From: an uncultured Actinomycetes bacterium
GTDB lineage: Bacteria; Actinomycetota; Thermoleophilia; Solirubrobacterales; 70-9
Length of the DNA: 64,000 nt
Assembly: GCA_946482365.1 (NCBI GenBank)
Contig: CAMLQY010000010.1
Span: 1-64,000, forward strand
Direction: 5' to 3'
In this document: positions 1 to 64,000 of the stretch, piece after piece
Layout: each line of letters starts with the position of its first letter
Position numbering within the stretch: the first letter of the stretch is position 1
The notes under the pieces: generated by a model
Database searches by the model: none
Told to the model about the DNA's origin: nothing
Seen by the model: only the letters and a program-made list of their open reading frames with translations
Program-made: the position numbers and the translations under genes

Positions 1-1
1 C

Positions 2-1120
2 CGCTCGGCCTCGGGCAGCTTCCGCGACGCGCTCGGCACGCTCGACCAGCTGGTCTCATACGGCGGCACCGAGGTCGAGCTCGGCGACGTGCTGGAGATG
101 CTGGGCGCGGCCGACGCCGAGCTGCTCTTCGACGCGGTCGACGCGGTCCTCGCCGAGGACCCGAAAGGCGTCCTGCTGGGGGTCGAGAAGATGGCGCGCT
201 CCGGCCGCGACCCCGCCCAGTTCGCCCGCGACCTGCTCGCCCACCTGCGCCACCTCCTCGTCACGCAGACCGTGGGCGAGGTGCCCAACACCTTCGTCGT
301 CACCGCAACCGACGCCGACCGCCTCAAAGCGCAAGCTGACGCGATAGGCGCCGCCACCCTCGTCCGCACCATCGACGAGCTGGCGAACGCGCTCACAGCT
401 GTCCGCGAGGGCGACGACGCCCGCATGGCAGTGGAGATCGCACTCCTAAAGGCGGCAAGGCCAGACCTAGACCCCTCCGCAGAGGGCCTACTTCGCAGGG
501 TTGAGAAGCTGGAGCGACGAGAGGCGGGCTTTGCCGCGGGTCCTGTCGCTGCAGGGGACCCACCGCCCCCTCCGGTCGCTAAAGCGTCCTCAGGGGCGGT
601 CCCCCCTACAGCGCCACCCGCGGAAGAGGCCGCCTCAGCTGACGAGCAAGCTCCCGATGAGGATGCCCAAGCTTCCGAGGGGGCAGAGCCCGCCGCTGAA
701 TCGCGAGCTGGGGAGGATTCCCCCGAGGCCGTGACGGGCCCCGCGGGCCAACACCCCCTCAGCCTGGAGGAGATCCAGCGAACATGGCCCGCTGTGCTGG
801 AGAAGCTGCGGGAGACGTCCCCGGCGCTCGCCGCGACCTTCGACGGCGCCAGGCCTGTCAGCTTGGACGAGGAGGGGCTGAAGGTCGGGTTCCCAGCCGA
901 GTTCACCTTCAACAAGAAGAAGGCGGAGACGCCGGAGAAGCGGGAGCTGATGGCCGACGCGATCGAGTCGGTGCTAGGGGAGAGGCTGCGGCCCACCTAC
1001 GTGCTGCTCGACGGAGAGCCCGCGACCGGGGGGGAGGCGAAAGCCTCTGGGGACGAGATCGATCACGATGCGCTGGTGGAGAAGCTGAAGAGCGAGTTCG
1101 ACGCGGAGGAGGTCGGTTAG
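2..1120 (+). CDS. dnaX: DNA polymerase III subunit gamma/tau, C-terminal part (5' end outside window)
   Basis: The clamp-loader ATPase subunit gamma/tau loads the sliding clamp and bridges the polymerase cores of the replisome. The reading frame is open from base 2 and begins in the AAA+ sensor-2 region (GSFRDALGTLDQ, a DnaX hallmark), so the N-terminal ATPase core lies upstream of the window. After the collar domain comes a Pro/Ala-rich linker (bases about 530-730), then a C-terminal domain resembling tau domain V with a KVGFP segment. The linker stretch at 536-613 is a copy of dispersed repeat R1, inserted in frame. The following ybaB starts one base after the TAG stop and recR follows: dnaX-ybaB-recR is a classical conserved order, which supports the call strongly. 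Confidence 0.93.
   Translation, partial: RSASGSFRDALGTLDQLVSYGGTEVELGDVLEMLGAADAELLFDAVDAVLAEDPKGVLLGVEKMARSGRDPAQFARDLLAHLRHLLVTQTVGEVPNTFVVTATDADRLKAQADAIGAATLVRTIDELANALTAVREGDDARMAVEIALLKAARPDLDPSAEGLLRRVEKLERREAGFAAGPVAAGDPPPPPVAKASSGAVPPTAPPAEEAASADEQAPDEDAQASEGAEPAAESRAGEDSPEAVTGPAGQHPLSLEEIQRTWPAVLEKLRETSPALAATFDGARPVSLDEEGLKVGFPAEFTFNKKKAETPEKRELMADAIESVLGERLRPTYVLLDGEPATGGEAKASGDEIDHDALVEKLKSEFDAEEVG
536..613 (-). repeat. R1 repeat, copy C (partial, inside dnaX)
   Basis: Read on the minus strand this is the hairpin end of repeat R1 plus its 12-bp terminal repeat (536-547). Three nested stems are visible: 548-557 with 603-612 (one wobble), 562-569 with 593-600 (perfect), and CGC/GCG at 577-586 around TAAA. 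It is translated as part of the DnaX linker without breaking the frame. The second terminal repeat is not present, so this is a partial element. Confidence 0.8.
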
Positions 1121-1459
1121 GTGGCGAGAGGCGGCGGAATGCCCGGGGGCTTCGACGTGAACGCCCTGATGAAGCAGGCGCAGCAGATGCAGAACGAGAT
1201 GCTGCAGGCGCAGGAGAAGCTGAAGGAGGAGGTGGTCGAGGCCAGCGCCGGCGGCGGCATGGTCAAGGTGAAGATGGGCGGCGACCTGACCCTGCGCGAG
1301 ATCGTCATCGACCCCGAGGCGATCGACCCCGAGGAGCCCGAGCTGCTCGCCGAGATGGTGCAGGCCGCGGTCAACGAGGGCCTGCGCGCCGCCCAGCAGC
1401 TGGCGGAGTCGAAGATGGGCGGGATCACGGGCGGCCTCGGCGGCCTCCCGGGGATGTGA
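1121..1459 (+). CDS. ybaB: YbaB/EbfC family nucleoid-associated protein
   Basis: Small dimeric DNA-binding protein thought to coat or organise the nucleoid and to act together with RecR. The 112-residue product has the family layout: N-terminal helix rich in Gln/Met (MKQAQQMQNEML), the AGGGMVKVKMGG segment, and the hydrophobic core LTLREIVIDPEAIDP. A glycine-rich tail follows. The GTG start lies directly after the dnaX stop and the TGA stop overlaps the recR GTG (ATGTGA), so the three genes are probably translationally coupled. Length and position are exactly what is expected for the family. Confidence 0.95.
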   Translation: MARGGGMPGGFDVNALMKQAQQMQNEMLQAQEKLKEEVVEASAGGGMVKVKMGGDLTLREIVIDPEAIDPEEPELLAEMVQAAVNEGLRAAQQLAESKMGGITGGLGGLPGM

Positions 1460-2058
1460 GCAGCGAGGGCCCGGCGCCGCTCGCCCGGCTCGTCGCGGAG
1501 CTCTCGCGGCTGCCGGGGATCGGCCAGCGCACGGCGCAGCGCCTCGCCTTCCACATCCTCCGCGCGCCCGACGAAGAGGCGGCTGCGCTGTCGGCGGCGA
1601 TAACCGAGGTGCGGGAGAAGGTCGGTCTCTGCGAGGAGTGCTTCAACCTCTCCGAGGGCCCGCGCTGCCGCATCTGCTCGGACCCCGGGCGCGACCGCAC
1701 GACGATCTGCGTCGTCGAGGAGCCGGCCGACGTGATCCCGATCGAGCGCACCCACGAGTACCGCGGCCTCTACCACGTGCTCGGCGGGGCCCTCTCGCCG
1801 ATCGACGGCGTCGACGCCCAGGACCTGAAGATCGCCGAGCTGCTGCGCAGGATCGAAGGCGGCGAGGTGCGCGAGGTCGTCCTCGCCACCAACCCGACGA
1901 CGACCGGCGAGGCGACCGCGCTGCACATCGCCGAGCACCTGCGGGGCCAGGTCGCCGTCACCCGGCTCGCCAGCGGCCTCCCCGTCGGCGCCGACCTCGA
2001 GCACGCCGACGAGGTCACCTTGGGCAAGGCCTTCGCCGGCCGTCGCAGCCTCGATTAG
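1456..2058 (+). CDS. recR: Recombination mediator protein RecR
   Basis: RecR works with RecO and RecF to load RecA at single-strand gaps. The 200-residue protein shows the N-terminal helix-hairpin-helix (LSRLPGIGQRTAQRLAFHIL), a four-cysteine zinc finger (CEEC and CRIC pairs), the Toprim domain beginning ICVVEEPADV, and the Walker-B-like C-terminal segment ending TLGKAFAGRR. The GTG at 1456 overlaps the ybaB stop by four bases and sits in the only frame that carries the finger, so this start is preferred over long upstream extensions. Complete and unremarkable. Confidence 0.96.
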   Translation: MSSEGPAPLARLVAELSRLPGIGQRTAQRLAFHILRAPDEEAAALSAAITEVREKVGLCEECFNLSEGPRCRICSDPGRDRTTICVVEEPADVIPIERTHEYRGLYHVLGGALSPIDGVDAQDLKIAELLRRIEGGEVREVVLATNPTTTGEATALHIAEHLRGQVAVTRLASGLPVGADLEHADEVTLGKAFAGRRSLD

Positions 2059-2151
2059 CCTGCTCTTTGCGGACGATTTGCCTAGACGCATGTCAACCCG
2101 CAAATAGCGATCTTTTGCGGCACTGGCGTCCGTTGCGTTCGGCAAGGTGGT

Positions 2152-2871
2152 TTGGTGGCGATGCGGACGACCAACGGTGCCGGAAGCGAGTCCCCGGCGG
2201 GCCAGGTCGTTCGCGAGGTCTCCTGGTTGCAGGCCGCGCTGCTGGCCAAGCTGCGCGAGGAGATGCGGGGCGACTCCGCCGAGCCGTTCGCCGACGCGGC
2301 GCAGAGGCTGGCCGAGGAGTTCGGTTTGGTGGCGGCCACCGCGGTCGCGGCGGTGGCGGGCCAGCAGGCGCACGCGCCCGAGCTGGCGCCCGGCGAGCTC
2401 GCCAGCCTCTTCCAGCCCGGGCACATGCGCCGCCGGCTCGAGCAGCTGATCGAGACCAACAAGCGCTACGGGCATCCCTTCGGGCTGGCGGTCTTCGACG
2501 TCGACGGGCCCGGCACCCGCGACGGCGAGCCCGACCGGGGGCGGGAGACGATGCTCACCGTCGTCGGTGCCGCCCTGCGGGACAGCGTCCGCCTCGTCGA
2601 CGAGACGTTTCGCCTCGAGGAGGACGCCCTCTGCGTGCTCGCGCCCAACCAGACCACCATCGAGGGGGTCCAGATGACGGAGCGGCTGCTGCGGATGCTG
2701 GACGAGCTGGAGGCGGCGGGGGGGCTGCGGATCAGCATCTCGGCGGGTGTCGTCGCCTGCCCCGAGCACGGGACCGACGCCGATGAGCTGCTGCGCAAGG
2801 CGGACGAGGCGATGTGGCGCGCCCGCGCCCTCGGCCAGCCCGTAGGCGTGGGCACCCTGCAAGATCGCTGA
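2152..2871 (+). CDS. Degenerate GGDEF-domain protein
   Basis: Predicted cytoplasmic protein of about 239 residues with a diguanylate-cyclase fold (roughly residues 75-235). The N-terminal half is helical with no recognised sensor domain. The GGDEF region has FGLAVFDVDG, a metal-site-like segment, and the late motif SAGVVACPEHGTDADELL plus ADEAMWRAR. At the catalytic turn the sequence is RLEEDALCVL where active cyclases have R-x-GGDEF, so the signature is lost and enzymatic c-di-GMP synthesis is unlikely. It may bind nucleotide or act as a protein-interaction module. Start uncertain: TTG 2152, GTG 2155 and ATG 2161 are consecutive in-frame choices. Confidence 0.8.
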   Translation: MVAMRTTNGAGSESPAGQVVREVSWLQAALLAKLREEMRGDSAEPFADAAQRLAEEFGLVAATAVAAVAGQQAHAPELAPGELASLFQPGHMRRRLEQLIETNKRYGHPFGLAVFDVDGPGTRDGEPDRGRETMLTVVGAALRDSVRLVDETFRLEEDALCVLAPNQTTIEGVQMTERLLRMLDELEAAGGLRISISAGVVACPEHGTDADELLRKADEAMWRARALGQPVGVGTLQDR

Positions 2872-2975
2872 CAGATTCCGGAAATCTGTCCATAACCTGC
2901 GTAAACCTGGATCTCCGGTGGGAGAATGCCGGCACCCGGCGAATAGCGCTGGGCACGCCAAGGAGCCGATCTTAG

Positions 2976-3815
2976 ATGCCGGGAATAAGAACCAACGCAG
3001 CTGCGGAAGTGCTGGGGGTCAGCCCCAACACGCTGCGCAGCTGGGAGCGCCGCTACGGCTACCCGACGCCGAAGCGCACCCAGGGCAACCACCGCAACTA
3101 CGAGCTGGTCGAGCTGCAGACCCTGCGCGACGCCCTCGCCCAGACCGGCAACATCTCCTCGGCGATCGAGCTGGCGCGCCAGCGCCAGGCCGCGCCGGCC
3201 AGCGACGAGGGCCTGCTGACCGCGCTGCATAGCTTCGACGAGGACGCCGCCGACCGCGCGATCGAGGAGAGCCTCGCCCTGCGCCCGCTGGAGCGCACGG
3301 TGGAGGAGCTGCTGTTGCCGGCGGTCGACCGCCTCGCCGCCGACCCGGACGCCGAGGCCGAGCTGGAGTTCGCCTCACGCTGGGCGACCGGCTGGCTGCA
3401 CGGCGCTCGCCGCCTCGCATCCGCCGCCTCCCGCCCGGCCGGGATCCTGCTGCTGGACTCCAGCAGCGGCTCCGACGCCGAGGCGGTCCATGTCCAGGCG
3501 CTCGACCTGACCCTGCGCCGCGCCGGCTTCCGCGTGCTGATGCTCTCCAACGAGCTCGGCGAGGAGCGGCTCGAGCGCGCCTTGGGCGCCCTCGACCCGA
3601 CCGCGATCGTCCTCTGCGGCCCCGGCGCCGACACCCCGAGCGCGGTCAAGCTGGTCCGCAAGATCCGCGAGGCCGGCTTCGACGCACCCCTCTTCGGCTT
3701 CCGCGCCACAGGCCTGATCGGCGACGCGGTCCCTTCGGCGGGAAGCAGCCCCAGCGAAGTGACCGGGATGCTCAACGCTGACCTGCGTCGCCGCGCCGCC
3801 CAGGCGTTCGCCTAG
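2976..3815 (+). CDS. MerR-family regulator with cobalamin-binding-like C-terminal domain
   Basis: A 279-residue transcription regulator with the architecture of CarH/LitR-type B12 photoreceptors. Residues 5-70 are a MerR winged helix (VLGVSPNTLRSWERRYGYP). Residues 80-145 form a helical bundle, and 155-245 a Rossmann-like B12-binding fold. His172 may be the counterpart of the lower axial cobalamin ligand, but the surrounding Glu and Gly of the usual ExHxxG motif are not in standard spacing. The Trp...Glu-His motif of the bundle reads ELEFASRW, without the histidine. B12 binding is therefore uncertain. ATG 2976 is preceded by AAGGAG at 2961-2966, a good ribosome binding site. No obvious target operator was identified. 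Confidence 0.82.
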   Translation: MPGIRTNAAAEVLGVSPNTLRSWERRYGYPTPKRTQGNHRNYELVELQTLRDALAQTGNISSAIELARQRQAAPASDEGLLTALHSFDEDAADRAIEESLALRPLERTVEELLLPAVDRLAADPDAEAELEFASRWATGWLHGARRLASAASRPAGILLLDSSSGSDAEAVHVQALDLTLRRAGFRVLMLSNELGEERLERALGALDPTAIVLCGPGADTPSAVKLVRKIREAGFDAPLFGFRATGLIGDAVPSAGSSPSEVTGMLNADLRRRAAQAFA

Positions 3816-3826
3816 CGCTTTCGGCC

Positions 3827-4063
3827 GCGGGTCCTGTCGCCGGGTGCGGGGGGTGCCCTGTTTGCGCTTCGCGCTGCTTCGGGCGTTCCCAGGGTTGAAA
3901 AGCTTTTCCAAGCCCGGCTCGGCTGCGGCGGCCTGCTGCTTCGATGGAAAAGCTTGGGTCTCCCGACCGTTACTCGCGGCGGGTGGCGCGGATTTGGGGG
4001 ACCACCCCGAGGAAGCTTTAGCTACCGCAGGGGTGGTGGCACCAAATCCGTGACAGGACCCGC
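3827..4063 (+). repeat. R1 repeat, copy A (237 bp, inverted terminal repeats)
   Basis: Intergenic element bounded by a perfect 12-bp inverted terminal repeat, GCGGGTCCTGTC (3827-3838) and GACAGGACCCGC (4052-4063). Its right part forms a nested hairpin: GGATTTGG 3990-3997 with CCAAATCC 4042-4049, ACCACCCC 4001-4008 with GGGGTGGT 4030-4037, and AGC-TTTA-GCT at 4014-4023. The left 80 bases closely match copy B at 23394. No open reading frame resembling a transposase is inside. It fills the gap between the MerR gene and the convergent MMPL gene. Confidence 0.85.
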
Positions 4064-4077
4064 CGCGCCTACCGCGC

Positions 4078-6210
4078 CTAGACCTTTTCGGGAACCACCG
4101 TCTCGCTGATCCCGATCCGCTCGTGCAGGCGCCGCAGCGGTGCGGGCGCCCACCAGTTCCATTTGCCGAGCAGCTCCATCAGGGATGGGACCAGGAGCGC
4201 CCGGACGATGCTGGCGTCGATCAGGACGGCCAGTGCCGTGCCGACTCCGTTCTCCTTGATGAAGATGATCTGCGAGGTGGCGAAGGCGCCGATCGCGATC
4301 GCGAAGAGCAGCGCCGCGGCGGTGACGATGCGGCCGGTGCGCTCGAGGCCGATCGCCACGCACTCGGAGTCCGAGGCGCCGTTGTCGCGCGCCTCCTTGA
4401 TCCTCGAGAGCAGGAAGACGGCGTAGTCGGTGGAGAGGCCGAAGGCGAGCGCGAAGAGCAGGATCGGCATCGTCTGCTCGATCGCGCCGGGGCTGGTGTA
4501 GTCGAGCAGCCCTTCCAGGCGGCCGTCCTGGAAGATCAGCACCAGCAGGCCGAAGACGGCGCTGAGGTTGAGGATGTTCATCAGCAGCGACTTGACCGGC
4601 AGCACCACCGAGCCGGTCATCAGGAAGAGGATGACCAGGGTGGCGACGACGATGATCGCGAAGGCGATCGGCAGGTGCCGGGTGAGGCTGGCTTGGAAGT
4701 CGACGAAGTCGGCGGTGGCGCCGGCGACCTGCACGGTCGCGCCGGGTGGCGCCTGCACGCCGCGGATCCGCTCGACCGTCGACTGGCTCGCCTCCGATGC
4801 GAAGGGGTTCGCCGAGACCGCCTGGATCACGGTGACGTCGCCCCGCAGGCGCCGCGGCGGCGCCACCGCGGCGACGCCCTCTGTGGCCCGGACCCGGGCC
4901 GCGAGCGCGGCCGCCCCCCTCGGTCCGCCCCCCTCGACCGCGATCCAGATCGGCGTCTCGCGGTAGGGCGGGAACTCCTCGCTGACCGTGTCGTACGCCT
5001 GCCGGGCGCTGGCGCTCTCGGGCAGGACGGTCGGGTCGACGGTGTTGAACTTGATCCCGAAGAAGGGCAGGCCGAGCACGATCAGGAAGAGGGCGCTGAG
5101 CGTCGCCACGGGCACCGGGCGGCGCATGACGAAGCGCGAGAGCCGGTACCAGAAGCCCTGTTCGTCAGGGCGCGCGTCGGCCTCGGCGCGGCGCTGCAGG
5201 GCGCGCGGGGCAAGCGAGTTGACGCGGGTCCCGAGCAGGGTGAGGACGGCGGGCAGGACGGTCAGCGCCACCGCCGCCGCGAGCAGCGCCACCAGCGAGC
5301 CGCCGAGGCCCATCGAGTAGAGGAAGCGCTGCGGGAAGACGAGCAGCGAGGCGAGCGCCGCGGCGACCGTCAGCGAGGAGAAGAAGACCGTGCGCCCGGC
5401 GGTCGCCATCACCCGCCGCATCGCGGCCAGGCCGGGACCGTCCACGGCGATCTCCTCGCGGTAGCGGGAGACGACGAAGAGGCTGTAGTCGATCGCCAGG
5501 CCGAGGCCGAGCCCGGTGGTGAGGTTGAGGGCGAAGATCGAGATCGAGCCGACTTCGCTGGCGAGGCGGAGGATGAGAAAGGTGCCGACGATCGCCAGCA
5601 GGCCGATCATCACTGGCAGCAACGCTGCGACGAGGCTGCGGAAGAAGAGGAAGGAGAGCAGGAAGAGCAGCGGGAAGGCGAGCATCTCGGCCGTGCGCAG
5701 GTCTTCCTCGACCTGCTTGTTGACCTGCTCCTGGGCGACGGCGGCGCCGCCGACGGTGACGCCGGGACGGTCGCCGAGGCGCTCGGCGATGTCGGCGCCC
5801 GCCTCCTGCCACTCCTTGTCGTCAGTCGGCTCGAGCGCCACCGCGAGGTAGGTCGCCTCGCCGTCGCGGGAGACGAAGTCGCGCGAGCGGGTGTCGTAGA
5901 AGCCGGTGACCGAGTGGACGTCGCCGCGGGCGCGCAGCTCCCGCTCGAGAGCGACGATGCGAGCCCGCGTCGCCGGCTCCGCGACCGGCGCGCCCTCGAC
6001 GACGACGATCACCCCGGGCACGCGGTGGCCGGCGTCCCGCAGCGCCTCCCGCGCCTGCACGGTCTCGGTCGCCGGGTCGTCGGCCCCGTAGGGGTCGAGC
6101 CGTTCGGCGACCGAGCCGCCGAGCGCGCCGGCGAGGAGGAAGAAGGCGATCGCGAGCAGGCCGACGCGGCGGGCGCGCCGGTCGGCGAGGCGGGCGAGGG
6201 CGTCGAACAT
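4078..6210 (-). CDS. MMPL/RND-family membrane transporter
   Basis: Large integral membrane exporter of the MMPL family (actinobacterial RND-type, usually lipids or hydrophobic compounds). The 710-residue protein has the duplicated layout: first TM near residue 20, an extracytoplasmic loop, a five-to-six TM block with GLGLGLAIDYSLFVVSRYREE, a second loop, and a second block with FALAFGLSTDYAVFLLSRIKE. The two D-Y motifs are the expected proton-relay positions. The open frame extends upstream to 6831, but that part is antisense to padR. ATG 6210 has AAGGAG just upstream and overlaps the padR stop as TGATG, so padR and the exporter form one coupled unit. Probably repressed by that PadR protein. 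Confidence 0.93.
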   Translation of the reverse strand: MFDALARLADRRARRVGLLAIAFFLLAGALGGSVAERLDPYGADDPATETVQAREALRDAGHRVPGVIVVVEGAPVAEPATRARIVALERELRARGDVHSVTGFYDTRSRDFVSRDGEATYLAVALEPTDDKEWQEAGADIAERLGDRPGVTVGGAAVAQEQVNKQVEEDLRTAEMLAFPLLFLLSFLFFRSLVAALLPVMIGLLAIVGTFLILRLASEVGSISIFALNLTTGLGLGLAIDYSLFVVSRYREEIAVDGPGLAAMRRVMATAGRTVFFSSLTVAAALASLLVFPQRFLYSMGLGGSLVALLAAAVALTVLPAVLTLLGTRVNSLAPRALQRRAEADARPDEQGFWYRLSRFVMRRPVPVATLSALFLIVLGLPFFGIKFNTVDPTVLPESASARQAYDTVSEEFPPYRETPIWIAVEGGGPRGAAALAARVRATEGVAAVAPPRRLRGDVTVIQAVSANPFASEASQSTVERIRGVQAPPGATVQVAGATADFVDFQASLTRHLPIAFAIIVVATLVILFLMTGSVVLPVKSLLMNILNLSAVFGLLVLIFQDGRLEGLLDYTSPGAIEQTMPILLFALAFGLSTDYAVFLLSRIKEARDNGASDSECVAIGLERTGRIVTAAALLFAIAIGAFATSQIIFIKENGVGTALAVLIDASIVRALLVPSLMELLGKWNWWAPAPLRRLHERIGISETVVPEKV

Positions 6211-6767
6211 CAGCTGCTCCTTTCGTCGGCGGCGGAGCCGAGGAGGCGTGTCTCCATCCGCTCGCACCAGTCTGCGAACCACTCGTTGAACTCGATCCCT
6301 CCCCGCAGCACCATCAGCGGGTAGGGGTCGCCCATCCCCTCCAGCTTCCCCTCGGCTCCGGGCTCCATCTCCCGCAACCGCTCGGCGAGGCCGAGCCGGT
6401 GCTCGCGCATCGCCCGCAGCGTCGCCGCCGCCCGCTCGGGGGGCAGCACGCCGGAGAAGAAGAGCTTCAGCAGCCCTTCTTCGCGCATCTCCGCCGTCTC
6501 CGGCGGCCGGCTCAGCCAGTCCTCCAGCGCCGCTTCGCCGCCGGCGGTGATCGCGTAGACGGTGCGCTTGCGCTCGCCGCGGGGGGCGTCGACCCCCTCG
6601 AGAAGGCCGGCATCGGCGAGCCGCTTCAGCTCCGGGTAGATCTGCCCGTAGCTGGCCGCCCAGAAGAACCGGGTCGTGTTGTCCACGATCGCCTTGATCT
6701 CGTAGCCCGAGCGCGGCTCGCGGCTGACCATGCCGAGGATCACGTAGGCGGTGGGACTGAGCTCCAT
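6210..6767 (-). CDS. PadR-family transcriptional regulator
   Basis: A 185-residue repressor-like protein. Residues 1-80 are the PadR winged helix (LSPTAYVILGMVSREPRSGYEIKAI, shown here only as a family landmark in parts: PTAYVILGMV and SGYEIK), with the wing RKRTVYAITAGG. The C-terminal half is the long helical Vir-like dimerisation domain. It is cotranscribed with, and presumably controls, the downstream MMPL exporter. ATG 6767 was preferred over a TTG two codons upstream. A perfect 7-bp inverted repeat lies 10 bases upstream of the ATG and is the natural candidate operator. The ligand is unknown. Confidence 0.92.
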   Translation of the reverse strand: MELSPTAYVILGMVSREPRSGYEIKAIVDNTTRFFWAASYGQIYPELKRLADAGLLEGVDAPRGERKRTVYAITAGGEAALEDWLSRPPETAEMREEGLLKLFFSGVLPPERAAATLRAMREHRLGLAERLREMEPGAEGKLEGMGDPYPLMVLRGGIEFNEWFADWCERMETRLLGSAADERSS

Positions 6768-6776
6768 GCGCAATAA

Positions 6777-6791
6777 ATCTATCAGATAGAT
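6777..6791. promoter_or_regulatory. Palindrome upstream of padR, candidate operator
   Basis: ATCTATC-A-GATAGAT is a perfect inverted repeat in the very AT-rich 40-bp gap between padR and the divergent small gene. Its place at the padR start suggests autoregulation. The sequence differs from the classical ATGT-N8-ACAT PadR site, so the assignment is inference. Confidence 0.5.
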
Positions 6792-6820
6792 ATATCAATG
6801 GGAGAGGTGCCGATCGCGTG

Positions 6821-6826
6821 TAGTCT
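6821..6826 (+). promoter_or_regulatory. -10 box TAGTCT of the 6837 gene
   Basis: TANNNT hexamer ending 10 nt before the ATG at 6837. This spacing matches the leaderless pattern seen across the window and favours 6837 over the in-frame ATG 6798. Confidence 0.5.
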
Positions 6827-6836
6827 GCCAAGGGCG

Positions 6837-7070
6837 ATGCCGCTCGACCAGAGCAAGATGGGGCAGGTCGTCACCGCCCAGATGGAGGCGCTCGAAGCCG
6901 ACTACGGCGACGACTGCCAGATCGGCGACGTCTGCACGATCGTCGAGGTCGTCGGTCCCCACGGCTCCCACGTGCGCGTGCGGACCAGCGACATGCGCCC
7001 CCACATGGCCCTCGGCCTGATCCGCATGGCCGAGCACGCGATGCTCGGCAACCTCGGCAGCGGCGAGTAG
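6837..7070 (+). CDS. Small conserved-looking hypothetical protein
   Basis: Predicted soluble protein of 77 residues. I do not recognise the family. It has the regular character of a small alpha/beta protein: GDVCTIVEVVGPHGSHVRVRTS suggests a short beta sheet, followed by an amphipathic helix (MALGLIRMAEHAML). It is divergent from padR across a 70-bp AT-rich gap and lies 40 bases upstream of lysC on the same strand, but with lysC having its own -10 box. Codon use is native with strong G/C at third positions. An in-frame ATG at 6798 would add 13 residues, but a TANNNT box at 6821 argues for 6837. Confidence 0.7.
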   Translation: MPLDQSKMGQVVTAQMEALEADYGDDCQIGDVCTIVEVVGPHGSHVRVRTSDMRPHMALGLIRMAEHAMLGNLGSGE

Positions 7071-7094
7071 CCTCGCCGGCCACCGGCCGCCGAC

Positions 7095-7100
7095 TATCCT
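7095..7100 (+). promoter_or_regulatory. -10 box TATCCT of lysC
   Basis: TANNNT hexamer ending 9 nt before the lysC ATG; no Shine-Dalgarno between. Consistent with a leaderless lysC transcript. Confidence 0.55.
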
Positions 7101-7109
7101 CAGCCGTTC

Positions 7110-8411
<1,302 letters not shown>

Positions 8412-8426
8412 TTCGCGGCGGTCGAG

Positions 8427-8464
8427 TGAACGATTTACCCACCTATACGGTGGTCAATCGTTCA
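8427..8464. repeat. R2 palindromic repeat, copy 1
   Basis: A 38-bp near-palindrome 15 nt after the lysC stop, differing from copy 3 (56405-56442) at only three positions. Arms read TGAACGATT...AATCGTTCA around a CCACCTATA centre. It could act as a terminator-like hairpin for lysC, but the same sequence recurs at unrelated loci. Confidence 0.8.
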
Positions 8465-8498
8465 GCCAGCGACCGAGCCCCTTCGTCATACTCGGCCC

Positions 8499-9530
8499 AT
8501 GGCTGAGAACGGCTACAGAGTTGGGGTCCTCGGCGCGACCGGGGCAGTGGGGTCGACGATCCTGGGGATCCTGGCGGAGCGGGAATTCCCGGCCTCGGAG
8601 GTCGTCGCCTTCGCCTCGGAGCGATCGGCCGGGCGGCAGATCGAGTGGAACGGGTCGGTGCTGGAGTGCCGGGCGCTGAGCCCGGAGACGATCCAGGGCC
8701 TCGACGTCGTCCTCTCCTCGGCAGGGGGCGCGGTCAGCGCCGAGTGGGCGCCGCAGCTGGTCGAGGCGGGCGCCGTGGTCGTCGACAACACCAGCTACTG
8801 GCGCATGCACGAGGACGTGCCGCTCATCGTCGCCGGGGTCAACCCCGAGGCCGCCGCTGCGCACAAGGGAATCGTCGCCAACCCCAACTGCACGACGATG
8901 GTGGCGATGATGGCGCTGGCGCCGATCCACCGCGCGGTCGGGCTCGAGCGCATCGTCGTCTCCAGCTACCAGGCCGTGTCCGGCACCGGGCAACGGGCGA
9001 TCGAGGAGATGCTCGCCCAGTCGCGGGCGATCCTCGCGGGCGAAGAGCCGCCCCCGCCGAGCGTCTACCCCCACCAGATCGCTTTCAACGTGTTGCCCCA
9101 GGTCGAGGTCTTCAAGGACGGCGACGACTACACGACCGAGGAGCGAAAGGTGATGGCGGAGACCCGCAAGATCCTCGGCTTCGGCGAGGAGGTCTCGATC
9201 TCGGCCACCTGCGCCCGCGTGCCGGTCGTCAGCGGCCACTCCGAGTCGGTCAACGTGCGCACCGCCGAGGACCTCTCGCCGGACGACTGCCGTGCCCTGC
9301 TCGCCGGGGCGCCAGGCGTCGTCGTCGTCGACGACCCCGCCGCGGGTTCCTACCCGATGGCGATCGACGCCGCCGGCCGCGACGAGGTCCTGGTCGGCCG
9401 CATCCGCCGCGACCCCGGTGAGAAGCGCACCCTCAACCTCTGGGTCGCCGGCGACAACCTGCGCAAGGGCGCCGCGACCAACGCCGTCCAGGTGGCCGAG
9501 CTCTTGATAGAGCGCGATCTGCTCGGCTGA
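8499..9530 (+). CDS. asd: Aspartate-semialdehyde dehydrogenase
   Basis: Reduces L-aspartyl-4-phosphate to the semialdehyde with NADPH, feeding lysine/DAP, threonine and methionine synthesis. The 343-residue protein begins with the nucleotide-binding motif GVLGATGAVGSTIL. The catalytic cysteine is C131 in NPNCTT, and H247 in VSGHSES matches the acid/base histidine. Length is typical of the family. It follows lysC, separated by repeat R2 and a short gap, so it is probably transcribed from its own promoter near 8490 as well as by read-through. ATG 8499 is the only plausible start that keeps the Rossmann strand intact. Confidence 0.96.
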   Translation: MAENGYRVGVLGATGAVGSTILGILAEREFPASEVVAFASERSAGRQIEWNGSVLECRALSPETIQGLDVVLSSAGGAVSAEWAPQLVEAGAVVVDNTSYWRMHEDVPLIVAGVNPEAAAAHKGIVANPNCTTMVAMMALAPIHRAVGLERIVVSSYQAVSGTGQRAIEEMLAQSRAILAGEEPPPPSVYPHQIAFNVLPQVEVFKDGDDYTTEERKVMAETRKILGFGEEVSISATCARVPVVSGHSESVNVRTAEDLSPDDCRALLAGAPGVVVVDDPAAGSYPMAIDAAGRDEVLVGRIRRDPGEKRTLNLWVAGDNLRKGAATNAVQVAELLIERDLLG

Positions 9531-9594
9531 TCACCCGCTTGCTCGGCCATTCGTCCTGCACATTTTCGCGCGCCACGTGTAACATTTTGTCTGT

Positions 9595-9600
9595 TAGCGT
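9595..9600 (+). promoter_or_regulatory. -10 box TAGCGT with conserved upstream motif (paralogue 1)
   Basis: TAGCGT ends 8 nt before ATG 9609. The preceding bases (GTAACATTTTGTCTGT) are nearly identical before the paralogue at 10225 and partly so before 9963, pointing to a shared promoter type. Confidence 0.6.
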
Positions 9601-9608
9601 CATCGACG

Positions 9609-9806
9609 ATGGAGCAGGCCAAAGTGCATTGGAACGACGACCGTCTGGACCATTTCGCCGCGCAGGTCGACATGCGCTTCGACAAGGTCGACAAGCGCTT
9701 CGATCGCCTTGAAGCGCGTTTCGACGCTCTTCAGCACTCGATGATCATCACCTTGGCGGGCTTCCTCGCCGCCTTCGCCGCGGTGGTTGTCGCGGCAGTC
9801 TTCTGA
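9609..9806 (+). CDS. Small coiled-coil protein with C-terminal membrane helix (paralogue 1)
   Basis: A 65-residue protein of unknown function. Residues 8-45 are a charged heptad repeat (FDKVDKRFDRLEARFD) expected to form a coiled coil. Residues 47-65 are a single hydrophobic helix ending at the C-terminus, so the protein is probably tail-anchored with the coil in the cytoplasm. It is the first of three related genes in 870 bases and shares its start (MEQAKVHWNDDRLDH) with the third (MEPARTKWNDDRLDH). Upstream promoter sequence is also shared. No domain name is offered. Confidence 0.75.
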   Translation: MEQAKVHWNDDRLDHFAAQVDMRFDKVDKRFDRLEARFDALQHSMIITLAGFLAAFAAVVVAAVF

Positions 9807-9947
9807 CGACAGGCCGCGAGGGGCGATCGGCGTAGTCGACGTCGACGCGCGCAGCGACTCGATCGTCGAGCTAAGAGGTAAGGCCCGTCAGTTGTGCTCA
9901 GGCCGGGAGCGGCTGGCTTCAGCGATTTGCCGAATTGCTTTGTCTGT

Positions 9948-9953
9948 TAGCCT
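9948..9953 (+). promoter_or_regulatory. -10 box TAGCCT (paralogue 2)
   Basis: Preceded by TTTGTCTGT, the block shared with the other two paralogues. It ends directly at ATG 9954 but 9 nt before ATG 9963, which favours the later start. Confidence 0.55.
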
Positions 9954-9962
9954 ATGCAGTGC

Positions 9963-10142
9963 ATGGAGACTTGGGAGAAGGCCAGGATCGATCGCCTCGA
10001 GACCCGCGTCGACCAGCTCGAGCGCAAGAGCTGGGAACGCGCGGACTTCACCTTCCGCCTGATCATGTACGGCCTCACCGCGGCTCTCGTCGTCCTCAAC
10101 ATCGTGACGATCGCGATCGCCGCCGGCTCCCCCGGCCACTGA
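9963..10142 (+). CDS. Small coiled-coil protein with membrane helix (paralogue 2)
   Basis: A 59-residue protein with a short heptad segment (IDRLETRVDQLERKSWER) followed by one transmembrane helix (about residues 30-53) and a short tail. It lacks the extended Phe-Asp repeats of its neighbours and so is the most divergent of the three. The ATG at 9963 is chosen over 9954 because the -10 hexamer ends at 9953, and because the other paralogues also begin Met-Glu. Function unknown; probably a membrane-bound oligomeric partner of the flanking proteins. Confidence 0.65.
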   Translation: METWEKARIDRLETRVDQLERKSWERADFTFRLIMYGLTAALVVLNIVTIAIAAGSPGH

Positions 10143-10209
10143 TCGGCCGAAGGTAGCTGGATCATTTGTCCGTCACACTTCCGTTCCCCACACGTAACAT
10201 TTTGTCCGC

Positions 10210-10215
10210 TAGCCT
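10210..10215 (+). promoter_or_regulatory. -10 box TAGCCT with conserved upstream motif (paralogue 3)
   Basis: Ends 9 nt before ATG 10225. The block CGTAACATTTTGTCCGC immediately upstream matches that of paralogue 1 almost base for base. Confidence 0.6.
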
Positions 10216-10224
10216 GGGCTGAGG

Positions 10225-10476
10225 ATGGAACCGGCCAGGACCAAGTGGAACGACGATCGCCTAGATCACCTCTCGAGCCAGGTGGACTCCGTGCGGGATC
10301 AGGTCGACTCGTTGCGTCATCACATGGACGAGCGCTTTGAACGGCAGGAAGCCCGCATCGACGCGAAATTCGCCGCCCTCGACGCAAAGTTCGATGCCCT
10401 GCAGCGAACGATGATCCTCACCCTCGGCGGCATCCTCGCCACCTTCGGCGGCGTTTTCCTCGCTGCCCAGCTTTGA
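10225..10476 (+). CDS. Small coiled-coil protein with C-terminal membrane helix (paralogue 3)
   Basis: An 83-residue protein made of a longer heptad region (VDSVRDQVDSLRHHMDERF and AKFAALDAKFDALQ, residues 15-62) and a C-terminal hydrophobic helix (residues 64-83). It looks like an expanded version of the protein encoded at 9609, with near-identical N-terminus and promoter. The gene is convergent with the SdhE gene and ends 25 bases from it. The family is not recognised. Tail-anchored topology is inferred from hydrophobicity only. Confidence 0.72.
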   Translation: MEPARTKWNDDRLDHLSSQVDSVRDQVDSLRHHMDERFERQEARIDAKFAALDAKFDALQRTMILTLGGILATFGGVFLAAQL

Positions 10477-10501
10477 GCGCTCGCCCTATCCCACTTGGGG
10501 T

Positions 10502-11398
10502 TTAAGCGGGCACAGCGGAGAGCTTGTCCTCGACCCGGCGCGTCGAGGCGATGTGCTTCTTCATCCCGAGCTCCTTCGGCTCGGCGCCGAGCGCCAGCGC
10601 CACCAGCTGCGGCAGGTGCAGGACCGGGAGGCCGAGGTCGCGGTTGACGACCTTTGCCGCCTCGGGCTGCTGCAGGTCGAGATTGAGGTGGCAGAGCGGG
10701 CAGGGGGTGACGAGGCAGTCGGCGCCGGCGTCGATCGCGTCGCCGACGTGGGTGCCGGCCTGGCGCAGCGAGGTGTCGCGGTTCATCGTGATCACCGGGA
10801 AGCCGCAGCACTTGCGGGCGCCGTCGTACTCGACCGCCTCGCCGCCGAGGGTCTCGATCACCTTCTCCAGGTAGACGTCGCGGTCGGGGAACTCGTCGTA
10901 GCCGAGCCGCTCCTTGGGACGGACCACGTAGCAGCCGTAGAAGGGGCCGACGCGCAGGCCGGTGAGCGGGCGCGTCACCTTCTCGGCGAGGTTGTCAAGC
11001 CCGTAGTCCTCGACCAGCAGCCAGAGGAAGTTCTTGTTCGTCCAGCCGTCCTTGCCCTTCTCGTAGGCGAGGCCCTGGCCGCTCAGCACCTCGTTGACGT
11101 GGGCGCGGTAGGCGGAGTCGGCGTCGAGGCGCTGCTGGCACTCCGACTGCGCCCCCTGGCAGGTCGAGCAGATGTTCATCATCGAGAGCCCGGTCTGCTG
11201 GGCGAGGGCGAAGGTGCGGGCGTTGAGCGTGTCGGCCAGCTCCTGGTTGTGCTCGGCGATGATCCCCGCCCCGCAGCAGTTGGCACGGTCGAGTTCGACC
11301 AGCTCGATCCCCAGCTTCTCGGCGGCGATCGCCATCGAGCCGTGCAGCTCGGTGGTGAAGCCGCGCGAGACGCAGCCGGGCCAGTAGGCGAGCTTCAT
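10502..11398 (-). CDS. sdhE: Succinate dehydrogenase subunit E-like, CCG-domain protein (HdrB-like)
   Basis: Third gene of the sdh operon. The 298-residue protein carries two CCG domains as in heterodisulfide reductase subunit B and the SdhE subunit of non-classical succinate:quinone reductases: first C...NCCGAG...CSTCQ (about residues 9-85), second C...KCCGFP...CPLCH (about 155-240). Such cysteines bind a [4Fe-4S]-type cluster and pass electrons towards the membrane. No transmembrane helix is visible, so membrane attachment would rely on amphipathic surfaces. ATG 11398 overlaps the sdhB TGA (ATGA). The frame continues open upstream, but that is antiphase sdhB sequence. Confidence 0.88.
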
Positions 11399-12552
11399 GC
11401 GGTCTCGACCTCCTTCTCGTCGGGCGCCGGCTCCACGTCCTCCTCGCCCTTGATGTACAGGTTGAATTCCTCGCGGTGCTCCTCGGTGTGGGCGTAGATC
11501 GCCTTGACCTCGTCCTGGGCGCCGCCGGGGAGCTTCGGGTGGACGCCGGGGATCAGCTTCGGCAGCGAGCGCATCTTGCCGGTCTTGATGCCGCGGATGG
11601 CCACCGGGAGCGAGCCGAGCAGGCCCTTGATCGCGCCTTTCGTCGGTTTGAGCTTGCCTTTGACGCCGGGCGCGTATGACTCCTGCAGGAGCAGCGCCTC
11701 GTCGTTCGTCCCCTTCTTCTCGATCATCTTGACGAAGGCGTTGACGTGGTTGGCGCCGTTGTTGGGGTCGTCGTCGATCCCCTCCTCGGCCGCTTTGCGG
11801 CGCAGGCGCATGATCTGGTCCATCGGCGCCACGCCCTTGGGGCAGGCGTCGATGCAGCTGAAGCAGTGGGTGCAGTCGTAGATCCCGTGCGGGTCGTGGG
11901 CGAGGTCGTGAAGGCGCTCCACGGTCTCGGCGTCGCGCGGGTCGCCGACGAAGCGGTAGGCCTTGGCCAGGGCGGCGGGGCCGATGAAGTCGGGGTCGGC
12001 TTCCATCGAGAGGCAGGAGGAGACGCAGGCGCCGCACTGGATGCAGGCCATCGACTGGGTGATGTCGATCATCGACTCCGGCTCGACCACGTACTCGCGC
12101 TCGGGCGCCTCGCCGTGGGGGAGCAGCCAGGGGGTGACGCGGCGGATCTTGGTCCAGTGGGTCGACTCCATGTCGGTGATCAGGTCCTTGATCACGGGCA
12201 TGTTGCCCATCGGCTCGATGACGATCGCGGGGTCCTCCGCACCGTCGGTGGGGACCGCTTTCTCCTCCCCGGCCGAGGCGCGGGACATCTTCTCGGCCAG
12301 CTCCTGGGCCTCGCCGATCTGGGTCTTGCAGCCGAGGCCGGACTGGCCGTTGACCTTCATCCCGCAGGAGCCGCAGATCGCGGCGCGGCAGGAGCAGCGG
12401 ACCGAGAGCGAGCCGTCGTCGCGGTCCTTGGCCTGGAGCAGGCCGTCGAGGACCGAGAGCGAGGGGTCGAGGTCGACCTTGAACTCCTCCCAGTAGGGGC
12501 CCTCGCCCGACTCGGGCTGGTAGCGGCGGACTTTCAGCGTGTACTCAGCCAT
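11395..12552 (-). CDS. sdhB: Succinate dehydrogenase/fumarate reductase iron-sulfur subunit
   Basis: Carries electrons from the flavin subunit to quinone. The protein has 385 residues, far longer than classical SdhB (about 240). The N-terminal plant-type ferredoxin domain has [11 protein letters not shown] and a later Cys for the [2Fe-2S] centre. Two further motifs are [11 protein letters not shown] and [14 protein letters not shown]. The second has four cysteines where classical SdhB has three, suggesting [4Fe-4S] instead of [3Fe-4S], as in SdhE-type enzymes. A C-terminal extension of about 120 residues follows. ATG 12552 overlaps the sdhA stop (ATGA); a TTG-led extension of nine codons to 12579 is considered spurious. 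Confidence 0.93.
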
Positions 12553-14249
12553 CAGTAAGTCCTCTCTTGCGGTTCCCACTGGGTGATCGTCACCTCGGAG
12601 TATGAGAGCTCCGGCTCCTCGTCGCCCAGCTGCAGGTCGATGTGCTTAAGCCACTCCTCGTCGTTGCGCTCGGGAAAGTCGGTCCTGTACTGGGCGCCGC
12701 GGCTCTCCTTGCGCTCCAGCGCGGCGATGCAGGTGCACTCGGCGTTGTCGAGCATGTAGCCGAGCTCGATCGCGCCGAGGATGTCCTGGTTGAAGATCGA
12801 GCTCTTGTCGTCGACGTAGGCGGTCTTGGCCTCCTCCTTCAGCCGGCGCACCGTCTCCAGCGCCTCCTGGATCCCCGCCTCGTCGCGGAAGACGGCGACC
12901 TTGGCGTCCATCGCCGTGCCCAGATCGAGCTTGATCTCCGAGATGCGGCGGCCCGAGCCCTTCTCGCGGGCGGAGATCGCGTCGATCGTCGCCTGCTCGG
13001 CCTCGAGCACCGCCCTCGAGGGACGCGAGCCGTCGATTCGCTTGGCGCGGGCGGCGGCGTCGGCGCCGGAGCGGCGGCCGAAGATCAGCGTGTCGAGCAG
13101 CGAGTTGGCGCCGAGCCGGTTGCCGCCGTGGACCGAGACGCAGGCCACCTCGCCGGCGGCGTAGAGGCCCGGGATGTCGGTGCGGCCGTCGACGTCGGTC
13201 TTGACCCCGCCCATCGTGTAGTGGTTGCCGGGCTTGATGTGGATCGGTTCCCTGGTGATGTCGACGCCGGCGAAGTCCTTGCCGACGAGGACGATCTCGC
13301 GCAGCGCCTCGTGCACCCGCTTCTTCGGCACCACGGTGATGTCGAGGGCGACGGTGCCGTCGGGGAAGCCGCGGCCCTCGTTGATCTCGGTCTGCTCGGC
13401 CCGGGAGACGACGTCGCGCGAGGCGAGCTCCATCTTGTTCGGCGCATACCGCTCCATGAAGCGTTCGCCCTTGGCGTTGAGCAGGTGCGCGCCCTCGCCG
13501 CGGGCGCCCTCGGTGATCAGGAAGCCCTTGCCCGCCAGCGTCGTCGGGTGGTACTGGATCATCTCCATGTCCATCAGCTTGGCGCCGGCGCGGTAGGCCA
13601 TCGCGATGCCGTCGCCGGTGCAGATCAGCGCGTTGGTGGTCGGCTTCCAGACCTGGCCGTTGCCGCCGCTGGCGAGGATCACCGACTTCGCCTGGAAGAG
13701 CTCCATCGAGCCGTCGGCGATGTTGCGGGTGACCACGCCGCAGCACTCGCCCTGCTCGTCGAGGGCGAGCGCGGTGCAGAACCACTCCTCGTAGCGGGCG
13801 ACCGAGTCGGAGTGCTTCATCAGCTGCTCGTACAGCACGTGCATGATCGCCTGGCCGGTGATGTCGGCGACGTAGTAGGTGCGCGCGGCGGAGGCGCCGC
13901 CGAAGGCGCGGGTGCCGAGCCTGCCCTCCTCGTTGCGGTGGAAGGTGACGCCGAGGTGCTCGAGGTGGAGGATCTCCTCGGGCGCCTCGCGGCACATGAT
14001 CTCGACCGCGTCCTGGTCGCTCAGGTAGTCGGAGCCCTTGATCGTGTCGAAGGCGTGCGACTCCCAGGAGTCGCCCGGGTTGAGCGCCGCGTTGATCCCG
14101 CCTTGGGCCGCGTTGGAGTGCGAGCGGACCGGGTGGACCTTGCTGACGATCCCCACCGAGACGCCCTGCTCCGCTGCCGCCAGGGCCGCTCGCTGTCCGG
14201 CGAGGCCGGCGCCGATCACCAGTACGTCATGGGCGGGCACGCCGTTCAC
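12552..14249 (-). CDS. sdhA: Succinate dehydrogenase flavoprotein subunit
   Basis: Oxidises succinate to fumarate in the TCA cycle. The 565-residue protein starts with the FAD dinucleotide motif [15 protein letters not shown]. His44 in [10 protein letters not shown] is the position that carries covalent FAD. Active-site regions [20 protein letters not shown] and the C-terminal [15 protein letters not shown] are intact. The start is GTG at 14249; no upstream alternative keeps the N-terminal strand. First gene of sdhA-sdhB-sdhE with four-base overlaps throughout. No SdhC/SdhD membrane-anchor genes are adjacent, which fits the type-E organisation. The 259-base upstream gap contains strong hairpins. 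Confidence 0.95.
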
Positions 14250-14302
14250 TCCGTTCGTCGTCGGGCGAGCGAAAACCGAGCCCGGCTAGGACGCAGGGCG
14301 CA

Positions 14303-14323
14303 GCCTTTGGTGGTGCCAAAGGC
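14303..14323. repeat. 8-bp inverted repeat upstream of sdhA
   Basis: GCCTTTGG-N5-CCAAAGGC, perfect stem. Lies in the sdhA leader/promoter gap together with two stronger hairpins. Role unknown. Confidence 0.5.
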
Positions 14324-14419
14324 AAGCCCGAGGACGCCGCCGGGCGAAGCGTTTGCAGCCGCCCGATGGCGGGCGGGGTGGATGGCGTGTCCGCAGGCAC
14401 GGCGCCGCACTCTATAGAG

Positions 14420-14449
14420 CCGAAATCCGACCCCGCAGTCGGATTTCGG
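14420..14449. repeat. 12-bp perfect inverted repeat (hairpin) in sdhA upstream gap
   Basis: CCGAAATCCGAC (14420-14431), 6-nt loop, GTCGGATTTCGG (14438-14449). Shares the GAAATCC core with the adjacent larger palindrome. Confidence 0.7.
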
Positions 14450-14451
14450 TC

Positions 14452-14504
14452 CCGCCGACGGGACGAAATCCACCGCTAGGCGGTGGATTTCGTCCCGTCG
14501 GCGG
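14452..14504. repeat. 25-bp perfect inverted repeat, candidate terminator of the M28 peptidase gene
   Basis: Perfect 25-bp arms (14452-14476 and 14480-14504) with a three-base TAG loop, starting four bases past the stop of the minus-strand peptidase gene. No T-run follows on the minus strand, so it is either a factor-dependent or non-canonical terminator, or a repeat element. Confidence 0.7.
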
Positions 14505-14508
14505 AAGT

Positions 14509-15675
14509 TCACTTCAGCCAGCGCTCGTCGAGGCGGCGGACCGCTGCCTCGATCAGGCGGATGCCGTCGGCCAGGGTGCCGAACTCGACGTTCTCGGCGA
14601 GGTCGTTGGGCCAGTGGTAGTTGGCCGGGTTCTTGAGGTCCGTGCAGCCGCAGAGGGCGGCAGTCTCGTAGCCGGCCGCCAGCGGCTCGAGGCCGTCGGT
14701 CCCGTTGTGCAGGCGCAGGTTCGGGTAGAGCCAGATGCCCAGCTCCTCGCCGAGGCCGTCCATCAGCTCCAGCGCCCGGGGCGAGTACTCGTGCATCTTC
14801 AGGAATCCCTCGCCGCGCAGCACGAGCAGGTGGGGAGAGCCAATCGAGTCGACGGCGAGGAAGAAGGTGCTCTCCCTCGGCAGCTGCGGGAAGTGGCGCT
14901 CGCCGAAGGCTTTGATCCCCTCGCTGAAGGACTCCTCGGCGCCGGCTGAGAGCAGGATCACCCTGAGGTCCTGCGGCGGATCCTCGAGGAGGCGCCGGGC
15001 GAGCGCCAGCAGGGCGACGACCCCGGTCCCGTTGTCGTTTGCCCCCGGGACGGTCCTGCGCATGCCGATGTCGGCCATCGCCACCGCCGAGCCGACCCCG
15101 AGGAAGACACCCAGCTTGGCCAGCAGGCGGCTCCCGGTGAGGGCGCCGAGCGCGGCGAGGATCGGTCCGCCGATGACCGGGGCCATCAGGGCCGGGCTGG
15201 TGTCCTGGCCCTCGATCAGGCCGAGGCGGTCGGCGAACTTGGGCAAGGCGGGGTGGAAGACCAGACCGGAGTGCGCGGCGTCATGGTGGGAGACGACGAT
15301 CATCGTCCGCTCGGCGTCGGCGGGCCCGATCTCGCAGACGACGTTGTAGGCGGTGCGCTGGGGCAGCGGCCTGCGCAGGCGTCGCTTGCCGGGCGGGAAG
15401 TCGTCGGCGATGCCGGCGGCGCCCAGCGCCGCGCCGAGGAGACGGCGTCCTCGCAGCGCCATCAGGCCGCCGAGCGCGCCCAGGGCCGCGCCAATGCCGA
15501 GCGGCCACCAGTAGGTGCCGTGCGCCGGCTCAGCCTCGATCCGGGCCTCGGCGCCGAGCTCGCCGAAGCGCTCGACGATCCACTCGGCCGCCTGGCGTTC
15601 GCCTTCGGAGGCGGATGGCCGGTAGATCCGCTCGAGCTCCTCGAGCCGCTCGCGCAGCCAGGCCTGGTCGCTCAT
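14509..15675 (-). CDS. M28-family metallopeptidase, membrane-associated
   Basis: Aminopeptidase-type zinc peptidase of 388 residues. The co-catalytic zinc-site residues are visible in order: SHHDAAHSG, GANDNGTG, SAGAEES, AVDSIG and NYHWPND. Two hydrophobic segments (about residues 60-85 and 175-205) are inserted around the core, suggesting membrane association; substrate unknown. ATG 15675 was chosen because the 12-codon upstream extension runs into an inverted repeat and adds no family sequence. It is divergent from the M50 protease gene across a 115-bp gap. The neighbour relation is probably incidental. Confidence 0.88.
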   Translation of the reverse strand: MSDQAWLRERLEELERIYRPSASEGERQAAEWIVERFGELGAEARIEAEPAHGTYWWPLGIGAALGALGGLMALRGRRLLGAALGAAGIADDFPPGKRRLRRPLPQRTAYNVVCEIGPADAERTMIVVSHHDAAHSGLVFHPALPKFADRLGLIEGQDTSPALMAPVIGGPILAALGALTGSRLLAKLGVFLGVGSAVAMADIGMRRTVPGANDNGTGVVALLALARRLLEDPPQDLRVILLSAGAEESFSEGIKAFGERHFPQLPRESTFFLAVDSIGSPHLLVLRGEGFLKMHEYSPRALELMDGLGEELGIWLYPNLRLHNGTDGLEPLAAGYETAALCGCTDLKNPANYHWPNDLAENVEFGTLADGIRLIEAAVRRLDERWLK

Positions 15676-15706
15676 GGAAGCGAACCCTAAATGGTGCAGC
15701 CGAGGA

Positions 15707-15768
15707 GCCATTGGGGGTCCCTCTCCAGGAACTCCCGCGAAGCGGCCTGGAGAGGGACCCCCAATGGC
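15707..15768. repeat. 23-bp perfect inverted repeat between divergent M28 and M50 genes
   Basis: Arms 15707-15729 and 15746-15768 (GCCATTGGGGGTCCCTCTCC and complement) with a 16-nt loop. It covers an alternative ATG (15764) of the M50 gene, arguing for the later start. Could be an operator for both genes or a dispersed repeat; no second copy was seen in the window. Confidence 0.75.
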
Positions 15769-15778
15769 TTCCCCCGCT

Positions 15779-15784
15779 TACCAT
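15779..15784 (+). promoter_or_regulatory. -10 box TACCAT of the M50 gene
   Basis: Ends 6 nt before ATG 15791, fitting a leaderless start. Confidence 0.45.
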
Positions 15785-15790
15785 GCCTAC

Positions 15791-16951
15791 ATGCTGGGCG
15801 GCAGCTCGATCACGCTCTTCCACGTCCGCGGGATCAGGATCGCGGTCGACTGGTCCTGGTTCCTCGTCCTCTTCCTGGTGATTTTCTGGCTCTCGCGCTT
15901 CTACGCCGACGTGCTCGGGCAGAGCAGCACCTCCTCGGAGGCCTTCGGCCTCGCGGTCCTCAGCGCCGCCGGCTTCTTCGGCTCGATCGTGCTGCACGAG
16001 CTCGGCCACGCCTTCGCGGCCCTGCGCAACGGCATCGGCATCTCCAGCATCCAGCTCTGGATCTTCGGCGGGATGGCTCGGATGGACCGCGAGTCCGACG
16101 GTCCAGCGACCGAGTTCAAGGTCGCGGTCGCCGGGCCCCTGGTGACGCTCGGGATCGTGGTCGCGCTGACAGCGATCGGTCTCCTCGCGGCCGGTGGGGA
16201 GGAGTTCAGGCGCGCCGTCCTGATCGAGTCGGGCTCCGGCGTCTCCGGCGTGCTGGCGATGATCGGCTGGCTGGCGAGCATCAACCTGCTCGTCCTCGTC
16301 TTCAACCTGCTGCCCGCCTTCCCGATGGACGGCGGCAGGATCGCGCGCGCGATCGCCTGGTGGAAGACGGGGGACCGCACCTCGGCGACCCGCTTCGCCG
16401 CCGGCCTCGGCCGCGTCTTCGCCTACGTCTTCATCGGCGGGGGGCTGGCCCTGGTTGCCGTCGGCGACGTGTTCGCCGGCATCTGGCTGGCCCTGATCGG
16501 CTTCGTCATCAACAGCTCCGCCAAGGCCGCCTCCATGCAGACCGCGATCACGGGCAGGATCAGCGACCTGCGCGTCTCCGACGTGATGGACCGCGAACCG
16601 GTCGCGATCCTCAACGAGCTCAGCGTCGAGCAGGCTCTTGACGAGTACTTCCTCCGCTACCGCTGGCCCTGGTTCCCGGTCGTCGACACCGCCTACCGCT
16701 TCCTCGGCCTCGTCGTGCGCGATAAAGCCGACGAGGTTCCAGAGGCCTCTCGCATGACCTCGCACGTATCCGACCTGCTCGAGCACGACGACGGCACCTT
16801 CCAGATTCGCGACGACGCCCCGCTCGACTCCCTGCTCTCCAGCCAGGCCCTGCGCCGCTTCGGCGCCCTGATGGCGGTCGACGCCGAAGGCCGCCTCTCA
16901 GGCGTGATCACCGCCGAGCAGGTGGGACGCGCTCTGCGCGACGCGTCCTAA
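15791..16951 (+). CDS. M50-family site-2-type metalloprotease with CBS domains
   Basis: Intramembrane zinc protease of 386 residues. Transmembrane helices begin near residue 18; the zinc motif HELGH is on the third helix (about residues 67-71) and the second ligand region is NLLPAFPMDGGRIAR (about 175-190). A tandem CBS-like module follows at the C-terminus (VSDVMDREPVAI to the end), probably an adenosine-ligand sensor. This architecture is the S2P subgroup without PDZ domain. ATG 15791 is preferred to 15764 because of the -10 box and the overlapping palindrome. It is convergent with the AidB-like gene, the stop codons overlapping by three bases. Confidence 0.9.
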   Translation: MLGGSSITLFHVRGIRIAVDWSWFLVLFLVIFWLSRFYADVLGQSSTSSEAFGLAVLSAAGFFGSIVLHELGHAFAALRNGIGISSIQLWIFGGMARMDRESDGPATEFKVAVAGPLVTLGIVVALTAIGLLAAGGEEFRRAVLIESGSGVSGVLAMIGWLASINLLVLVFNLLPAFPMDGGRIARAIAWWKTGDRTSATRFAAGLGRVFAYVFIGGGLALVAVGDVFAGIWLALIGFVINSSAKAASMQTAITGRISDLRVSDVMDREPVAILNELSVEQALDEYFLRYRWPWFPVVDTAYRFLGLVVRDKADEVPEASRMTSHVSDLLEHDDGTFQIRDDAPLDSLLSSQALRRFGALMAVDAEGRLSGVITAEQVGRALRDAS

Positions 16952-18621
16952 TGGGAGATCGGGGAATGACGTTTGATGATGCGGCCGAAGTCAGTCCCGG
17001 CGGGCAGCGTCCCGAAGGCCTGGCCCCAGTCGCCCGAGAGGCGCGAGGCGCAGTAGGCGTCTGCGACCGCGGGGTCGCCGTAGCGGACGAGCAGTGAGGC
17101 CTGGAGGGCGATTGCCATCCGTTCGACGATGCGGCGGGCGCGGGTCTGGATCGTGTCGATGTCGCCGGGGATCTCGTCCCTGAGGGAGCTGACGTAGGCG
17201 TCCAGCTTGGGTTCCGCCCCGGCGCCCTCGAGCACCTCGGCGAAGAAGGCGTCCACCGAGGCGGGGCTCTTGACCATCCCGCGCAGCACGTCGAGGCACT
17301 GGACGTTGCCCGAGCCCTCCCAGATCGAGGCCAGGGGGGCCTCGCGGTAGAGGCGGGGCATGCCCGACTCCTCGACATAGCCGTTGCCGCCGTGGCACTC
17401 CAGGCACTCGACCGCGTGTGAGGGGGCGCGCTTGCAGAGCCAGTACTTGAGCACCGCGTTGGCGAGGCGGCGGAACTCGACCGCCTGCTCGTCGCCGGCG
17501 GCGACCTCGTCGTAGGAGCGGGCCAGGCGCATCCCCGCCACGGTCGCGGCTTCCGACTCGACGCAGAGGTCGGCGAGGACGTTGCGCATCAGCGGCTGGT
17601 CGATCAGCTCCGCCCCGAAGGCAGAACGATGGGCGGTGTGGTTGAGCGCCGCCACCACCCCGGCGCGGTAGCCCGTCGCGGTGCCGATCACGCAGTCGAG
17701 GCGGGTGTGGTTGACCATCTCGATGATCGTCGGCACGCCCCGTCCCTCCTCGCCGACCATGCGCGCCCAGGCGCCGCGGAACTCGACCTCGCTGGAGGCG
17801 TTGGAGCGGTTGCCGAGCTTGTCCTTGAGGCGCTGGATGTGGAAGGCGTTGCGCTCGCCGTCAGGGGTCCAGCGCGGCATCAGGAAGCAGGAGATCCCCG
17901 ACTCGGTCTGGGCGAGGACGAGGAAGGCGTCGCACATCGGCGCCGAGCAGAACCACTTGTGGCCGACGAGCTCGTACTCCGCGCCGGGCCCGCCGCCGTC
18001 GATCGGCTCGGCAACCGTGGTGTTGGCGCGCACGTCGGATCCGCCCTGCTTCTCGGTCATCGCCATCCCACAGAGGGCGCCGCTCTTGCGCTCGGCCGGC
18101 ATCGAACGCTCGTCGTAGTCGAGCGAGAGGAAGCGCTCCTCCCACTCGGCGGCGAGCTCGGGCTGTTTGCGCAGCGCCGGGATCGCCGAGTAGGTCATCG
18201 AGATCGGGCAGCCGACCCCGCTCTCGGCCTGCATCAGCAGCATGAACTGCGCCGCCCGGGCGACGTGGGCGCCGGCTCCGGGCTCTCGCCAGGGGGCCGC
18301 GTGCAGGCCGTGGCCGATGCCGATCCGCATCAGCTCGTGCCAGGAGGTGTCGAACTCGACCTCGTCGATGCGGTTGCCGTAGCGGTCGTGCGTGCGCAGC
18401 TCGGGCTTGCGCTCGTTGGCTTCGACGCCCCAGCGGATCGTCTGCCGCGAGCCGCATATCGCGCCCAGCTCGCGCGCCCGGTCCTCGGCCCACTCGCCGC
18501 CCTCCCGCCGCAGCGCCTCCTGCAGAGGCAGGTCCGCGTCGAAGGGGTTGTAGTCCTCGAGCGGCGGGGCCTGGTTGAAGACCTCGTGGGTGGCGGAGGA
18601 GCGGCGCTGTGCGGTGGCCAT
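16948..18621 (-). CDS. AidB-like acyl-CoA dehydrogenase
   Basis: Flavoprotein of 557 residues with the acyl-CoA dehydrogenase fold: CGMAMTEKQGGSDVRAN and GHKWFCSAP are the FAD/substrate motifs. Length and the C-terminal segment ECHGGNGYVEESGMPRLYRE and WEGSGNVQCLDVLR match the AidB/isovaleryl-CoA dehydrogenase-like group, in which some members bind DNA and protect against alkylation. Whether this one is catabolic or protective cannot be told from sequence. ATG 18621 is used; eleven upstream codons are open but lie in the divergent promoter region. Divergent from icd with a 14-bp inverted repeat between the two genes. Confidence 0.9.
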   Translation of the reverse strand: MATAQRRSSATHEVFNQAPPLEDYNPFDADLPLQEALRREGGEWAEDRARELGAICGSRQTIRWGVEANERKPELRTHDRYGNRIDEVEFDTSWHELMRIGIGHGLHAAPWREPGAGAHVARAAQFMLLMQAESGVGCPISMTYSAIPALRKQPELAAEWEERFLSLDYDERSMPAERKSGALCGMAMTEKQGGSDVRANTTVAEPIDGGGPGAEYELVGHKWFCSAPMCDAFLVLAQTESGISCFLMPRWTPDGERNAFHIQRLKDKLGNRSNASSEVEFRGAWARMVGEEGRGVPTIIEMVNHTRLDCVIGTATGYRAGVVAALNHTAHRSAFGAELIDQPLMRNVLADLCVESEAATVAGMRLARSYDEVAAGDEQAVEFRRLANAVLKYWLCKRAPSHAVECLECHGGNGYVEESGMPRLYREAPLASIWEGSGNVQCLDVLRGMVKSPASVDAFFAEVLEGAGAEPKLDAYVSSLRDEIPGDIDTIQTRARRIVERMAIALQASLLVRYGDPAVADAYCASRLSGDWGQAFGTLPAGTDFGRIIKRHSPISH

Positions 18622-18646
18622 CGATCTGATTGTGCCACCTGAGTCC

Positions 18647-18693
18647 CGGTGCAACGCGTTTGGGGGCTATTTCACGGACAACGCGTTGCACCG
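18647..18693. promoter_or_regulatory. 14-bp perfect inverted repeat in the aidB-like/icd divergent promoter
   Basis: CGGTGCAACGCGTT (18647-18660) and AACGCGTTGCACCG (18680-18693) flank a 19-nt spacer. The right arm ends two bases before the icd -10 box, so a bound dimer would cover the icd promoter and sit just upstream of the other gene. Confidence 0.6.
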
Positions 18694-18695
18694 AG

Positions 18696-20912
<2,217 letters not shown>

Positions 20913-20919
20913 AACGTGA

Positions 20920-20949
20920 AAAGCCGGCCCCCCTCGTGGGGCCGGCTTT
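20920..20949. terminator. Bidirectional hairpin terminator after mdh
   Basis: AAAGCCGGCCCC, 6-nt loop, GGGGCCGGCTTT: a perfect 12-bp stem between convergent mdh and the AT-hook gene, with A- and T-runs in the outer stem on each side. Confidence 0.85.
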
Positions 20950-20972
20950 CGAGCTCCAAGGACTGGCGTTCC

Positions 20973-21368
20973 CTACTTGGCCGGGTGGTACGCGCGCCCT
21001 TTCTTCTTGACCCGACCCTCTTTCTCGAGTTCACCGAGAACCCGGTAGAGATAGTTCGGTTTGATTTTCATCTGCTTGGCGATCTCTGAGGCGCTGATCC
21101 CGGGGTTTTTCTCCACCAGGGCCACGGCTTGGTCGGCACGCGTGCCGCTGCGACGGCGGCGTTTGCGGGGGGCACCGCCGGCCGAGGCGGCTTTGGGTGG
21201 ACGGCCCGGGCCGCGACCGCTGCCACGCGGGCGACCGGGACGACGGGTGACTGTGCCACCGAGCTCTGCGAGCGCACGCTCGAGGCGCTTGCGCTCCACG
21301 TCTAGCTCGGCGAGACGTTTCTTGACCAGGTCGAGAGCCTCGTCGAGTACGTTGCTGGTGCTGGGCAT
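20973..21368 (-). CDS. DNA-binding protein with coiled coil, AT-hook-like linker and winged helix
   Basis: A 131-residue basic protein. Residues 5-40 form a charged coiled coil (LVKKRLAELDVERKRLERAL). Residues 42-72 hold two GRP cores (RRPGRPRGSG and GPGRPPK) like AT-hooks. Residues 75-131 form a winged helix with helix-turn-helix GISASEIAKQMKIKPNYLYR and a basic wing. The combination suggests a nucleoid or architectural protein rather than a classic regulator; no family name is certain. ATG 21368 is preceded by AAGGAAGG, a clear Shine-Dalgarno, unusual in a window dominated by leaderless starts, and suggests high expression. Confidence 0.82.
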   Translation of the reverse strand: MPSTSNVLDEALDLVKKRLAELDVERKRLERALAELGGTVTRRPGRPRGSGRGPGRPPKAASAGGAPRKRRRRSGTRADQAVALVEKNPGISASEIAKQMKIKPNYLYRVLGELEKEGRVKKKGRAYHPAK

Positions 21369-21517
21369 TTCCTTCCTTTCATCCCCATTTGGCTTTTTTC
21401 GCCACTGGGGTCGTCAGCTTCGCTCAGTGTGGCACAGTCACAGTGACAGTGACTATTCATATAGTCAAATCCAGGGTTGTCACTCTGGCCAATTGGTCGA
21501 GTGAGTACCGCGCAGCG

Positions 21518-22399
21518 CTAGGCGCTGCGCTGCGCCTGGCGCTCGCCGGAGATACGTATGACGTTCCAGGCGAGCCCCAGTTTCTCCATCGCACCAATAA
21601 TCAAAGCGGACGGATCGATCTCCCACCGTCGGAGGCCGTGCACTGCTGAGCGTGGGAAGGCGTGGTGATTGTGATGCCAGGACTCTCCCAGCGACGGCAG
21701 CGCCAGCCAGAAGACGTTGGTGGAGCGATCGTCGGTGTCGAACCGGCGAGTACCGAAGAAGTGGCACACCGAATTCACGCTCCAGGTGATGTGGTGGACG
21801 AAGAAGATCCGGACCAGCCCGCCCCAGAGAAGCCCGGTGGCCGCCCCGGCGAGGGTCCCGCTGACCGCATACCCCGCGAGCGCCGGAAGCGCAAGGCTCA
21901 GAAGCACCAGGGCGAGGAAGTGGCGGGAGATAGCGCGCATCCCGCGGTCCTCGTATAGGTCGGGGGCGTAGCGCTTCCAGTCGGCGCGCCCCTGAGTCGA
22001 CATCAGCCAGCCCGAATGGGCGTGCCAGAGACCCGTGAAGACGCCGCGTACGCCCTCGCCGTGACCGACGTGGGGGCTGTGTGGGTCACCCTCTTCGTCG
22101 GTGTGGGCGTGGTGCTTGCGGTGGTCGGCGACCCAGGAGATCACCGGCCCCTGGACCGCCATCGAGCCGGCAAGGGCGAAGAGGTACTCGACTGGCTTGC
22201 GGGTCTGGAAGGACCGGTGGGTGAGCAGCCTGTGGAAGCCCACGGTTATCCCGATCGCCGTCAGCAGGTACATCGCTGCCGCGATGGCGAGGTCCGCCGG
22301 TCTCACCAGCCGGTTCCAGAGCAGGACGACGGCGGTCACCGTCGCCAGGAACGGAACGATCACGGCACCGAGGTTGGCGGTCTTCTCGACCCTGCTCAT
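21518..22399 (-). CDS. Acyl-CoA/acyl-lipid delta-9-type fatty acid desaturase
   Basis: Membrane di-iron enzyme introducing a double bond into fatty acyl chains. The 293-residue protein has the three histidine boxes of the family: HRLLTH (about residue 56), HRKHH (about 93) and HNHH (about 243), between pairs of hydrophobic segments. An additional WHAHSGW motif is typical of bacterial stearoyl-CoA-desaturase-like proteins. Start ATG 22399. It lies 31 bases downstream of a fatty-acid hydroxylase-like gene on the same strand, so the pair may be one lipid-modification operon adjusting membrane fluidity. The electron donor is not encoded nearby. Confidence 0.92.
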   Translation of the reverse strand: MSRVEKTANLGAVIVPFLATVTAVVLLWNRLVRPADLAIAAAMYLLTAIGITVGFHRLLTHRSFQTRKPVEYLFALAGSMAVQGPVISWVADHRKHHAHTDEEGDPHSPHVGHGEGVRGVFTGLWHAHSGWLMSTQGRADWKRYAPDLYEDRGMRAISRHFLALVLLSLALPALAGYAVSGTLAGAATGLLWGGLVRIFFVHHITWSVNSVCHFFGTRRFDTDDRSTNVFWLALPSLGESWHHNHHAFPRSAVHGLRRWEIDPSALIIGAMEKLGLAWNVIRISGERQAQRSA

Positions 22400-22430
22400 C
22401 GGGCGCTACTACGCGGCAACGGGTCTTCGG

Positions 22431-23066
22431 TTACTTCCGCTTGCGCGGCAGCGTCCTGAAGACGACGTCCCAGACCGGAGACGAGACTCCGTAGCCGAAG
22501 CGGTGATCCTGGAAATGGTGGCGCATGTGCTGTTCGCGCAGGCGCTTGCCGAGCTCGGACTTCGGCACGAAATGATGCACGTAGTAATGCGTGTAGTCGT
22601 AGACGAGGTAGCCGAAGATGAAGCCGCCGAAGAGCGGATAGGCCGCGGGTGTCCCGAATATCAGCGTGAAAGCCAGGAAGAAGAGCGCGGCGAGCGGGAT
22701 CGCCACCGCCGGGGGCATCACCAGGCGCAGCTTGTCGTTCGGGTGGTCGTGGTGGATTCCGTGGATGATGAAGTGCATGCGGCGACCGAATGCGTTGTCG
22801 GGCTGCCAGTGGAAGACGAGGCGGTGCAGCCAGTACTCGGTCAGGGTCCAGATCGCGACCCCGCCGAGGCTCAGCCCGATCAGGGCGAGCGCTCCGTAGC
22901 CGCCGTCCGCGCCCAGCAACTCCATGACGACTACGACCGGCACGAAGACGATCGCCGGGATCGACGGGTGCACCCGGGAGAAGAAGTTGAGGAATTCGCT
23001 CTCGAACAGCTGTGGGGAGTCCGCGAGCTTCTGGGTCCGGCTCTGGGAGGCCATCGGCAATCCCAT
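22431..23066 (-). CDS. Fatty acid hydroxylase-superfamily protein (sterol desaturase/FA2H-like)
   Basis: Membrane di-iron oxygenase-like protein, about 211 residues. Histidine clusters are in the expected order: EYWLHRLVFH, HGIHHDHP, HYYVHH and HMRHHFQDH. Four hydrophobic segments separate them. The closest architecture is the C-terminal domain of FA2H/Scs7, which 2-hydroxylates fatty acids; substrate here is inferred only. The frame is open to TTG 23129, but ATG 23066 or ATG 23054 is more likely, since the extra residues add no family sequence. Cotranscribed with the downstream desaturase. Confidence 0.87.
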   Translation of the reverse strand: MGLPMASQSRTQKLADSPQLFESEFLNFFSRVHPSIPAIVFVPVVVVMELLGADGGYGALALIGLSLGGVAIWTLTEYWLHRLVFHWQPDNAFGRRMHFIIHGIHHDHPNDKLRLVMPPAVAIPLAALFFLAFTLIFGTPAAYPLFGGFIFGYLVYDYTHYYVHHFVPKSELGKRLREQHMRHHFQDHRFGYGVSSPVWDVVFRTLPRKRK

Positions 23067-23193
23067 GGTAGCGACGGGAACCGCCCGCTTTCCGCAAGAC
23101 GCGGGGAAGCTGTAACGGGACTGTGTCAAAGATGTGGCGCTTTGCGGAAATGAGGCTCACGAGAGGCGCACGAGGGTGGCAATATCGGCCGCC

Positions 23194-23382
23194 GTGCCGC
23201 GCAAGAAAAAACAGCCCAGCTGCGAGGACTGCTACTTCCAGAGGAACATGCTCTGCGCCCTGGAGCTGGACGAGCCCTGCGCGACCTTCCGGCCGGACCG
23301 GCCCGAGGGGCTGGTTCCGCCGAGGCAGCCCGTGCTGCTGATGCGGCCGCCGCGGTGGGCGTCTCAGGCGCAGACTGCCTGA
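23194..23382 (+). CDS. Small cysteine-rich protein, possible zinc-binding
   Basis: A 62-residue basic protein beginning with a Lys/Arg run. Four cysteines are spaced C-x2-C-x8-C-x7-C (CEDCYFQRNMLCALELDEPC), a plausible zinc site. The second half is Pro/Arg-rich and probably unstructured. The GTG at 23194 is selected because the upstream extension overlaps the promoter region of the divergent hydroxylase gene. No family is recognised and there is no strong promoter signal; the supported evidence is codon use and the compact cysteine pattern. Confidence 0.55.
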   Translation: MPRKKKQPSCEDCYFQRNMLCALELDEPCATFRPDRPEGLVPPRQPVLLMRPPRWASQAQTA

Positions 23383-23393
23383 CGCTTCTGGCC

Positions 23394-23773
23394 GCGGGTC
23401 CTGTCGCCGGGGGTGGGGGGTGCCCTGCTTGCGCTCCGCGCTGCTTCGGGCAAAGGTGCGAAAGCGGGACTGACCTCGGAGCCCCGCCCTCAGCAGCCTC
23501 CGCGCGGCGCAGACACCCCCCACCCCCGACGCCACCCGCGGAGAGTCGGACAGTCAGGCACTGAGTAGCCTTCCGACCCGGGCAGCGTCTCCAGGGTTGA
23601 AGAGCTTTTCCACCCCAGTCCGCTGCGAGCTATCGATGCTTGTCGGGAGCTTCGGATCTGTGGCGCTGCCCTGGGACGTCCCTCGCGGGGGGTGGCGTCG
23701 TAGGGGGAACCGCCCCCGAGGACGCTTTAGCGACCGGAGGGGGTGGTGGGTCCCCTACGGCGACAGGACCCGC
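23394..23773 (+). repeat. R1 repeat, copy B (380 bp, inverted terminal repeats)
   Basis: Same perfect 12-bp terminal repeats as copy A (23394-23405 and 23762-23773). The nested hairpin is CGTAGGGG 23699-23706 with CCCCTACG 23752-23759, ACCGCCCCC 23709-23717 with GGGGGTGGT 23739-23747 (one wobble), and CGC-TTTA-GCG at 23723-23732. The segment around 23592 (AGGGTTGAAGAGCTTTTCCA) matches 3891-3910 of copy A with one change. The right end CAGGACCCGCCGCGCCAGCGAC is duplicated at 23797-23818. Confidence 0.85.
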
Positions 23774-23834
23774 CGCGCCAGCGACTTTGGCAGTACAGGA
23801 CCCGCCGCGCCAGCGACCTCGGGGGCAAGCTGGC

Positions 23835-23840
23835 TAATGT
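23835..23840 (+). promoter_or_regulatory. -10 box TAATGT of hsp20
   Basis: Ends 8 nt before ATG 23849 and only 17 bases after the duplicated end of repeat R1, so the element may supply upstream promoter sequence. Confidence 0.5.
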
Positions 23841-23848
23841 TCTGCGTC

Positions 23849-24244
23849 ATGCCGGAGCGGGATCTATATGCCTGGGCACGGACTACGTACGTCTCTCGCA
23901 GGAGCAGAGGTTTTACGCCCAACGTCGACGTCTACTACTGCGGCGATCCGCAGCGGGCGGTTGTAAAGGTCGACCTGGCGGGCGTCAGCCTGGACGAGGT
24001 GAGCATCGAGGTCGGCAATCGGCAGCTGGCGATCGTCGGCGAGCGTCAGGTGCAGGAGACGGAAGGACGGGTCTACCAGCAGGTCGAGATCCCCTCGGGC
24101 CCGTTCCGCCGTGTGGTCGAGCTCCAGGTGGATGTGGATCCCGAGCGGGCCAGCGCAACGTACGAAGACGGGGTCCTCCGCATCGACCTGCCGCTGCGCG
24201 ATCCGGCAGAGACCACTCGCAGGGTCCCGATCGGGAGGGATTAG
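23849..24244 (+). CDS. Small heat shock protein, Hsp20/alpha-crystallin family
   Basis: ATP-independent holdase chaperone of 131 residues. The alpha-crystallin domain spans about residues 25-125: FTPNVDVYYCG, VVKVDLAGVSLDEVSIEV, the QLAIVGERQ turn and the closing ASATYEDGVLRIDLPL. The C-terminal IxI-like motif reads RRVPIGRD, atypical. ATG 23849 matches the domain start and has a well-placed -10 box, while the longer frame runs through repeat R1. The lon protease gene starts 25 bases after the stop; the pair is a plausible heat-shock operon. Confidence 0.9.
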   Translation: MPERDLYAWARTTYVSRRSRGFTPNVDVYYCGDPQRAVVKVDLAGVSLDEVSIEVGNRQLAIVGERQVQETEGRVYQQVEIPSGPFRRVVELQVDVDPERASATYEDGVLRIDLPLRDPAETTRRVPIGRD

Positions 24245-24269
24245 TGGGTCTCGACGAGAGGCGGCACTG

Positions 24270-26657
<2,388 letters not shown>

Positions 26658-26659
26658 GG

Positions 26660-28255
26660 ATGGAGGCCGCCGGCGCGCTGGGCAGGCGCGGCCTGTCGAG
26701 CTATCTGGAGGTGGCGCGGGACCTGGTGCGCTCCCGGTCGCGCGCCTTCTGGATCGTCGCCGGGCTGACCGCCGTCGCGGCGCTGCTCCGCTTCGCGACC
26801 CTCGGCCTGCAGAGCTACCACCACGACGAGATCGTCACCGCCAGCCGCGTCCTCCGCGGCAGCTTCTGGCACGCGATGGACGCGGTCGGGTTCAGCGAGT
26901 CGGCTCCGCCGCTCTACTACGCCGCCGCCTGGCTCTGGACCCAGGCGATCGGGACCGGCGAGGTCGGCCTGCGCTCGCTCTCGGCGCTGGCCGGCGTAGC
27001 CACGGTGCCGGTCGCCTTCCTGATCGGCCGAAGCCTGAGGTTGAGCGCCGGTGGATCGATTGACCACCCTATGGAGGGGTCAATCGATCAGCGGGCGCAA
27101 CGAGTGGGGATCGTGGCGGCGGCGCTGGTCGCGGTCAACCCGATGCTGATCTGGTACTCGCAGGAGGCGCGCGCCTACGCCCTGCTGGCGCTGCTCACCT
27201 CGCTCTCGCTGCTCTACTTCATCCGCGGTCTCGAGCACGGCCGCCGCCGCGACCTCACGCTCTGGGGCCTGGTCTCGGGCCTCGCCCTGGCGACGCACTA
27301 CTTCGCGGTCTTCCCGATCGTCGCCGAGGCCGCCTGGCTGCTCTACCGCCGGCGCCGGGAGGTGGCTCGCGGCCTCGCCGTCCTCGCCGCCTTCGGCCTC
27401 GCCCTGGCGCCGCTGGCGATTCACCAGATGTCCTACGGACATGCCGAGTGGATCTCGAGCTTCACGCTCGGGCACCGCCTCTGGGAGATCGGGGTGACCT
27501 TCACGGTGGGGGAGACCGGCGACGTCATCGCCCGCCCCGAGCGGCCGCTGCTGGCGCTGGTGCCGGTGGTCGCGATCGCGGCATCGCTCTTCCTCCTCGC
27601 CTGGCGGGGAAGCCGCGCCGAGCGCCGCGCGGCAGGCCCGCCGCTGGCGGTCGCGGCGGCCACCGTCGGGATCCCGCTGGCGCTCGCCCTGCTCGCCTCC
27701 GGCAAGGACTACGTCCTCGCTCGCAACCTGCTGCCGGCCCTGCCGCCGCTTCTGGTCGTAGTCGCGATCGGCCTCACCCTGCGCCGTGCCCGCCGCACCG
27801 GTGCGGTCGTGGGGACTGTGCTGGTCGCCTACTCGCTCGGCTTCTCGGTTTGGGCCGCCGTCACCCCGGCCCTGCAGCGCCCCGACTGGGAGGCCGTCGC
27901 GTCCGCCCTGGGCGAGCCCGACACGCCGCGGGCGATGGTCACCTGGACGATCGGCGAGGCCTCGCTCCGCTACTACCTCTCGACCGGCTCCCTGCAGGCC
28001 CGGCCCTCCGAAGGCTTCGAGTGGTGGGTGGGGGAGGTCGACTTCATCTCCGACGGCCCCGCCCCGCCGCCCGCGCGGCAACTGCTCGGCCCGGGCTTCA
28101 GGCAGGCCGGGTACGAGCGGGTGGGGCGCCTCTACGTGCGCCTCTACGTGCGCACCGGGCCGGGGCTGGTGCCGCTGCGGTTGCGAGCCCTGCGCAGCGC
28201 CGACCTCAACTTCCGCACCAATGGCGTGCTGCTCGACGGCGTCAGCGTCCAGTGA
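26660..28255 (+). CDS. Membrane glycosyltransferase of the ArnT/PMT (GT39/GT83-like) fold
   Basis: Polytopic GT-C-type transferase of 531 residues using a polyprenyl-phosphate sugar donor. The first periplasmic loop has HHDEIVTASR, with the Asp-Glu pair expected at the catalytic site. About ten further hydrophobic helices follow, with NPMLIWYSQEARAY typical of the family, then a soluble C-terminal part. Residues 132-144 (GSIDHPMEGSIDQ) are encoded by a copy of repeat R2, in a cytoplasmic or periplasmic loop between helices, without frame disruption. Acceptor unknown: protein, lipid or cell-wall glycan. ATG 26660 is two bases past the lon stop. Confidence 0.87.
   Translation: MEAAGALGRRGLSSYLEVARDLVRSRSRAFWIVAGLTAVAALLRFATLGLQSYHHDEIVTASRVLRGSFWHAMDAVGFSESAPPLYYAAAWLWTQAIGTGEVGLRSLSALAGVATVPVAFLIGRSLRLSAGGSIDHPMEGSIDQRAQRVGIVAAALVAVNPMLIWYSQEARAYALLALLTSLSLLYFIRGLEHGRRRDLTLWGLVSGLALATHYFAVFPIVAEAAWLLYRRRREVARGLAVLAAFGLALAPLAIHQMSYGHAEWISSFTLGHRLWEIGVTFTVGETGDVIARPERPLLALVPVVAIAASLFLLAWRGSRAERRAAGPPLAVAAATVGIPLALALLASGKDYVLARNLLPALPPLLVVVAIGLTLRRARRTGAVVGTVLVAYSLGFSVWAAVTPALQRPDWEAVASALGEPDTPRAMVTWTIGEASLRYYLSTGSLQARPSEGFEWWVGEVDFISDGPAPPPARQLLGPGFRQAGYERVGRLYVRLYVRTGPGLVPLRLRALRSADLNFRTNGVLLDGVSVQ
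27053..27090. repeat. R2 palindromic repeat, copy 2 (in frame inside the glycosyltransferase gene)
   Basis: Perfect 12-bp arms GATCGATTGACC (27054-27065) and GGTCAATCGATC (27078-27089). The 38-bp unit plus one base gives 13 codons, and the flanking family sequence resumes in frame. Confidence 0.8.
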
Positions 28256-28400
28256 CGGTGTGGCCTTCGCATCTCAGCGTCCTCGCTCGCTCGCGTGCAG
28301 AGCACGCCACGCTCCCTGCGTCCTCGATCTGCTCGACCACACCGCCACTGGTGCGTTGTGGTTATCCTGGCTTGAACCCCAGGACCAGCGAGGAGAAGGT

Positions 28401-28826
28401 ATGAGCAAGACACGGACCAGCCAGGCCGCCGACCTCTATTCGACCGCGCGGGACAACCCCTACGTTCAGCGCCTGATCGAAGACGAAGAACTGCGCGACA
28501 GCCTCAAGAAGGCGTTCGACTCCGCACGCAACGCGTACTCGCGTGCGAGCGGCAACGGCGGTGCCGTCAAGGCCGTGACCAGCGACAAGAAGGTCCAGAA
28601 GGACCTGCGCACGGCGGCGGAGAGCCTGCGCGACGCCTCCGAGCAGCTGCGGGCGCCGAAGAGGCGCAAGAAGAGCAAGCTCGGCCGCCTCGTCCTCCTC
28701 GCCCTGGTCGGGGCCGGGCTGGCGCTGATCTTCAGCGAGGATGCTCGCAAGACCGTCCTGGACTCCCTCTTCGGCGCCGAGGAGGAGTTCGAGTACACCA
28801 GCACCACATCCATCAACGGCTCCTGA
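28401..28826 (+). CDS. Hypothetical protein with single membrane helix
   Basis: A 141-residue protein of unknown function. The N-terminal 90 residues are hydrophilic and helical (ADLYSTARDNPYVQRLIEDE; LRTAAESLRDASEQLR), followed by a basic patch (PKRRKKSKLGR) and one transmembrane helix (about residues 100-117), then an acidic tail. By the positive-inside rule the N-terminal domain is cytoplasmic. The ATG has a good Shine-Dalgarno (GGAGAAGG at 28391-28398) and a TATCCT hexamer further upstream, so this message has a leader. Amphipathic repeats resemble YtxH-like small membrane proteins. Confidence 0.72.
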   Translation: MSKTRTSQAADLYSTARDNPYVQRLIEDEELRDSLKKAFDSARNAYSRASGNGGAVKAVTSDKKVQKDLRTAAESLRDASEQLRAPKRRKKSKLGRLVLLALVGAGLALIFSEDARKTVLDSLFGAEEEFEYTSTTSINGS

Positions 28827-28864
28827 TTTCGCGTCCCGCCGGGCTTCCCGGCCGCGGCACTCCA

Positions 28865-28870
28865 TAGACT
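28865..28870 (+). promoter_or_regulatory. -10 box TAGACT of the TetR gene
   Basis: Ends 9 nt before GTG 28880; no ribosome binding site visible, consistent with a leaderless message. Confidence 0.55.
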
Positions 28871-28879
28871 GAGAGCCAA

Positions 28880-29488
28880 GTGGAGGCTGCAACCAAAGAG
28901 CGGGAGCTGAGCGGCGAGAAGGCCCAGCGCATCGTCGACGCGATGCGGGTCAGCGTCGCCAAGCGCGGCGCGGCCGGCTCGACCTTCGAGCACGTCGCCC
29001 GCGAGGCCGGCGTCAGCCGCGGCCTGCTCCACTACTACTTCGGGACCAAGGAGCGGCTGCTGGTCGAGGTCGTGCGCCGCGACGCCGAGATCCGCATCGC
29101 CCGCCTCGACGAGCCCCTCGCCAAGGCCGAGACCGTCGACGACGTGATCGACGTCCTCGTCGCCAGCCTGATGGACCTGATCGAGAACGAGCCCGCCTTC
29201 TTCCTCCTCCTCTACGAGCTCTTCAGCGCCGGCCGCCGCAACCCGGAGATCCAGCACGAGGTCGGCCAGCTCTTCGAGCTGACCCGCTCCCACGTGGCCG
29301 ACGTGCTCAAGGCGAAGGAGCGCGAGGGAGTGCTCAGCCTCCGCTTCGACGCCGAGGCGATCGTCTCCTACCTCTTCGCCGTCGGCGACGGCTTCGCCCT
29401 GCAGGCCCTCTCGGACCCCAGCCGGGACAACAGCGGCGCCCTCGCCGCCGGCGCGGCCTCGGCGCGGTACCTGCTGGTCAGCGAGTAG
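28880..29488 (+). CDS. TetR-family transcriptional regulator
   Basis: A 202-residue dimeric repressor-type regulator. Residues 12-60 form the TetR helix-turn-helix (TFEHVAREAGVSRGLLHYYFG is the hallmark; the YYFGTKERLL segment follows). The C-terminal ligand-binding helices match the TetR_C group seen in lipid and stress regulators (LMDLIENEPAFFLLLYELFS). The ligand is unknown. It stands alone: the next genes are on the opposite strand. No clear palindromic operator is visible in the 50 bases before the GTG. Confidence 0.93.
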   Translation: MEAATKERELSGEKAQRIVDAMRVSVAKRGAAGSTFEHVAREAGVSRGLLHYYFGTKERLLVEVVRRDAEIRIARLDEPLAKAETVDDVIDVLVASLMDLIENEPAFFLLLYELFSAGRRNPEIQHEVGQLFELTRSHVADVLKAKEREGVLSLRFDAEAIVSYLFAVGDGFALQALSDPSRDNSGALAAGAASARYLLVSE

Positions 29489-29523
29489 CCGGCGCGTTAG
29501 TCGGACATAGATATGGCTACAGG

Positions 29524-29682
29524 CTAGATCTGTTGAGACTGAGCGTCAGATTTCGCTGGCTTACGGGCTTCCTCGCGGACTCGCTTCTTCGCCTTCTTGG
29601 CGTAGTCCTCGGGCGAGATAGTCCCTTTGAGCAGGTTGAGATAGAGATCAGACGGGCCGGTCGGTATCGATCCATGTGCCAT
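29524..29682 (-). CDS. 52-residue basic protein, coupled to the GAF gene
   Basis: Small gene too short for usual thresholds. The ATG at 29682 overlaps the TGA stop of the GAF gene (ATGA), with AAAGGG seven bases upstream. The product starts MAHGSIPTGPSDLYLNLLKG, continues with ISPEDYAKKAKKRVREEAR and ends at a TAG. The N-terminal half looks like a short structured segment and the C-terminal half a charged helix. Coupling to the upstream gene and an uninterrupted, sensible composition support it as real. Function unknown; perhaps a partner or regulator of the GAF protein. Confidence 0.6.
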   Translation of the reverse strand: MAHGSIPTGPSDLYLNLLKGTISPEDYAKKAKKRVREEARKPAKSDAQSQQI

Positions 29683-30353
29683 CAATTGCCCTTTCTCTCG
29701 GGAGCGTTTGGCTCCTCAGGTGCGCCGAGTCTATGCGACTGCCCGGCGTCGTGGTCCATTGCCCAAGCGAGCCCGATGAAGCCGCCAAGAAGCTCAACAT
29801 AGGTTAGATCGCTTTTCAAAAAAGCTCCCTTCTCGCTCGAAACGACATTGAGCACCGCCACCCCTGTGTCTCCCACGATGATCGGCATCGAGGCGAGCGA
29901 GCCATAGCTGCGGTTGTCGCTTGCCAGGGGATGTCGGCTCCAGCGGTCGTCCTCATCGACATTGTTAGTCCACTGGAGGTCACCGGACTCCAAGGCATGG
30001 CCCGCAATCGAGGTCTTTGGAAGCGAGAAGTTGCTCTTGCGCCCAAGTGAGTGCCCCGACTCGTAGAGCATCCGGAATGTTTGAGCGTCATCGTCGAACT
30101 CCAAGACGGAGAGGCGAATTTCCTCGCCGCTGACGGCGCTAAGGCCGAACCGGGCTGGAGCCAGAACGCCCCGCTCAATGAAGTCCTCAAATGAAACGTC
30201 GAGCTGTCCAGCTGCGACATCGCGAAGGGCAAGGATCGCCTCTCCGACGAGATCGGCTTGATAGGCGAGTAGATCCTCCCCGAACCGCAGGACTCGCCCA
30301 AAGAATGTGCCTGCCGCAAAGGCCAGGACAGCGATCAAGACGACTACCCACAA
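29682..30353 (-). CDS. Membrane-anchored GAF-like domain protein
   Basis: Predicted sensor-like protein. A single N-terminal membrane helix (LWVVVLIAVLAFAAGTFFG) is followed by a short helical linker and a GAF-type domain of about 150 residues (IRLSVLEFDDDAQTFRMLYES; SIAGHALESGDLQWTNNV; YGSLASMPIIVGDTGVAVLNVVSSEKGAFLKSDL). The start is uncertain: TTG 30353 places the helix at the N-terminus, while the frame remains open to 30722 across the divergent MMPL start. Base composition and codon use are visibly less GC-rich than in neighbours, suggesting an acquired segment. No output domain is attached, so signalling would need a partner. Confidence 0.7.
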   Translation of the reverse strand: MWVVVLIAVLAFAAGTFFGRVLRFGEDLLAYQADLVGEAILALRDVAAGQLDVSFEDFIERGVLAPARFGLSAVSGEEIRLSVLEFDDDAQTFRMLYESGHSLGRKSNFSLPKTSIAGHALESGDLQWTNNVDEDDRWSRHPLASDNRSYGSLASMPIIVGDTGVAVLNVVSSEKGAFLKSDLTYVELLGGFIGLAWAMDHDAGQSHRLGAPEEPNAPERKGN

Positions 30354-30597
30354 CGTGATCGGAGCATCGAATCTGGATGCGATCCCGAAACGAGGGCATG
30401 ACGTGACTACTTCGACGGCTCCCAGCCCGTTCCTTATAGAGGCGTCGCCCCGCCTGAGTCTCCCAACTGCGCCGGGAATTCGTGGAGGAGAAGCGCGAGC
30501 CCCGCGCTGCGGCGGGATCGTCTCTACACAGAAGGGATAGGCGTGATCGTCCTCACAAACAATCGCGTTCGCTTGCGAAAAGCTGGCCATCCAGCCA

Positions 30598-32796
30598 ATG
30601 CACGACTTCATGGTCAAGCTCGCAGGGTTCCTCGGCCGCCGCCGCCGGCTCGTCCTGTTCGCCTGGGTCGCGGTCGTGGCGCTGGCGCTGCCGTTCGCCA
30701 TGAACCAGACCGACCACCTCACCGGTGGCGGCTTCGACGTGCCGGGAAGCGAGTCGAAGGCGGTGAGCGACTCGCTTCAGCGGGACTTCGCGGAGGAGAC
30801 CGGCGGCATCACCGTGCTGTTGCAGGCCGAGCCGGGCGCCGGTGCGGCAGCTGAAGCCGCGGCGATCGGCCGGGTCCGCCGCGCCGTCGCCGGCCTCGAC
30901 GAAACGACGCTTCCCGCCTCGGCGGTTCGCAGCGCGGAGGCCTCGCTGCGGAGGACCGGCTCCGCCCTGCTCCCCCTGCGCAGCGAGCAGCCGGCGGACC
31001 GCCAGACCGATTCGGCCGTGATCCTGCGCGAAGACCTCGAGCTCGGTGTCGCCGAGGGAGGCGTGACCACCTACCTGGCCGGGCAGCCGACCGTCTGGGC
31101 GGGGCTTCAGGAGCTCTCCAAGGAAGACCTCTCCAAAGCAGAGGCGGGCGGCTTCCCGATCGTCGCCCTGATCCTCCTCGTCGTCTTCGGCTCGCTCGCG
31201 GCGGCGGTGCTGCCGCTGACCCTCGGCTTCGTCAGCGTGATCGTCACCGGCGCCCTCATCTACTTCCTCTCGCTGCAGATGAGCACCTCGGTCTTCGTCA
31301 CCAACATGGCCTCGATGATCGGGATCGGGGTCGCGATCGACTACTCGCTCTTCATTCTCGCCCGCTACCGCGAGGAGCGGGCGAAGGGACGCGACCCCGA
31401 CGCCGCGCGCTCGGAGGCGCTCGCGACCTCCGGCCTGGCGGTGACCTTCTCCGGCCTCGCCGTGATCGTCTCGCTGGCGGGGCTGTGGATGGTCGACAAC
31501 CAGGCCCTGCGCTCGATGGCGCTGGGGGCGATGACCGTCGTCGCGGTCTCGATCCTCACCGCGACCACCCTGCTCCCGGTGTTGATCGCGATGCTGGGCG
31601 ACCGGGTGATGCCGGGCGGCATCGTCGCCAAGGTGCTGGGGATCTTCCGCCGGCAAGGTGAGCGCCCGGACCGCGAGGCGTTCTGGGTCAGGTGGACCAA
31701 TCGCGTGATGGCGCACCCGTGGGTCGCGGTGATCGGCGTCTCCGCCGTCCTGCTGACGCTGGCGGCGCCGCTGCTCTCGGTCGAGACCGGCACGGGCGCG
31801 CTCGAGCAGTTCCCGAAGGACAGCGACGTGCGGGTCGGCAACGAGCTGGTCGCCAGGCAGCTCGGCGGCGCCGCCGACCCGGTACAGGTCGTGGCCTCTC
31901 TCGACGGGCCCAACCCCACTCGCGCCGACCGCGTCGCTGTCCTCTCCTTCTCGCGCACCCTGGCCGGGACGCCGGGCATCGACAGCGTCGCCCCGCCGCT
32001 GTACGCCGGCGGCGAGGTCCTTTTCCAGGCGACCCCGAGCGCCCCCAGCGAGTCCGATGCCACCCGCGCCCTGATCGGACGGCTGCGCGACTCCGTCGTA
32101 CCCGCCACCGCCCTGAGCCAAGTCGCCACCGTCGACGTCGGCGGCGAGACCGCGCGCAGCGACGACGCCCGGGCCCAGATCAACGGCTCGATGTGGAAGA
32201 TCGTCCTTTTCGTCCTGGCGCTCAGCTTCCTCGTCCTGGTCGTGATGCTGCGCTCGCTGCTCTTGCCGCTGAAGGCGGTGCTGATGAACCTGCTCTCGAT
32301 CGGCGCCGCGTTCGGCGTCCTCGTCGCGATCTTCCAGTGGGGCTGGCTCGACGGCCTGCTCGGCTTCGAAAGCCTGGGGGCGCTGGACACGATCAACGTG
32401 CCGCTGATCTTCGCCATCGTCTTCGGCCTCTCGATGGACTACGAGGTCTTCCTGATGTCGCGCATGCGCGAGCGCTACCTCGAGCACGGCGACAACGAGC
32501 GCGCCGTCGCCGAAGGGCTGGCGACCAGCGCCCGCACGATCTCCTCGGCGGCGGCGATCATGACCGCGGTCTTCGCTGTCTTCGTCCTCACCGGCGTGCC
32601 CTCGATCAAGGAGCTGGGGGTGGGCTGCGCGGTGGCGATCGCCCTCGACGCGACCCTGGTCCGGCTGATCCTCGTCCCGGCGGCGATGAAGCTGCTGGGC
32701 GCCTGGAACTGGTGGATGCCGTCCTGGCTGGACCGCGCCCTGCCCGACCTCAGCTTCGAGGGTGGCGGCCGTGAGCCCGAGCCCGAGCTGACCTGA
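30598..32796 (+). CDS. MMPL/RND-family membrane transporter
   Basis: Second MMPL-type exporter of the window, 732 residues. First helix at about 18-38, then an extracytoplasmic domain, a helix block with MIGIGVAIDYSLFILARYREE, a second external domain, and a second block with IVFGLSMDYEVFLMSRMRERY. Both Asp-Tyr motifs of the proton relay are present. It ends in the typical WWMP motif after the last helix (NWWMPSWLDRALP). Starts ATG 30598 or ATG 30610 are both possible. Unlike the copy at 4078 it has no adjacent regulator; a TetR gene lies 1.1 kb upstream. Substrate unknown. Confidence 0.92.
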   Translation: MHDFMVKLAGFLGRRRRLVLFAWVAVVALALPFAMNQTDHLTGGGFDVPGSESKAVSDSLQRDFAEETGGITVLLQAEPGAGAAAEAAAIGRVRRAVAGLDETTLPASAVRSAEASLRRTGSALLPLRSEQPADRQTDSAVILREDLELGVAEGGVTTYLAGQPTVWAGLQELSKEDLSKAEAGGFPIVALILLVVFGSLAAAVLPLTLGFVSVIVTGALIYFLSLQMSTSVFVTNMASMIGIGVAIDYSLFILARYREERAKGRDPDAARSEALATSGLAVTFSGLAVIVSLAGLWMVDNQALRSMALGAMTVVAVSILTATTLLPVLIAMLGDRVMPGGIVAKVLGIFRRQGERPDREAFWVRWTNRVMAHPWVAVIGVSAVLLTLAAPLLSVETGTGALEQFPKDSDVRVGNELVARQLGGAADPVQVVASLDGPNPTRADRVAVLSFSRTLAGTPGIDSVAPPLYAGGEVLFQATPSAPSESDATRALIGRLRDSVVPATALSQVATVDVGGETARSDDARAQINGSMWKIVLFVLALSFLVLVVMLRSLLLPLKAVLMNLLSIGAAFGVLVAIFQWGWLDGLLGFESLGALDTINVPLIFAIVFGLSMDYEVFLMSRMRERYLEHGDNERAVAEGLATSARTISSAAAIMTAVFAVFVLTGVPSIKELGVGCAVAIALDATLVRLILVPAAMKLLGAWNWWMPSWLDRALPDLSFEGGGREPEPELT

Positions 32797-32797
32797 A

Positions 32798-32803
32798 TAG
32801 GCT
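32798..32803 (+). promoter_or_regulatory. -10 box TAGGCT of the amidase gene
   Basis: Ends 7 nt before ATG 32811, immediately after the MMPL stop. Confidence 0.45.
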
Positions 32804-32810
32804 TGCGGCC

Positions 32811-34247
32811 ATGAGCGACGACCTCGCTTTCGCGGGAGCGGCGAAGCAGGCGGAGATGGTGCGGGCGGGGGAGGCCTCCCCTACCGAGCTGGTGCAGCTC
32901 TGCCTCGACCGGATCGCCCGCCTCGACCCGCAGCTGAACGCGTTCCGCAAGGTCCTCGCCGAGAAGGCTCTGCTCGAAGCCCAGCAGGCCGAGGCGCGGC
33001 TGAAGGCCGGCGAGGAGCGGCCGCTGCTCGGCGTGCCGGTCGCGATCAAGGACGAAAGCGCGGTCGCCGGCGAGGTGACCAGTTTCGGCACCGACGCCTT
33101 CACCGAGCCGGCCAAGGAGGACTGCGAGATGGTGCGGCGACTGCGCGAGGCCGGCGCGATCGTGATCGGCCTGACGCTGCTGCCCGAGCTTGCGATCTGC
33201 GGCTTCACCGAGTCGGCGACCTACGGCGTGACCCGCAATCCCTGGGACCTCCAGCGCAGCCCGGCCGGCTCCAGCGGCGGCTCCGCCGCCGCGGTGGCGT
33301 CGGGGATGGTCCCGATCGCCTCGGCTGGCGACGGCGGCGGCTCGATCCGCCTGCCGGCGGCGTCCTGCGGCCTCTTCGGGCTGAAACCGACGCGCGGGCG
33401 GATCCCGCTCGACCCGCTCGACGAGGGCTGGAACGGCCTCGCCGTCCTCGGCTGCCTCAGCCGCACGGTGGGGGACACGGCGCTGTGGCTTGACGTCACC
33501 GCCGGCGGCTCGAGGGAGCCCGGCGCGCCGCCGCCGCCCGAGCGCCCCTTCGCCGAGTCGGCGAAGACCTCGCCCGGCAAGCTGCGGGTCGCCTACTCGA
33601 CCCTGGCGCCCCGCGCCGCCGCGCCGCCGACCGTCGACCGCGTCGTCAAGGACGCCGTCGCCGACGCCGCCGAGCTGATGCGCTCGCTCGGCCACGAGGT
33701 GGCGGAGCAAGACCCCGACTGGGGCGGCATCGGCAACAACATCACGCCCAGGTTCCTGCGCGGCGTCTCGGAGACCGTGGACGACGTCCCCCACCCCGAG
33801 CGCCTCGAAAGCCGCACCCGAGGCTTCGGCCGCCTCGGCCGCCACCTCCCGGACTCGCTCTTCCAGCGCGCCCTGCGCGGCCGCGACGTCGACGCCGCCC
33901 GCATCAACGCGATCTTCGACTCCTTCGACGTGCTGATGACCCCGGTGATGGGCGGCACCGCGATCCCGATCCGCCGCTGGGAGGGCCAGGGAGCTATCCG
34001 CACCGTGATCGGAATGAGCCGCTTCTATCCCTACTGCGTCCCCTGGAACCACCTCGGCAACCCGGCGATGTCGGTGCCGATGGGCATAGCCGCCGACGGG
34101 CTGCCCCTGGCCGTCCAGATCATCGGCCGCCCGGGAGACGAGGCGAGGCTGCTTTCGCTTGCGGGTCAGCTGGAGGCCGAGCGGCCATGGGCCGACAAGC
34201 GGCCGCAGCACGACGCCTTGGGGATCAGCAGCGGGCCTACCACCTGA
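32811..34247 (+). CDS. Amidase-signature family hydrolase
   Basis: Amide hydrolase of 478 residues with the complete amidase signature: the catalytic Lys in VPVAIKDES, the glycine/serine-rich stretch RSPAGSSGGSAAAVASG with the cis-Ser, and the nucleophile region DGGGSIRLPAASCGLFGLKPTRGRIP. It resembles GatA-like and 6-aminohexanoate-hydrolase-like amidases, but no gatB/gatC is near, so a catabolic or detoxifying amidase is more likely. The last 11 bases overlap the 3' end of the convergent FAD oxidoreductase gene. Start ATG 32811 follows a -10 box and is 14 bases after the MMPL stop. Confidence 0.9.
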   Translation: MSDDLAFAGAAKQAEMVRAGEASPTELVQLCLDRIARLDPQLNAFRKVLAEKALLEAQQAEARLKAGEERPLLGVPVAIKDESAVAGEVTSFGTDAFTEPAKEDCEMVRRLREAGAIVIGLTLLPELAICGFTESATYGVTRNPWDLQRSPAGSSGGSAAAVASGMVPIASAGDGGGSIRLPAASCGLFGLKPTRGRIPLDPLDEGWNGLAVLGCLSRTVGDTALWLDVTAGGSREPGAPPPPERPFAESAKTSPGKLRVAYSTLAPRAAAPPTVDRVVKDAVADAAELMRSLGHEVAEQDPDWGGIGNNITPRFLRGVSETVDDVPHPERLESRTRGFGRLGRHLPDSLFQRALRGRDVDAARINAIFDSFDVLMTPVMGGTAIPIRRWEGQGAIRTVIGMSRFYPYCVPWNHLGNPAMSVPMGIAADGLPLAVQIIGRPGDEARLLSLAGQLEAERPWADKRPQHDALGISSGPTT

Positions 34248-35793
34248 CCGGCAGCAACTTTGCGACGGTGCGCTGGTCGCGGAGGGCGGATTGCGCGGCC
34301 GCCCACCCGCATACCCCGTGGACAGAACCGCCGGGGAAGGTCGAGGCGCTGGCGAGGTAGAGGCCGCGGATCGGCGTGCGATAGGGCGAGAGCGCCGGCC
34401 CCGGCCGCAGGATCATCTGATCCAGGGCGTAGCTGCCGCCGCCGATGTCGCCACCGATCAGGTTCGGGTTTGCCCTTTCCATCTGCGCCGGCCCGAGCAC
34501 GTGCCGGGCGAGGATCCTGTCGCGAAACGAAGGTGCGAACCGTTCGACCTGCGCCTCCATCCGCTCGACATGGAGGGAAAGGTCTCGGTCGTCCATCCCC
34601 GCCGGAATCCTGGTGTAGGCCCAGGCGGTGTGACGTCCCGCCGGCGCGCGTGTCCCGTCGGCGAGGGATTGCTGGCCGAGAATGAGGAAGGGGCGTGAGG
34701 GAAGCCGGCTCGACCGCAGCTCTCGGCAGGACCCGACCATCTCACCGGTATCGGCTCCGACGTGGACCGTGCCCGCCCTGCGCGCGTCTTCCGCCAGCCA
34801 GGGGATCGGGGCGTCGAGCGCCCAATCGAGCTTCAAGATGCCGGGACCTTGGCGGAAGCGCCGCAGCCGCTCCACGTAGCGAGCGTCCAAGCTGGAACCG
34901 CCAAGTTGCACCAGCTGGGCCGGGGAAACCGCACAGAGCACCGCCTTGGCGGATACGAGATTCCCTCCGACCATCACGCCCACCGCCCTTCCGCGCTGGA
35001 TCGCCAACCCCTCGACTGGTGCCTCCAGCCGAAGCTCGCCGCCGAGCGACGTCAACCGCCCGATCAGCGCCCCGACCAAGGCGCCGGCACCACCGCGCGG
35101 GCTCGGCCAGCCCACCGCATGCCCCAGCAAGGCCAGGTGCACCGCCATCACCGCGGTCCCCGACATGTGCGGGCTGAGGTCGCTGTGCATCCCGAGCCCG
35201 TAGAACCAGCTCCTCGCGGCCTCGCTGCGAAAGAGGTCCTCGGCGATGGTCGAGGCGGGACTGAGGGTGACCCGGAGGAACTCGAGGCTGCCCTGGAGGC
35301 CGAGGGCGCGCAACATGCCGGCGGCGCCGCGCACCGGAGGGAAGCCGCCGAGGACGGTCGCGCGGACTGCGCCGTGTCCCCTCAGGTAGGGACGGGCGAA
35401 GGCGGCCCAGCGCTCTCCATCGCCGGCCGAGCCTCGCTCGAGGGACTCCGCCGTGCGGTCGAGGTCCCGATGCAGGGAGACACAGCCGCCGTCCTCCAGA
35501 GGATGTGCCATCGCTACCCCGGGGTGCACCCACTCGAGCCCGAAGCGCTCCAGGTCCCACCGTCGGAAGACCGGCGAGGCCGCCGCCGCCGGGTACACCG
35601 CCGAGAAGGTGTCGTGACGGAATCCTGGAAGGGTCAGGTTCTCCGTCCGGACCGCCCCACCGGGTACCGCCTGTCCCTCGAGAACGAGGACGGAGCGTCC
35701 CCGCTCGGCCAGCGCGTTGGCCGCCGAGAGGCCGTTGGGCCCGCTTCCAACCACCACTGCGTCGTACTCCCTCGTGCCTGATTCAAATAGCAT
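34237..35793 (-). CDS. FAD-dependent oxidoreductase, phytoene desaturase (CrtI)-like
   Basis: A 518-residue flavoprotein. The N-terminal dinucleotide-binding motif is VVVGSGPNGLSAANALAERG with the following acidic LEG, and the C-terminal FAD motif is IRGLYLASASTFPGGSVHGVCG: both are CrtI/NAD(P)-amine oxidase landmarks. It belongs to the broad carotenoid desaturase/isomerase-like group; no phytoene synthase or other crt gene is in the window, so the substrate is open. ATG 35793 lies only 12 bases from the divergent ABC-ATPase ATG, and a palindrome fills that gap. Possibly part of a small lipid or isoprenoid cluster with the transporter and methyltransferase that follow. Confidence 0.86.
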   Translation of the reverse strand: MLFESGTREYDAVVVGSGPNGLSAANALAERGRSVLVLEGQAVPGGAVRTENLTLPGFRHDTFSAVYPAAAASPVFRRWDLERFGLEWVHPGVAMAHPLEDGGCVSLHRDLDRTAESLERGSAGDGERWAAFARPYLRGHGAVRATVLGGFPPVRGAAGMLRALGLQGSLEFLRVTLSPASTIAEDLFRSEAARSWFYGLGMHSDLSPHMSGTAVMAVHLALLGHAVGWPSPRGGAGALVGALIGRLTSLGGELRLEAPVEGLAIQRGRAVGVMVGGNLVSAKAVLCAVSPAQLVQLGGSSLDARYVERLRRFRQGPGILKLDWALDAPIPWLAEDARRAGTVHVGADTGEMVGSCRELRSSRLPSRPFLILGQQSLADGTRAPAGRHTAWAYTRIPAGMDDRDLSLHVERMEAQVERFAPSFRDRILARHVLGPAQMERANPNLIGGDIGGGSYALDQMILRPGPALSPYRTPIRGLYLASASTFPGGSVHGVCGWAAAQSALRDQRTVAKLLPVRW

Positions 35794-35797
35794 TGCT

Positions 35798-35815
35798 GAT
35801 CAATCATGAATGATC
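35798..35815. promoter_or_regulatory. 18-bp near-palindrome between divergent starts
   Basis: GATCAATCATGAATGATC matches its own complement at all but two symmetric positions and includes the ABC-ATPase start codon. With TAGCAT at 35788-35793 as a possible -10 for the ABC gene, it is well placed as an operator for both genes. Confidence 0.45.
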
Positions 35816-36762
35816 GTCCCGAGATCTTCGTGGAGGGAGTCTGCAAGCGCTATCGCGGCTCGGGTGTCGGGGTCCTTGCCCTGGAAGACGTTTCCTTTGC
35901 CGTTGCGAGGGGTGAGATCCTCGGCCTGCTGGGGGTCAACGGGGCGGGGAAGTCCACGCTCGTGCGCATCCTCTCGACCCTCCTCAGGCCCGATTCGGGG
36001 ACAGTCAGCATCGCCGGCCACGACGTCCTCCGCGAAGCGGACGCCGTGCGCCGCTCGATCGGGGTCGCACAGCAGGAGGTGGGATTGGACGAGTCGCGCC
36101 CCGTTTGCCGTGTTCTCGATCTCCACGCCCGGCTATACGGGCTGAGCCGGCACGACGGCGCCCGGCGGATCGAAGAGCTGCTCGAGGCCCTGCATCTGCA
36201 AGCGGTGGCAGATCGGAGGATTCGCGACCTCTCCGGCGGCATGCGCCGCAAGGTGGACCTCGCGCTGGCGCTCGTGCACCGGCCGCCGGTCGTCTTCCTC
36301 GACGAGCCCACGTTCGGCATGGACCCGCCCTCCAGGCGCGAGTTCTGGGAGCAGATACGCAGCCTGCGGGAGGAGGGCGCGACCATCCTCCTGACCACCC
36401 AATACCTCGAGGAGGCCGAGCATCTCGCAGACCGGGTGATCATCCTCTCCGAAGGCCGGGTCGTTACCGAGGGTACTCCGAGGGAGTTGAAGCGGGCGGT
36501 CGGAGAGTCGACCCTGGAGCTGGACTTCTCAGACGCGGCCGACGCGGCCCTCGGGGCCTCCTGCCTCGGCGAGGCGAGCCGGCAATTCGGGAACAGCGTG
36601 CACCTGCCCGTCTCCGACCCCGACGACCTTCGTGGGGCGCTCGAGCTGCTCGACGCAGACGCAATCAGCCCGATCGCCGTGAGGCTCGAGGAGCCGAGCC
36701 TCGACGAGCTCTTCCTGCGCGTCGGCCATCCGGCCCGGGCGCCGGCCGAGCTGCTGCGATGA
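35806..36762 (+). CDS. ABC exporter ATP-binding protein, DrrA-type
   Basis: ATPase subunit of an ABC-2 exporter, 318 residues. Walker A GVNGAGKST (residues 43-51), Q-loop VAQQEVGLDE, signature LSGGMRRKVDLA and Walker B VVFLDEPTFGMDPPSRREFW are intact. The C-terminal extension of about 90 residues is like that of DrrA/NodI-type drug and lipid exporters. Its TGA overlaps the permease ATG (ATGA), so the pair forms the complete transporter. The gene is divergent from the CrtI-like gene and shares its promoter region. Substrate unknown; a hydrophobic product of the neighbouring enzymes is a reasonable guess. Confidence 0.93.
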   Translation: MNDRPEIFVEGVCKRYRGSGVGVLALEDVSFAVARGEILGLLGVNGAGKSTLVRILSTLLRPDSGTVSIAGHDVLREADAVRRSIGVAQQEVGLDESRPVCRVLDLHARLYGLSRHDGARRIEELLEALHLQAVADRRIRDLSGGMRRKVDLALALVHRPPVVFLDEPTFGMDPPSRREFWEQIRSLREEGATILLTTQYLEEAEHLADRVIILSEGRVVTEGTPRELKRAVGESTLELDFSDAADAALGASCLGEASRQFGNSVHLPVSDPDDLRGALELLDADAISPIAVRLEEPSLDELFLRVGHPARAPAELLR

Positions 36763-37538
36763 GCCCCGGTCGTCCCCTCCCCTGGAGCCGGCAACTGGCG
36801 ATGCTGACCGGGCGCTCTCTAGCCGTATCGGCGAGGAACCCCGTCGTCGCGATCAACGCCGGCTTGGCGATCTTCTTCATCCTCGTCTACGACGGCAGCC
36901 TCGGCGGGTCGCCCGTGGTGTCGTCCCTGGTGGGAGGGAACTACTTCAACTTCCTCCTTCCCGCCGCGATCCTCGCCGCCTCGATCGCCGGCGGCGCCGC
37001 CGGGATCTCCCTGGTGACCGACCTCCAGTCGAACTACTTCTATCGCCAGCTGACCATGCCGGTCTCCCGGACGGCGCTGATCTGCGCGACGATCCTCGTC
37101 GGGGGAATCCAGGTCCTCATCCAGACGGTCGCCGTGATCGGGGTCGCGGTCCTGCTGGGCGCCGACCCTCACGGCGGCCTCGCGGCGCTCGCGGCGATCT
37201 GTCTCCTGGCCCTCCTCTGGGGCCTCGGATTCGCCGGCTACTCGGTGCTCGTCGCGATCCTCACCCGCGATCCGCAGATCACCTCAGCGGCGAGTGTCGT
37301 CTTCCTGCCGATCATCTTCCTCTCGCCTCTGCTGCTTCCCGAGGAGCAGCTGCGGCCCTGGGTCCAAGCTGCATCGGAGGCCAATCCTGCCAGCTACACG
37401 CTGAAAGCGATGCGGGACCTGCTGGCCTCCGGCCTGCCGAGCCCGTACCTGGCGGACGCCTTCGTGGCCACCGGGATCCTGGTCGCGATCACCCTAAGTG
37501 GGGCGATCCTGGCCTTGCGCCGCCTCGCTCGCGGGTAG
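36759..37538 (+). CDS. ABC-2-type exporter permease, DrrB-like
   Basis: Membrane subunit of 259 residues with six hydrophobic segments. The ABC-2 signature region is present: DLQSNYFYRQLTMPVSRTAL in the cytoplasmic coupling helix area, and FLPIIFLSPLLLPEEQLRPWVQAASEANPASY before the last helix. Coupled to the ATPase by a four-base overlap. The last 45 bases overlap the 3' end of the convergent methyltransferase-like gene, an unusually long convergent overlap that would give antisense 3' ends if both were transcribed fully. Confidence 0.91.
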   Translation: MSPGRPLPWSRQLAMLTGRSLAVSARNPVVAINAGLAIFFILVYDGSLGGSPVVSSLVGGNYFNFLLPAAILAASIAGGAAGISLVTDLQSNYFYRQLTMPVSRTALICATILVGGIQVLIQTVAVIGVAVLLGADPHGGLAALAAICLLALLWGLGFAGYSVLVAILTRDPQITSAASVVFLPIIFLSPLLLPEEQLRPWVQAASEANPASYTLKAMRDLLASGLPSPYLADAFVATGILVAITLSGAILALRRLARG

Positions 37539-38342
37539 AGGCCGGTTCAGGCGCGGCAAGATGCCACCGACCGCTTCGCGGTAGCGCAGGTAGCGAGGGC
37601 CGACCGCATGACTGCAGCGACGGTCCTCGACCGGGAGGTATGGCACCAGCACCCCCAGGTTGACCGCGGCCAGCTCGAGCGCGACCGGCGTGGCGACGCA
37701 GATCGCCAACCCGATCGACATGCAGATCCCACCGGTGAACAGCGGGTGTCGCAACAGTCCGTAGACGCCGCGGTCGATCACCGGCGGTGCCACGCCAGGG
37801 GTGTACTCGTAGACGAAGAACGCACACGACACTCCCAGCTGACGGCTGCCGTTGAGGATCGCAAAACCCCCGAGCCCGGCCAGCAGGAGGCCCAGGGACA
37901 GGACCCAGGCGGACCCGACGATATCTCCCCCATGCACGATGCCCACCGCCATCGGCCGCAGCAGCATGGCGAAGTTGAAGCCGATGCCGAAGCAGAGCTC
38001 CCGCCAGAACGCCCGCTTGTAGGCGTTGCCTCCGGCAGCGAGGTCGCGCGCCTGGTGGCGGGGAAGGAAATAGCCCAGCCAGGACAGCCAGCACGCCCAG
38101 AGGAAGACCTGGAAGATCACGGGAGGGATCGGCAGGAGCTCGCCGATCGCCACGGTGAGACCCAGGAACCCGAGCATGAGGGCGCCGATCAGGGCGCTGA
38201 ATTTGAAGAAGCTCAACAGGTTCGGGGTCCAGCCAAGCGTTGCAAGGAGGTCTCCGGCCCCGAACAGCCGACGGGAGACCAGCGCCACGCGGACGTCTCC
38301 GCTCCCCCTGCCGGGGGCGCTATCGGCAGGTGGCGTCTGCAT
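37494..38342 (-). CDS. Isoprenylcysteine/phospholipid methyltransferase-like membrane protein
   Basis: Integral membrane protein of 282 residues with about six hydrophobic segments. Near the C-terminus it has YGLLRHPLFTGGI and VEDRRCSHAVGPRYLRYREAVGGILP, the SAM-binding RHPxYxG and ExxL-x-YxxY pattern of the ICMT/PEMT superfamily (NnrU- and isoprenylcysteine methyltransferase-like). Substrate could be a lipid or isoprenoid. ATG 38342 is two codons inside a TTG-led frame and overlaps the end of the upstream lipoprotein gene by 23 bases. It neighbours a CrtI-like enzyme and exporter, which hints at a shared small-molecule pathway. Confidence 0.8.
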   Translation of the reverse strand: MQTPPADSAPGRGSGDVRVALVSRRLFGAGDLLATLGWTPNLLSFFKFSALIGALMLGFLGLTVAIGELLPIPPVIFQVFLWACWLSWLGYFLPRHQARDLAAGGNAYKRAFWRELCFGIGFNFAMLLRPMAVGIVHGGDIVGSAWVLSLGLLLAGLGGFAILNGSRQLGVSCAFFVYEYTPGVAPPVIDRGVYGLLRHPLFTGGICMSIGLAICVATPVALELAAVNLGVLVPYLPVEDRRCSHAVGPRYLRYREAVGGILPRLNRPLPASEAAQGQDRPT

Positions 38343-38967
38343 CTGCAAGCGAGTCGTACGCGCGGCCGACCAGGTTGTCGAGGAACGCCCTCCCGGTGTC
38401 TTCGCCCTTCAGCAGGAACAGCAGCGTGGCGACGCAACGGCCGGACCTGAAGGAGACGATCGTGGTCGAGTCGACGGGCTGCGACCGCGTGTCTCCTTCG
38501 AGGAGCCGCACCATCGTCCCTTCTTCGCCCTCGGCGACCGGCTTGGGGTCCTCTACCGTGACGGCGACCTCTTCGGAGGGGTCAAAGGATTCGATCGCCG
38601 AGCGGATGCAGGACAGCCGTTCCGGGCCCTGCAGTTCCTCCAGCGCCGAGGCCGCCTTCTTCGCCGACGGCGCGATTCCGACAGCCTCTCCCATGTAATT
38701 GGAACGGAGGCTGTAGAGCGGAGAAGCTGCGACCTCCGCGTTCTGCTCTTCCAGCACGTATACCGGGCTGCACGGTTCGGGAAGCGCCTCGGCTTGCACT
38801 GACCCCGGGGGAAGGTCGTCCTCCTGCAGCAGGAGGAAAGCCGGTGACTGGGAGGACTCCTCGGCGGGGACAGATGCAGCCTCGCCGCCCCCGCAGCCGC
38901 CGAGGAGGGTCGCCAAGACAACCATCAAGGTCCCTGCCCCCCCTCGGATAGCAGTCTTTAATCGCAA
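38320..38967 (-). CDS. Putative lipoprotein
   Basis: Secreted, lipid-anchored protein of 215 residues with no recognised domain. The signal peptide has a basic start (RLKTAIR), a hydrophobic core and the lipobox LLGGC at about residues 21-25. The mature part is acidic, with three further cysteines (CSPVY, LSCIRS, GRCVAT). The start is TTG 38967, supported by a TACAAT box 6 nt upstream; ATG 38925 would lose the basic n-region. The gene overlaps the methyltransferase-like gene and may share its transcript. The upstream 40 bases are notably AT-rich. Confidence 0.75.
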   Translation of the reverse strand: MRLKTAIRGGAGTLMVVLATLLGGCGGGEAASVPAEESSQSPAFLLLQEDDLPPGSVQAEALPEPCSPVYVLEEQNAEVAASPLYSLRSNYMGEAVGIAPSAKKAASALEELQGPERLSCIRSAIESFDPSEEVAVTVEDPKPVAEGEEGTMVRLLEGDTRSQPVDSTTIVSFRSGRCVATLLFLLKGEDTGRAFLDNLVGRAYDSLADADATCR

Positions 38968-38973
38968 AACTAA

Positions 38974-38979
38974 ATTGTA
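38974..38979 (-). promoter_or_regulatory. -10 box TACAAT of the lipoprotein gene
   Basis: On the minus strand TACAAT ends 6 nt before the TTG start at 38967, supporting a leaderless TTG-initiated message. Confidence 0.5.
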
Positions 38980-39021
38980 TTAATAGATCATCTCCTCACC
39001 TTTGGCTTTGCCGACCCGGAG

Positions 39022-39060
39022 CACGGAGAGACCCCCGTCAAATGCGGGGGTCTCTCCGTG
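39022..39060 (-). terminator. 16-bp perfect hairpin after the YVTN gene
   Basis: CACGGAGAGACCCCCG, 7-nt loop, CGGGGGTCTCTCCGTG, 13 bases past the stop of the minus-strand beta-propeller gene and upstream of the lipoprotein gene. It is the strongest simple stem-loop in this half of the window; there is no long T-run. Confidence 0.8.
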
Positions 39061-39073
39061 AGCTTCTGGCGGG

Positions 39074-40651
39074 CTAACGCAGGACCAGCGTCAGCGTCTT
39101 GCTCTTGGTGCGGGCTTTGCCGCCGGTTGGGCTGAACTTCACGCGAATCTTCACTTTGGCGCTGTGGGCGCTCGAGAGGGTCTGCTTCAGCGGTGCCTTG
39201 GGCTGGATCTTCAGCGTCAGCGTCTTGGCCCTGGCGGCTTTGGCTTTGCTGCTGCGCAGCCCTTTGCCTGTGAGGCTGAGCTTGCCGCCGTAGGGGACTT
39301 TGACCTTCAGCTTGGCGGTGCCGTTGCTGGGGTTCTTGGTCAGCTTGCCGAATTTGAAGTTGTTCGGGGCTTTGACCTTGACTTTCTGGTTGGCCAGGGC
39401 AGCGCCGCTGCAGGAGGCGGTGCGCCCGGTGAAGACCTGCGCGGCCGAGCAGCCTTCGTTGTCGGTGACCGTGAGGGTGGGCGAGTAGGTTTTTGCTTTC
39501 TTGTATTTGTGCGAGGTGGTGGGAGTGGTCGAGGTCGCCGCTTTGCCGTCGCCGAAGACCCAGTTGAAGGCTGCGATGAAGCCGTCGGGGTCGCTGGAGG
39601 CACCGCCGTTGAAGCGGGTCGCCTTGCCCGCCGTCGCGGCTTTGGCCGTGAAGGAGGCGAGCGGCGACTGGTCGGGGGTGATCGCGACGATCCAGGGCCC
39701 GCCCGCAACCGGGATCGTCGTCTTCACCTGGTTGGTCTGGGCGTCGATGACGGTGACGTCGTTGCCGACGTAATTGGCCGTGTAAACGGTCTTGCCGTCC
39801 GGGGTGAAGGCGATCCCATACGGTTCGTCGCCGGTGGGGATCGGCGAGCCGACCACCTGCCGGGTCTGGGTGTCGATCGCCGAGACCGTGTCGGCGGCGA
39901 GGTTGCTGACGTAGGCCTTGGCCCCGTCGGGGGAGATCGCCACTTCCCACGGTTCTTCGCCCACCGGGATCGTGGCGACGACCTGCCGGGACTGGGTGTC
40001 GATCACGGAGACGGTGTTGGATTCTTCGTTGGCGACGTAGGCGAAAGCCCCGTTCGGGGTAAAGGTGATGTTGACCGGTTCTTCGCCGACCGGGATCGGG
40101 GCTCCGACGATCTGCCTGGTCTGCGTGTCGATCACGCGTACTGTGTTGTTGTCGTCGTCGGCCGCGTAGGCGGTCTTCCCGTCGGGCGAGAAGGCGACGC
40201 CCCAGAGGTCCGCACCGAATGGGATCGACGCCACGACCTGGTTGGTCTGCGTGTCGATCACGTCGATCCCTTCATTGGCGTGGGTGACGTAAGCGGTTGT
40301 TCCGTCGGGGCTGATCGCGATCACGTTGGGGACCCCGCCCAGCGGGACCGGCGAACCGACCAGCGTGTTGGTCTGCAGGTCGACGACGACGACGTTTTGG
40401 TCGCCCCGGTTGCCCACGTACATGAACTTGCCGTTGGGGGTGATCGCGCTGGTGTAGGGCTGGTCGCCGACTTCGACCGGCGTGCCGACGACCTGGTTCG
40501 TCGCGGTGTCGATCACTGAGAAGGAGTCGGTGTCGTAGTTCAGCGTGTAGGCCTTGCTCGCGAAGGCGGGCGCTGCGAGGAGGCCCAAGGCGAGAGCGGA
40601 GGCGGAGATCAGGATTGTGAGCCGGCCGAGCCGGGAGCGGATTGAAGTCAT
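39074..40651 (-). CDS. Secreted YVTN beta-propeller protein with PKD domain
   Basis: Exported protein of 525 residues with a signal peptide cleaved near AFASKA (residue 31). Residues 32-330 contain seven repeats of about 42 residues with the YVTN signature (VSVIDTQSRQVVATIPVGEEPWEVAISPDGAKAYVSN in pieces: VIDTQ, IPVGEEP, SPDG, AYV), enough for a seven-bladed propeller. A PKD domain follows (about 333-400, FNWVFGDG), then a Lys/Thr-rich C-terminal region of tandem beta segments. Likely a cell-surface or cell-wall-associated binding protein. ATG 40651 gives a textbook signal peptide. A strong hairpin lies after the stop. Confidence 0.9.
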   Translation of the reverse strand: MTSIRSRLGRLTILISASALALGLLAAPAFASKAYTLNYDTDSFSVIDTATNQVVGTPVEVGDQPYTSAITPNGKFMYVGNRGDQNVVVVDLQTNTLVGSPVPLGGVPNVIAISPDGTTAYVTHANEGIDVIDTQTNQVVASIPFGADLWGVAFSPDGKTAYAADDDNNTVRVIDTQTRQIVGAPIPVGEEPVNITFTPNGAFAYVANEESNTVSVIDTQSRQVVATIPVGEEPWEVAISPDGAKAYVSNLAADTVSAIDTQTRQVVGSPIPTGDEPYGIAFTPDGKTVYTANYVGNDVTVIDAQTNQVKTTIPVAGGPWIVAITPDQSPLASFTAKAATAGKATRFNGGASSDPDGFIAAFNWVFGDGKAATSTTPTTSHKYKKAKTYSPTLTVTDNEGCSAAQVFTGRTASCSGAALANQKVKVKAPNNFKFGKLTKNPSNGTAKLKVKVPYGGKLSLTGKGLRSSKAKAARAKTLTLKIQPKAPLKQTLSSAHSAKVKIRVKFSPTGGKARTKSKTLTLVLR

Positions 40652-40716
40652 GGCGCGGCAGTCTCATTCCGTGCCCGGATGGAACTCCGGCGGGCGCCGC
40701 CCCCGGGTTTCGCGCA

Positions 40717-40722
40717 TAGACT
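40717..40722 (+). promoter_or_regulatory. -10 box TAGACT upstream of a mini-ORF
   Basis: Ends 8 nt before ATG 40731, which opens an 11-codon frame, not the frame of the large gene. Confidence 0.5.
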
Positions 40723-40730
40723 CGGCGATC

Positions 40731-40766
40731 ATGAGACCCCCCCGGCCGCCCTCGCGCAGACGATGA
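40731..40766 (+). CDS. 11-residue Pro/Arg leader peptide
   Basis: Mini-ORF reading MRPPRPPSRRR and ending in TGA at 40764-40766, overlapping the ATG (40763) of the large phosphatase-like gene. It is at the leaderless distance from a -10 box. Proline pairs and a terminal arginine run can slow ribosomes, so translation here could gate reinitiation at the downstream gene. Evidence is positional only. Confidence 0.45.
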   Translation: MRPPRPPSRRR

Positions 40767-42802
40767 ATCTTCGTGCCGTCTGGCGCGCCCTGCTCGTCCT
40801 CCTGCTCGACGCGCTGACGCTGCTGCTGCTCTCGGAGGCGATGCCGGGATTCGTCCTGGACGGTGCGGCCGCGGCGCTTGGCGCAGCGGCGCTGATCGGC
40901 CTCCTCAACGCCCTGATCTGGCCGATCCTCGCTCGCTTCGCGCTGCCCCTCACCGTCCTCACGCTGGGGGGCGCGGCGCTGGTACTGAACGGCGTGCTCG
41001 TGACCTTCGCGATCGACGTCCTGCCCGGGGCGGAGATCGAGGGCGTCCTCGAGGGGGTGGTTGTGACGATCGCGATGGCGGGGGTCACCGCGATCGTCTA
41101 CGGGCTGCTGGCGATCGACGAGAACGAGGCCTGGTACCGCTACGTCGTCCGGCGCCAGGCGCGGCGCCGGGGGCGGGCGACGCGGAGCGGGGTCCCGGGC
41201 GTCCTCTTCCTGGAGATCGACGGGCTCGCCCACGACGTCCTGCGCCGCGCGCTAAGCGACGGCAGCGCCCCCAACCTCGCCGCCTGGCTGCGCAGCGGCT
41301 CCCACCGGCTGGAGAGGTGGGAGACGGACTGGTCCTCGCAGACCGGCGCCTGCCAGGCCGGGCTCCTGCACGGCAGCAACGAGGACATGCCGGCCTTCCG
41401 CTGGTGGGAGAAGGACCGGGACGCGGCGATCGTGACCAACCACCCGCGCGACGCCGAAGAGCTGGAGAGGCGCCATTCCGACGGCCGCGGCCTGCTGCAC
41501 GCCGACGGCGCCAGCCGCGCCAACATCCTCTCCGGCGACGCGCCGCACTCGATGCTGACGATGAGCACGGCGCTGCGCCGTCGCCGCCCGATCGGCCGCG
41601 ACTACGCGGCGTACTTCGCCCGTCCCTACGCGGTCGCCCGCACGCTCGTCCTGGTCCTCGCCGACGTCGGCCGGGAGCGCCGCGCGGCCCGCAGCCAGGT
41701 TCGCGACGACGTCCGCCCGCGGATGGCCCGCAGCCGCTCCTATGCGCTCGTCCGGGCCTGGGGCACCGTGGTCCAGCGGGACCTGCAGGTCGCCGCGGTC
41801 GTCGGCGACGTCCTCGCCGGCCGCCCGGTGGTCTACACCACCTTCCTCGCCTACGACGAGGTCGCGCACCACTCCGGCATCGAGAGGCACGACGCCCTCG
41901 CCGTGCTGCGCGACCTCGACCGCCAGATCGCCAGGATCGCCACCGCCTGCGCCGAGGCGCCGCGGCCCTACCGCCTCGTGGTGCTCTCCGACCACGGGCA
42001 GTCGCAGGGGGAGACCTTCCGCGACCGCTACGGCGAAACCCTCGAGGACCTGGTCCGCTCGGCCTGCGACCCCGACAGCACGATCGCCGCCGAAGAGGGC
42101 GACGACGACGCGCTCTCCTACCTCAGCGCCGGTCTGACCGAGGTCGCGCGCGACGACACGGTGGCGGCCGGAGCCGTGCGGATCGCGACCCAGGGGCGCC
42201 GCGAGGGCGGCGTCGTCACGCTCGACGCCGACACCCGCCGCGAGGCCGAGAGGGCGCGCGGCCGGGAGATCCCGGAGCTCTCCGTGATGGCCTCCGGCTG
42301 CCTCGGCCTGATCAGCTTTCCCCGCGAGCCGGGGCGGGTGACCCTCGAGCGGCTGGAAGCCCTCTACCCGAAGCTCCTGCCGGCGCTCCGCGACCATCCC
42401 GGGATCGGGTTCGTGCTGGTGCGCTCGGAGCGCTCGGGGGCCGTCGTCCTCGGCAGGGGCGGGACCCGGTTCCTCGACGACGACCGGGTCGAAGGGGAGG
42501 ACCCGCTCGCGGACTTCGGCCCCAACGCCACCGCGCACGTCCGGCGCACCGACGGCTTTCCGCACTGCGCCGACCTGATGGTCAACAGCACCTTCTGGCC
42601 GGAGTTCGGCGAGGTCGCGGCTTTCGAGGAGCTGGTCGGCTCCCACGGCGGCATGGGCGGGACCCAGAGCTTCCCCTTCGTGCTCCACCCGAGCGAGCTG
42701 GCCTGGCCCGAGGGCGACGTGGTCGGCGCCGAACGGGTGCACCGGATATTCCGCGGCTGGCTGGCCCAGCTCGGGCACTCGAGCTACGAGCCCGGACCTT
42801 GA
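40763..42802 (+). CDS. Holin-like membrane domain fused to an alkaline-phosphatase-superfamily domain
   Basis: A 679-residue protein. Residues 1-115 hold four transmembrane helices in the pattern of the actinobacterial four-TM phage-holin superfamily IV (ALIGLLNALIWPILARFALPLTV is diagnostic in part). Residues 135-660 form a type-I phosphodiesterase/alkaline phosphatase-like domain: metal site LFLEIDGLAHDV, nucleophile region SSQTGACQAGLLHG, then TTFLAYDEVAHHSG, LSDHGQSQG and a later VGSHGGMGG. ATG 40763 is chosen because the frame's earlier ATG 40679 lies in the divergent promoter region. The enzymatic domain probably faces outside; substrate unknown. Confidence 0.85.
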   Translation: MNLRAVWRALLVLLLDALTLLLLSEAMPGFVLDGAAAALGAAALIGLLNALIWPILARFALPLTVLTLGGAALVLNGVLVTFAIDVLPGAEIEGVLEGVVVTIAMAGVTAIVYGLLAIDENEAWYRYVVRRQARRRGRATRSGVPGVLFLEIDGLAHDVLRRALSDGSAPNLAAWLRSGSHRLERWETDWSSQTGACQAGLLHGSNEDMPAFRWWEKDRDAAIVTNHPRDAEELERRHSDGRGLLHADGASRANILSGDAPHSMLTMSTALRRRRPIGRDYAAYFARPYAVARTLVLVLADVGRERRAARSQVRDDVRPRMARSRSYALVRAWGTVVQRDLQVAAVVGDVLAGRPVVYTTFLAYDEVAHHSGIERHDALAVLRDLDRQIARIATACAEAPRPYRLVVLSDHGQSQGETFRDRYGETLEDLVRSACDPDSTIAAEEGDDDALSYLSAGLTEVARDDTVAAGAVRIATQGRREGGVVTLDADTRREAERARGREIPELSVMASGCLGLISFPREPGRVTLERLEALYPKLLPALRDHPGIGFVLVRSERSGAVVLGRGGTRFLDDDRVEGEDPLADFGPNATAHVRRTDGFPHCADLMVNSTFWPEFGEVAAFEELVGSHGGMGGTQSFPFVLHPSELAWPEGDVVGAERVHRIFRGWLAQLGHSSYEPGP

Positions 42803-42828
42803 GATCCCTTCGCGTATTCGCTCATGCC

Positions 42829-43071
42829 CTAGGCGCTGGCGAGGAAAGGAGAAGCGGATTCCACAGCGTCAAAGTAGTGCGCGTGGGTGCGCATGATCGT
42901 CTCAATCGAGTCGGCGCCAACCAAGACGATCTCTAGATCCTTGCGACCTTTAAATTCGCGCTCGAGGGCTGCATAAGCGACAGCTGCCTCATCTCCATCG
43001 CTGAACTCCTGCTGCTTGATCAAGCGCTGAGCAGCCAAGTCATAGACGAGCAGGAAATGCTGTAGGGCCAT
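42829..43071 (-). CDS. Small protein downstream of the RelA/SpoT gene, candidate antitoxin
   Basis: An 80-residue soluble protein starting MALQHFLLVYDLAAQRL, with a helical middle (GDEAAVAYAALEREFKG), a beta strand (DLEIVLVGAD) and the end segment TIMRTHAHYFD. Nine bases separate it from the upstream RelA/SpoT-domain stop, so the two are cotranscribed. Small proteins partnered with single-domain alarmone synthetases can be antitoxins of toxSAS modules, or accessory factors. I recognise no toxSAS antitoxin domain by sequence, so the role is inference. The gene lies in a stretch less GC-rich than its surroundings. Confidence 0.72.
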   Translation of the reverse strand: MALQHFLLVYDLAAQRLIKQQEFSDGDEAAVAYAALEREFKGRKDLEIVLVGADSIETIMRTHAHYFDAVESASPFLASA

Positions 43072-43080
43072 ATGGACAGC

Positions 43081-43740
43081 CTACCTATCGTCGATCAGGT
43101 AGTGGTCAATCCGAGCTTTAAAGCGAGAAAGAACTTCCAAGAAGGCAGCATCTGGCTCTTCTCCCTGCTCGTCTGCCGATATCCCCCACGCAACAAGGTC
43201 CAGGTAGGACAAGAGGTCGGGCGGCCCCTCGCCATCCTTCAAGGGAAATCGGGTGCGAGCCGCCCAGCGCTCCACTGCCTCAGCCCAGTCGTGTTGTCCA
43301 GGAGTTCTCAGCTGAATCTCGACTGGATGACCATCGCGACGCACGACGACATGCAGCGCTCTGTAGCCGGTGGTTTTAGGGGATGCCACATAATCCTCGA
43401 CCCTGAGAACCTCCCAGTTGCGGCGAATCCGCCTGAGGACACCAGCTACCTCGGGTGCACCACCGGGCAGGATCGCTCGGCATCCAGCGATGTCCTCCAT
43501 CTGAGTTAGGCGCATCGAACCAAAGCGGACAAGCTTGTTGAGGATCTGGGGATCGCGCTTCAGCCGCTGACCAACGATCACCTCACTCGACTCTCGCTCA
43601 ACGAACTGACGCAGGCCGACGGTTACCTTCTTGAGAGGGCTCTGAAACCCACTGCGGTATTCGACAATGACCCCAACCGCATCGGTCAGTTCGCCATCGT
43701 CGAACTGGGTCTCCTCCTGCTGTCGCTCGGCGTACGCCAC
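43081..43740 (-). CDS. Single-domain RelA/SpoT-type nucleotide pyrophosphokinase, possible toxSAS toxin
   Basis: Protein of 219 residues with only a RelA/SpoT synthetase domain. Landmarks: RLKRDPQILNKLVRFG (55-74), the Mg-binding QMEDIAGCRAI with D83, the G-loop TTGYRALHVVV (Tyr126, His130) and VEIQLRTPGQHDWAE with E141. There are no HD-hydrolase, TGS or ACT domains. Such proteins make (p)ppGpp or, as toxSAS toxins, (p)ppApp or pyrophosphorylated tRNA. All catalytic residues I can judge are present. It starts at GTG 43740 and is followed by an 80-codon gene. Composition is lower in GC than neighbours and a tRNA-like fragment lies 120 bases upstream, so acquisition is plausible. Confidence 0.85.
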   Translation of the reverse strand: MAYAERQQEETQFDDGELTDAVGVIVEYRSGFQSPLKKVTVGLRQFVERESSEVIVGQRLKRDPQILNKLVRFGSMRLTQMEDIAGCRAILPGGAPEVAGVLRRIRRNWEVLRVEDYVASPKTTGYRALHVVVRRDGHPVEIQLRTPGQHDWAEAVERWAARTRFPLKDGEGPPDLLSYLDLVAWGISADEQGEEPDAAFLEVLSRFKARIDHYLIDDR

Positions 43741-43860
43741 CAGTCACGCAACAGCCTTCCCGCTTTGTCAACTTTGGTCCGCGACGGCGCCATGAGGGGC
43801 GATTATTGCGGTCGCCTGCGCACCGCTGCATCGTGAGGAGACTCGGTTCGGCACCTCGCT

Positions 43861-43906
43861 ATGGCTATAGCGGGGCCGGGATTCGACCCGCGACTTTCCA
43901 GCTACG
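43861..43906 (-). other. tRNA 3'-end-like remnant (possible attachment site)
   Basis: On the minus strand the sequence GTCGCGGGTCGAATCCCGGC (43875-43894) followed by CCCGCTATAGCCA reads like a T-arm plus acceptor end. The T-loop lacks one base and no D- or anticodon arm is found upstream, so it is not a functional tRNA. It sits at the edge of the AT-richer RelA/SpoT islet, as integration scars often do. Confidence 0.4.
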
Positions 43907-44663
43907 AGAGCGAGGTCGCCTCCCCGGGCGCCAGCACGCGCGCCTCCACCTGAGGGGCGAGGGCCCGCATCTGGGCGGCGAACTCGCGGGGCGGGGTGCG
44001 CAGCGGGCCGGGGCGAAGCCGCGCCAGGCCGAGCGGGTAGAGCGTTCCCCAGTGGATCGGGACCGCGATCCGCGGCGAGAGCAGCGCCGCGGCCCGGGCA
44101 GCGCGCTCGGGGTCGAGGTGCCCGGCCCCGATGCTCGTGCCCCAGCCCCAGATCGGCAGCAGGGCGAGGTCGATCCCGTCGCCCCCGATCCGCTCCATCC
44201 CGTCGAAGAGGTCGGTGTCGCCGGCGAAGTAGATGCGCCGCCGTCCGGCCAGCTCGAAGCCGATCGCCTGCGAGGCTCGCTCGAAGCGACGCCCGCGGGC
44301 TGGGTGGTCCGCCTCGGTGGCGGTGACGCGCACGTCGCCGACGCTGCCGGATTCGCCGGGGGCGAGCTCATGGACCTCGCCGAAGCCGAGGCCCTCGAGG
44401 AAGTCCCTCGCCCCGGGCGAGGCGAAGACCGGCACCGTCCTGCTCAGCCGGCGCAGCGAGGGGACGTCTGCGTGGTCGTGGTGGAGGTGGGAGATCAGCA
44501 CCGCGTCGACGCCCTCGCTCAGCAGCGGGTCGGGGGCCGGCCCGTGGCGCCGCAGCGGGCCGACCCGGCGCCGCAGCACCGGGTCTGTGAGCAGGCGGAC
44601 TCCGTCCATCTCGATCAGGACGGTCGCGTGGCCGACGTAGGTGACCCGAGCTGCCTCGGTCAC
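43902..44663 (-). CDS. Metallo-beta-lactamase-fold hydrolase (UlaG/RomA-like)
   Basis: A 253-residue metal-dependent hydrolase. The N-terminal strand VTYVGHATVLIEMDGVRLLTDPV is typical of the UlaG/NAPE-PLD-like branch. The HxHxDH motif appears as SHLHHDHAD (about residue 52). Later metal ligands are in DHPARG, FAGDTDLFDGM and PIHWGT. Reaction unknown; relatives act on phosphodiesters, lactones or N-acyl phospholipids. GTG 44663 begins just before the first strand; the very long upstream frame is antisense to the AI-2E transporter. Divergent from that transporter with a 54-bp gap. Confidence 0.88.
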   Translation of the reverse strand: MTEAARVTYVGHATVLIEMDGVRLLTDPVLRRRVGPLRRHGPAPDPLLSEGVDAVLISHLHHDHADVPSLRRLSRTVPVFASPGARDFLEGLGFGEVHELAPGESGSVGDVRVTATEADHPARGRRFERASQAIGFELAGRRRIYFAGDTDLFDGMERIGGDGIDLALLPIWGWGTSIGAGHLDPERAARAAALLSPRIAVPIHWGTLYPLGLARLRPGPLRTPPREFAAQMRALAPQVEARVLAPGEATSLS

Positions 44664-44700
44664 CTTGCAGCTCGTCCGTGGCCATGTCGGGGGCGCCGCG

Positions 44701-44706
44701 TATCGT
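44701..44706 (+). promoter_or_regulatory. -10 box TATCGT of the AI-2E gene
   Basis: Ends 11 nt before ATG 44718, the longest spacing in the leaderless-type set. Confidence 0.4.
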
Positions 44707-44717
44707 CCGGCGTCCCG

Positions 44718-45890
44718 ATGAGTCCAAAACGCGCGATCCGAGGGCGGTTGCGGCGGCCCGGCCGCGAAAGCGAGGGCGCCGAAGGCGAGGTCATCGAGAT
44801 CGATCCCGCCGAGCTGAGCGGGATCTTCTCCGCTCCGGCTTGGCTGCGGGACCTCGGCTTCACCTCCTGGCTGCTCGTCGGGGCGGCCGCGGCGCTGATC
44901 GGCGCGATCTGGCTCCTCGCGCTGACGCATACGATCGTGCTGCCCGTGATCGTGGCCGGGATCATTGCCTCCGTCACCTCCCCCCTCGTCGACCGGCTTC
45001 GCCGGCACCGGGTCCCAAGGGGGATCGGTGCCGGGCTTGTCTTCCTCGCGATCATCGCAGTCGGGGTCGCTGTCGGGCTGATGATCCTGGGGGGGATTGC
45101 GAGCCAGGCGGACAGCATCTCCGCGAGGCTCAGCGAAGGGGCGAGCGAGATCGAGTCCCTGGTCGACGACCTCGGGGTGAAGGCGACGACCGCCGCGAAC
45201 GCGAACGCCGATGCCAGTGCCTCGGTCAGCGCCGGCTTCACGGCCCTTACCCACGGCCTGCTGAGCGGGATCGACGAGCTGGCGTCGGTGGCCGTATTCC
45301 TCTCGTTCACCGCCCTCAGCCTTTTCTTCCTGCTCAAGGACGCGCCGACGATCGGCGCCTTCGTCGAGCGCCACATGGGAGTGCCCGTCCCGGTGGCGCA
45401 CTCGATACTGGGCCGGGTGGCCAGCAGCCTGCGGGGATACTTCCTCGGCGTCACTGCTGTCTCCCTCTGGAGCTCGCTGATCGTCGGCGCGGGGGCGCTG
45501 CTCCTCGGGGTGCCCCTGCCGGGCACGATCATGGCGGTCACGTTCGTCGGCGGGTACATCCCCTACCTCGGCGCCTGGACCGCGGGGGCATTTGCGGTTC
45601 TGATCGCCCTGGGAGGTGCGGGGCCCGAGGTGGCGCTGGCCCTCGCAGTCGTCGTCCTGCTGGCCAACGGCGTCCTGCAGCAGCTGGTCCAGCCGATCGC
45701 CTACGGCGCGGCCCTCAAACTGCACCCGTTGGCCGTGCTGATCGCGACGATCGCCGGCGGTTGCCTCTTCGGCACCGTCGGCCTGGTGCTGGCGGCGCCC
45801 CTGCTCTCGGCGGCTGTCCGGATCTCAGCCGACGTCAGCGCCGCCGAGCGCGAGGCCCAGGCCGCCCCCGGCGATCCTGCGCCGGCTTAG
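44718..45890 (+). CDS. AI-2E (PerM/YdiK)-family membrane transporter
   Basis: A 390-residue integral membrane protein. After a cytoplasmic N-terminus of about 45 residues come two to three helices, a long soluble loop (about 130-190, including an Ala/Asn-rich ATTAANANADASASV run), then five C-terminal helices with FVGGYIPYLGAWTAGAFAVLIAL and the LQQLVQPIAYGAALKLHPL segment characteristic of the AI-2E transporter family. Members export AI-2 or act as Na/H antiporters or permeases of unknown substrate; no lux gene is nearby. ATG 44718 is the first start after the -10 box; the longer frame is antisense sequence of the hydrolase. Confidence 0.9.
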   Translation: MSPKRAIRGRLRRPGRESEGAEGEVIEIDPAELSGIFSAPAWLRDLGFTSWLLVGAAAALIGAIWLLALTHTIVLPVIVAGIIASVTSPLVDRLRRHRVPRGIGAGLVFLAIIAVGVAVGLMILGGIASQADSISARLSEGASEIESLVDDLGVKATTAANANADASASVSAGFTALTHGLLSGIDELASVAVFLSFTALSLFFLLKDAPTIGAFVERHMGVPVPVAHSILGRVASSLRGYFLGVTAVSLWSSLIVGAGALLLGVPLPGTIMAVTFVGGYIPYLGAWTAGAFAVLIALGGAGPEVALALAVVVLLANGVLQQLVQPIAYGAALKLHPLAVLIATIAGGCLFGTVGLVLAAPLLSAAVRISADVSAAEREAQAAPGDPAPA

Positions 45891-45953
45891 CTTGGGGGGA
45901 GAACCACCGTCGCCAGGCCCTTAGGTAGGAGTGACTTCTGGGCAGGGAGAAGT

Positions 45954-45973
45954 GTGTACACGATCATGTACAC
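45954..45973. promoter_or_regulatory. Operator palindrome of the Phd/RelE operon, overlapping its -10 box
   Basis: GTGTACA-N6-TGTACAC is a perfect 7-bp inverted repeat. The right arm merges into TACACT (45969-45974), a TANNNT box ending 6 nt before ATG 45981. Binding of the antitoxin or complex here would block polymerase, the usual conditional autoregulation of type II modules. Confidence 0.65.
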
Positions 45974-45980
45974 TGAGCCG

Positions 45981-46268
45981 ATGGCAAAGACCGTCCCCGT
46001 CCGCGAGCTGCGCAAGAACCTCAGCAGCCTGCTCGACGACGTCAGCGACAGGCGAGATCACGTGCTGGTGACCCGCAACGGCACCCCGGCCGCCGCCCTG
46101 GTCCCGATCGACGAGTACGAGGCCTTGGAGGAGACCGCGGAGGTCCTCTCGGACCCCGACGCTCTCGCCGCGCTCGAGGCCGGGTTTGCCGAGATCGGCC
46201 GGGAGGAAACGGTCACGCTCGCCGAGCTTCGCAGCGAGCTGGCCGAGCGCCGGGCGGCCGCCGGCTGA
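45981..46268 (+). CDS. Phd/YefM-family antitoxin
   Basis: A 95-residue antitoxin. The N-terminal half is the Phd/YefM DNA-binding fold: TVPVRELRKNLSSLLDDVSDRRDHVLVTRNGTPAAALVPIDEYEALEE seen in parts (VRELRKNLS, VLVTRNGTPAAALV, DEYEAL). The C-terminal half is acidic and helical, suited to wrapping the toxin. Three in-frame starts exist (GTG 45954, ATG 45966, ATG 45981); the last is at the leaderless distance from the -10 box inside the operator palindrome and matches the usual family N-terminus. The RelE-type toxin gene follows after 3 bases. Confidence 0.9.
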   Translation: MAKTVPVRELRKNLSSLLDDVSDRRDHVLVTRNGTPAAALVPIDEYEALEETAEVLSDPDALAALEAGFAEIGREETVTLAELRSELAERRAAAG

Positions 46269-46271
46269 TCG

Positions 46272-46535
46272 TTGGCGCGGCTCGTTCTCGCTCGCCGCGC
46301 CCGACGGGAGCTGCTCGAGCTCGACTGGCCGCTGATCGATGCGATCGAGGACGCTCTCGGTTTGCTCGAGCGCGATCCGAAGGCAGGCCACGCGCTTCAG
46401 GGCAGGCTGCGCGGCCTGTACTCGCTGCGGGTTGGCGCCTATCGGATCCTCTATCAGCTGACCGATGACGGTCAGATCGTTCGCGTAGCGTCTATTCGCC
46501 ACCGAGTCGCCGCGTACCGCAGCGATCCGCGTTAG
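46272..46535 (+). CDS. RelE/ParE-family toxin
   Basis: An 87-residue mRNA interferase or gyrase toxin of the RelE/ParE superfamily. It shows the fold's sequence: helix LARRARRELLELDWPLIDAIEDAL, then GLYSLRVGAYRILYQLTDDGQIVRVASIRHR, where Arg and the final IRHR residues fit a RelE-type active face. The start is TTG 46272, three bases after the antitoxin stop; initiation at a TTG with tight coupling would keep toxin levels below antitoxin. Complete and apparently functional module. It could be ParE-like rather than RelE-like; the RHR end favours RelE. Confidence 0.88.
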   Translation: MARLVLARRARRELLELDWPLIDAIEDALGLLERDPKAGHALQGRLRGLYSLRVGAYRILYQLTDDGQIVRVASIRHRVAAYRSDPR

Positions 46536-46556
46536 ACGGCGGTGCTCATGGATCTG

Positions 46557-47321
46557 TCAGCGCCTGGGCTGAGCTGCTCGCGTCGGCGGATAGACGCCAC
46601 CGTCGAAGAGCTTGCGGTCGCCGAGGCGTTTTGGCAGTGAAACGCGTAGCGGTGGCTCGACGATTCCCGGGCACGTATATACGCCGGGAGGAAGCGGTTT
46701 GAGCCGCATCACCATCAACAGTCGTTTTCCCAGCTCGAAGAAGATTGGCTTCATTGCCCGCGCGTTTTGACTCCTGCCGCCGGAGCATTCTCCGGGGCCA
46801 AGGTCGATCCAGATCCGTTTCGTGCCCGGTCGGAGCTTCGGCTGATCCGATGCGAGACTCCAGGTGATGGCGCTTCGACCCCCGGCGATCGTCGTCGGAT
46901 CGCATCTGCTGCTGTAACCGGCGAAATCCCACTGCCCCTCCGATTCCTCGAGCGCAAGACTTTCCACGCCGGGCAGGCGGCCATGCCCATACTCGACTAT
47001 GCCGGGACCCTTGCTCAGCAGCCTCCAGTTGTGCTTTGGCAGTGTGGGGTAACCCGTCTGCCATTCCCTGATCGTCTTGCGCAGGCCCTCTTCTTCTGGT
47101 CCAGGGCCAATCTCTGCTTCCGTCGGACCGCTGAAAACGCTGACCGGGTCGAACGGGGGGCCGCCTTCGCACGTCGTCGGATATGGCCAGCGCGGCCATT
47201 TCACGACTTCTGGGTCCGGGCCCCGGGGACCGGCGACTGTTCCGAGACTCCCGGATACCGGTATTGCGACACCTGCCGCGGAAATAAGCAGACCAAGAAT
47301 GACGATACGAACGGCTTTCAC
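46557..47321 (-). CDS. Secreted hypothetical protein
   Basis: A 254-residue protein of no recognised family. The signal peptide spans residues 1-24 (VRIVILGLLISAAGVAIPVSG). The mature protein is rich in Pro, Gly and Trp, with four cysteines (TTCEGG, SSRCDP, PGECSGG, YTCPG) that could form two disulfides once exported. A segment GRSAITWSLASDQP-KL-RPGTKRIWIDLGPGECS suggests an all-beta domain. The start is GTG 47321 with AGGGGG upstream. Base composition is somewhat less GC-rich than neighbours. A competing frame on the same strand (ending at 46546) has no such features. Confidence 0.7.
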   Translation of the reverse strand: MKAVRIVILGLLISAAGVAIPVSGSLGTVAGPRGPDPEVVKWPRWPYPTTCEGGPPFDPVSVFSGPTEAEIGPGPEEEGLRKTIREWQTGYPTLPKHNWRLLSKGPGIVEYGHGRLPGVESLALEESEGQWDFAGYSSRCDPTTIAGGRSAITWSLASDQPKLRPGTKRIWIDLGPGECSGGRSQNARAMKPIFFELGKRLLMVMRLKPLPPGVYTCPGIVEPPLRVSLPKRLGDRKLFDGGVYPPTRAAQPRR

Positions 47322-47448
47322 CGAAGCCCCCTTTGCGATTGTGGCTGCGCCCGAGGTGACTACGCAGTCACGACCAGGCCGCCGTAGGCGCTGTCATAAA
47401 CATCTGGGTCCCCAAAGGTTGCGGTCCAGTTGGGGAGTGGGCTTCTCG

Positions 47449-48735
47449 CTATCTGGGGAAGACCTTCCGCATCCGGGCCAGCTCGCGGACGGAGCCGCGG
47501 GGGCGGAGGCGGCGCTGCAGGACCATCTTCAGCGGGTTGCTGTCGGGCTTGCCGGTGGCGATGAAGTCGGCCCAGCTGGCCTCGAGGACGAGGTTCGGGT
47601 TGGGGGCTTCGCCCGGCTCGGCGTGGGTCGAGCCGTTGTCGATCACCAGGTGCCATGGCTCGGCGTCGGTGAAGCGCCACTGGTAGACCAGGCGCGAGCC
47701 GTTCGCCGCCTTCGGGTTGACGACGCGCTCGATCACGTCGAAGTAGAGGCGCTGCAGCTCGGGGGAGCTCTCGGGCACGCCGTCGAGCGAGCCGAGGATG
47801 CCGCCCATCATCAGCTTCACCTGGCGCTCGGCGACCGTGCGCTCGTCCATCTCGGGGTCGAAGGGGAAGACGCCGGGCGGCATCTCCTCGATCGGGTAGC
47901 CGATCGTGCGCCAGCGCTGGCGGATCAGTTTGAGGCCGAAGGCGAAGATGTCCTCGAGCGTGAAGCCGTAGCACTCGGTGTACTCGCGGTCCATGTTCGG
48001 CGGGTTGAAGACGGCGGGGCCGTAGGGGAGCACCTCGCGCAGCAGCTCGACCACCGCGGCCCGGCACTCCTCGGCGCCGGGCTCACCCTCCCTCAGCAGC
48101 TCGGAGAGCACCTTGACGCCGAAGCCGATGTGGCGCTGCTCGTCGCGCGAGACGTTGGCGATGCCCTCGCTGAAGCCGGGCATCGTCTCTTCGGAGGCGA
48201 AGAAGTCCTCGATGAAGTGCTGGCCGGGCTGGGCGAGGGAGCCCTCGACGATCAGGTGGTAGAGGGTGATCGCCTGCGCGTACTTGGGCAGCGAGCGGTC
48301 CTTGCGCAGTTCCTCCGCCATCAGGTCGAGCCGGTCGAAGATGCCGCGGTAGCCCCAGTTGAGCTGCGGCAGGGTGGAGGCGAGGGTCTGCTGGATCGAG
48401 TCGCCGCCGACCCCGATCACCTCCCTGAAGAAGCGGTGGAAGAAGACCGAGTGGCGCACCTCGTCGACCTGCTGGGTGGCGAGGAAGTAGGACTGCTCCT
48501 CGGTCGGCGCGGCGGTGACGTAGGGGGCGAGGGTGTCGGCGACGCGGTCCTCGCCGTAGAAGAACATCGAGTAGATCCACATCGCCGAGCGCCGCTGGAT
48601 GTCGCTGAGGCCGTCCCAGCCGGCTTTGTCGCCGGAGAAGTCGATGTCGTAGGCGCTCCAGTTGCCCTGCTCCCAGCGGTGGTACAGGTCCTCGTAGGTG
48701 ACGTTGTCCATCAGGCTCTGCGATGCGACGCTCAT
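47449..48735 (-). CDS. R2-like ligand-binding-oxidase-type ferritin-like protein fused to an SCP2-like domain
   Basis: A 428-residue fusion. Residues 1-290 form the ribonucleotide-reductase R2 fold with the six metal ligands in order: Glu62, Glu92, His95, Glu164, Glu199 and His202 (motifs DEVRH and DEQRH). The 35-residue spacing from Glu164 to Glu199 matches R2lox proteins, not class I R2. Residues about 320-410 (YQWRFTDAEPWHLVIDNG and ASWADFIATGKPD) look like an SCP2 lipid-transfer domain. A di-iron or Mn/Fe oxidase acting on a lipid is a natural guess. ATG 48735 has AAGGAG upstream. No nrdA is adjacent, against a role in nucleotide reduction. Confidence 0.82.
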   Translation of the reverse strand: MSVASQSLMDNVTYEDLYHRWEQGNWSAYDIDFSGDKAGWDGLSDIQRRSAMWIYSMFFYGEDRVADTLAPYVTAAPTEEQSYFLATQQVDEVRHSVFFHRFFREVIGVGGDSIQQTLASTLPQLNWGYRGIFDRLDLMAEELRKDRSLPKYAQAITLYHLIVEGSLAQPGQHFIEDFFASEETMPGFSEGIANVSRDEQRHIGFGVKVLSELLREGEPGAEECRAAVVELLREVLPYGPAVFNPPNMDREYTECYGFTLEDIFAFGLKLIRQRWRTIGYPIEEMPPGVFPFDPEMDERTVAERQVKLMMGGILGSLDGVPESSPELQRLYFDVIERVVNPKAANGSRLVYQWRFTDAEPWHLVIDNGSTHAEPGEAPNPNLVLEASWADFIATGKPDSNPLKMVLQRRLRPRGSVRELARMRKVFPR

Positions 48736-48821
48736 CGTTCTCCTTCGTTCTTCCTTCGGCGACTGCCGGGGAGGTTACCGCCAAACTGGCCAACCAGCCA
48801 GTTTGTCCGTGAGTGACTTCG

Positions 48822-50321
48822 TCACACAGCGGCCGGCGGCTCGATCTCGCGCTTGAGGATCTTGCCGGTGGGGCCCTTGGGCAGGTCGTCGAGGAACCAG
48901 ACCACGCGCGGGTACTTGTAGGCGGCGATCCGCTCCTTGACGTAGGCGCTGACCTCCTCGGGGGGAAGCTCCTCGCCGTCGTGGAGGACGACCGCGGCGC
49001 CGATCTCCTCGCCCCACTCGTCGTGGGGGACGCCGAGCACCGCCGCTTCGCGGATCTTCGGGTGCTCGAAGAGGACCTCCTCGACCTCGCGCGGGTAGAC
49101 GTTGTAGCCGCCGCGGATGATCAGGTCCTTCTTGCGGTCGACGATGTAGAAGTAGCCGTCCTCGTCGGTGCGGGCCATGTCGCCGCTGTGGAACCAGCCG
49201 CCGCGCATCGCCTCCTCGGTCGCGTCGGGGCGCTGCCAGTAGCCCTTCATGATGTTGTGGCCGCGGATCACGATCTCGCCGACCTCGCCTTGGGCGACCT
49301 CGTTGTCGTCCTCGTCGACGACTTTCATCTCGACCCCTTCGATCGGCGTCCCGATCGAGCCCGGCTTGCGCTCCATGTCCGGGTGGTTGGAGCTGGCGAC
49401 CGGCGAGGTCTCCGAGAGCCCGTAGCCCTCGAGCACCTTCGCGTTGAAGGCCCCTTCGAAGCCACGCAGCACCTCGACCGGCATCGAGGCGCCGCCGGTA
49501 ATGCAATTGCGCAGCGAAGAAGTGTCGAAGCTCTCCCGCTCGGGGTGGTGGAGCAAAGCTCCGAACATCGTCGGCACGCCGTAGAAGTGGGTGACCCTGT
49601 CGCGCTGCATCGTCTCCAGCGTCTCGCCGGGGTCGAATTTCGGCACCAGGGTGAGGCAGGCGCCGACCAGCAGCGAGGAGTTCATCCCGACCGACTGCCC
49701 GAAGGAGTGAAAGAGGGGCAGGGCGCCTAGGACGACGTCGCCCGGCCCGACCTCGCAGGTCGTCCGCGAGGAGATTTCAGCGTTCTTCAAGAGGTTGAGG
49801 TGGGTGAGCTCGGCGCCCTTCGGTTTGCCCGTGGTGCCCGAGGTGTAGAGGATCACCGCAGTGTCGTCCTCCGCCGTCTCGGCCAGGCCCGGGGCCGGTT
49901 CCAGCTCCGCCAGCGTCGCCGCGAAGGCGGCGGGCTCGACCTCGATCAGCTCGGCTCCGGCCTCGGCGGCGCCCTCGCGTGCCTCCTCGGCGAAGCCGTG
50001 CCAGGCGAGCAGCAGCTCGGCGCCGGAGTCCTCCAGGTAGAAGGCGATCTCGCGGCGCTTAAGCAGCACGTTCATCGGCACCACGACGCCGCCGGCCCGC
50101 AGCACGCCGTAGTAGGCGACCGGGAATTCGGGCACGTTGGGCAGCATCACGCCGACCCGGTCGCCCGGCTCGAACCCCTTCTCGCGCAGCAGCGTGACGA
50201 GCCGGGCGCTGAGGTCGTCGAGCTGCCCGTAGCCGAGCTCGTTGTCGCCGAGCCGGATCGCCGGGGCCTCCGGCGAGCGCTCGGCGCTCTCGGTCAGGAG
50301 CGATGCGAGGTTGAGAGTCAT
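48822..50321 (-). CDS. Long-chain fatty acyl-CoA synthetase/AMP-dependent ligase
   Basis: Adenylate-forming enzyme of 499 residues. Motifs: AMP-binding ILYTSGTTGKPKGAELTH, GYGLSETSP, the hinge region GWFHSGDMARTDEDGYFYIVDRKKD and the catalytic lysine in GPTGKILKRE. The short N-terminus is typical of soluble fatty-acid or aryl-CoA ligases. The substrate is not fixed by the sequence. It follows a small ABM-like gene by 20 bases and precedes the R2-like/SCP2 gene on the same strand, suggesting a lipid-related operon. ATG 50321 replaces a 140-codon open extension that is shadow sequence. Confidence 0.93.
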   Translation of the reverse strand: MTLNLASLLTESAERSPEAPAIRLGDNELGYGQLDDLSARLVTLLREKGFEPGDRVGVMLPNVPEFPVAYYGVLRAGGVVVPMNVLLKRREIAFYLEDSGAELLLAWHGFAEEAREGAAEAGAELIEVEPAAFAATLAELEPAPGLAETAEDDTAVILYTSGTTGKPKGAELTHLNLLKNAEISSRTTCEVGPGDVVLGALPLFHSFGQSVGMNSSLLVGACLTLVPKFDPGETLETMQRDRVTHFYGVPTMFGALLHHPERESFDTSSLRNCITGGASMPVEVLRGFEGAFNAKVLEGYGLSETSPVASSNHPDMERKPGSIGTPIEGVEMKVVDEDDNEVAQGEVGEIVIRGHNIMKGYWQRPDATEEAMRGGWFHSGDMARTDEDGYFYIVDRKKDLIIRGGYNVYPREVEEVLFEHPKIREAAVLGVPHDEWGEEIGAAVVLHDGEELPPEEVSAYVKERIAAYKYPRVVWFLDDLPKGPTGKILKREIEPPAAV

Positions 50322-50341
50322 CCGCGCTGCCCTCCGGGTCA

Positions 50342-50629
50342 CTAGCCCTTGATCGTGTTGTGGACCGGGAACTCTTTGATGTTGGGCGGGTTCGGCGGAG
50401 CCTTGTCGCCGAGCTCCTGGATCGCCGGTCCCAGCCGCTCCCCCAGAAAGCGGTCGAAGTGCTCGCGCGACTCCCAGAAGTCGATCGCGTTCCAGCCGCC
50501 CTCCATCGGCCCGGCGGCATGGAACACCAGGCCCTCGGGGGGGTCCTGCTCCACTCCCAGATGCGCGTTGACCGCGTCGTACTGCTCTTGCGTCCCGCCC
50601 GCGAAGCTGATCCACAGTCCTACTGCCAT
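50342..50629 (-). CDS. ABM-like dimeric alpha/beta-barrel protein
   Basis: A 95-residue protein with the look of antibiotic-biosynthesis-monooxygenase/stress-response dimeric barrels: an N-terminal strand (GLWISFAGGTQEQYDAVNAHLG), the central GLVFHAAGPMEGGWNAIDFWESREHFDRFLGERL, typical of this group, and a Pro/Asn-rich C-terminus (NPPNIKEFPVHNTI). Catalytic activity is not implied, as many members are simple ligand binders. ATG 50629 has GGAGG seven bases upstream. Located 20 bases before the acyl-CoA ligase and probably cotranscribed with it. Confidence 0.75.
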   Translation of the reverse strand: MAVGLWISFAGGTQEQYDAVNAHLGVEQDPPEGLVFHAAGPMEGGWNAIDFWESREHFDRFLGERLGPAIQELGDKAPPNPPNIKEFPVHNTIKG

Positions 50630-50708
50630 CCCATCCTCCTATGGTCGACCCATTTCGGCGGGTGCGAGCATAGCCGCGTCCGGGCCGATTGGCGACATCC
50701 AGCGAGGA

Positions 50709-50714
50709 TATGCT
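50709..50714 (+). promoter_or_regulatory. -10 box TATGCT of the PRC-barrel gene
   Basis: Ends 8 nt before ATG 50723 but only 2 nt before ATG 50717, favouring the later start. Confidence 0.45.
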
Positions 50715-50722
50715 CCATGGAC

Positions 50723-51085
50723 ATGGACGATCTAGGCGCACCGAGCTCTCATCTCGTGCTGCAGGCGGGTGCTCCCGTCTATTCGAGCGACGGCAAGAAG
50801 CTGGGCGAGGTCGAGTATGTCCTCGCCGTGCCCGACGACGACATCTTCGACGGCATCGTCCTCGACACGAGCGCCCTGCCGGGCGGCCACCGGTTCGTCG
50901 ACGCCCCGGAGGTCGAGGCGATCTACGAGCGCGGCGTGGTGCTGAAGATCGACGCCGCGACGGCGGAGAACCTGCCCAAGCCGAGCGCCAACCCCGGCTC
51001 GATCGAGATCGGGCCTGACGACATGGTCAAGGGACGTAACGACAAGCTCCGGCGCGCCTGGGACCTGATCTCCGGCAAGGGGTGA
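50723..51085 (+). CDS. PRC-barrel-like small protein
   Basis: A 120-residue soluble protein. Residues 10-85 (LQAGAPVYSSDGKKLGEVEYVLA; DIFDGIVLDTSALPGGHRFVDAPEVEAIYERGVVLKID in pieces) have the strand order and the GxPVYSSDGxKLGEV signature of PRC-barrel domains, which mediate protein or RNA contacts. The C-terminal tail is charged. ATG 50723 is preferred to 50717 by promoter spacing. The gene is convergent with the BASS-family transporter, the two stops being a single base apart. Function unknown; might be a stress-response or assembly factor. Confidence 0.75.
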   Translation: MDDLGAPSSHLVLQAGAPVYSSDGKKLGEVEYVLAVPDDDIFDGIVLDTSALPGGHRFVDAPEVEAIYERGVVLKIDAATAENLPKPSANPGSIEIGPDDMVKGRNDKLRRAWDLISGKG

Positions 51086-51086
51086 C

Positions 51087-51977
51087 CTAGGCCTCGGCGG
51101 GTTCCGGGGACGCCGGGGCCTCCGGCTCCGCGTTGCGGCGGCTCATCGCCCAGGCGAAGGCGCCGCCGGTGGCGAGCATGAACGAGGCGTAGACCGCGGC
51201 CGGGATGCTGACGTCGGCGGCAAGGGGGGCGGCCACCGCGATCGCCAGCGCCGAGTTGTGGATGCCGAGCTCGAGCGCGATCGCGGTCGACTGGCGGTCG
51301 CCGAGCCGAGCCAGCTTGGAGATCGCGAAGCTGAGCGACATCGCCGCGACGTTGAGGGCGAGGGCGGCACCTGCCACCTCGGCGACGTTCTCGGCGACCG
51401 TGTCGTGCTCGCTGGCGATCGCGCCGACGACCACGACCCCGAAGAGGCCGAGCGCGACCGCCCGCACCCGGGGATAGACAGCTTCGACCTGCTCGGGCCG
51501 CCTCCGGCGCAGCTCCATCCCGATCGCGACCGGGACGATCGTGATCGCGAACACCCGCGCCACCACCCCGAGCATGCTCACGTCGCCGATCCCGGTCGCG
51601 TCGAAGTGGTTGCTGGAGAGCTCGAGGAAGAGCGGCACCGTGACGATCGCGCCGACGCTGCTGATCGCCGTCATCGTCACCGAGAGCGCCGTGTCGCCGC
51701 GCGACAGGTGCGTCAGCATGTTGGCCATCATCCCGCCGGGCGAGGCCCCGAGCAGGACGAGGCCGACCGCCAGCTCTGGCGGCAGCGAGAACAGCTCCGC
51801 CATCGCGACCGCGAGCAGCGGCGAGATCAGGGCCAGGTTGAGCATTCCGATCGCCACCCCCTTCGGTGCGACGAGCACGCGCCGGAAGTCCTCGCGGGTC
51901 AGGGTCAGGCCGAGGCTGCACATGATCACGGCGATGGCGACAGGCAGCAGGACCGAGGCGAGCAGGGGGTTGTCCAC
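51087..51977 (-). CDS. Bile acid:sodium symporter (BASS)-family transporter
   Basis: A 296-residue membrane protein with about nine helices. The N-terminal LGLTLTREDFRRVL and LGASPGGMMANMLTHLSRGDTALSVTMTAISS carry the BASS-family core, with the discontinuous crossing helices and a Na-site-like Ser/Thr pattern. A second half has ELGIHNSALAIAVA. Substrates of bacterial members are organic acids or are unknown. The GTG start at 51977 is supported by a TACCCT box (51984-51989) 6 nt upstream on the minus strand; the longer frame is antisense to the FKBP gene. Stand-alone gene. Confidence 0.9.
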   Translation of the reverse strand: MDNPLLASVLLPVAIAVIMCSLGLTLTREDFRRVLVAPKGVAIGMLNLALISPLLAVAMAELFSLPPELAVGLVLLGASPGGMMANMLTHLSRGDTALSVTMTAISSVGAIVTVPLFLELSSNHFDATGIGDVSMLGVVARVFAITIVPVAIGMELRRRRPEQVEAVYPRVRAVALGLFGVVVVGAIASEHDTVAENVAEVAGAALALNVAAMSLSFAISKLARLGDRQSTAIALELGIHNSALAIAVAAPLAADVSIPAAVYASFMLATGGAFAWAMSRRNAEPEAPASPEPAEA

Positions 51978-51983
51978 GCGGTG

Positions 51984-51989
51984 AGGGTA
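51984..51989 (-). promoter_or_regulatory. -10 box TACCCT of the BASS gene
   Basis: Minus-strand TANNNT box ending 6 nt before GTG 51977. Confidence 0.45.
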
Positions 51990-52033
51990 GAGAGTCGGCG
52001 AGTAGTCAGCCACCGTCTTCGCGCTCGGTCGCG

Positions 52034-52039
52034 TAGGAT
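52034..52039 (+). promoter_or_regulatory. -10 box TAGGAT of the first FKBP gene
   Basis: Ends 8 nt before GTG 52048. Confidence 0.5.
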
Positions 52040-52047
52040 GGCTCGCC

Positions 52048-52566
52048 GTGAAGGCCCTGATGTTGACGATCACAGTGTGTGTGGCCCTGCTGCTTGCCGC
52101 CTGCGGCGATGACGGCTCGACCACCGAGTCCGACTCAGCTGCCACCACGACCGAGCAGACCGAATCGGAACCGGCGGAGGGCACTCCGGGAGGGAGCGAG
52201 ACGAAGCCGACGGTGACGGCGCCGGAGGGTGCGGCGCCGGAGGAGCTCGAGGTCGATGACCTCGAAGCCGGCAGCGGTGCGGAAGCGAAAGCCGGCGACA
52301 CCGTCACCGTCCATTACGTCGGCGTCGGCTACGACAGCGGCGAAGAGTTCGAAGCCTCCTGGGACAGTGGCGAACCCTTCTCCTTCCAGCTGGGCTCCGG
52401 CCTGGTGATCCCCGGCTGGGAACAGGGCGTGGAGGGGATGAAGGTCGGCGGCCGGCGCGAGCTGACTATTCCCCCCGACCTCGCCTACGGCAAAGCCGGC
52501 TCCCCGCCGGCGATCGGCCCCAACGAAACGCTGATCTTCGTCATCGACCTCGAGTCGATCGAATAA
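52048..52566 (+). CDS. FKBP-type peptidyl-prolyl isomerase, lipoprotein
   Basis: Extracytoplasmic folding catalyst of 172 residues. Signal peptide with lipobox LLAAC (about residues 15-19), a Ser/Thr/Glu-rich linker of about 45 residues, and a full FKBP domain (about 65-172): GDTVTVHYVGVGYDSGEEFEASWD, PFSFQLGSGLVIPGWEQGVEGMKVGGRRELTIPPDLAYG, and the closing IFVIDLESI. The conserved aromatic pocket residues (Trp of GWEQG, Tyr and Phe) are present, so it is probably active. The GTG start has a well-spaced -10 box. A second, divergent FKBP-like lipoprotein gene follows after 52 bases. Confidence 0.92.
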   Translation: MKALMLTITVCVALLLAACGDDGSTTESDSAATTTEQTESEPAEGTPGGSETKPTVTAPEGAAPEELEVDDLEAGSGAEAKAGDTVTVHYVGVGYDSGEEFEASWDSGEPFSFQLGSGLVIPGWEQGVEGMKVGGRRELTIPPDLAYGKAGSPPAIGPNETLIFVIDLESIE

Positions 52567-52606
52567 GCGGCCTTCCGTCCACCGCGCCCGGATTTGCGCC
52601 GTCGCG

Positions 52607-52612
52607 TAAGAT
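52607..52612 (+). promoter_or_regulatory. -10 box TAAGAT of the second FKBP gene
   Basis: Ends 6 nt before GTG 52619. Confidence 0.5.
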
Positions 52613-52618
52613 CATCGC

Positions 52619-53233
52619 GTGAGTTTTTCCAGACTAATCGCGGTGTCTTTCGCATCGATATGCGCTTTGGTCGCCGGCCTGTCATTGGCTGCCTGTGGTG
52701 GGGACGATGCACCGGTTGCGTCCGAGGTCACCGCCACCGAGCAGGCGCAGGACGAGAAGCGGCTGGGCACTGAAAGCACAAAGCAGCTGCCCTCTGGGAT
52801 ACGTGTGCATACAATCGTTGGCGCCAAACCGACCTTCGAGGTCGACGGTACGCCCGCTCCACCCAAGGTGACGGTGCCTCCCGGCCCCCCGCCGGAGAAC
52901 CTCGTCGTCAAAATCCTGAAGAAGGGGGTCGGGAACATCCGCGCGAAATGGGGACAGCGCCTCACCGTCCACTTCGTCGGCGTCAACTACAAGACCAAGG
53001 AACAGTTCGAAGCCTTCTGGGGGAAGAACGACGTCTTCTCCTTCACCTTCGGCTCGGGCGAAGTGCGCAAGGGCTGGGAAATCGGTCTGAAAGGGATGAA
53101 GCTCGGAGGCCAGCGCGAACTGATCCTGCCTTCGAGGCTCGCCTATGGCACGGGGGCGCTGCTCTACGTGGTCGAGCTGGTCGCGATCGAGCCGTTGTCC
53201 ACCGCCCTGCGACGACGCGTCCTAGGACGTTAG
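52619..53233 (+). CDS. FKBP-like lipoprotein (divergent paralogue)
   Basis: A 204-residue lipoprotein with lipobox LSLAAC and a variable linker containing a short beta segment and Pro-rich stretch. The C-terminal FKBP domain (about residues 100-195) keeps GQRLTVHFVGVNYKTKEQFEAFW, FSFTFGSGEVRKGWEIGLKGMKLGGQRELILPSRLAYG and ends LLYVVELVAIEPL, but the flap between AYG and the last strand is shortened. It is a clear paralogue of the upstream protein with a distinct promoter. Activity is plausible. GTG start at 52619 with a -10 box six bases upstream. Confidence 0.88.
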   Translation: MSFSRLIAVSFASICALVAGLSLAACGGDDAPVASEVTATEQAQDEKRLGTESTKQLPSGIRVHTIVGAKPTFEVDGTPAPPKVTVPPGPPPENLVVKILKKGVGNIRAKWGQRLTVHFVGVNYKTKEQFEAFWGKNDVFSFTFGSGEVRKGWEIGLKGMKLGGQRELILPSRLAYGTGALLYVVELVAIEPLSTALRRRVLGR

Positions 53234-53248
53234 CGCGATCATCTCCGC

Positions 53249-54283
53249 GTGAGGACGCGCGTGGTGCTCGCCCAGCGGCTCGCCGCCCAGGGCCTCTCCG
53301 GCAGGCCGGAGCGGGATCCGGTTGCGGTGGCGCGACGGCTGCTCGCGATTCAGGGCCAGGACCCGCGGGGGGCCCGCCTCGCCGTCCGGGCGCGAAGCGA
53401 GGGCCTCGGCGCCGCAGACGTGGACCGGGCGCTGAGCGAGGAGCGCTCGCTGCTGATCACCTGGCTCAACCGCGGGACGCTGCACCTGGTCCGCAGCGAG
53501 GACTATCCGTGGCTGCAGATGCTGACCACGCCGCCCTTGCTCACCTCGTGCAGCCGGCGTCTCCGCCAGGAGGGGGTCGCACCCGAGCTCGGCGAGCGTG
53601 CCATGGCGACGATCGAGCGCGCCCTCGCCGACGAGGGGCCGCTGACCCGGCTGCAGTTGCGCGAGCGCCTCGACTCCGCCGGCGTGCCGACGCAAGGGCA
53701 GGCCCTGATCCACCTCCTCTTCCTCGCGGCGGTGCGCGGGGCCATCGTGCGTGGCCCGATGGTCGGCAAGGACCACGCCTACGCGCTCGTCCGCGACTGG
53801 CTCGGGCCGGCGAAGCCGGTCGACCGCGACGTCGCTCTAGCCGAGCTGGCACGCCGCTACTTGATCGGCCATGCCCCCGCCGACGACCGCGACCTCGCCA
53901 AGTGGGCCGGCCTGCCCCTGCGGGACGCCCGTGCCGGCCTCGCCGCGATCGCCAGGGAGCTGGTCGAGCGCGAGGACGGCCTCGTCCACCTCGCCGCCGG
54001 TCCGCCGCGGGCCGAGGTGCCCGGACCGCGCCTGATCGGCGCCTACGACCCCGTCCTGCTCGGCTGGACCTCGCGCGAGGAGATCATCGGTCCCCACAAC
54101 CACCTGGTCACCAGCAACGGCCTCTTCCGACCGTTCGCCATGGTCGACGGCCGTGCCGTGGCCACCTGGAGGCTAAACCGCGGCAAGGTGACGACCGAGC
54201 CCCTCGGGCGGATCTCGAAGGCGGCGACTGCCGCTCTTGCCGTCGACGCGTCGGATGTGGAACGGTTCATGGGAAGCGCATGA
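53249..54283 (+). CDS. Winged-helix HTH_42 protein, AlkZ/YcaQ-like DNA glycosylase family
   Basis: A 344-residue protein of the HTH_42 (AlkZ-like) superfamily made of tandem winged helices. The N-terminal catalytic-type motif is AIQGQDPRG with Gln35-x-Gln37, the pair used by AlkZ-type glycosylases to excise bulky or crosslinked bases (YcaQ has Gln-x-Asp). SWLNRGTLHLV-like sequence (ITWLNRGTLHLVRSED) and the C-terminal IGAYDPVLLGWTSREEIIGPH match the family. It may protect against alkylating toxins. The GTG start is not preceded by a good SD or -10 box, so the first residues are uncertain. Confidence 0.82.
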   Translation: MRTRVVLAQRLAAQGLSGRPERDPVAVARRLLAIQGQDPRGARLAVRARSEGLGAADVDRALSEERSLLITWLNRGTLHLVRSEDYPWLQMLTTPPLLTSCSRRLRQEGVAPELGERAMATIERALADEGPLTRLQLRERLDSAGVPTQGQALIHLLFLAAVRGAIVRGPMVGKDHAYALVRDWLGPAKPVDRDVALAELARRYLIGHAPADDRDLAKWAGLPLRDARAGLAAIARELVEREDGLVHLAAGPPRAEVPGPRLIGAYDPVLLGWTSREEIIGPHNHLVTSNGLFRPFAMVDGRAVATWRLNRGKVTTEPLGRISKAATAALAVDASDVERFMGSA

Positions 54284-54304
54284 GCAACCGGAGAAGGAGA
54301 TGAC

Positions 54305-54676
54305 ATGGGACAGCCAGTGGTCCACTTCGAGGTCGTCGGGCGCGACGGTGAGAAGCTGCAGCGCTATTACGCCGAGCTCTTCGACTGGGACGTCAACGCC
54401 GACAACGAGATGAGGTACGGCCTCGTCGACCGCGAGGCAAACACCAACGCCGAGGGCATCGGCCTCGGCGGCGGCATCGGCCAGGGCCCCGAGGGCTACG
54501 GCGGCCACGTCACCTTCTACGTCGAAGTCCCCAGCGTCGAGGAGGCCCTGAGCAAGGCCGAGTCCCTCGGCGGCACCCGGGTGATGGGCCCCGAGACGAT
54601 CATGGGCCGCATGGTCCTCGGCCAGCTCGCCGACCCCGAGGGCAACGTGATCGGGCTTATCGAGGGGGGCGCTTAG
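54305..54676 (+). CDS. VOC/glyoxalase-family protein
   Basis: A 123-residue protein of the vicinal-oxygen-chelate fold. The first half-motif is VVHFEVVGRDGEKLQRYYAELFDWDV, the second GGHVTFYVEVPSVEEALSKAESLGGTRVMGPETIM, ending with LADPEGNVIGLIEG. Metal ligands His7, His67 and the final Glu fit the pattern, but the enzymatic reaction is unknown. The ATG has GAAGGAGAT directly upstream, a good Shine-Dalgarno, and follows the glycosylase-like gene by 21 bases. Its stop overlaps the end of convergent glyS. Confidence 0.85.
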   Translation: MGQPVVHFEVVGRDGEKLQRYYAELFDWDVNADNEMRYGLVDREANTNAEGIGLGGGIGQGPEGYGGHVTFYVEVPSVEEALSKAESLGGTRVMGPETIMGRMVLGQLADPEGNVIGLIEGGA

Positions 54677-56067
54677 TCGCCGAGCTTCGGGCTCTGCCAG
54701 GGCTGGGCGAGGCGGGCGGCGAGGTTGTCGGCGAGCTCGCCGATCGGGACGCGGGTCTGCTCCAGCGAGTCGCGGTCGCGGAGCGTCACGGTGTCGTCTT
54801 CCATCGTCTGGTGGTCGACGGTGATGCCCCAGGGGGTGCCGATCTCGTCCTGGCGGCGGTAGCGCTTGCCGATCGAGCCGCCCTCGTCGAACTCGGCGGG
54901 CATGCGGGTCCTCAGCTCGGCGAAGATCTCGCGGGCTTTCTCGGGCATGCCCTCCTTGGAGACGAGGGGGAGGACAGCGACCTTGACCGGTGCCAGGCGG
55001 GGGTGCAGGCGCAGGACCGTGCGCTGGCGGCCCTCGACTTCCTCGACGTCGTAGGAGTCGACCAGGAAGGCGAGCGTGGCGCGGTCAGCGCCGGCTGCGG
55101 GCTCGATCACGTGTGGCACGTAGCGCTCTTTGGTCTGCTGGTCGAAGTACTCGAGCTTCTCGCCGCTGAACTCGGCGTGCTGGGTGAGGTCGAAGTCGCC
55201 GCGGTTGGCGACCCCCTCCAGCTCCGACCAGCCGATCGGGAAGAGGTACTCGACGTCGCTGGTGCCCGAGGAGTAGTGGGAGAGCTCGTCGGCGTCGTGG
55301 GGGCGGACGCGGAGGAGCTCGGGACGGATGCCGAGCTCGACGTACCAGCGCTCGCGCTCGGAGATCCAGGTCCGGTACCACTGCTCCGCCTCGGCCGGGG
55401 GCACGAAGAACTCCATCTCCATCTGCTCGAACTCCCGCGTGCGGAAGATGAAGTTGCCCGGGGTGATCTCGTTGCGGAAGGACTTGCCGATCTGGGCGAT
55501 GCCGAAGGGCGGCTTCTTGCGGGCGAAGGCCATCACGTTCTTGAAGTTGATGAAGATGCCCTGCGCCGTCTCCGGCCGCAGGTAGACCTCCGAGCCCTCG
55601 CCCGCCACCGGGCCGACGTGGGTCTCGAACATCAGATTGAACTGACGCGGCTCCGACAGCTCGCCGCCGCACTCGGGACAGCGCAGCTCGGCGCTCGGAT
55701 CGCCGCCCTCGGCCTCGACCGCCTCGCGCAGGTGGTCCTCCCGCCAGCGCTTCTTGCACTTGCCCAGGCACTGGACGAGCGGGTCGGTGAAGCCCGCCAG
55801 GTGACCCGACGCCTCCCAGACGCGAGGGTGCTGGAGGATCGCCGAGTCGAGGGCGACGATGTCGTCGCGCTCCTGCAACATCGCCCGCCACCACTCGGCC
55901 TTGACGTTGTTCTTCAGCAGCACCCCGTAGTGGCCGTAGTCGTAGGTCGAGCCGAGCCCGCCGTAGATCTCCGAGGAGGGGAAGACGAAGCCGCGCCGCT
56001 TGCAGAGGGCGACGATCTCGTCCATCGAGACCCCGGTCGGCGGTGCTCCCTCCTCGGCGGCTTTCAT
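54673..56067 (-). CDS. glyS: Glycyl-tRNA synthetase, homodimeric (alpha2) type
   Basis: Class II aminoacyl-tRNA synthetase charging tRNA-Gly; 464 residues. Motif 1 region YGGLGSTYDYGHYGVLLKNN, zinc-binding pairs CLGKCKK and CPECGG in the insertion, motif 2 FRNEITPGNFIFRTREFEQMEMEFF and motif 3 near GTPWGITVDHQT are intact. The C-terminal anticodon-binding domain follows (KVAVLPLVSKEGMPEKAREIF). It is the eukaryote/archaeal-like form rather than the alpha2-beta2 type. ATG 56067 is placed by a TACGGT box (56075-56080) 7 nt upstream; MDEIVALCKRR at 56025 is an alternative. It is divergent from the FmdB-type gene with a 37-bp gap. Confidence 0.95.
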   Translation of the reverse strand: MKAAEEGAPPTGVSMDEIVALCKRRGFVFPSSEIYGGLGSTYDYGHYGVLLKNNVKAEWWRAMLQERDDIVALDSAILQHPRVWEASGHLAGFTDPLVQCLGKCKKRWREDHLREAVEAEGGDPSAELRCPECGGELSEPRQFNLMFETHVGPVAGEGSEVYLRPETAQGIFINFKNVMAFARKKPPFGIAQIGKSFRNEITPGNFIFRTREFEQMEMEFFVPPAEAEQWYRTWISERERWYVELGIRPELLRVRPHDADELSHYSSGTSDVEYLFPIGWSELEGVANRGDFDLTQHAEFSGEKLEYFDQQTKERYVPHVIEPAAGADRATLAFLVDSYDVEEVEGRQRTVLRLHPRLAPVKVAVLPLVSKEGMPEKAREIFAELRTRMPAEFDEGGSIGKRYRRQDEIGTPWGITVDHQTMEDDTVTLRDRDSLEQTRVPIGELADNLAARLAQPWQSPKLGD

Positions 56068-56074
56068 GGCCGGA

Positions 56075-56080
56075 ACCGTA
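56075..56080 (-). promoter_or_regulatory. -10 box TACGGT of glyS
   Basis: Minus-strand TANNNT box ending 7 nt before ATG 56067. Confidence 0.45.
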
Positions 56081-56104
56081 TCGGCTGCGATAATCCCGCA
56101 TCCC

Positions 56105-56407
56105 GTGCCCATCTACGAGTACAAGTGCGAGAAAGGCCACGTCTTCGACGTGATCCAGCGGATGAGCGACGAGGCGCTCAGCAAGTGCCAGGAGTGCGGC
56201 GCCCCCGCGGAACGCGTCCTGCACCCCGTCGCCGTCCACTTCAAGGGCTCCGGCTTCTACAACACCGACTACGGCAAGAAGAAGAAGGGCGGGGCCAACG
56301 GCGCTTCCGGTGAGGGTTCCGGCGACTCGAAGCCCTCCGAGTCGAAGTCGGGCGAGTCGAAGTCCTCCGCCGACTCCAAGCCCAAGGCGACCGCCACCAG
56401 CGAGTGA
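56105..56407 (+). CDS. FmdB-family zinc-ribbon protein
   Basis: A 100-residue protein with the FmdB putative regulatory zinc ribbon at the N-terminus: VPIYEYKCEKGHVFD and KCQECGAPAERVLHPV provide Cys/His ligands, followed by the family end HFKGSGFYNTDYGKKKK. The remaining 40 residues are a low-complexity Ser/Lys/Glu tail. Function in bacteria is unknown. The GTG start is divergent from glyS. The TGA stop coincides with the first three bases of repeat R2 copy 3, so the element was inserted or conserved exactly at the gene end. Confidence 0.87.
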   Translation: MPIYEYKCEKGHVFDVIQRMSDEALSKCQECGAPAERVLHPVAVHFKGSGFYNTDYGKKKKGGANGASGEGSGDSKPSESKSGESKSSADSKPKATATSE

Positions 56408-56442
56408 ACTATTGACCCACCTATAGGGTGGTCAATCGTTCA
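56405..56442. repeat. R2 palindromic repeat, copy 3
   Basis: 38 bp, 35 identical to copy 1 at 8427. Starts with the TGA stop of the FmdB-type gene and includes a GTG that would otherwise be read as an early start of the next gene. Confidence 0.82.
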
Positions 56443-56463
56443 GTCGACGTTCGCGGAGGCGAG

Positions 56464-57471
56464 ATGGGAGCGGAGAGGACGCTGCACGGGGAGCCGGCGC
56501 GGTTCGAGCGCGGCTTCCGGCGAGTCGGCGAGGGAACCTGGGCCTGGCTGCAGCCCAACGGGGGCCTCGGCGAGTCGAACGCCGGGCTGGTCGTCTCCGG
56601 CGAGCACGCCCTGCTGGTCGACACCCTCTGGGACCTGACGCTGACGAGGCGGATGCTCGCGGAGGCGCGCGGTCTGGTCGACGCGACGCCCGAGACCGTC
56701 GTCAACACCCACTCCGACGGCGACCACGTCTGGGGCAACCAGCTGCTCGCGGGAGGGCGGATCATCTCGACCGCGACCGCGAAGGAGCTGATGACCCTCG
56801 ACACGCCGCGGGACCTGCGCCGCCTCGAGCGCCTCGGACGGGTGCTGCGGCCACTGGGCCGGGAGATGGCGCCCTTCGACTGGAGCGAGGTCGAGCTGAC
56901 CCTGCCGAGCGAGACGTTCGACGGTGAGCTGACGGTCGCGGTCGGCGACCGCGAGGTGGAGCTGATCGAGGTCGGCCCGGCCCACACGGCGGGAGACGCG
57001 GTGGCCTGGGTGCCCGACGTCGCGGTCTGCTTCGCCGCCGACATCCTCTTCATCGGCTGCACGCCGATCACCTGGGCGGGACCGATCGCCGGCTGGCTGG
57101 CGGCGATCGAGCGCATCTCCTCGCTGGGCGCGGCGACGTTCGTCCCCGGCCACGGCCCGGTCTGCGACCAGGCGGCGGTCGACCTGTTGCGCGAGTACCT
57201 CGAGTGGGCGCAGGTGGAGGGCGGCAGCCGGCTCGATCGCGGCATCGCCCCGGCGAAGGCGGCCCGCGAGATGCTCTTCAGCCGCGAGTTCGAGTCGCTT
57301 CCATGGGCGGGCTGGGACGACCCGGCCCGCCTCGTCATCACCCTCAGCACCGAGCGCTTCCGTCGCGAAGGCGGTGAGGGCCACCTCGGCGGTGCCGGCC
57401 GGACGAGGGCGATCCTGCAGATGCAGCGGCTCGAAGCCGGGCTCGAGCGGCGGAGGGGAGGCGGGCGATGA
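56464..57471 (+). CDS. Metallo-beta-lactamase-fold hydrolase
   Basis: A 335-residue hydrolase. The first metal motif is VVNTHSDGDHVWGN, the HxDGDH variant of HxHxDH used by a subgroup of actinobacterial MBL enzymes; later ligands are in VGPAHTAGDAVAW and VPGHGPVCD. Reaction unknown; relatives include lactonases and alkylsulfatase-like enzymes. ATG 56464 is selected, with GGAGGCG directly before it, because the frame's GTG 56428 is inside repeat R2. The stop overlaps the start of the AhpD-like gene (ATGA), so the two are coupled and may act in one detoxification step. Confidence 0.85.
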   Translation: MGAERTLHGEPARFERGFRRVGEGTWAWLQPNGGLGESNAGLVVSGEHALLVDTLWDLTLTRRMLAEARGLVDATPETVVNTHSDGDHVWGNQLLAGGRIISTATAKELMTLDTPRDLRRLERLGRVLRPLGREMAPFDWSEVELTLPSETFDGELTVAVGDREVELIEVGPAHTAGDAVAWVPDVAVCFAADILFIGCTPITWAGPIAGWLAAIERISSLGAATFVPGHGPVCDQAAVDLLREYLEWAQVEGGSRLDRGIAPAKAAREMLFSREFESLPWAGWDDPARLVITLSTERFRREGGEGHLGGAGRTRAILQMQRLEAGLERRRGGGR

Positions 57472-58055
57472 GCGACCGGGACGATCCCGCCGCACCGCGT
57501 TGGCACGAGCTGCCCGATCGCACTGAGGACCCGAGGATCCGTCGCTCCCCCCTGCACCGCGGCCTGATCGCGCTTGCGAGGCGCCTCACCCGCGGGCGCA
57601 GCTACCAGTTCATGCGCGTGGTCTCGATCGACCGGCGGCTGTTCCGGCCCTTCCTCGCCTTCAACATGCGGCTGATGCCGCTCGGCAAGCTCGACCGGCG
57701 CGACACCGAGGCGCTGATCCTGCGCACGGCGTGGCTCTGCGGCTCCCTGTACGAGTGGACCCAGCACGAGGCGATCGGCCGCCGCGCCGGCCTCTCCGCG
57801 GAGCAGATCGAGGCGATCGGCGCCGACCCGGGCAGTGAGATCCTCCCCGAACAGACGCGCCTGCTCCTGCCGATCGTCCCCGAGCTGCTCGAGAGCCACG
57901 CCCTGAGCGAGCCGACCTACGAATCTCTTGCGCAGCGCTTCCAGCCGTCCGAGATCCTCGAGGCGGTGATGCTGGTAGGCAACTACGCGATGCTCGCCGG
58001 CGCGCTCAACACGTTCGGCGTGCCGCTGGAGCGGGCGTGGGGGGAAGCGGAGTAA
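57468..58055 (+). CDS. Carboxymuconolactone decarboxylase/AhpD-like protein
   Basis: A 195-residue all-helical protein. The CMD-family core is SLYEWTQHEAIGRRAGLSAEQIEAI, with the Cys upstream (LCGSLYEWTQH) and His of the AhpD-type motif, although the usual CxxC thiol pair is not present. The C-terminal helices include FQPSEILEAVMLVGNYAMLAGALN. It may be a peroxidase-like or decarboxylase-like enzyme or a binding protein. ATG 57468 overlaps the MBL gene stop. The CMD signature Glu-x-x-x-His is present, so some catalytic role is possible. Confidence 0.83.
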   Translation: MSDRDDPAAPRWHELPDRTEDPRIRRSPLHRGLIALARRLTRGRSYQFMRVVSIDRRLFRPFLAFNMRLMPLGKLDRRDTEALILRTAWLCGSLYEWTQHEAIGRRAGLSAEQIEAIGADPGSEILPEQTRLLLPIVPELLESHALSEPTYESLAQRFQPSEILEAVMLVGNYAMLAGALNTFGVPLERAWGEAE

Positions 58056-58074
58056 GTCGTTTGGCTGGCGGTCC

Positions 58075-59316
58075 CTACCCACCTAGCAGCCGGTTCACGG
58101 CCTGCTGCCGGGTGGTGTTCGGCACTTCGGTGCTTCCTTCGGGGCCTTCGCCGCAGCCCGAGTTGGCGCCGGCGCAGAGCACGTCGGTGGGGGCGCTGCC
58201 GCCGATCGCGGCGGCTAGGACCAGCTGGGGCATCGTCAAGAAGCCCATGTCGCTGACGAAGGCCTTGGGCGCGTCCCAGCCGATGATCGGGCCCTTGACG
58301 AAGTTGTAGGGGATGCGCAGGGGGTCGGTCAGCCGTCCCTTGATCCCGTTGATCACCTCCTGCTGCGCCTGCTGGCGGTCGTAGTCGTCATAGCCGAAGG
58401 AGTAGTAGCTCTTGCCCGGCCCCGGGCATTCGCTCACCTTGCGCACACGCGCGTAGGCGAGCGCCTTTTCGCCGCCCAGCGTGCTCTCGCCCTTGGGCAG
58501 GCGCAGGCTCACTCCCCCCTGGCCGCCGCCGGCGCCGCCCGAGATGTCGGCACAGAGCTTGTGCTCGAGGTTCACCTCGACCCCGCCGACCGCGTCGATC
58601 AGGTCTTCGAAGCCGGTGAAGTCGACGATCGCGACGTGGTCGACCTCGAGGTCGAGGAAGCCCTCCACCGCTTCGATCTGGGCTGCGGCGCCGCCGTACG
58701 CGTACGCCGCGTTGATCCTCTGCGGGCTCTGGCCGGGGATCTCGGCGTAGGCGTCGCGCGGGATCGAGAGCTTGCGGAAGGCACCGCCGCCGGCGCGGAT
58801 CAACATCAGCGTGTCGGCGCGGAATTCGCCGACCGAGCAGGGGTCGTGTGGCGCGTCCCCGTGCGCCTGCTGCTCGAAGCACTCCTCCGAGGGCGCCGCC
58901 CCCGGCTCCTTGGTGTCGGGCGGGCGGGCGTCGGTGCCGATCACCAGGATCGTCTGCGCGCTCGGCAGCAGCATCGGGTTGCCGTGCAGGACGTCCTTCG
59001 CTTCGCCGGAGAGCTTGAAGGACTGCAGCTGAGCGGAGACGGCGAAGGCGAGGAAGCTGAGCAGGATCCAGCCAAGCGCCGCCAGCCCGACCCACTCGAG
59101 GACGCGCTTGCCCGTCCAGCGGCGTGCGGGCCCGGGAAGACCGGGCTCCTCAGGGCGGTCGCGCTTCCTGCGCCACGGCTTCGGCGCATGCGGCGTCCGC
59201 TCTCTGAGGCCGGAGAGGTCTGGGGACCGCAGCCTCGACAGAAGGCCTTTCCGGGACCGGTAGACCTTGTACTCGGGCGGCCCGGAGGGCTGCTGCTCGC
59301 CATCGGTGGGGGGCAT
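58075..59316 (-). CDS. LytR/CpsA/Psr (LCP)-family cell-wall glycopolymer ligase
   Basis: Membrane-anchored enzyme that attaches undecaprenyl-linked glycopolymers to peptidoglycan. The 413-residue protein has a basic cytoplasmic N-terminus, one transmembrane helix (about 76-98) and an extracytoplasmic LCP domain: ILVIGTDARP, FRADTLMLIR, LSIPRDAYAEIPG, KINAAYAYGG-like QRINAAYAYGG, DFTGFEDLIDAVGGVEVNL, and RVRKVSECPGPGKSYYSFGYDDYDRQQAQQEVI, in which the Asp/Arg residues of the phosphotransferase site are conserved. The C-terminus is short. It is divergent from the ROK kinase gene. Product probably arabinogalactan- or teichoic-acid-like, unknown for this organism. Confidence 0.92.
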   Translation of the reverse strand: MPPTDGEQQPSGPPEYKVYRSRKGLLSRLRSPDLSGLRERTPHAPKPWRRKRDRPEEPGLPGPARRWTGKRVLEWVGLAALGWILLSFLAFAVSAQLQSFKLSGEAKDVLHGNPMLLPSAQTILVIGTDARPPDTKEPGAAPSEECFEQQAHGDAPHDPCSVGEFRADTLMLIRAGGGAFRKLSIPRDAYAEIPGQSPQRINAAYAYGGAAAQIEAVEGFLDLEVDHVAIVDFTGFEDLIDAVGGVEVNLEHKLCADISGGAGGGQGGVSLRLPKGESTLGGEKALAYARVRKVSECPGPGKSYYSFGYDDYDRQQAQQEVINGIKGRLTDPLRIPYNFVKGPIIGWDAPKAFVSDMGFLTMPQLVLAAAIGGSAPTDVLCAGANSGCGEGPEGSTEVPNTTRQQAVNRLLGG

Positions 59317-59380
59317 GAAAGACTGCGCGAATCATGCCGATGCTTGCGGTCGATCGCCTCCAGCCACCCCAGAAGCTCGC

Positions 59381-60352
59381 ATGAGTGCAGGGGAAATCAT
59401 CGGCGTCGACCTGGGCGGCACGAAGATGCTGCTGGGCGTCCTCGACGCTGACTCCAAGGTGCTCTGGGAGAGCCGCGAGGCGTCGACCGGGCAGACCGAG
59501 GACGAGCTGGTCGACCTGCTCGTGCGCGAGGTGAACGAGGCGCGCGCGGCCCGTCCCGGCGTCGCCGCGGTCGGCCTCGGCATCCCGGCCACGATCGACC
59601 ACGGCAAGGGCATCGCGATCTCCGCCGTCAACCTGCCGCTCGACGACGTGCCGATCCGCGATCTCATCGCCGAGCGGACCGGCCTGCCGGTCTTCGTCGA
59701 CAACGACGCCAACGTCGCAGCTCTCGCCGAGCACCTCTACGGCGCGGCGAAGGGCGCCGAGAACGCGGTGATGCTGACGATCGGCACCGGGATCGGGGGC
59801 GGGCTGATCGTCGGCGGCGAGGTCTACCGCGGCTCGATCGGCGCCGGCGCCGAGCTCGGCCACACGGTCATCGACATGGACGGCCCCCCCTGCCAGGGCA
59901 ACTGCCCGGGGCGGGGCTGCGTGGAGACGTTCGCCTCGGGCACGGCGCTCGGCCGCGAAGGGCTGGCGGCCGCCGAACGCGAGCCCGACTCGGTCCTCGG
60001 CAGGATGCTCGCGGACGGCGAGCCCGTCGACGGCAAGGCGGTGACCGAGGCGGCGCTGGGCGGAGACCCGACCGCCCGCGCCGTCTTCCACCTCGTCGGG
60101 CGGAGGCTCGGCGTCGCCCTGACCAGCTTCGCCAACGTCTTCGAGCCCGAGGCGATCGTGATCGGCGGCGGCGTGATCGCGGCCGGCGACCTGCTGCTCG
60201 ACCCCGCGCGGCGCGAGCTGGAAGCGCGGGCGCTGCCGCCGATGAACCGCACGCCAGTCCTCGCCGCGGAGCTGGGTAGCGACGCCGGCATGATCGGCGC
60301 CGCGGCGATGGCGCGGATCGAGCTCGCGGAGCCCGCAGGGGGCGGGAGCTGA
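59381..60352 (+). CDS. ROK-family sugar kinase (glucokinase-like)
   Basis: A 323-residue ROK kinase. ATP motif IIGVDLGGTKMLLGVLD, catalytic Asp in VFVDNDANVAALAE, TIGTGIGGGLIVGG, the zinc motif CQGNCPGRGCVETFASG (CxGxCxGRGC) and IVIGGGVI are all present. This layout is that of bacterial polyphosphate/ATP glucokinases and other ROK sugar kinases; actual sugar is inferred as glucose. ATG 59381 is the first in-frame start after the divergent LCP promoter region. Its TGA overlaps the rsmI ATG (TGATG), so rsmI is coupled to it. Confidence 0.93.
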   Translation: MSAGEIIGVDLGGTKMLLGVLDADSKVLWESREASTGQTEDELVDLLVREVNEARAARPGVAAVGLGIPATIDHGKGIAISAVNLPLDDVPIRDLIAERTGLPVFVDNDANVAALAEHLYGAAKGAENAVMLTIGTGIGGGLIVGGEVYRGSIGAGAELGHTVIDMDGPPCQGNCPGRGCVETFASGTALGREGLAAAEREPDSVLGRMLADGEPVDGKAVTEAALGGDPTARAVFHLVGRRLGVALTSFANVFEPEAIVIGGGVIAAGDLLLDPARRELEARALPPMNRTPVLAAELGSDAGMIGAAAMARIELAEPAGGGS

Positions 60353-61179
60353 TGCCCGGCCACCTGATCGTCTGCCCGACCCCGATCGGCAACCTCGACG
60401 ACGTCACGCCCCGCGTCCGCGACGCCCTCGTCAGCGCCGACTGGATCGCCTGCGAGGACACCCGCCGCACCGGCGGCCTGCTCGACAAGCTCGGCATCCG
60501 CCCGGCGCCGCCGCTCGTCTCCAACCACGAGGGCAACGAAGCCGCCCGCGCGACCGAGCTGGCGCAGCGGATCGAGCGCGGCGACACTGTCGTCCTCGTC
60601 TCCGACGCCGGCATGCCGGCGATCTCCGACCCCGGCTTCCGGCTGATCCGGCGCTGCATCGAACGCGCCCTCGACGTGACCGTGCTGCCCGGGCCCTCGG
60701 TGGTCCCGGTCGCCCTCGTCGCCTCCGGCCTGCCGACCGACCGCTGGCGCTTCGAGGGCTTCCTGCCCAAGCGCTCCGGCGAGATGGAGCGGGTGCTGCG
60801 CTCGGCCGAGACCGTGGTCGCCTTCGAGTCGCCGCGGCGGGTGGGGGAGTCGCTGGCGGCGCTGGCGGCGATCGCGCCCGACCGACCCGCCGCCGTCTGC
60901 CGGGAGATGACCAAGATGCACGAGGAGGTCGCCCGCGGCTCGCTGGCGGAACTGGCCCGCCGCTTCCGCGGCGACGTCAAGGGGGAGATCGTGCTGGTGA
61001 TCGGGCCGGCCGCCGCCGAGGACCACGACCGCGACGTCGGCTTCGCCGTCGACGCCCTGCGCCACCTGGTCCAGTCGGGGGCCAGGCCGCGCGCCGCCGC
61101 CAGCGTCGTCGCCGCCCTCACCGGCACCCGCGCCAACGACCTCTATCGCGCTTTGACGGGTCGCGAGCCCCGCCAGTGA
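60352..61179 (+). CDS. rsmI: 16S rRNA (cytidine(1402)-2'-O)-methyltransferase
   Basis: Tetrapyrrole-methylase-fold enzyme that 2'-O-methylates C1402 of 16S rRNA in the decoding centre. The 275-residue product shows LIVCPTPIGNLDDVTPRV, ACEDTRRTGGLLDKLGI, SNHEGNEA, LVSDAGMPAISDPGFRL, TVLPGPSVVPVALVASGLPTDRWRFEGFLP and FESPRR, the full family series. Length is typical. It starts by TGATG overlap with the ROK kinase and is followed by metG after a 39-base gap with its own -10 box. Confidence 0.96.
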   Translation: MPGHLIVCPTPIGNLDDVTPRVRDALVSADWIACEDTRRTGGLLDKLGIRPAPPLVSNHEGNEAARATELAQRIERGDTVVLVSDAGMPAISDPGFRLIRRCIERALDVTVLPGPSVVPVALVASGLPTDRWRFEGFLPKRSGEMERVLRSAETVVAFESPRRVGESLAALAAIAPDRPAAVCREMTKMHEEVARGSLAELARRFRGDVKGEIVLVIGPAAAEDHDRDVGFAVDALRHLVQSGARPRAAASVVAALTGTRANDLYRALTGREPRQ

Positions 61180-61202
61180 GCGCGCACACCGGGTTGCGCG
61201 GA

Positions 61203-61208
61203 TAGCCT
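61203..61208 (+). promoter_or_regulatory. -10 box TAGCCT of metG
   Basis: Ends 10 nt before ATG 61219. Confidence 0.5.
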
Positions 61209-61218
61209 GGCGGGACCG

Positions 61219-62724
61219 ATGTCCTACTACGTCACGACCCCGATCTACTACGTCAACGCCGAGCCGCACCTCGGCCACGCCTACTCGACGCTGGCCGCCG
61301 ACGTGCTCGCCCGCCACATGCGCCAGCGCGGCGAGGACGTCTTCTTCCTCACCGGCACCGACGAGCACGGCGAGCCGATCGAGACGGCGGCCGAGCGCGA
61401 GGGGATCTCGCCGCAGGAGCTGGCCGACCGCAACGCGGCGAAGTTCGAGGCGCTGATGCCGATCATCGACGCCACCAACGACTTCTTCATCCGCACCTCC
61501 GATCCCCGCCACAAGGAGAAGGTCGCCGAGATCATGCAGCGGGTCTACGACAACGGCTGGGTCACCAAGGGCACTTACGAAGGCTGGTACTGCCCGCGCT
61601 GCGCCGACTTCAAGACCGAGCGCGAGCTGGGTCCCGGCCAGACCTGCGCGATCCACGAGATCCCGCTGGAGCGGGTCCGCGAGGAGAACTGGTTCTTCCG
61701 CCTCTCCGCCTTCCAGGGCCAGCTCGAAGGCCTCTACGAGGAACGGCCCGACTTCGTCGTGCCCGAGTTCCGCCGCAACGAGGCGGTCTCCTTCATCAAG
61801 GGCGGGCTGGAGGACGTCTCGCTCTCGCGCCCGGCGCTGAAGTGGGGGCTGCCGCTGCCCTGGGACCCCGAGCAGCGGATGTACGTCTGGTTCGACGCGC
61901 TGCTCAACTACGTCACCGCGCTCGGCTTCGCCCGCGAGGGCGAGGACCTGACCGGGCGCTACTGGCCGGCCTCGCTGCACGTGCTGGGCAAGGACATCCT
62001 CAAGTTCCACGCGGTGATCTGGCCGGCCCTGCTCTGGGCCGCCGACCTCGAGCCGCCGCGGCGGATGACGATCCACGGCTACCTGCTGATGGGCGAGAAG
62101 AAGATGTCGAAGTCGCTCGGCAACGTGCTCGACCCCTTCGAGGCGATCGACCGCTTCGGCGCCGACGCGCTGCGCTTCTACTGCTTCCGCGAGGTCAGCT
62201 TCGGGCAGGACGGCTCGATCTCGACCGCCGGCTTCGAGGCCCGCTACGAGACCGAGCTGGCCAACGACTTCGGCAACCTCGCCAGCCGCGTCCTGGCGAT
62301 GGTCGAGCGCTACCGCGCCGGCGTCGTGCCGGAGGCCGCGGTCGACGCCGTCCTCGCCGAGGACTTCGAAGGCGCGGTGCCGCGCTTCTGCGAGCTGCTC
62401 GACCGGGCCGAGCTGACCCAGGCGCTGGAGGTTGCCTGGGCGCTGGTGCGACGCCTCAACCGCTACGTCGAGGAGACCCAGCCGTGGGTGCTGGCCAAGG
62501 ACGAGGCCGACCCCGAGCGCCTCGACGAGGTCCTCTACAACCTCTGCGAGGGCCTGCGGGTGACGACCCTGCTGCTCGCCCCCTACCTGCCGCGGACGAG
62601 CGAGCAGCTCCTCGCCGCGCTCGATGAGGGCTCGCGAACGCTAGCCGAGCTCGGCTCTCGCCCCGGCGGCCAGCAGGTCGAGCGCGTCCCCCCGCTCTTT
62701 CCCAAGATCGAGGCTCCGGCCTAA
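61219..62724 (+). CDS. metG: Methionyl-tRNA synthetase
   Basis: Class I synthetase charging tRNA-Met; 501 residues, the short form without the C-terminal tRNA-binding extension. Motifs: TTPIYYVNAEPHLGHAYSTLAADVLARH (HLGH signature in it), the zinc-knuckle-like CPRCADF pair region with a later single Cys (the second CxxC pair is missing, as in MetG2-type enzymes), WFDALLNYVTALGF, and the KMSKS loop GEKKMSKSLGNV. The helical anticodon-binding domain completes it. The 3' end overlaps the convergent beta-lactamase-fold gene by 84 bases, so one of the two annotated 3' ends runs deep into the other gene. Confidence 0.95.
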   Translation: MSYYVTTPIYYVNAEPHLGHAYSTLAADVLARHMRQRGEDVFFLTGTDEHGEPIETAAEREGISPQELADRNAAKFEALMPIIDATNDFFIRTSDPRHKEKVAEIMQRVYDNGWVTKGTYEGWYCPRCADFKTERELGPGQTCAIHEIPLERVREENWFFRLSAFQGQLEGLYEERPDFVVPEFRRNEAVSFIKGGLEDVSLSRPALKWGLPLPWDPEQRMYVWFDALLNYVTALGFAREGEDLTGRYWPASLHVLGKDILKFHAVIWPALLWAADLEPPRRMTIHGYLLMGEKKMSKSLGNVLDPFEAIDRFGADALRFYCFREVSFGQDGSISTAGFEARYETELANDFGNLASRVLAMVERYRAGVVPEAAVDAVLAEDFEGAVPRFCELLDRAELTQALEVAWALVRRLNRYVEETQPWVLAKDEADPERLDEVLYNLCEGLRVTTLLLAPYLPRTSEQLLAALDEGSRTLAELGSRPGGQQVERVPPLFPKIEAPA

Positions 62725-63624
62725 CCGCGGAGAGGCCTTCCGGCGCCCGCAGGGTGCTGTTCGGATGCCGTGCAGGAGCCGGACGGCGACGCCGCGCAGC
62801 GTCTCGTTCCCGTAGGCCGTCGAGGGGTTGTGCTCGGTGAGGATCGCGAGGGCGAGGCGACAGCGGCCCCGTTCGAGGAAGGCGACCTGGTGGCTGACGG
62901 TGCCGACGCCGTCGTCGTTGATCCCCCAGCCGCCCTTGAAGTAGAGCCGCCAGCCACGGGGCCGCGCGTCGGCGATGCCCCAGCGCTGCCAGGAGACGAC
63001 CGAGCCGAGCAGGCGACGGGCGAAGCGCCGGTGGCGGCCCGGCACGTAGCGCTCGTAGCGCGACATGAAGCGGGCCTGGTCGCGGGCGCTGACCTGCGAG
63101 AGGCCGCCGAGCCAGCCCGGTTCGTAGACCCACTGGAAGTCGCGCATCCGTGCCGCGCGGGCGAGGCGCTCGACCCTGCCGTCGCCGAGCAGGGCGGCGA
63201 CGTGTATCCCGGCGGCGTTGTCGGAGGCCCGGATCATCGGTTCGAGCAGGGCTCTCTCGTCGGTGTGGAGGCGGCGCTTGCGCACCGAGGGCTGGCGCAG
63301 GTAGGCGACGAGCAGCATCGCCTTGATCACGCTGGCGGCGGGGGCGGTGCGGGCGCCGCGGAACGAGCGCAGGCGAGAGCGCAGGTCGACGAGCGCGAAG
63401 CTGACGTCGCCGAGGCGGGCGCGTGCGTAGCGCCGCGCCCCCGGTACGGACGGGTCCCAGCGCCTGTTCGAGCGAGCGCCGGCGTGATCCAGCCAGTGGG
63501 AGCCGCTAGCGAAGCTGACGCGGCCGAACCGCTCGCCGCCGCTCGGCGCCGGCAGCAGTGGCAGCGCCAAGAGCACAGCCAGGCCGATGCTCGCCATTCC
63601 CAAGGGGAACGGCCGCCGGCTCAA
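62641..63624 (-). CDS. Exported serine beta-lactamase-fold hydrolase (class A-like)
   Basis: A 327-residue penicillin-recognising-type protein. Active-site motifs: SxxK as ASVIKAML (about residue 98), SDN as ASDNAAG and KTG-like FKGGWG. The family of class A beta-lactamase/D-Ala-D-Ala-type hydrolases (PF13354-like) is clear; antibiotic hydrolysis is not established. The start is TTG 63624, overlapping the stop of the upstream oxidase gene (TTGA), and gives SRRPFPLGMASIGLAVLLAL, a Tat-like leader; ATG 63597 would remove the arginine pair. The last 84 bases overlap metG in antisense. Confidence 0.82.
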   Translation of the reverse strand: MSRRPFPLGMASIGLAVLLALPLLPAPSGGERFGRVSFASGSHWLDHAGARSNRRWDPSVPGARRYARARLGDVSFALVDLRSRLRSFRGARTAPAASVIKAMLLVAYLRQPSVRKRRLHTDERALLEPMIRASDNAAGIHVAALLGDGRVERLARAARMRDFQWVYEPGWLGGLSQVSARDQARFMSRYERYVPGRHRRFARRLLGSVVSWQRWGIADARPRGWRLYFKGGWGINDDGVGTVSHQVAFLERGRCRLALAILTEHNPSTAYGNETLRGVAVRLLHGIRTAPCGRRKASPRLGRSLDLGKERGDALDLLAAGARAELG

Positions 63625-64000
63625 GTCGCACCGCCCTCCGCGATCGCCTCGGGCCCGAGCTGGTCCGGGCTCGTGTAGCCGCATAGCGCCATCGTCAGGT
63701 CGAGCTCGGCGAGGATCATCTTGAGGACGGTTTCGACGCCCTGCTGGCCCTCCAGGGCGAGGCCCCAGACGTAGGGGCGGCCGAGGCAGACGGCGTCGGC
63801 GCCGAGGGCGAGCGCCTTGATCGCGTCGGCGCCGCCGCGGATGCCGCTGTCGAAGAGGACCGCGAGATCGTCGCCGGCGGCTTCGGCAATGGGGGGAAGG
63901 GCGTCGAGGGAGCCGATCGCGCCGTCGACCTGGCGGCCGCCGTGGTTGGAGACGACGATGCCGTCGATCCCCCGGGCGACGGCCTCGCGGGCGTCGCCGG
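63621..64000 (-). CDS. FMN-dependent alpha-hydroxy-acid oxidase/dehydrogenase, C-terminal part (continues past window)
   Basis: The minus-strand frame is open to base 64000 and ends in TGA at 63621-63623. It contains the family's diagnostic C-terminal sequence: IVVSNHGGRQVDG with the catalytic His and Arg, LFDSGIRGGADAIKALALGADAVCLGRP, and YVWGLALEGQQGVETVL. This is the (S)-2-hydroxy-acid oxidase/lactate dehydrogenase (LldD)/mycofactocin MftD-like family; which member cannot be told without the N-terminal half. Its stop overlaps the TTG of the following beta-lactamase-fold gene. Confidence 0.93.
   Translation of the reverse strand, partial: GDAREAVARGIDGIVVSNHGGRQVDGAIGSLDALPPIAEAAGDDLAVLFDSGIRGGADAIKALALGADAVCLGRPYVWGLALEGQQGVETVLKMILAELDLTMALCGYTSPDQLGPEAIAEGGAT

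Follow-up and report, generated by a model that had tools for sequence, protein, structure and literature searches.

What is the mobile unit of a repeat whose copies share perfect inverted ends, and how does it spread? The question was raised by the first 64,000 nt of contig CAMLQY010000010.1 of an uncultured Solirubrobacterales bacterium (GCA_946482365.1), here called the window. A first-pass annotation had described two copies of a dispersed element there, A (3827 to 4063) and B (23394 to 23773), each as one element bounded by a perfect 12-bp terminal inverted repeat and ending in a three-tier hairpin, and a third, C, as a copy that kept the hairpin and one terminal repeat.

The unit and its ends in the window

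The 12-mer GCGGGTCCTGTC was present with 0 mismatches at five sites, namely, 536 to 547, 3827 to 3838, and 23394 to 23405 on the plus strand and 4052 to 4063 and 23762 to 23773 on the minus strand. Thus, every site of the repeat was as exact as described, but it does not mark the two ends of one element: A and B each consist of two neighboring hairpins in opposite orientation, one of them truncated in A, and the 12-bp terminal inverted repeat is therefore a pair of outward-facing right ends. The unit is a single hairpin, 93 to 94 nt long in the window's three model matches, with two unlike ends, a left end that reads GCGGGTGGCG or close to it and a right end that reads CGACAGGACCCGC or close to it. 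Copy C is a whole single element and not a remnant, because its other end is GCGGGTGGCG. The three-tier hairpins in A, B, and C were upheld by their folding energies (Table 1), and the stem arms differ between the window copies as the annotation had quoted, including AGC-TTTA-GCT versus CGC-TTTA-GCG.

Table 1. Elements and neighboring genes in the window. Fold z values of the three-tier hairpins are against 200 shuffles each; the cmsearch values are not independent of the covariance model, which was built from 36 copies (the 3 window copies and 33 elsewhere).
Feature	Positions	Strand	Evidence
dnaX (DNA polymerase III gamma/tau), C-terminal portion, into which copy C is inserted	2..1120	+	PF12169 E 2.4e-18, PF20964 E 1.1e-9
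Copy C: complete 94-nt hairpin element, in-frame in dnaX	532..625	-	cmsearch 106.6 bits, E 8.8e-21; fold z -5.8; translation
MerR-type regulator gene	2976..3815	+	PF00376/PF13411, ORF; stops 7 nt before copy A left piece
Copy A left piece: B1-type element cut short, with the right end (3827-3838) and ~46 nt more; source of A's left terminal repeat	3823..3884	-	93-94% identity over 60-62 nt to 23390-23451
Copy A right piece: hairpin element, complete at 93 nt	3975..4067	+	cmsearch 93.5 bits, E 6.4e-18; fold z -5.2; ORFs
MMPL transporter gene	4078..6831	-	PF03176 E 9.8e-84, ORF; 10 nt separate copy A from its 3' end
Copy B left piece (B1): hairpin element of 154 nt, same ends, unrelated interior	23390..23543	-	fold -99 kcal/mol, z -4.6
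Copy B right piece (B2): hairpin element, complete at 94 nt	23684..23777	+	cmsearch 103.0 bits, E 5.5e-20; fold z -5.2
Near-tandem duplication, right end plus flank (ACAGGACCCGCCGCGCCAGCGACyTyGG twice)	23763..23822	+	direct reading

Copy C lies in the dnaX linker preceding DnaX_C and reads, on the host strand and in the dnaX frame, as AGPVAAGDPPPPPVAKASSGAVPPTAPPA. The right piece of copy A sits between the 3' ends of two convergent genes, one for a MerR-type regulator and one for an MMPL transporter. B1 resembles elements of another genome, G048, with 73 to 77% identity over 154 to 161 nt to L188, L189, L191, and L194, and the near-tandem duplication near B2 supplies a second copy of the end at 23794 to 23805 with one mismatch. 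A and B also have a spacer of about 45 nt in common at 80% identity, and the hairpin pair may thus once have been copied together.

Two further kinds of repeat were encountered in the window. One is a second dispersed palindrome, near TGAACGATTGACC-ACC-TAT-GGT-GGTCAATCGTTCA, with three copies (8423 to 8465, 27049 to 27091, and 56401 to 56443) that are 72 to 93% alike, fold at -18 to -22 kcal/mol, and may represent an operator or a different family of repeats. The other is a 58-nt direct repeat at 9541 to 9598 and 10156 to 10213, 74% alike and containing TGTAACATTTTGTC or close to it, possibly a shared promoter or operator.

Elsewhere, the ends were constant and the interiors were not. Base pairing between the end boxes GCGGGTGGCG and CGACAGGACCCGC runs through GCGGGT/ACCCGC and flanks an asymmetric internal loop. 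The 33 low-scoring model matches that were examined kept these ends, many with unrelated hairpins between them. A scan of the retrieved loci for the two ends yielded 178 nonredundant elements with length modes of 74, 83, and 86 nt, the interiors of which fell into 36 clusters (the largest with 59, 43, and 24 members), an upper bound because some long elements are chance pairings of ends. Several long "elements" in this set, such as L145, L147, L160, and L204, join ends by chance or across neighbors. The hairpins are mostly 74 to 94 nt and reach about 154 nt, the extremes at the small end being an ends-only copy (L201) and a copy of 55 nt (L037). Moreover, the interior at a given site can differ between related genomes: L077 in genome G045 and L124 in G039 have aligned flanks, conserved ends, and different interiors, and the same was found at a second site for L079 (G045) and L081 (G039). 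We conclude that the unit combines constant ends with changeable hairpin interiors.

Solo right ends (...GCGACAGGACCCGC...), near which no left end or hairpin was found, occurred at L216, L225, L228, and L229. These may be deletion remnants or an alternative minimal form, and L225 lies at a contig end.

Distribution, insertion sites, and reading frames

An exact core pattern matched 34 stretches in a collection of 84,980 species, 33 of them in seven metagenome-assembled genomes (MAGs) labeled Solirubrobacterales, Actinomycetota, or Thermoleophilia, all seven of which are among the 50 genomes of one family, assigned to the Solirubrobacterales from the record titles. The remaining stretch, L033 from an Opitutaceae genome, was a chance match and was dropped before model building, such that 36 of the 37 core matches (33 loci and the 3 window copies) entered the model. 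The covariance-model search that the first-pass annotation had suggested found further copies in 11 of the 50 family genomes at an E value of ≤1e-7, with 25, 23, 11, 10, 7, 5, 5, 3, 3, 2, and 2 matches per carrier; the other 39 genomes had none under these stricter filters. The four richest carriers were G001, G004, G045, and G006. The genomes with titles are draft MAGs, and the genomes come without quality figures.

The right end CGACAGGACCCGC alone was more widespread, occurring 148 times in 27 of the 50 family genomes, compared with 20 occurrences of the reversed pattern. Across the whole order, 92 of 232 genomes matched the right-end pattern, and in the 182 order genomes outside the family there were 88 matches versus 119 for the control, which indicates that matches there are background. 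Exceptions were G083 and G217, with 8 and 5 right-end matches, respectively. In G083, which lies within the order and outside the main family, two of the four sites examined were clear two-ended palindromes (L202 and L203), a possible sign of horizontal spread or of deeper ancestry. The exact core pattern had no match in IMG/VR viral contigs (one scan) or in the Rickettsia contigs of the 84,980-species collection, and Rfam at gathering thresholds had no match over the 64-kb window. We conclude that the element family is found almost only in one Solirubrobacterales family, a group of soil bacteria.

Identical or near-identical interiors were present at unrelated loci in G045 and G039. The interiors of L072 and L073 are identical, and those of L074 and L075 and of L066 and L081 are identical save the outermost variable pair. 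Interiors that match exactly at separate loci imply that the element spread recently, and mobility was inferred from such paralogues together with presence and absence between species at roughly 75 to 90% identity. One loop of an Lhr-type helicase, for example, holds a 94-nt type of element in G045 and a 100-nt type in G001, whereas nothing but a short variable loop is present there in G039, G005, G003, G006, G002, G043, and G042; loop-length variation blurs the insertion junctions. A proposed orthology between contig C93 of G001 (L108) and window copy B failed on alignment. The annotation's description of a dispersed, mobile, and nonautonomous repeat is therefore borne out by the many copies across the family genomes and by their identical interiors at different loci, with mobility as an inference.

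The hunt for target duplications, also suggested in the first-pass annotation, found no direct duplication beyond self-complementary words at the ends of 175 copies. Direct repeats of 3 bp were below the null expectation, and those of 5 to 15 bp were absent. Repeats exceeded the null only at 2 bp (63 copies, 36% versus 18%) and at 4 bp (14 copies, 8% versus 0.7%), and 61 of the 63 2-bp repeats and all 14 of the 4-bp repeats were self-complementary words such as CG or CGCG. The excess therefore reflects palindromic flanks themselves rather than direct target duplication. Consistent with palindromic flanks, the 3 bp outside the ends were copy-specific inverted complements at 88, 90, and 70% of copies, versus null values of 40, 56, and 40%, and all three outer base pairs were complementary in 106 of the 175 copies. 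The target may have been palindromic beforehand or may have been made palindromic on insertion, and both are compatible with the 3-bp flanks. Long inverted flanks as a general feature were dropped, as z was 10 to 14 at the first 3 bp, 4.4 at position 7 (47% versus 32%), and at most 3 at the rest; longer inverted flanks were seen in the single copies L007, L008, and L011.

Many copies lie within genes. Of 170 copies with enough flank, 60 were inside genes open on both sides, a call that, like the stop-codon test, rests on codon-position composition and not on annotation and a number that includes orthologues and does not count 60 independent events. Register 0 was used by 49 of these 60 (27 plus, 22 minus), and 5 of the 11 others belong to a single site in an MMPL gene. 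The other 110 copies comprised 22 with coding sequence on both sides in differing frames, 87 classed as other, and 1 with an internal stop. In both orientations, register 0 reads as a bland linker, either AGGAVGGTAPEEALATGGGGGSPAATGPA-like or AGPVAAGDPPPPPVAKASSGAVPPTAPPA-like, with predicted peptides such as AGPVAAGDPPPP... or AGGAVGG.... One register open in both directions that encodes a bland linker would explain why the element is tolerated in genes.

The host genes are conserved ones. In a dnaX survey of 31 stretches (30 loci and the window), 21 of which had a readable linker, the dnaX linker bore the element peptide in the window, G045, G039, G004 (two), G044, and G002. Copies were also carried by genes for E2 acyltransferase, where L119 and L063 have them on both sides of the E3_binding domain, by GMP synthase genes near the gene start (GATase and GMP_synt_C in L074), and by Lhr-type helicase genes in two loops. 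We conclude that the element often lies in-frame within important genes and leaves them unbroken. Among nongene copies, 38 of 58 with a gene reading toward the right edge follow its stop codon at 0 to 40 nt, as judged roughly from composition, and the left-edge counterpart was 7 of 22 within 40 nt.

Other palindromes were met at the same places. In L248, L249, and L250 (G044, G040, and G041), the same helicase loop is occupied by palindromes whose ends are quite unlike those described here and which fold at -40 to -59 kcal/mol, and pieces similar to the L250 palindrome occur in dnaX of G041 and G040 (L160 and L162). L248 to L250 may represent further families of coding palindromes. The dnaX linker of G011, G008, G018, and G021 (L168, L172, L174, and L175) holds another in-frame palindrome family with a GTPGEVRP core, the stems of which differ in a paired way between genomes and the core of which occurs twice in L168.

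Pairing of the arms and strand asymmetry

The first-pass annotation had proposed that compensatory change in the stems reflects selection on structure. In 84 aligned copies (81 distinct), 97.5% of the pair cells could pair, compared with 83.9% when partners were shuffled and 39 to 51% when partners were slid, although the copies are related and were aligned to a model with this structure built in, which favors pairing. Changes on both sides of a pair occurred at 20 of 31 pairs and in 283 cells, versus 76 after shuffling and at most 40 in the slid controls, and none of 500 shuffles of the 81 distinct copies reached the observed pairing values. Thus, further copies exist, their pairing is better than expected, and structural constraint is supported.

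Pairing was also tested in situ, at sites where related genomes carry the element. At the site in the MMPL gene (PF03176 in L014), five genomes have an element, and five of eight variable pairs had changed on both sides; 95% of cells paired versus 73% after shuffling, and 1 of 2,000 shuffles was as good. The site in the GMP synthase gene (guaA) was a weak test with three copies only (89% paired versus 78% shuffled; 54 of 2,000 shuffles as good). We conclude that orthologous elements at one site have kept their pairing while changing sequence.

Mismatches were strand asymmetric. In Watson-Crick columns, G.T was found 72 times and A.C 16 times with related copies counted, and a count by column was only 18 versus 14, which indicates that shared descent contributes to the 72:16 ratio. 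Sorted by placement, with one column left out, G.T to A.C was 15:1 in minus-wise in-gene copies, 12:5 in plus-wise in-gene copies, 36:8 in others, and 9:2 in unassigned copies. In minus-wise in-gene copies, the host mRNA carries the other strand of the element, yet the excess of G.T was present there too. Moreover, the plus strand had the lower minimum free energy (MFE) in 155 of the 178 elements and in 25 of 36 clusters. Counted by cluster type, the G.T bias was weaker, at 25 versus 16. The unpaired bases GG, ACAGG, and those beside the tip were conserved. We take the G.T excess to mean that the plus strand of the element itself folds, as single-stranded DNA (ssDNA) or RNA, and not the host mRNA.

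Mobilization and related systems

If the elements are moved in trans, a mobilizing gene might track the carriers, and four families were sought in the 50 family genomes. Y1_Tnp (PF01797) was found in 3 of the 50 genomes and in none of the 11 carriers, Transposase_20 of IS110 (PF02371) in 9 genomes and 3 carriers, and the reverse transcriptase RVT_1 (PF00078) in 6 genomes and 2 carriers; the IS91-type Y2_Tnp was found in one genome and no carrier, a family that also matched none of its 14 control genomes. None of the four was found in G001, G004, G045, or G006, the genomes with the most matches. Origins of the REP/RAYT, IS110, reverse transcriptase, and IS91 types were therefore set aside, as the families do not track the carriers among the 50 genomes searched for each. 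Draft MAGs lose transposons, and absence of a mobilizer is thus weak evidence in any one genome but consistent among them. Likewise, no transposase was found between the outward right ends of 11 distinct pairs 300 to 4,000 nt apart in the retrieved loci. The five longest frames scanned in L081 and L089, the two longer pairs from outside the window, matched no Pfam family, none of the shorter pairs encloses a frame of more than 107 amino acids, and one window pair spans ordinary genes. The scan covered outward right-end pairs; a further 123 left-right pairs lie at 300 to 4,000 nt, many of them by chance.

The annotation had likened the repeat to a MITE or a structured REP-type repeat, and neither likeness was supported. 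A classical MITE would have as its unit the whole composite of 237 or 380 nt, bounded by two right ends that face outward, with perfect terminal inverted repeats of 12 to 13 bp and a DDE transposase acting in trans. The B1 fragment (93%), spacer (80% over 45 nt), and hairpin shared by A and B are consistent with such a unit, as are further outward right-end pairs, e.g., in G012 C106, G022 C13, G006 C101, and G048 C99, and a transposase gene bounded by GCGGGTCCTGTCG...CGACAGGACCCGC would favor it. We nevertheless consider a MITE improbable: the inverted repeat comes from two side-by-side elements, many copies are single hairpins, the spacer in two pairs (L063 and L119) is host coding sequence for the E3-binding domain of E2 acyltransferase, the 175 copies had no direct duplication besides self-complementary words, and none of the 11 outward pairs in the retrieved loci showed a transposase. 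Very improbable in turn is a REP/BIME-type repeat or a derivative of IS200/IS605 moved as ssDNA by a Y1 (HUH) transposase. The hairpin with no ordinary target duplication, the strand-asymmetric mismatches, the oppositely oriented pairs, and the position at gene 3' ends would all suit such a repeat, but the typical unit of 74 to 94 nt or more is longer than REPs and often intragenic, the Y2_Tnp search pointed to no carrier (with the same blank result in its controls), and the reading fails because Y1 transposases are absent from the 11 carriers.

That the repeats are not mobile and are cis-acting RNA structures, such as terminators or mRNA stabilizers, that arose repeatedly at gene ends seems barely credible: the 38 of 58 nongene copies shortly past a stop codon (by the rough composition call) and copy A between convergent genes fit the proposal, whereas identical interiors at unrelated loci, in-frame copies in dnaX, E2, GMP synthase, Lhr-type helicase, and MMPL genes, a plus-strand G.T bias even where the mRNA carries the minus strand, and a window without an Rfam match do not. 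A tentative case can be made for mutation bias in place of selection, in which template switching during replication (quasipalindrome correction) would copy one arm onto the other and turn flanks into inverted repeats. Such switching would account for the 3-bp copy-specific inverted flanks, for the longer ones in L007, L008, and L011, and for pairing kept at one site after insertion, the last of which counts against our own explanation, since pairing would not be expected to persist if the structure served movement alone. Template switching has been proposed for mitochondrial coding palindromes in a section of PMC6649704. However, a process in duplex DNA should give G.T and A.C in about equal numbers, and 72:16 was observed; moreover, the internal loops (GG/ACAGG and others beside the tip) have stayed imperfect and uncorrected.

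We conclude that the repeats are probably nonautonomous mobile coding palindromes with swappable interiors that fold as single strands and are moved in trans. The unit would be a hairpin with constant ends, a variable palindromic interior, and 3 copy-specific complementary base pairs outside. A putative trans-acting activity would recognize the ends, most likely once the plus strand of the element has folded as single-stranded DNA or RNA, and insert copies at the 3' ends of genes and in linkers rich in Ala, Pro, and Gly, and interiors may be exchanged between copies through the shared ends. We put forward as doubtful the further reading that the elements form a minimal mobile element class, defined by fixed end boxes, an exchangeable hairpin body, recognition as a folded single strand, a 3-bp inverted target match, and palindromic bodies swapped between sites. 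In integrons, attC sites consist of a variable terminal hairpin enclosed by short constant boxes that pair, and they are recognized as a folded single strand. The elements may work like attC, with paired end boxes and a variable hairpin; the box sequences are unlike the attC consensus, and we do not file them as attC members.

The nearest known way of life is that of the Rickettsia palindromic elements (RPEs), a likeness drawn by description and not by sequence comparison. As described in parts of PMC2229807 and PMC10969869, RPEs are palindromic repeats of about 100 to 150 bp, with several families per genome, that lie between genes and in-frame within genes for conserved proteins and for which target duplication is listed as "?"; a part of PMC6649704 adds that their repeat identity is lost over time. 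The elements here are likewise multicopy palindromes (up to 25 model matches per genome), somewhat shorter at mostly 74 to 94 nt, and likewise insert in-frame in conserved genes (register 0 in 49 of 60). They differ in belonging to another phylum, in having constant ends around often unrelated interiors, in their maintained pairing (97.5%), and in that one site can hold different interiors.

Other small palindromes share single traits. Sections of PMC2229807 present YPAL/RU-2 and ERIC of enterobacteria as small palindromic mobile repeats with in-frame fusions, list target duplication for both, and place YPAL targets across or next to dyad symmetry; the 3-bp palindromic flanks here may indicate similar dyad-symmetry targets. 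REPs, in the portion of PMC3733652 that deals with them, are 20 to 40 bp long with an unpaired GTAG/CGTC tag at one end and a RAYT, and GTAG/CGTC REPs form hairpins that follow coding regions and in some cases lie within genes for replication, with units often opposed. Our elements resemble REPs and BIMEs in forming hairpins 3' of genes or in replication genes and in their opposed pairs but differ in that the 94-nt unit has no tagged form of 20 to 40 bp and the carriers have no Y1 transposase. The coding palindromes of nematomorph mitochondria, as part of PMC6649704 describes them, are long, lie inside functional genes, and have arms that evolve together; those are perfect repeats, whereas the elements here keep imperfect internal loops and constant ends. 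In-frame palindromic mobile elements have thus been published for Rickettsia, and the relevant part of PMC2229807 also names Neisseria, enterobacterial, and archaeal cases. A literature search on repeats, palindromes, and in-frame insertions in Solirubrobacter, Solirubrobacterales, Thermoleophilia, and Actinobacteria gave no paper on this element among the matches listed.

A way of life like that of RPEs is now seen in another phylum, with pairing that is measurably kept and interiors that change between constant ends at unchanged sites. Two questions can thereby be put to the test: which activity mobilizes the elements, given that no known transposase follows their distribution, and whether mobile hairpins give rise to linkers of central proteins, as in DnaX and E2 acyltransferase. 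For annotation, the length and sequence of linkers in these genomes should be taken as partly mobile DNA. If the minimal-element reading is true, the genomes of this family would carry a pool of interchangeable coding hairpins that serve as evolving protein linkers.
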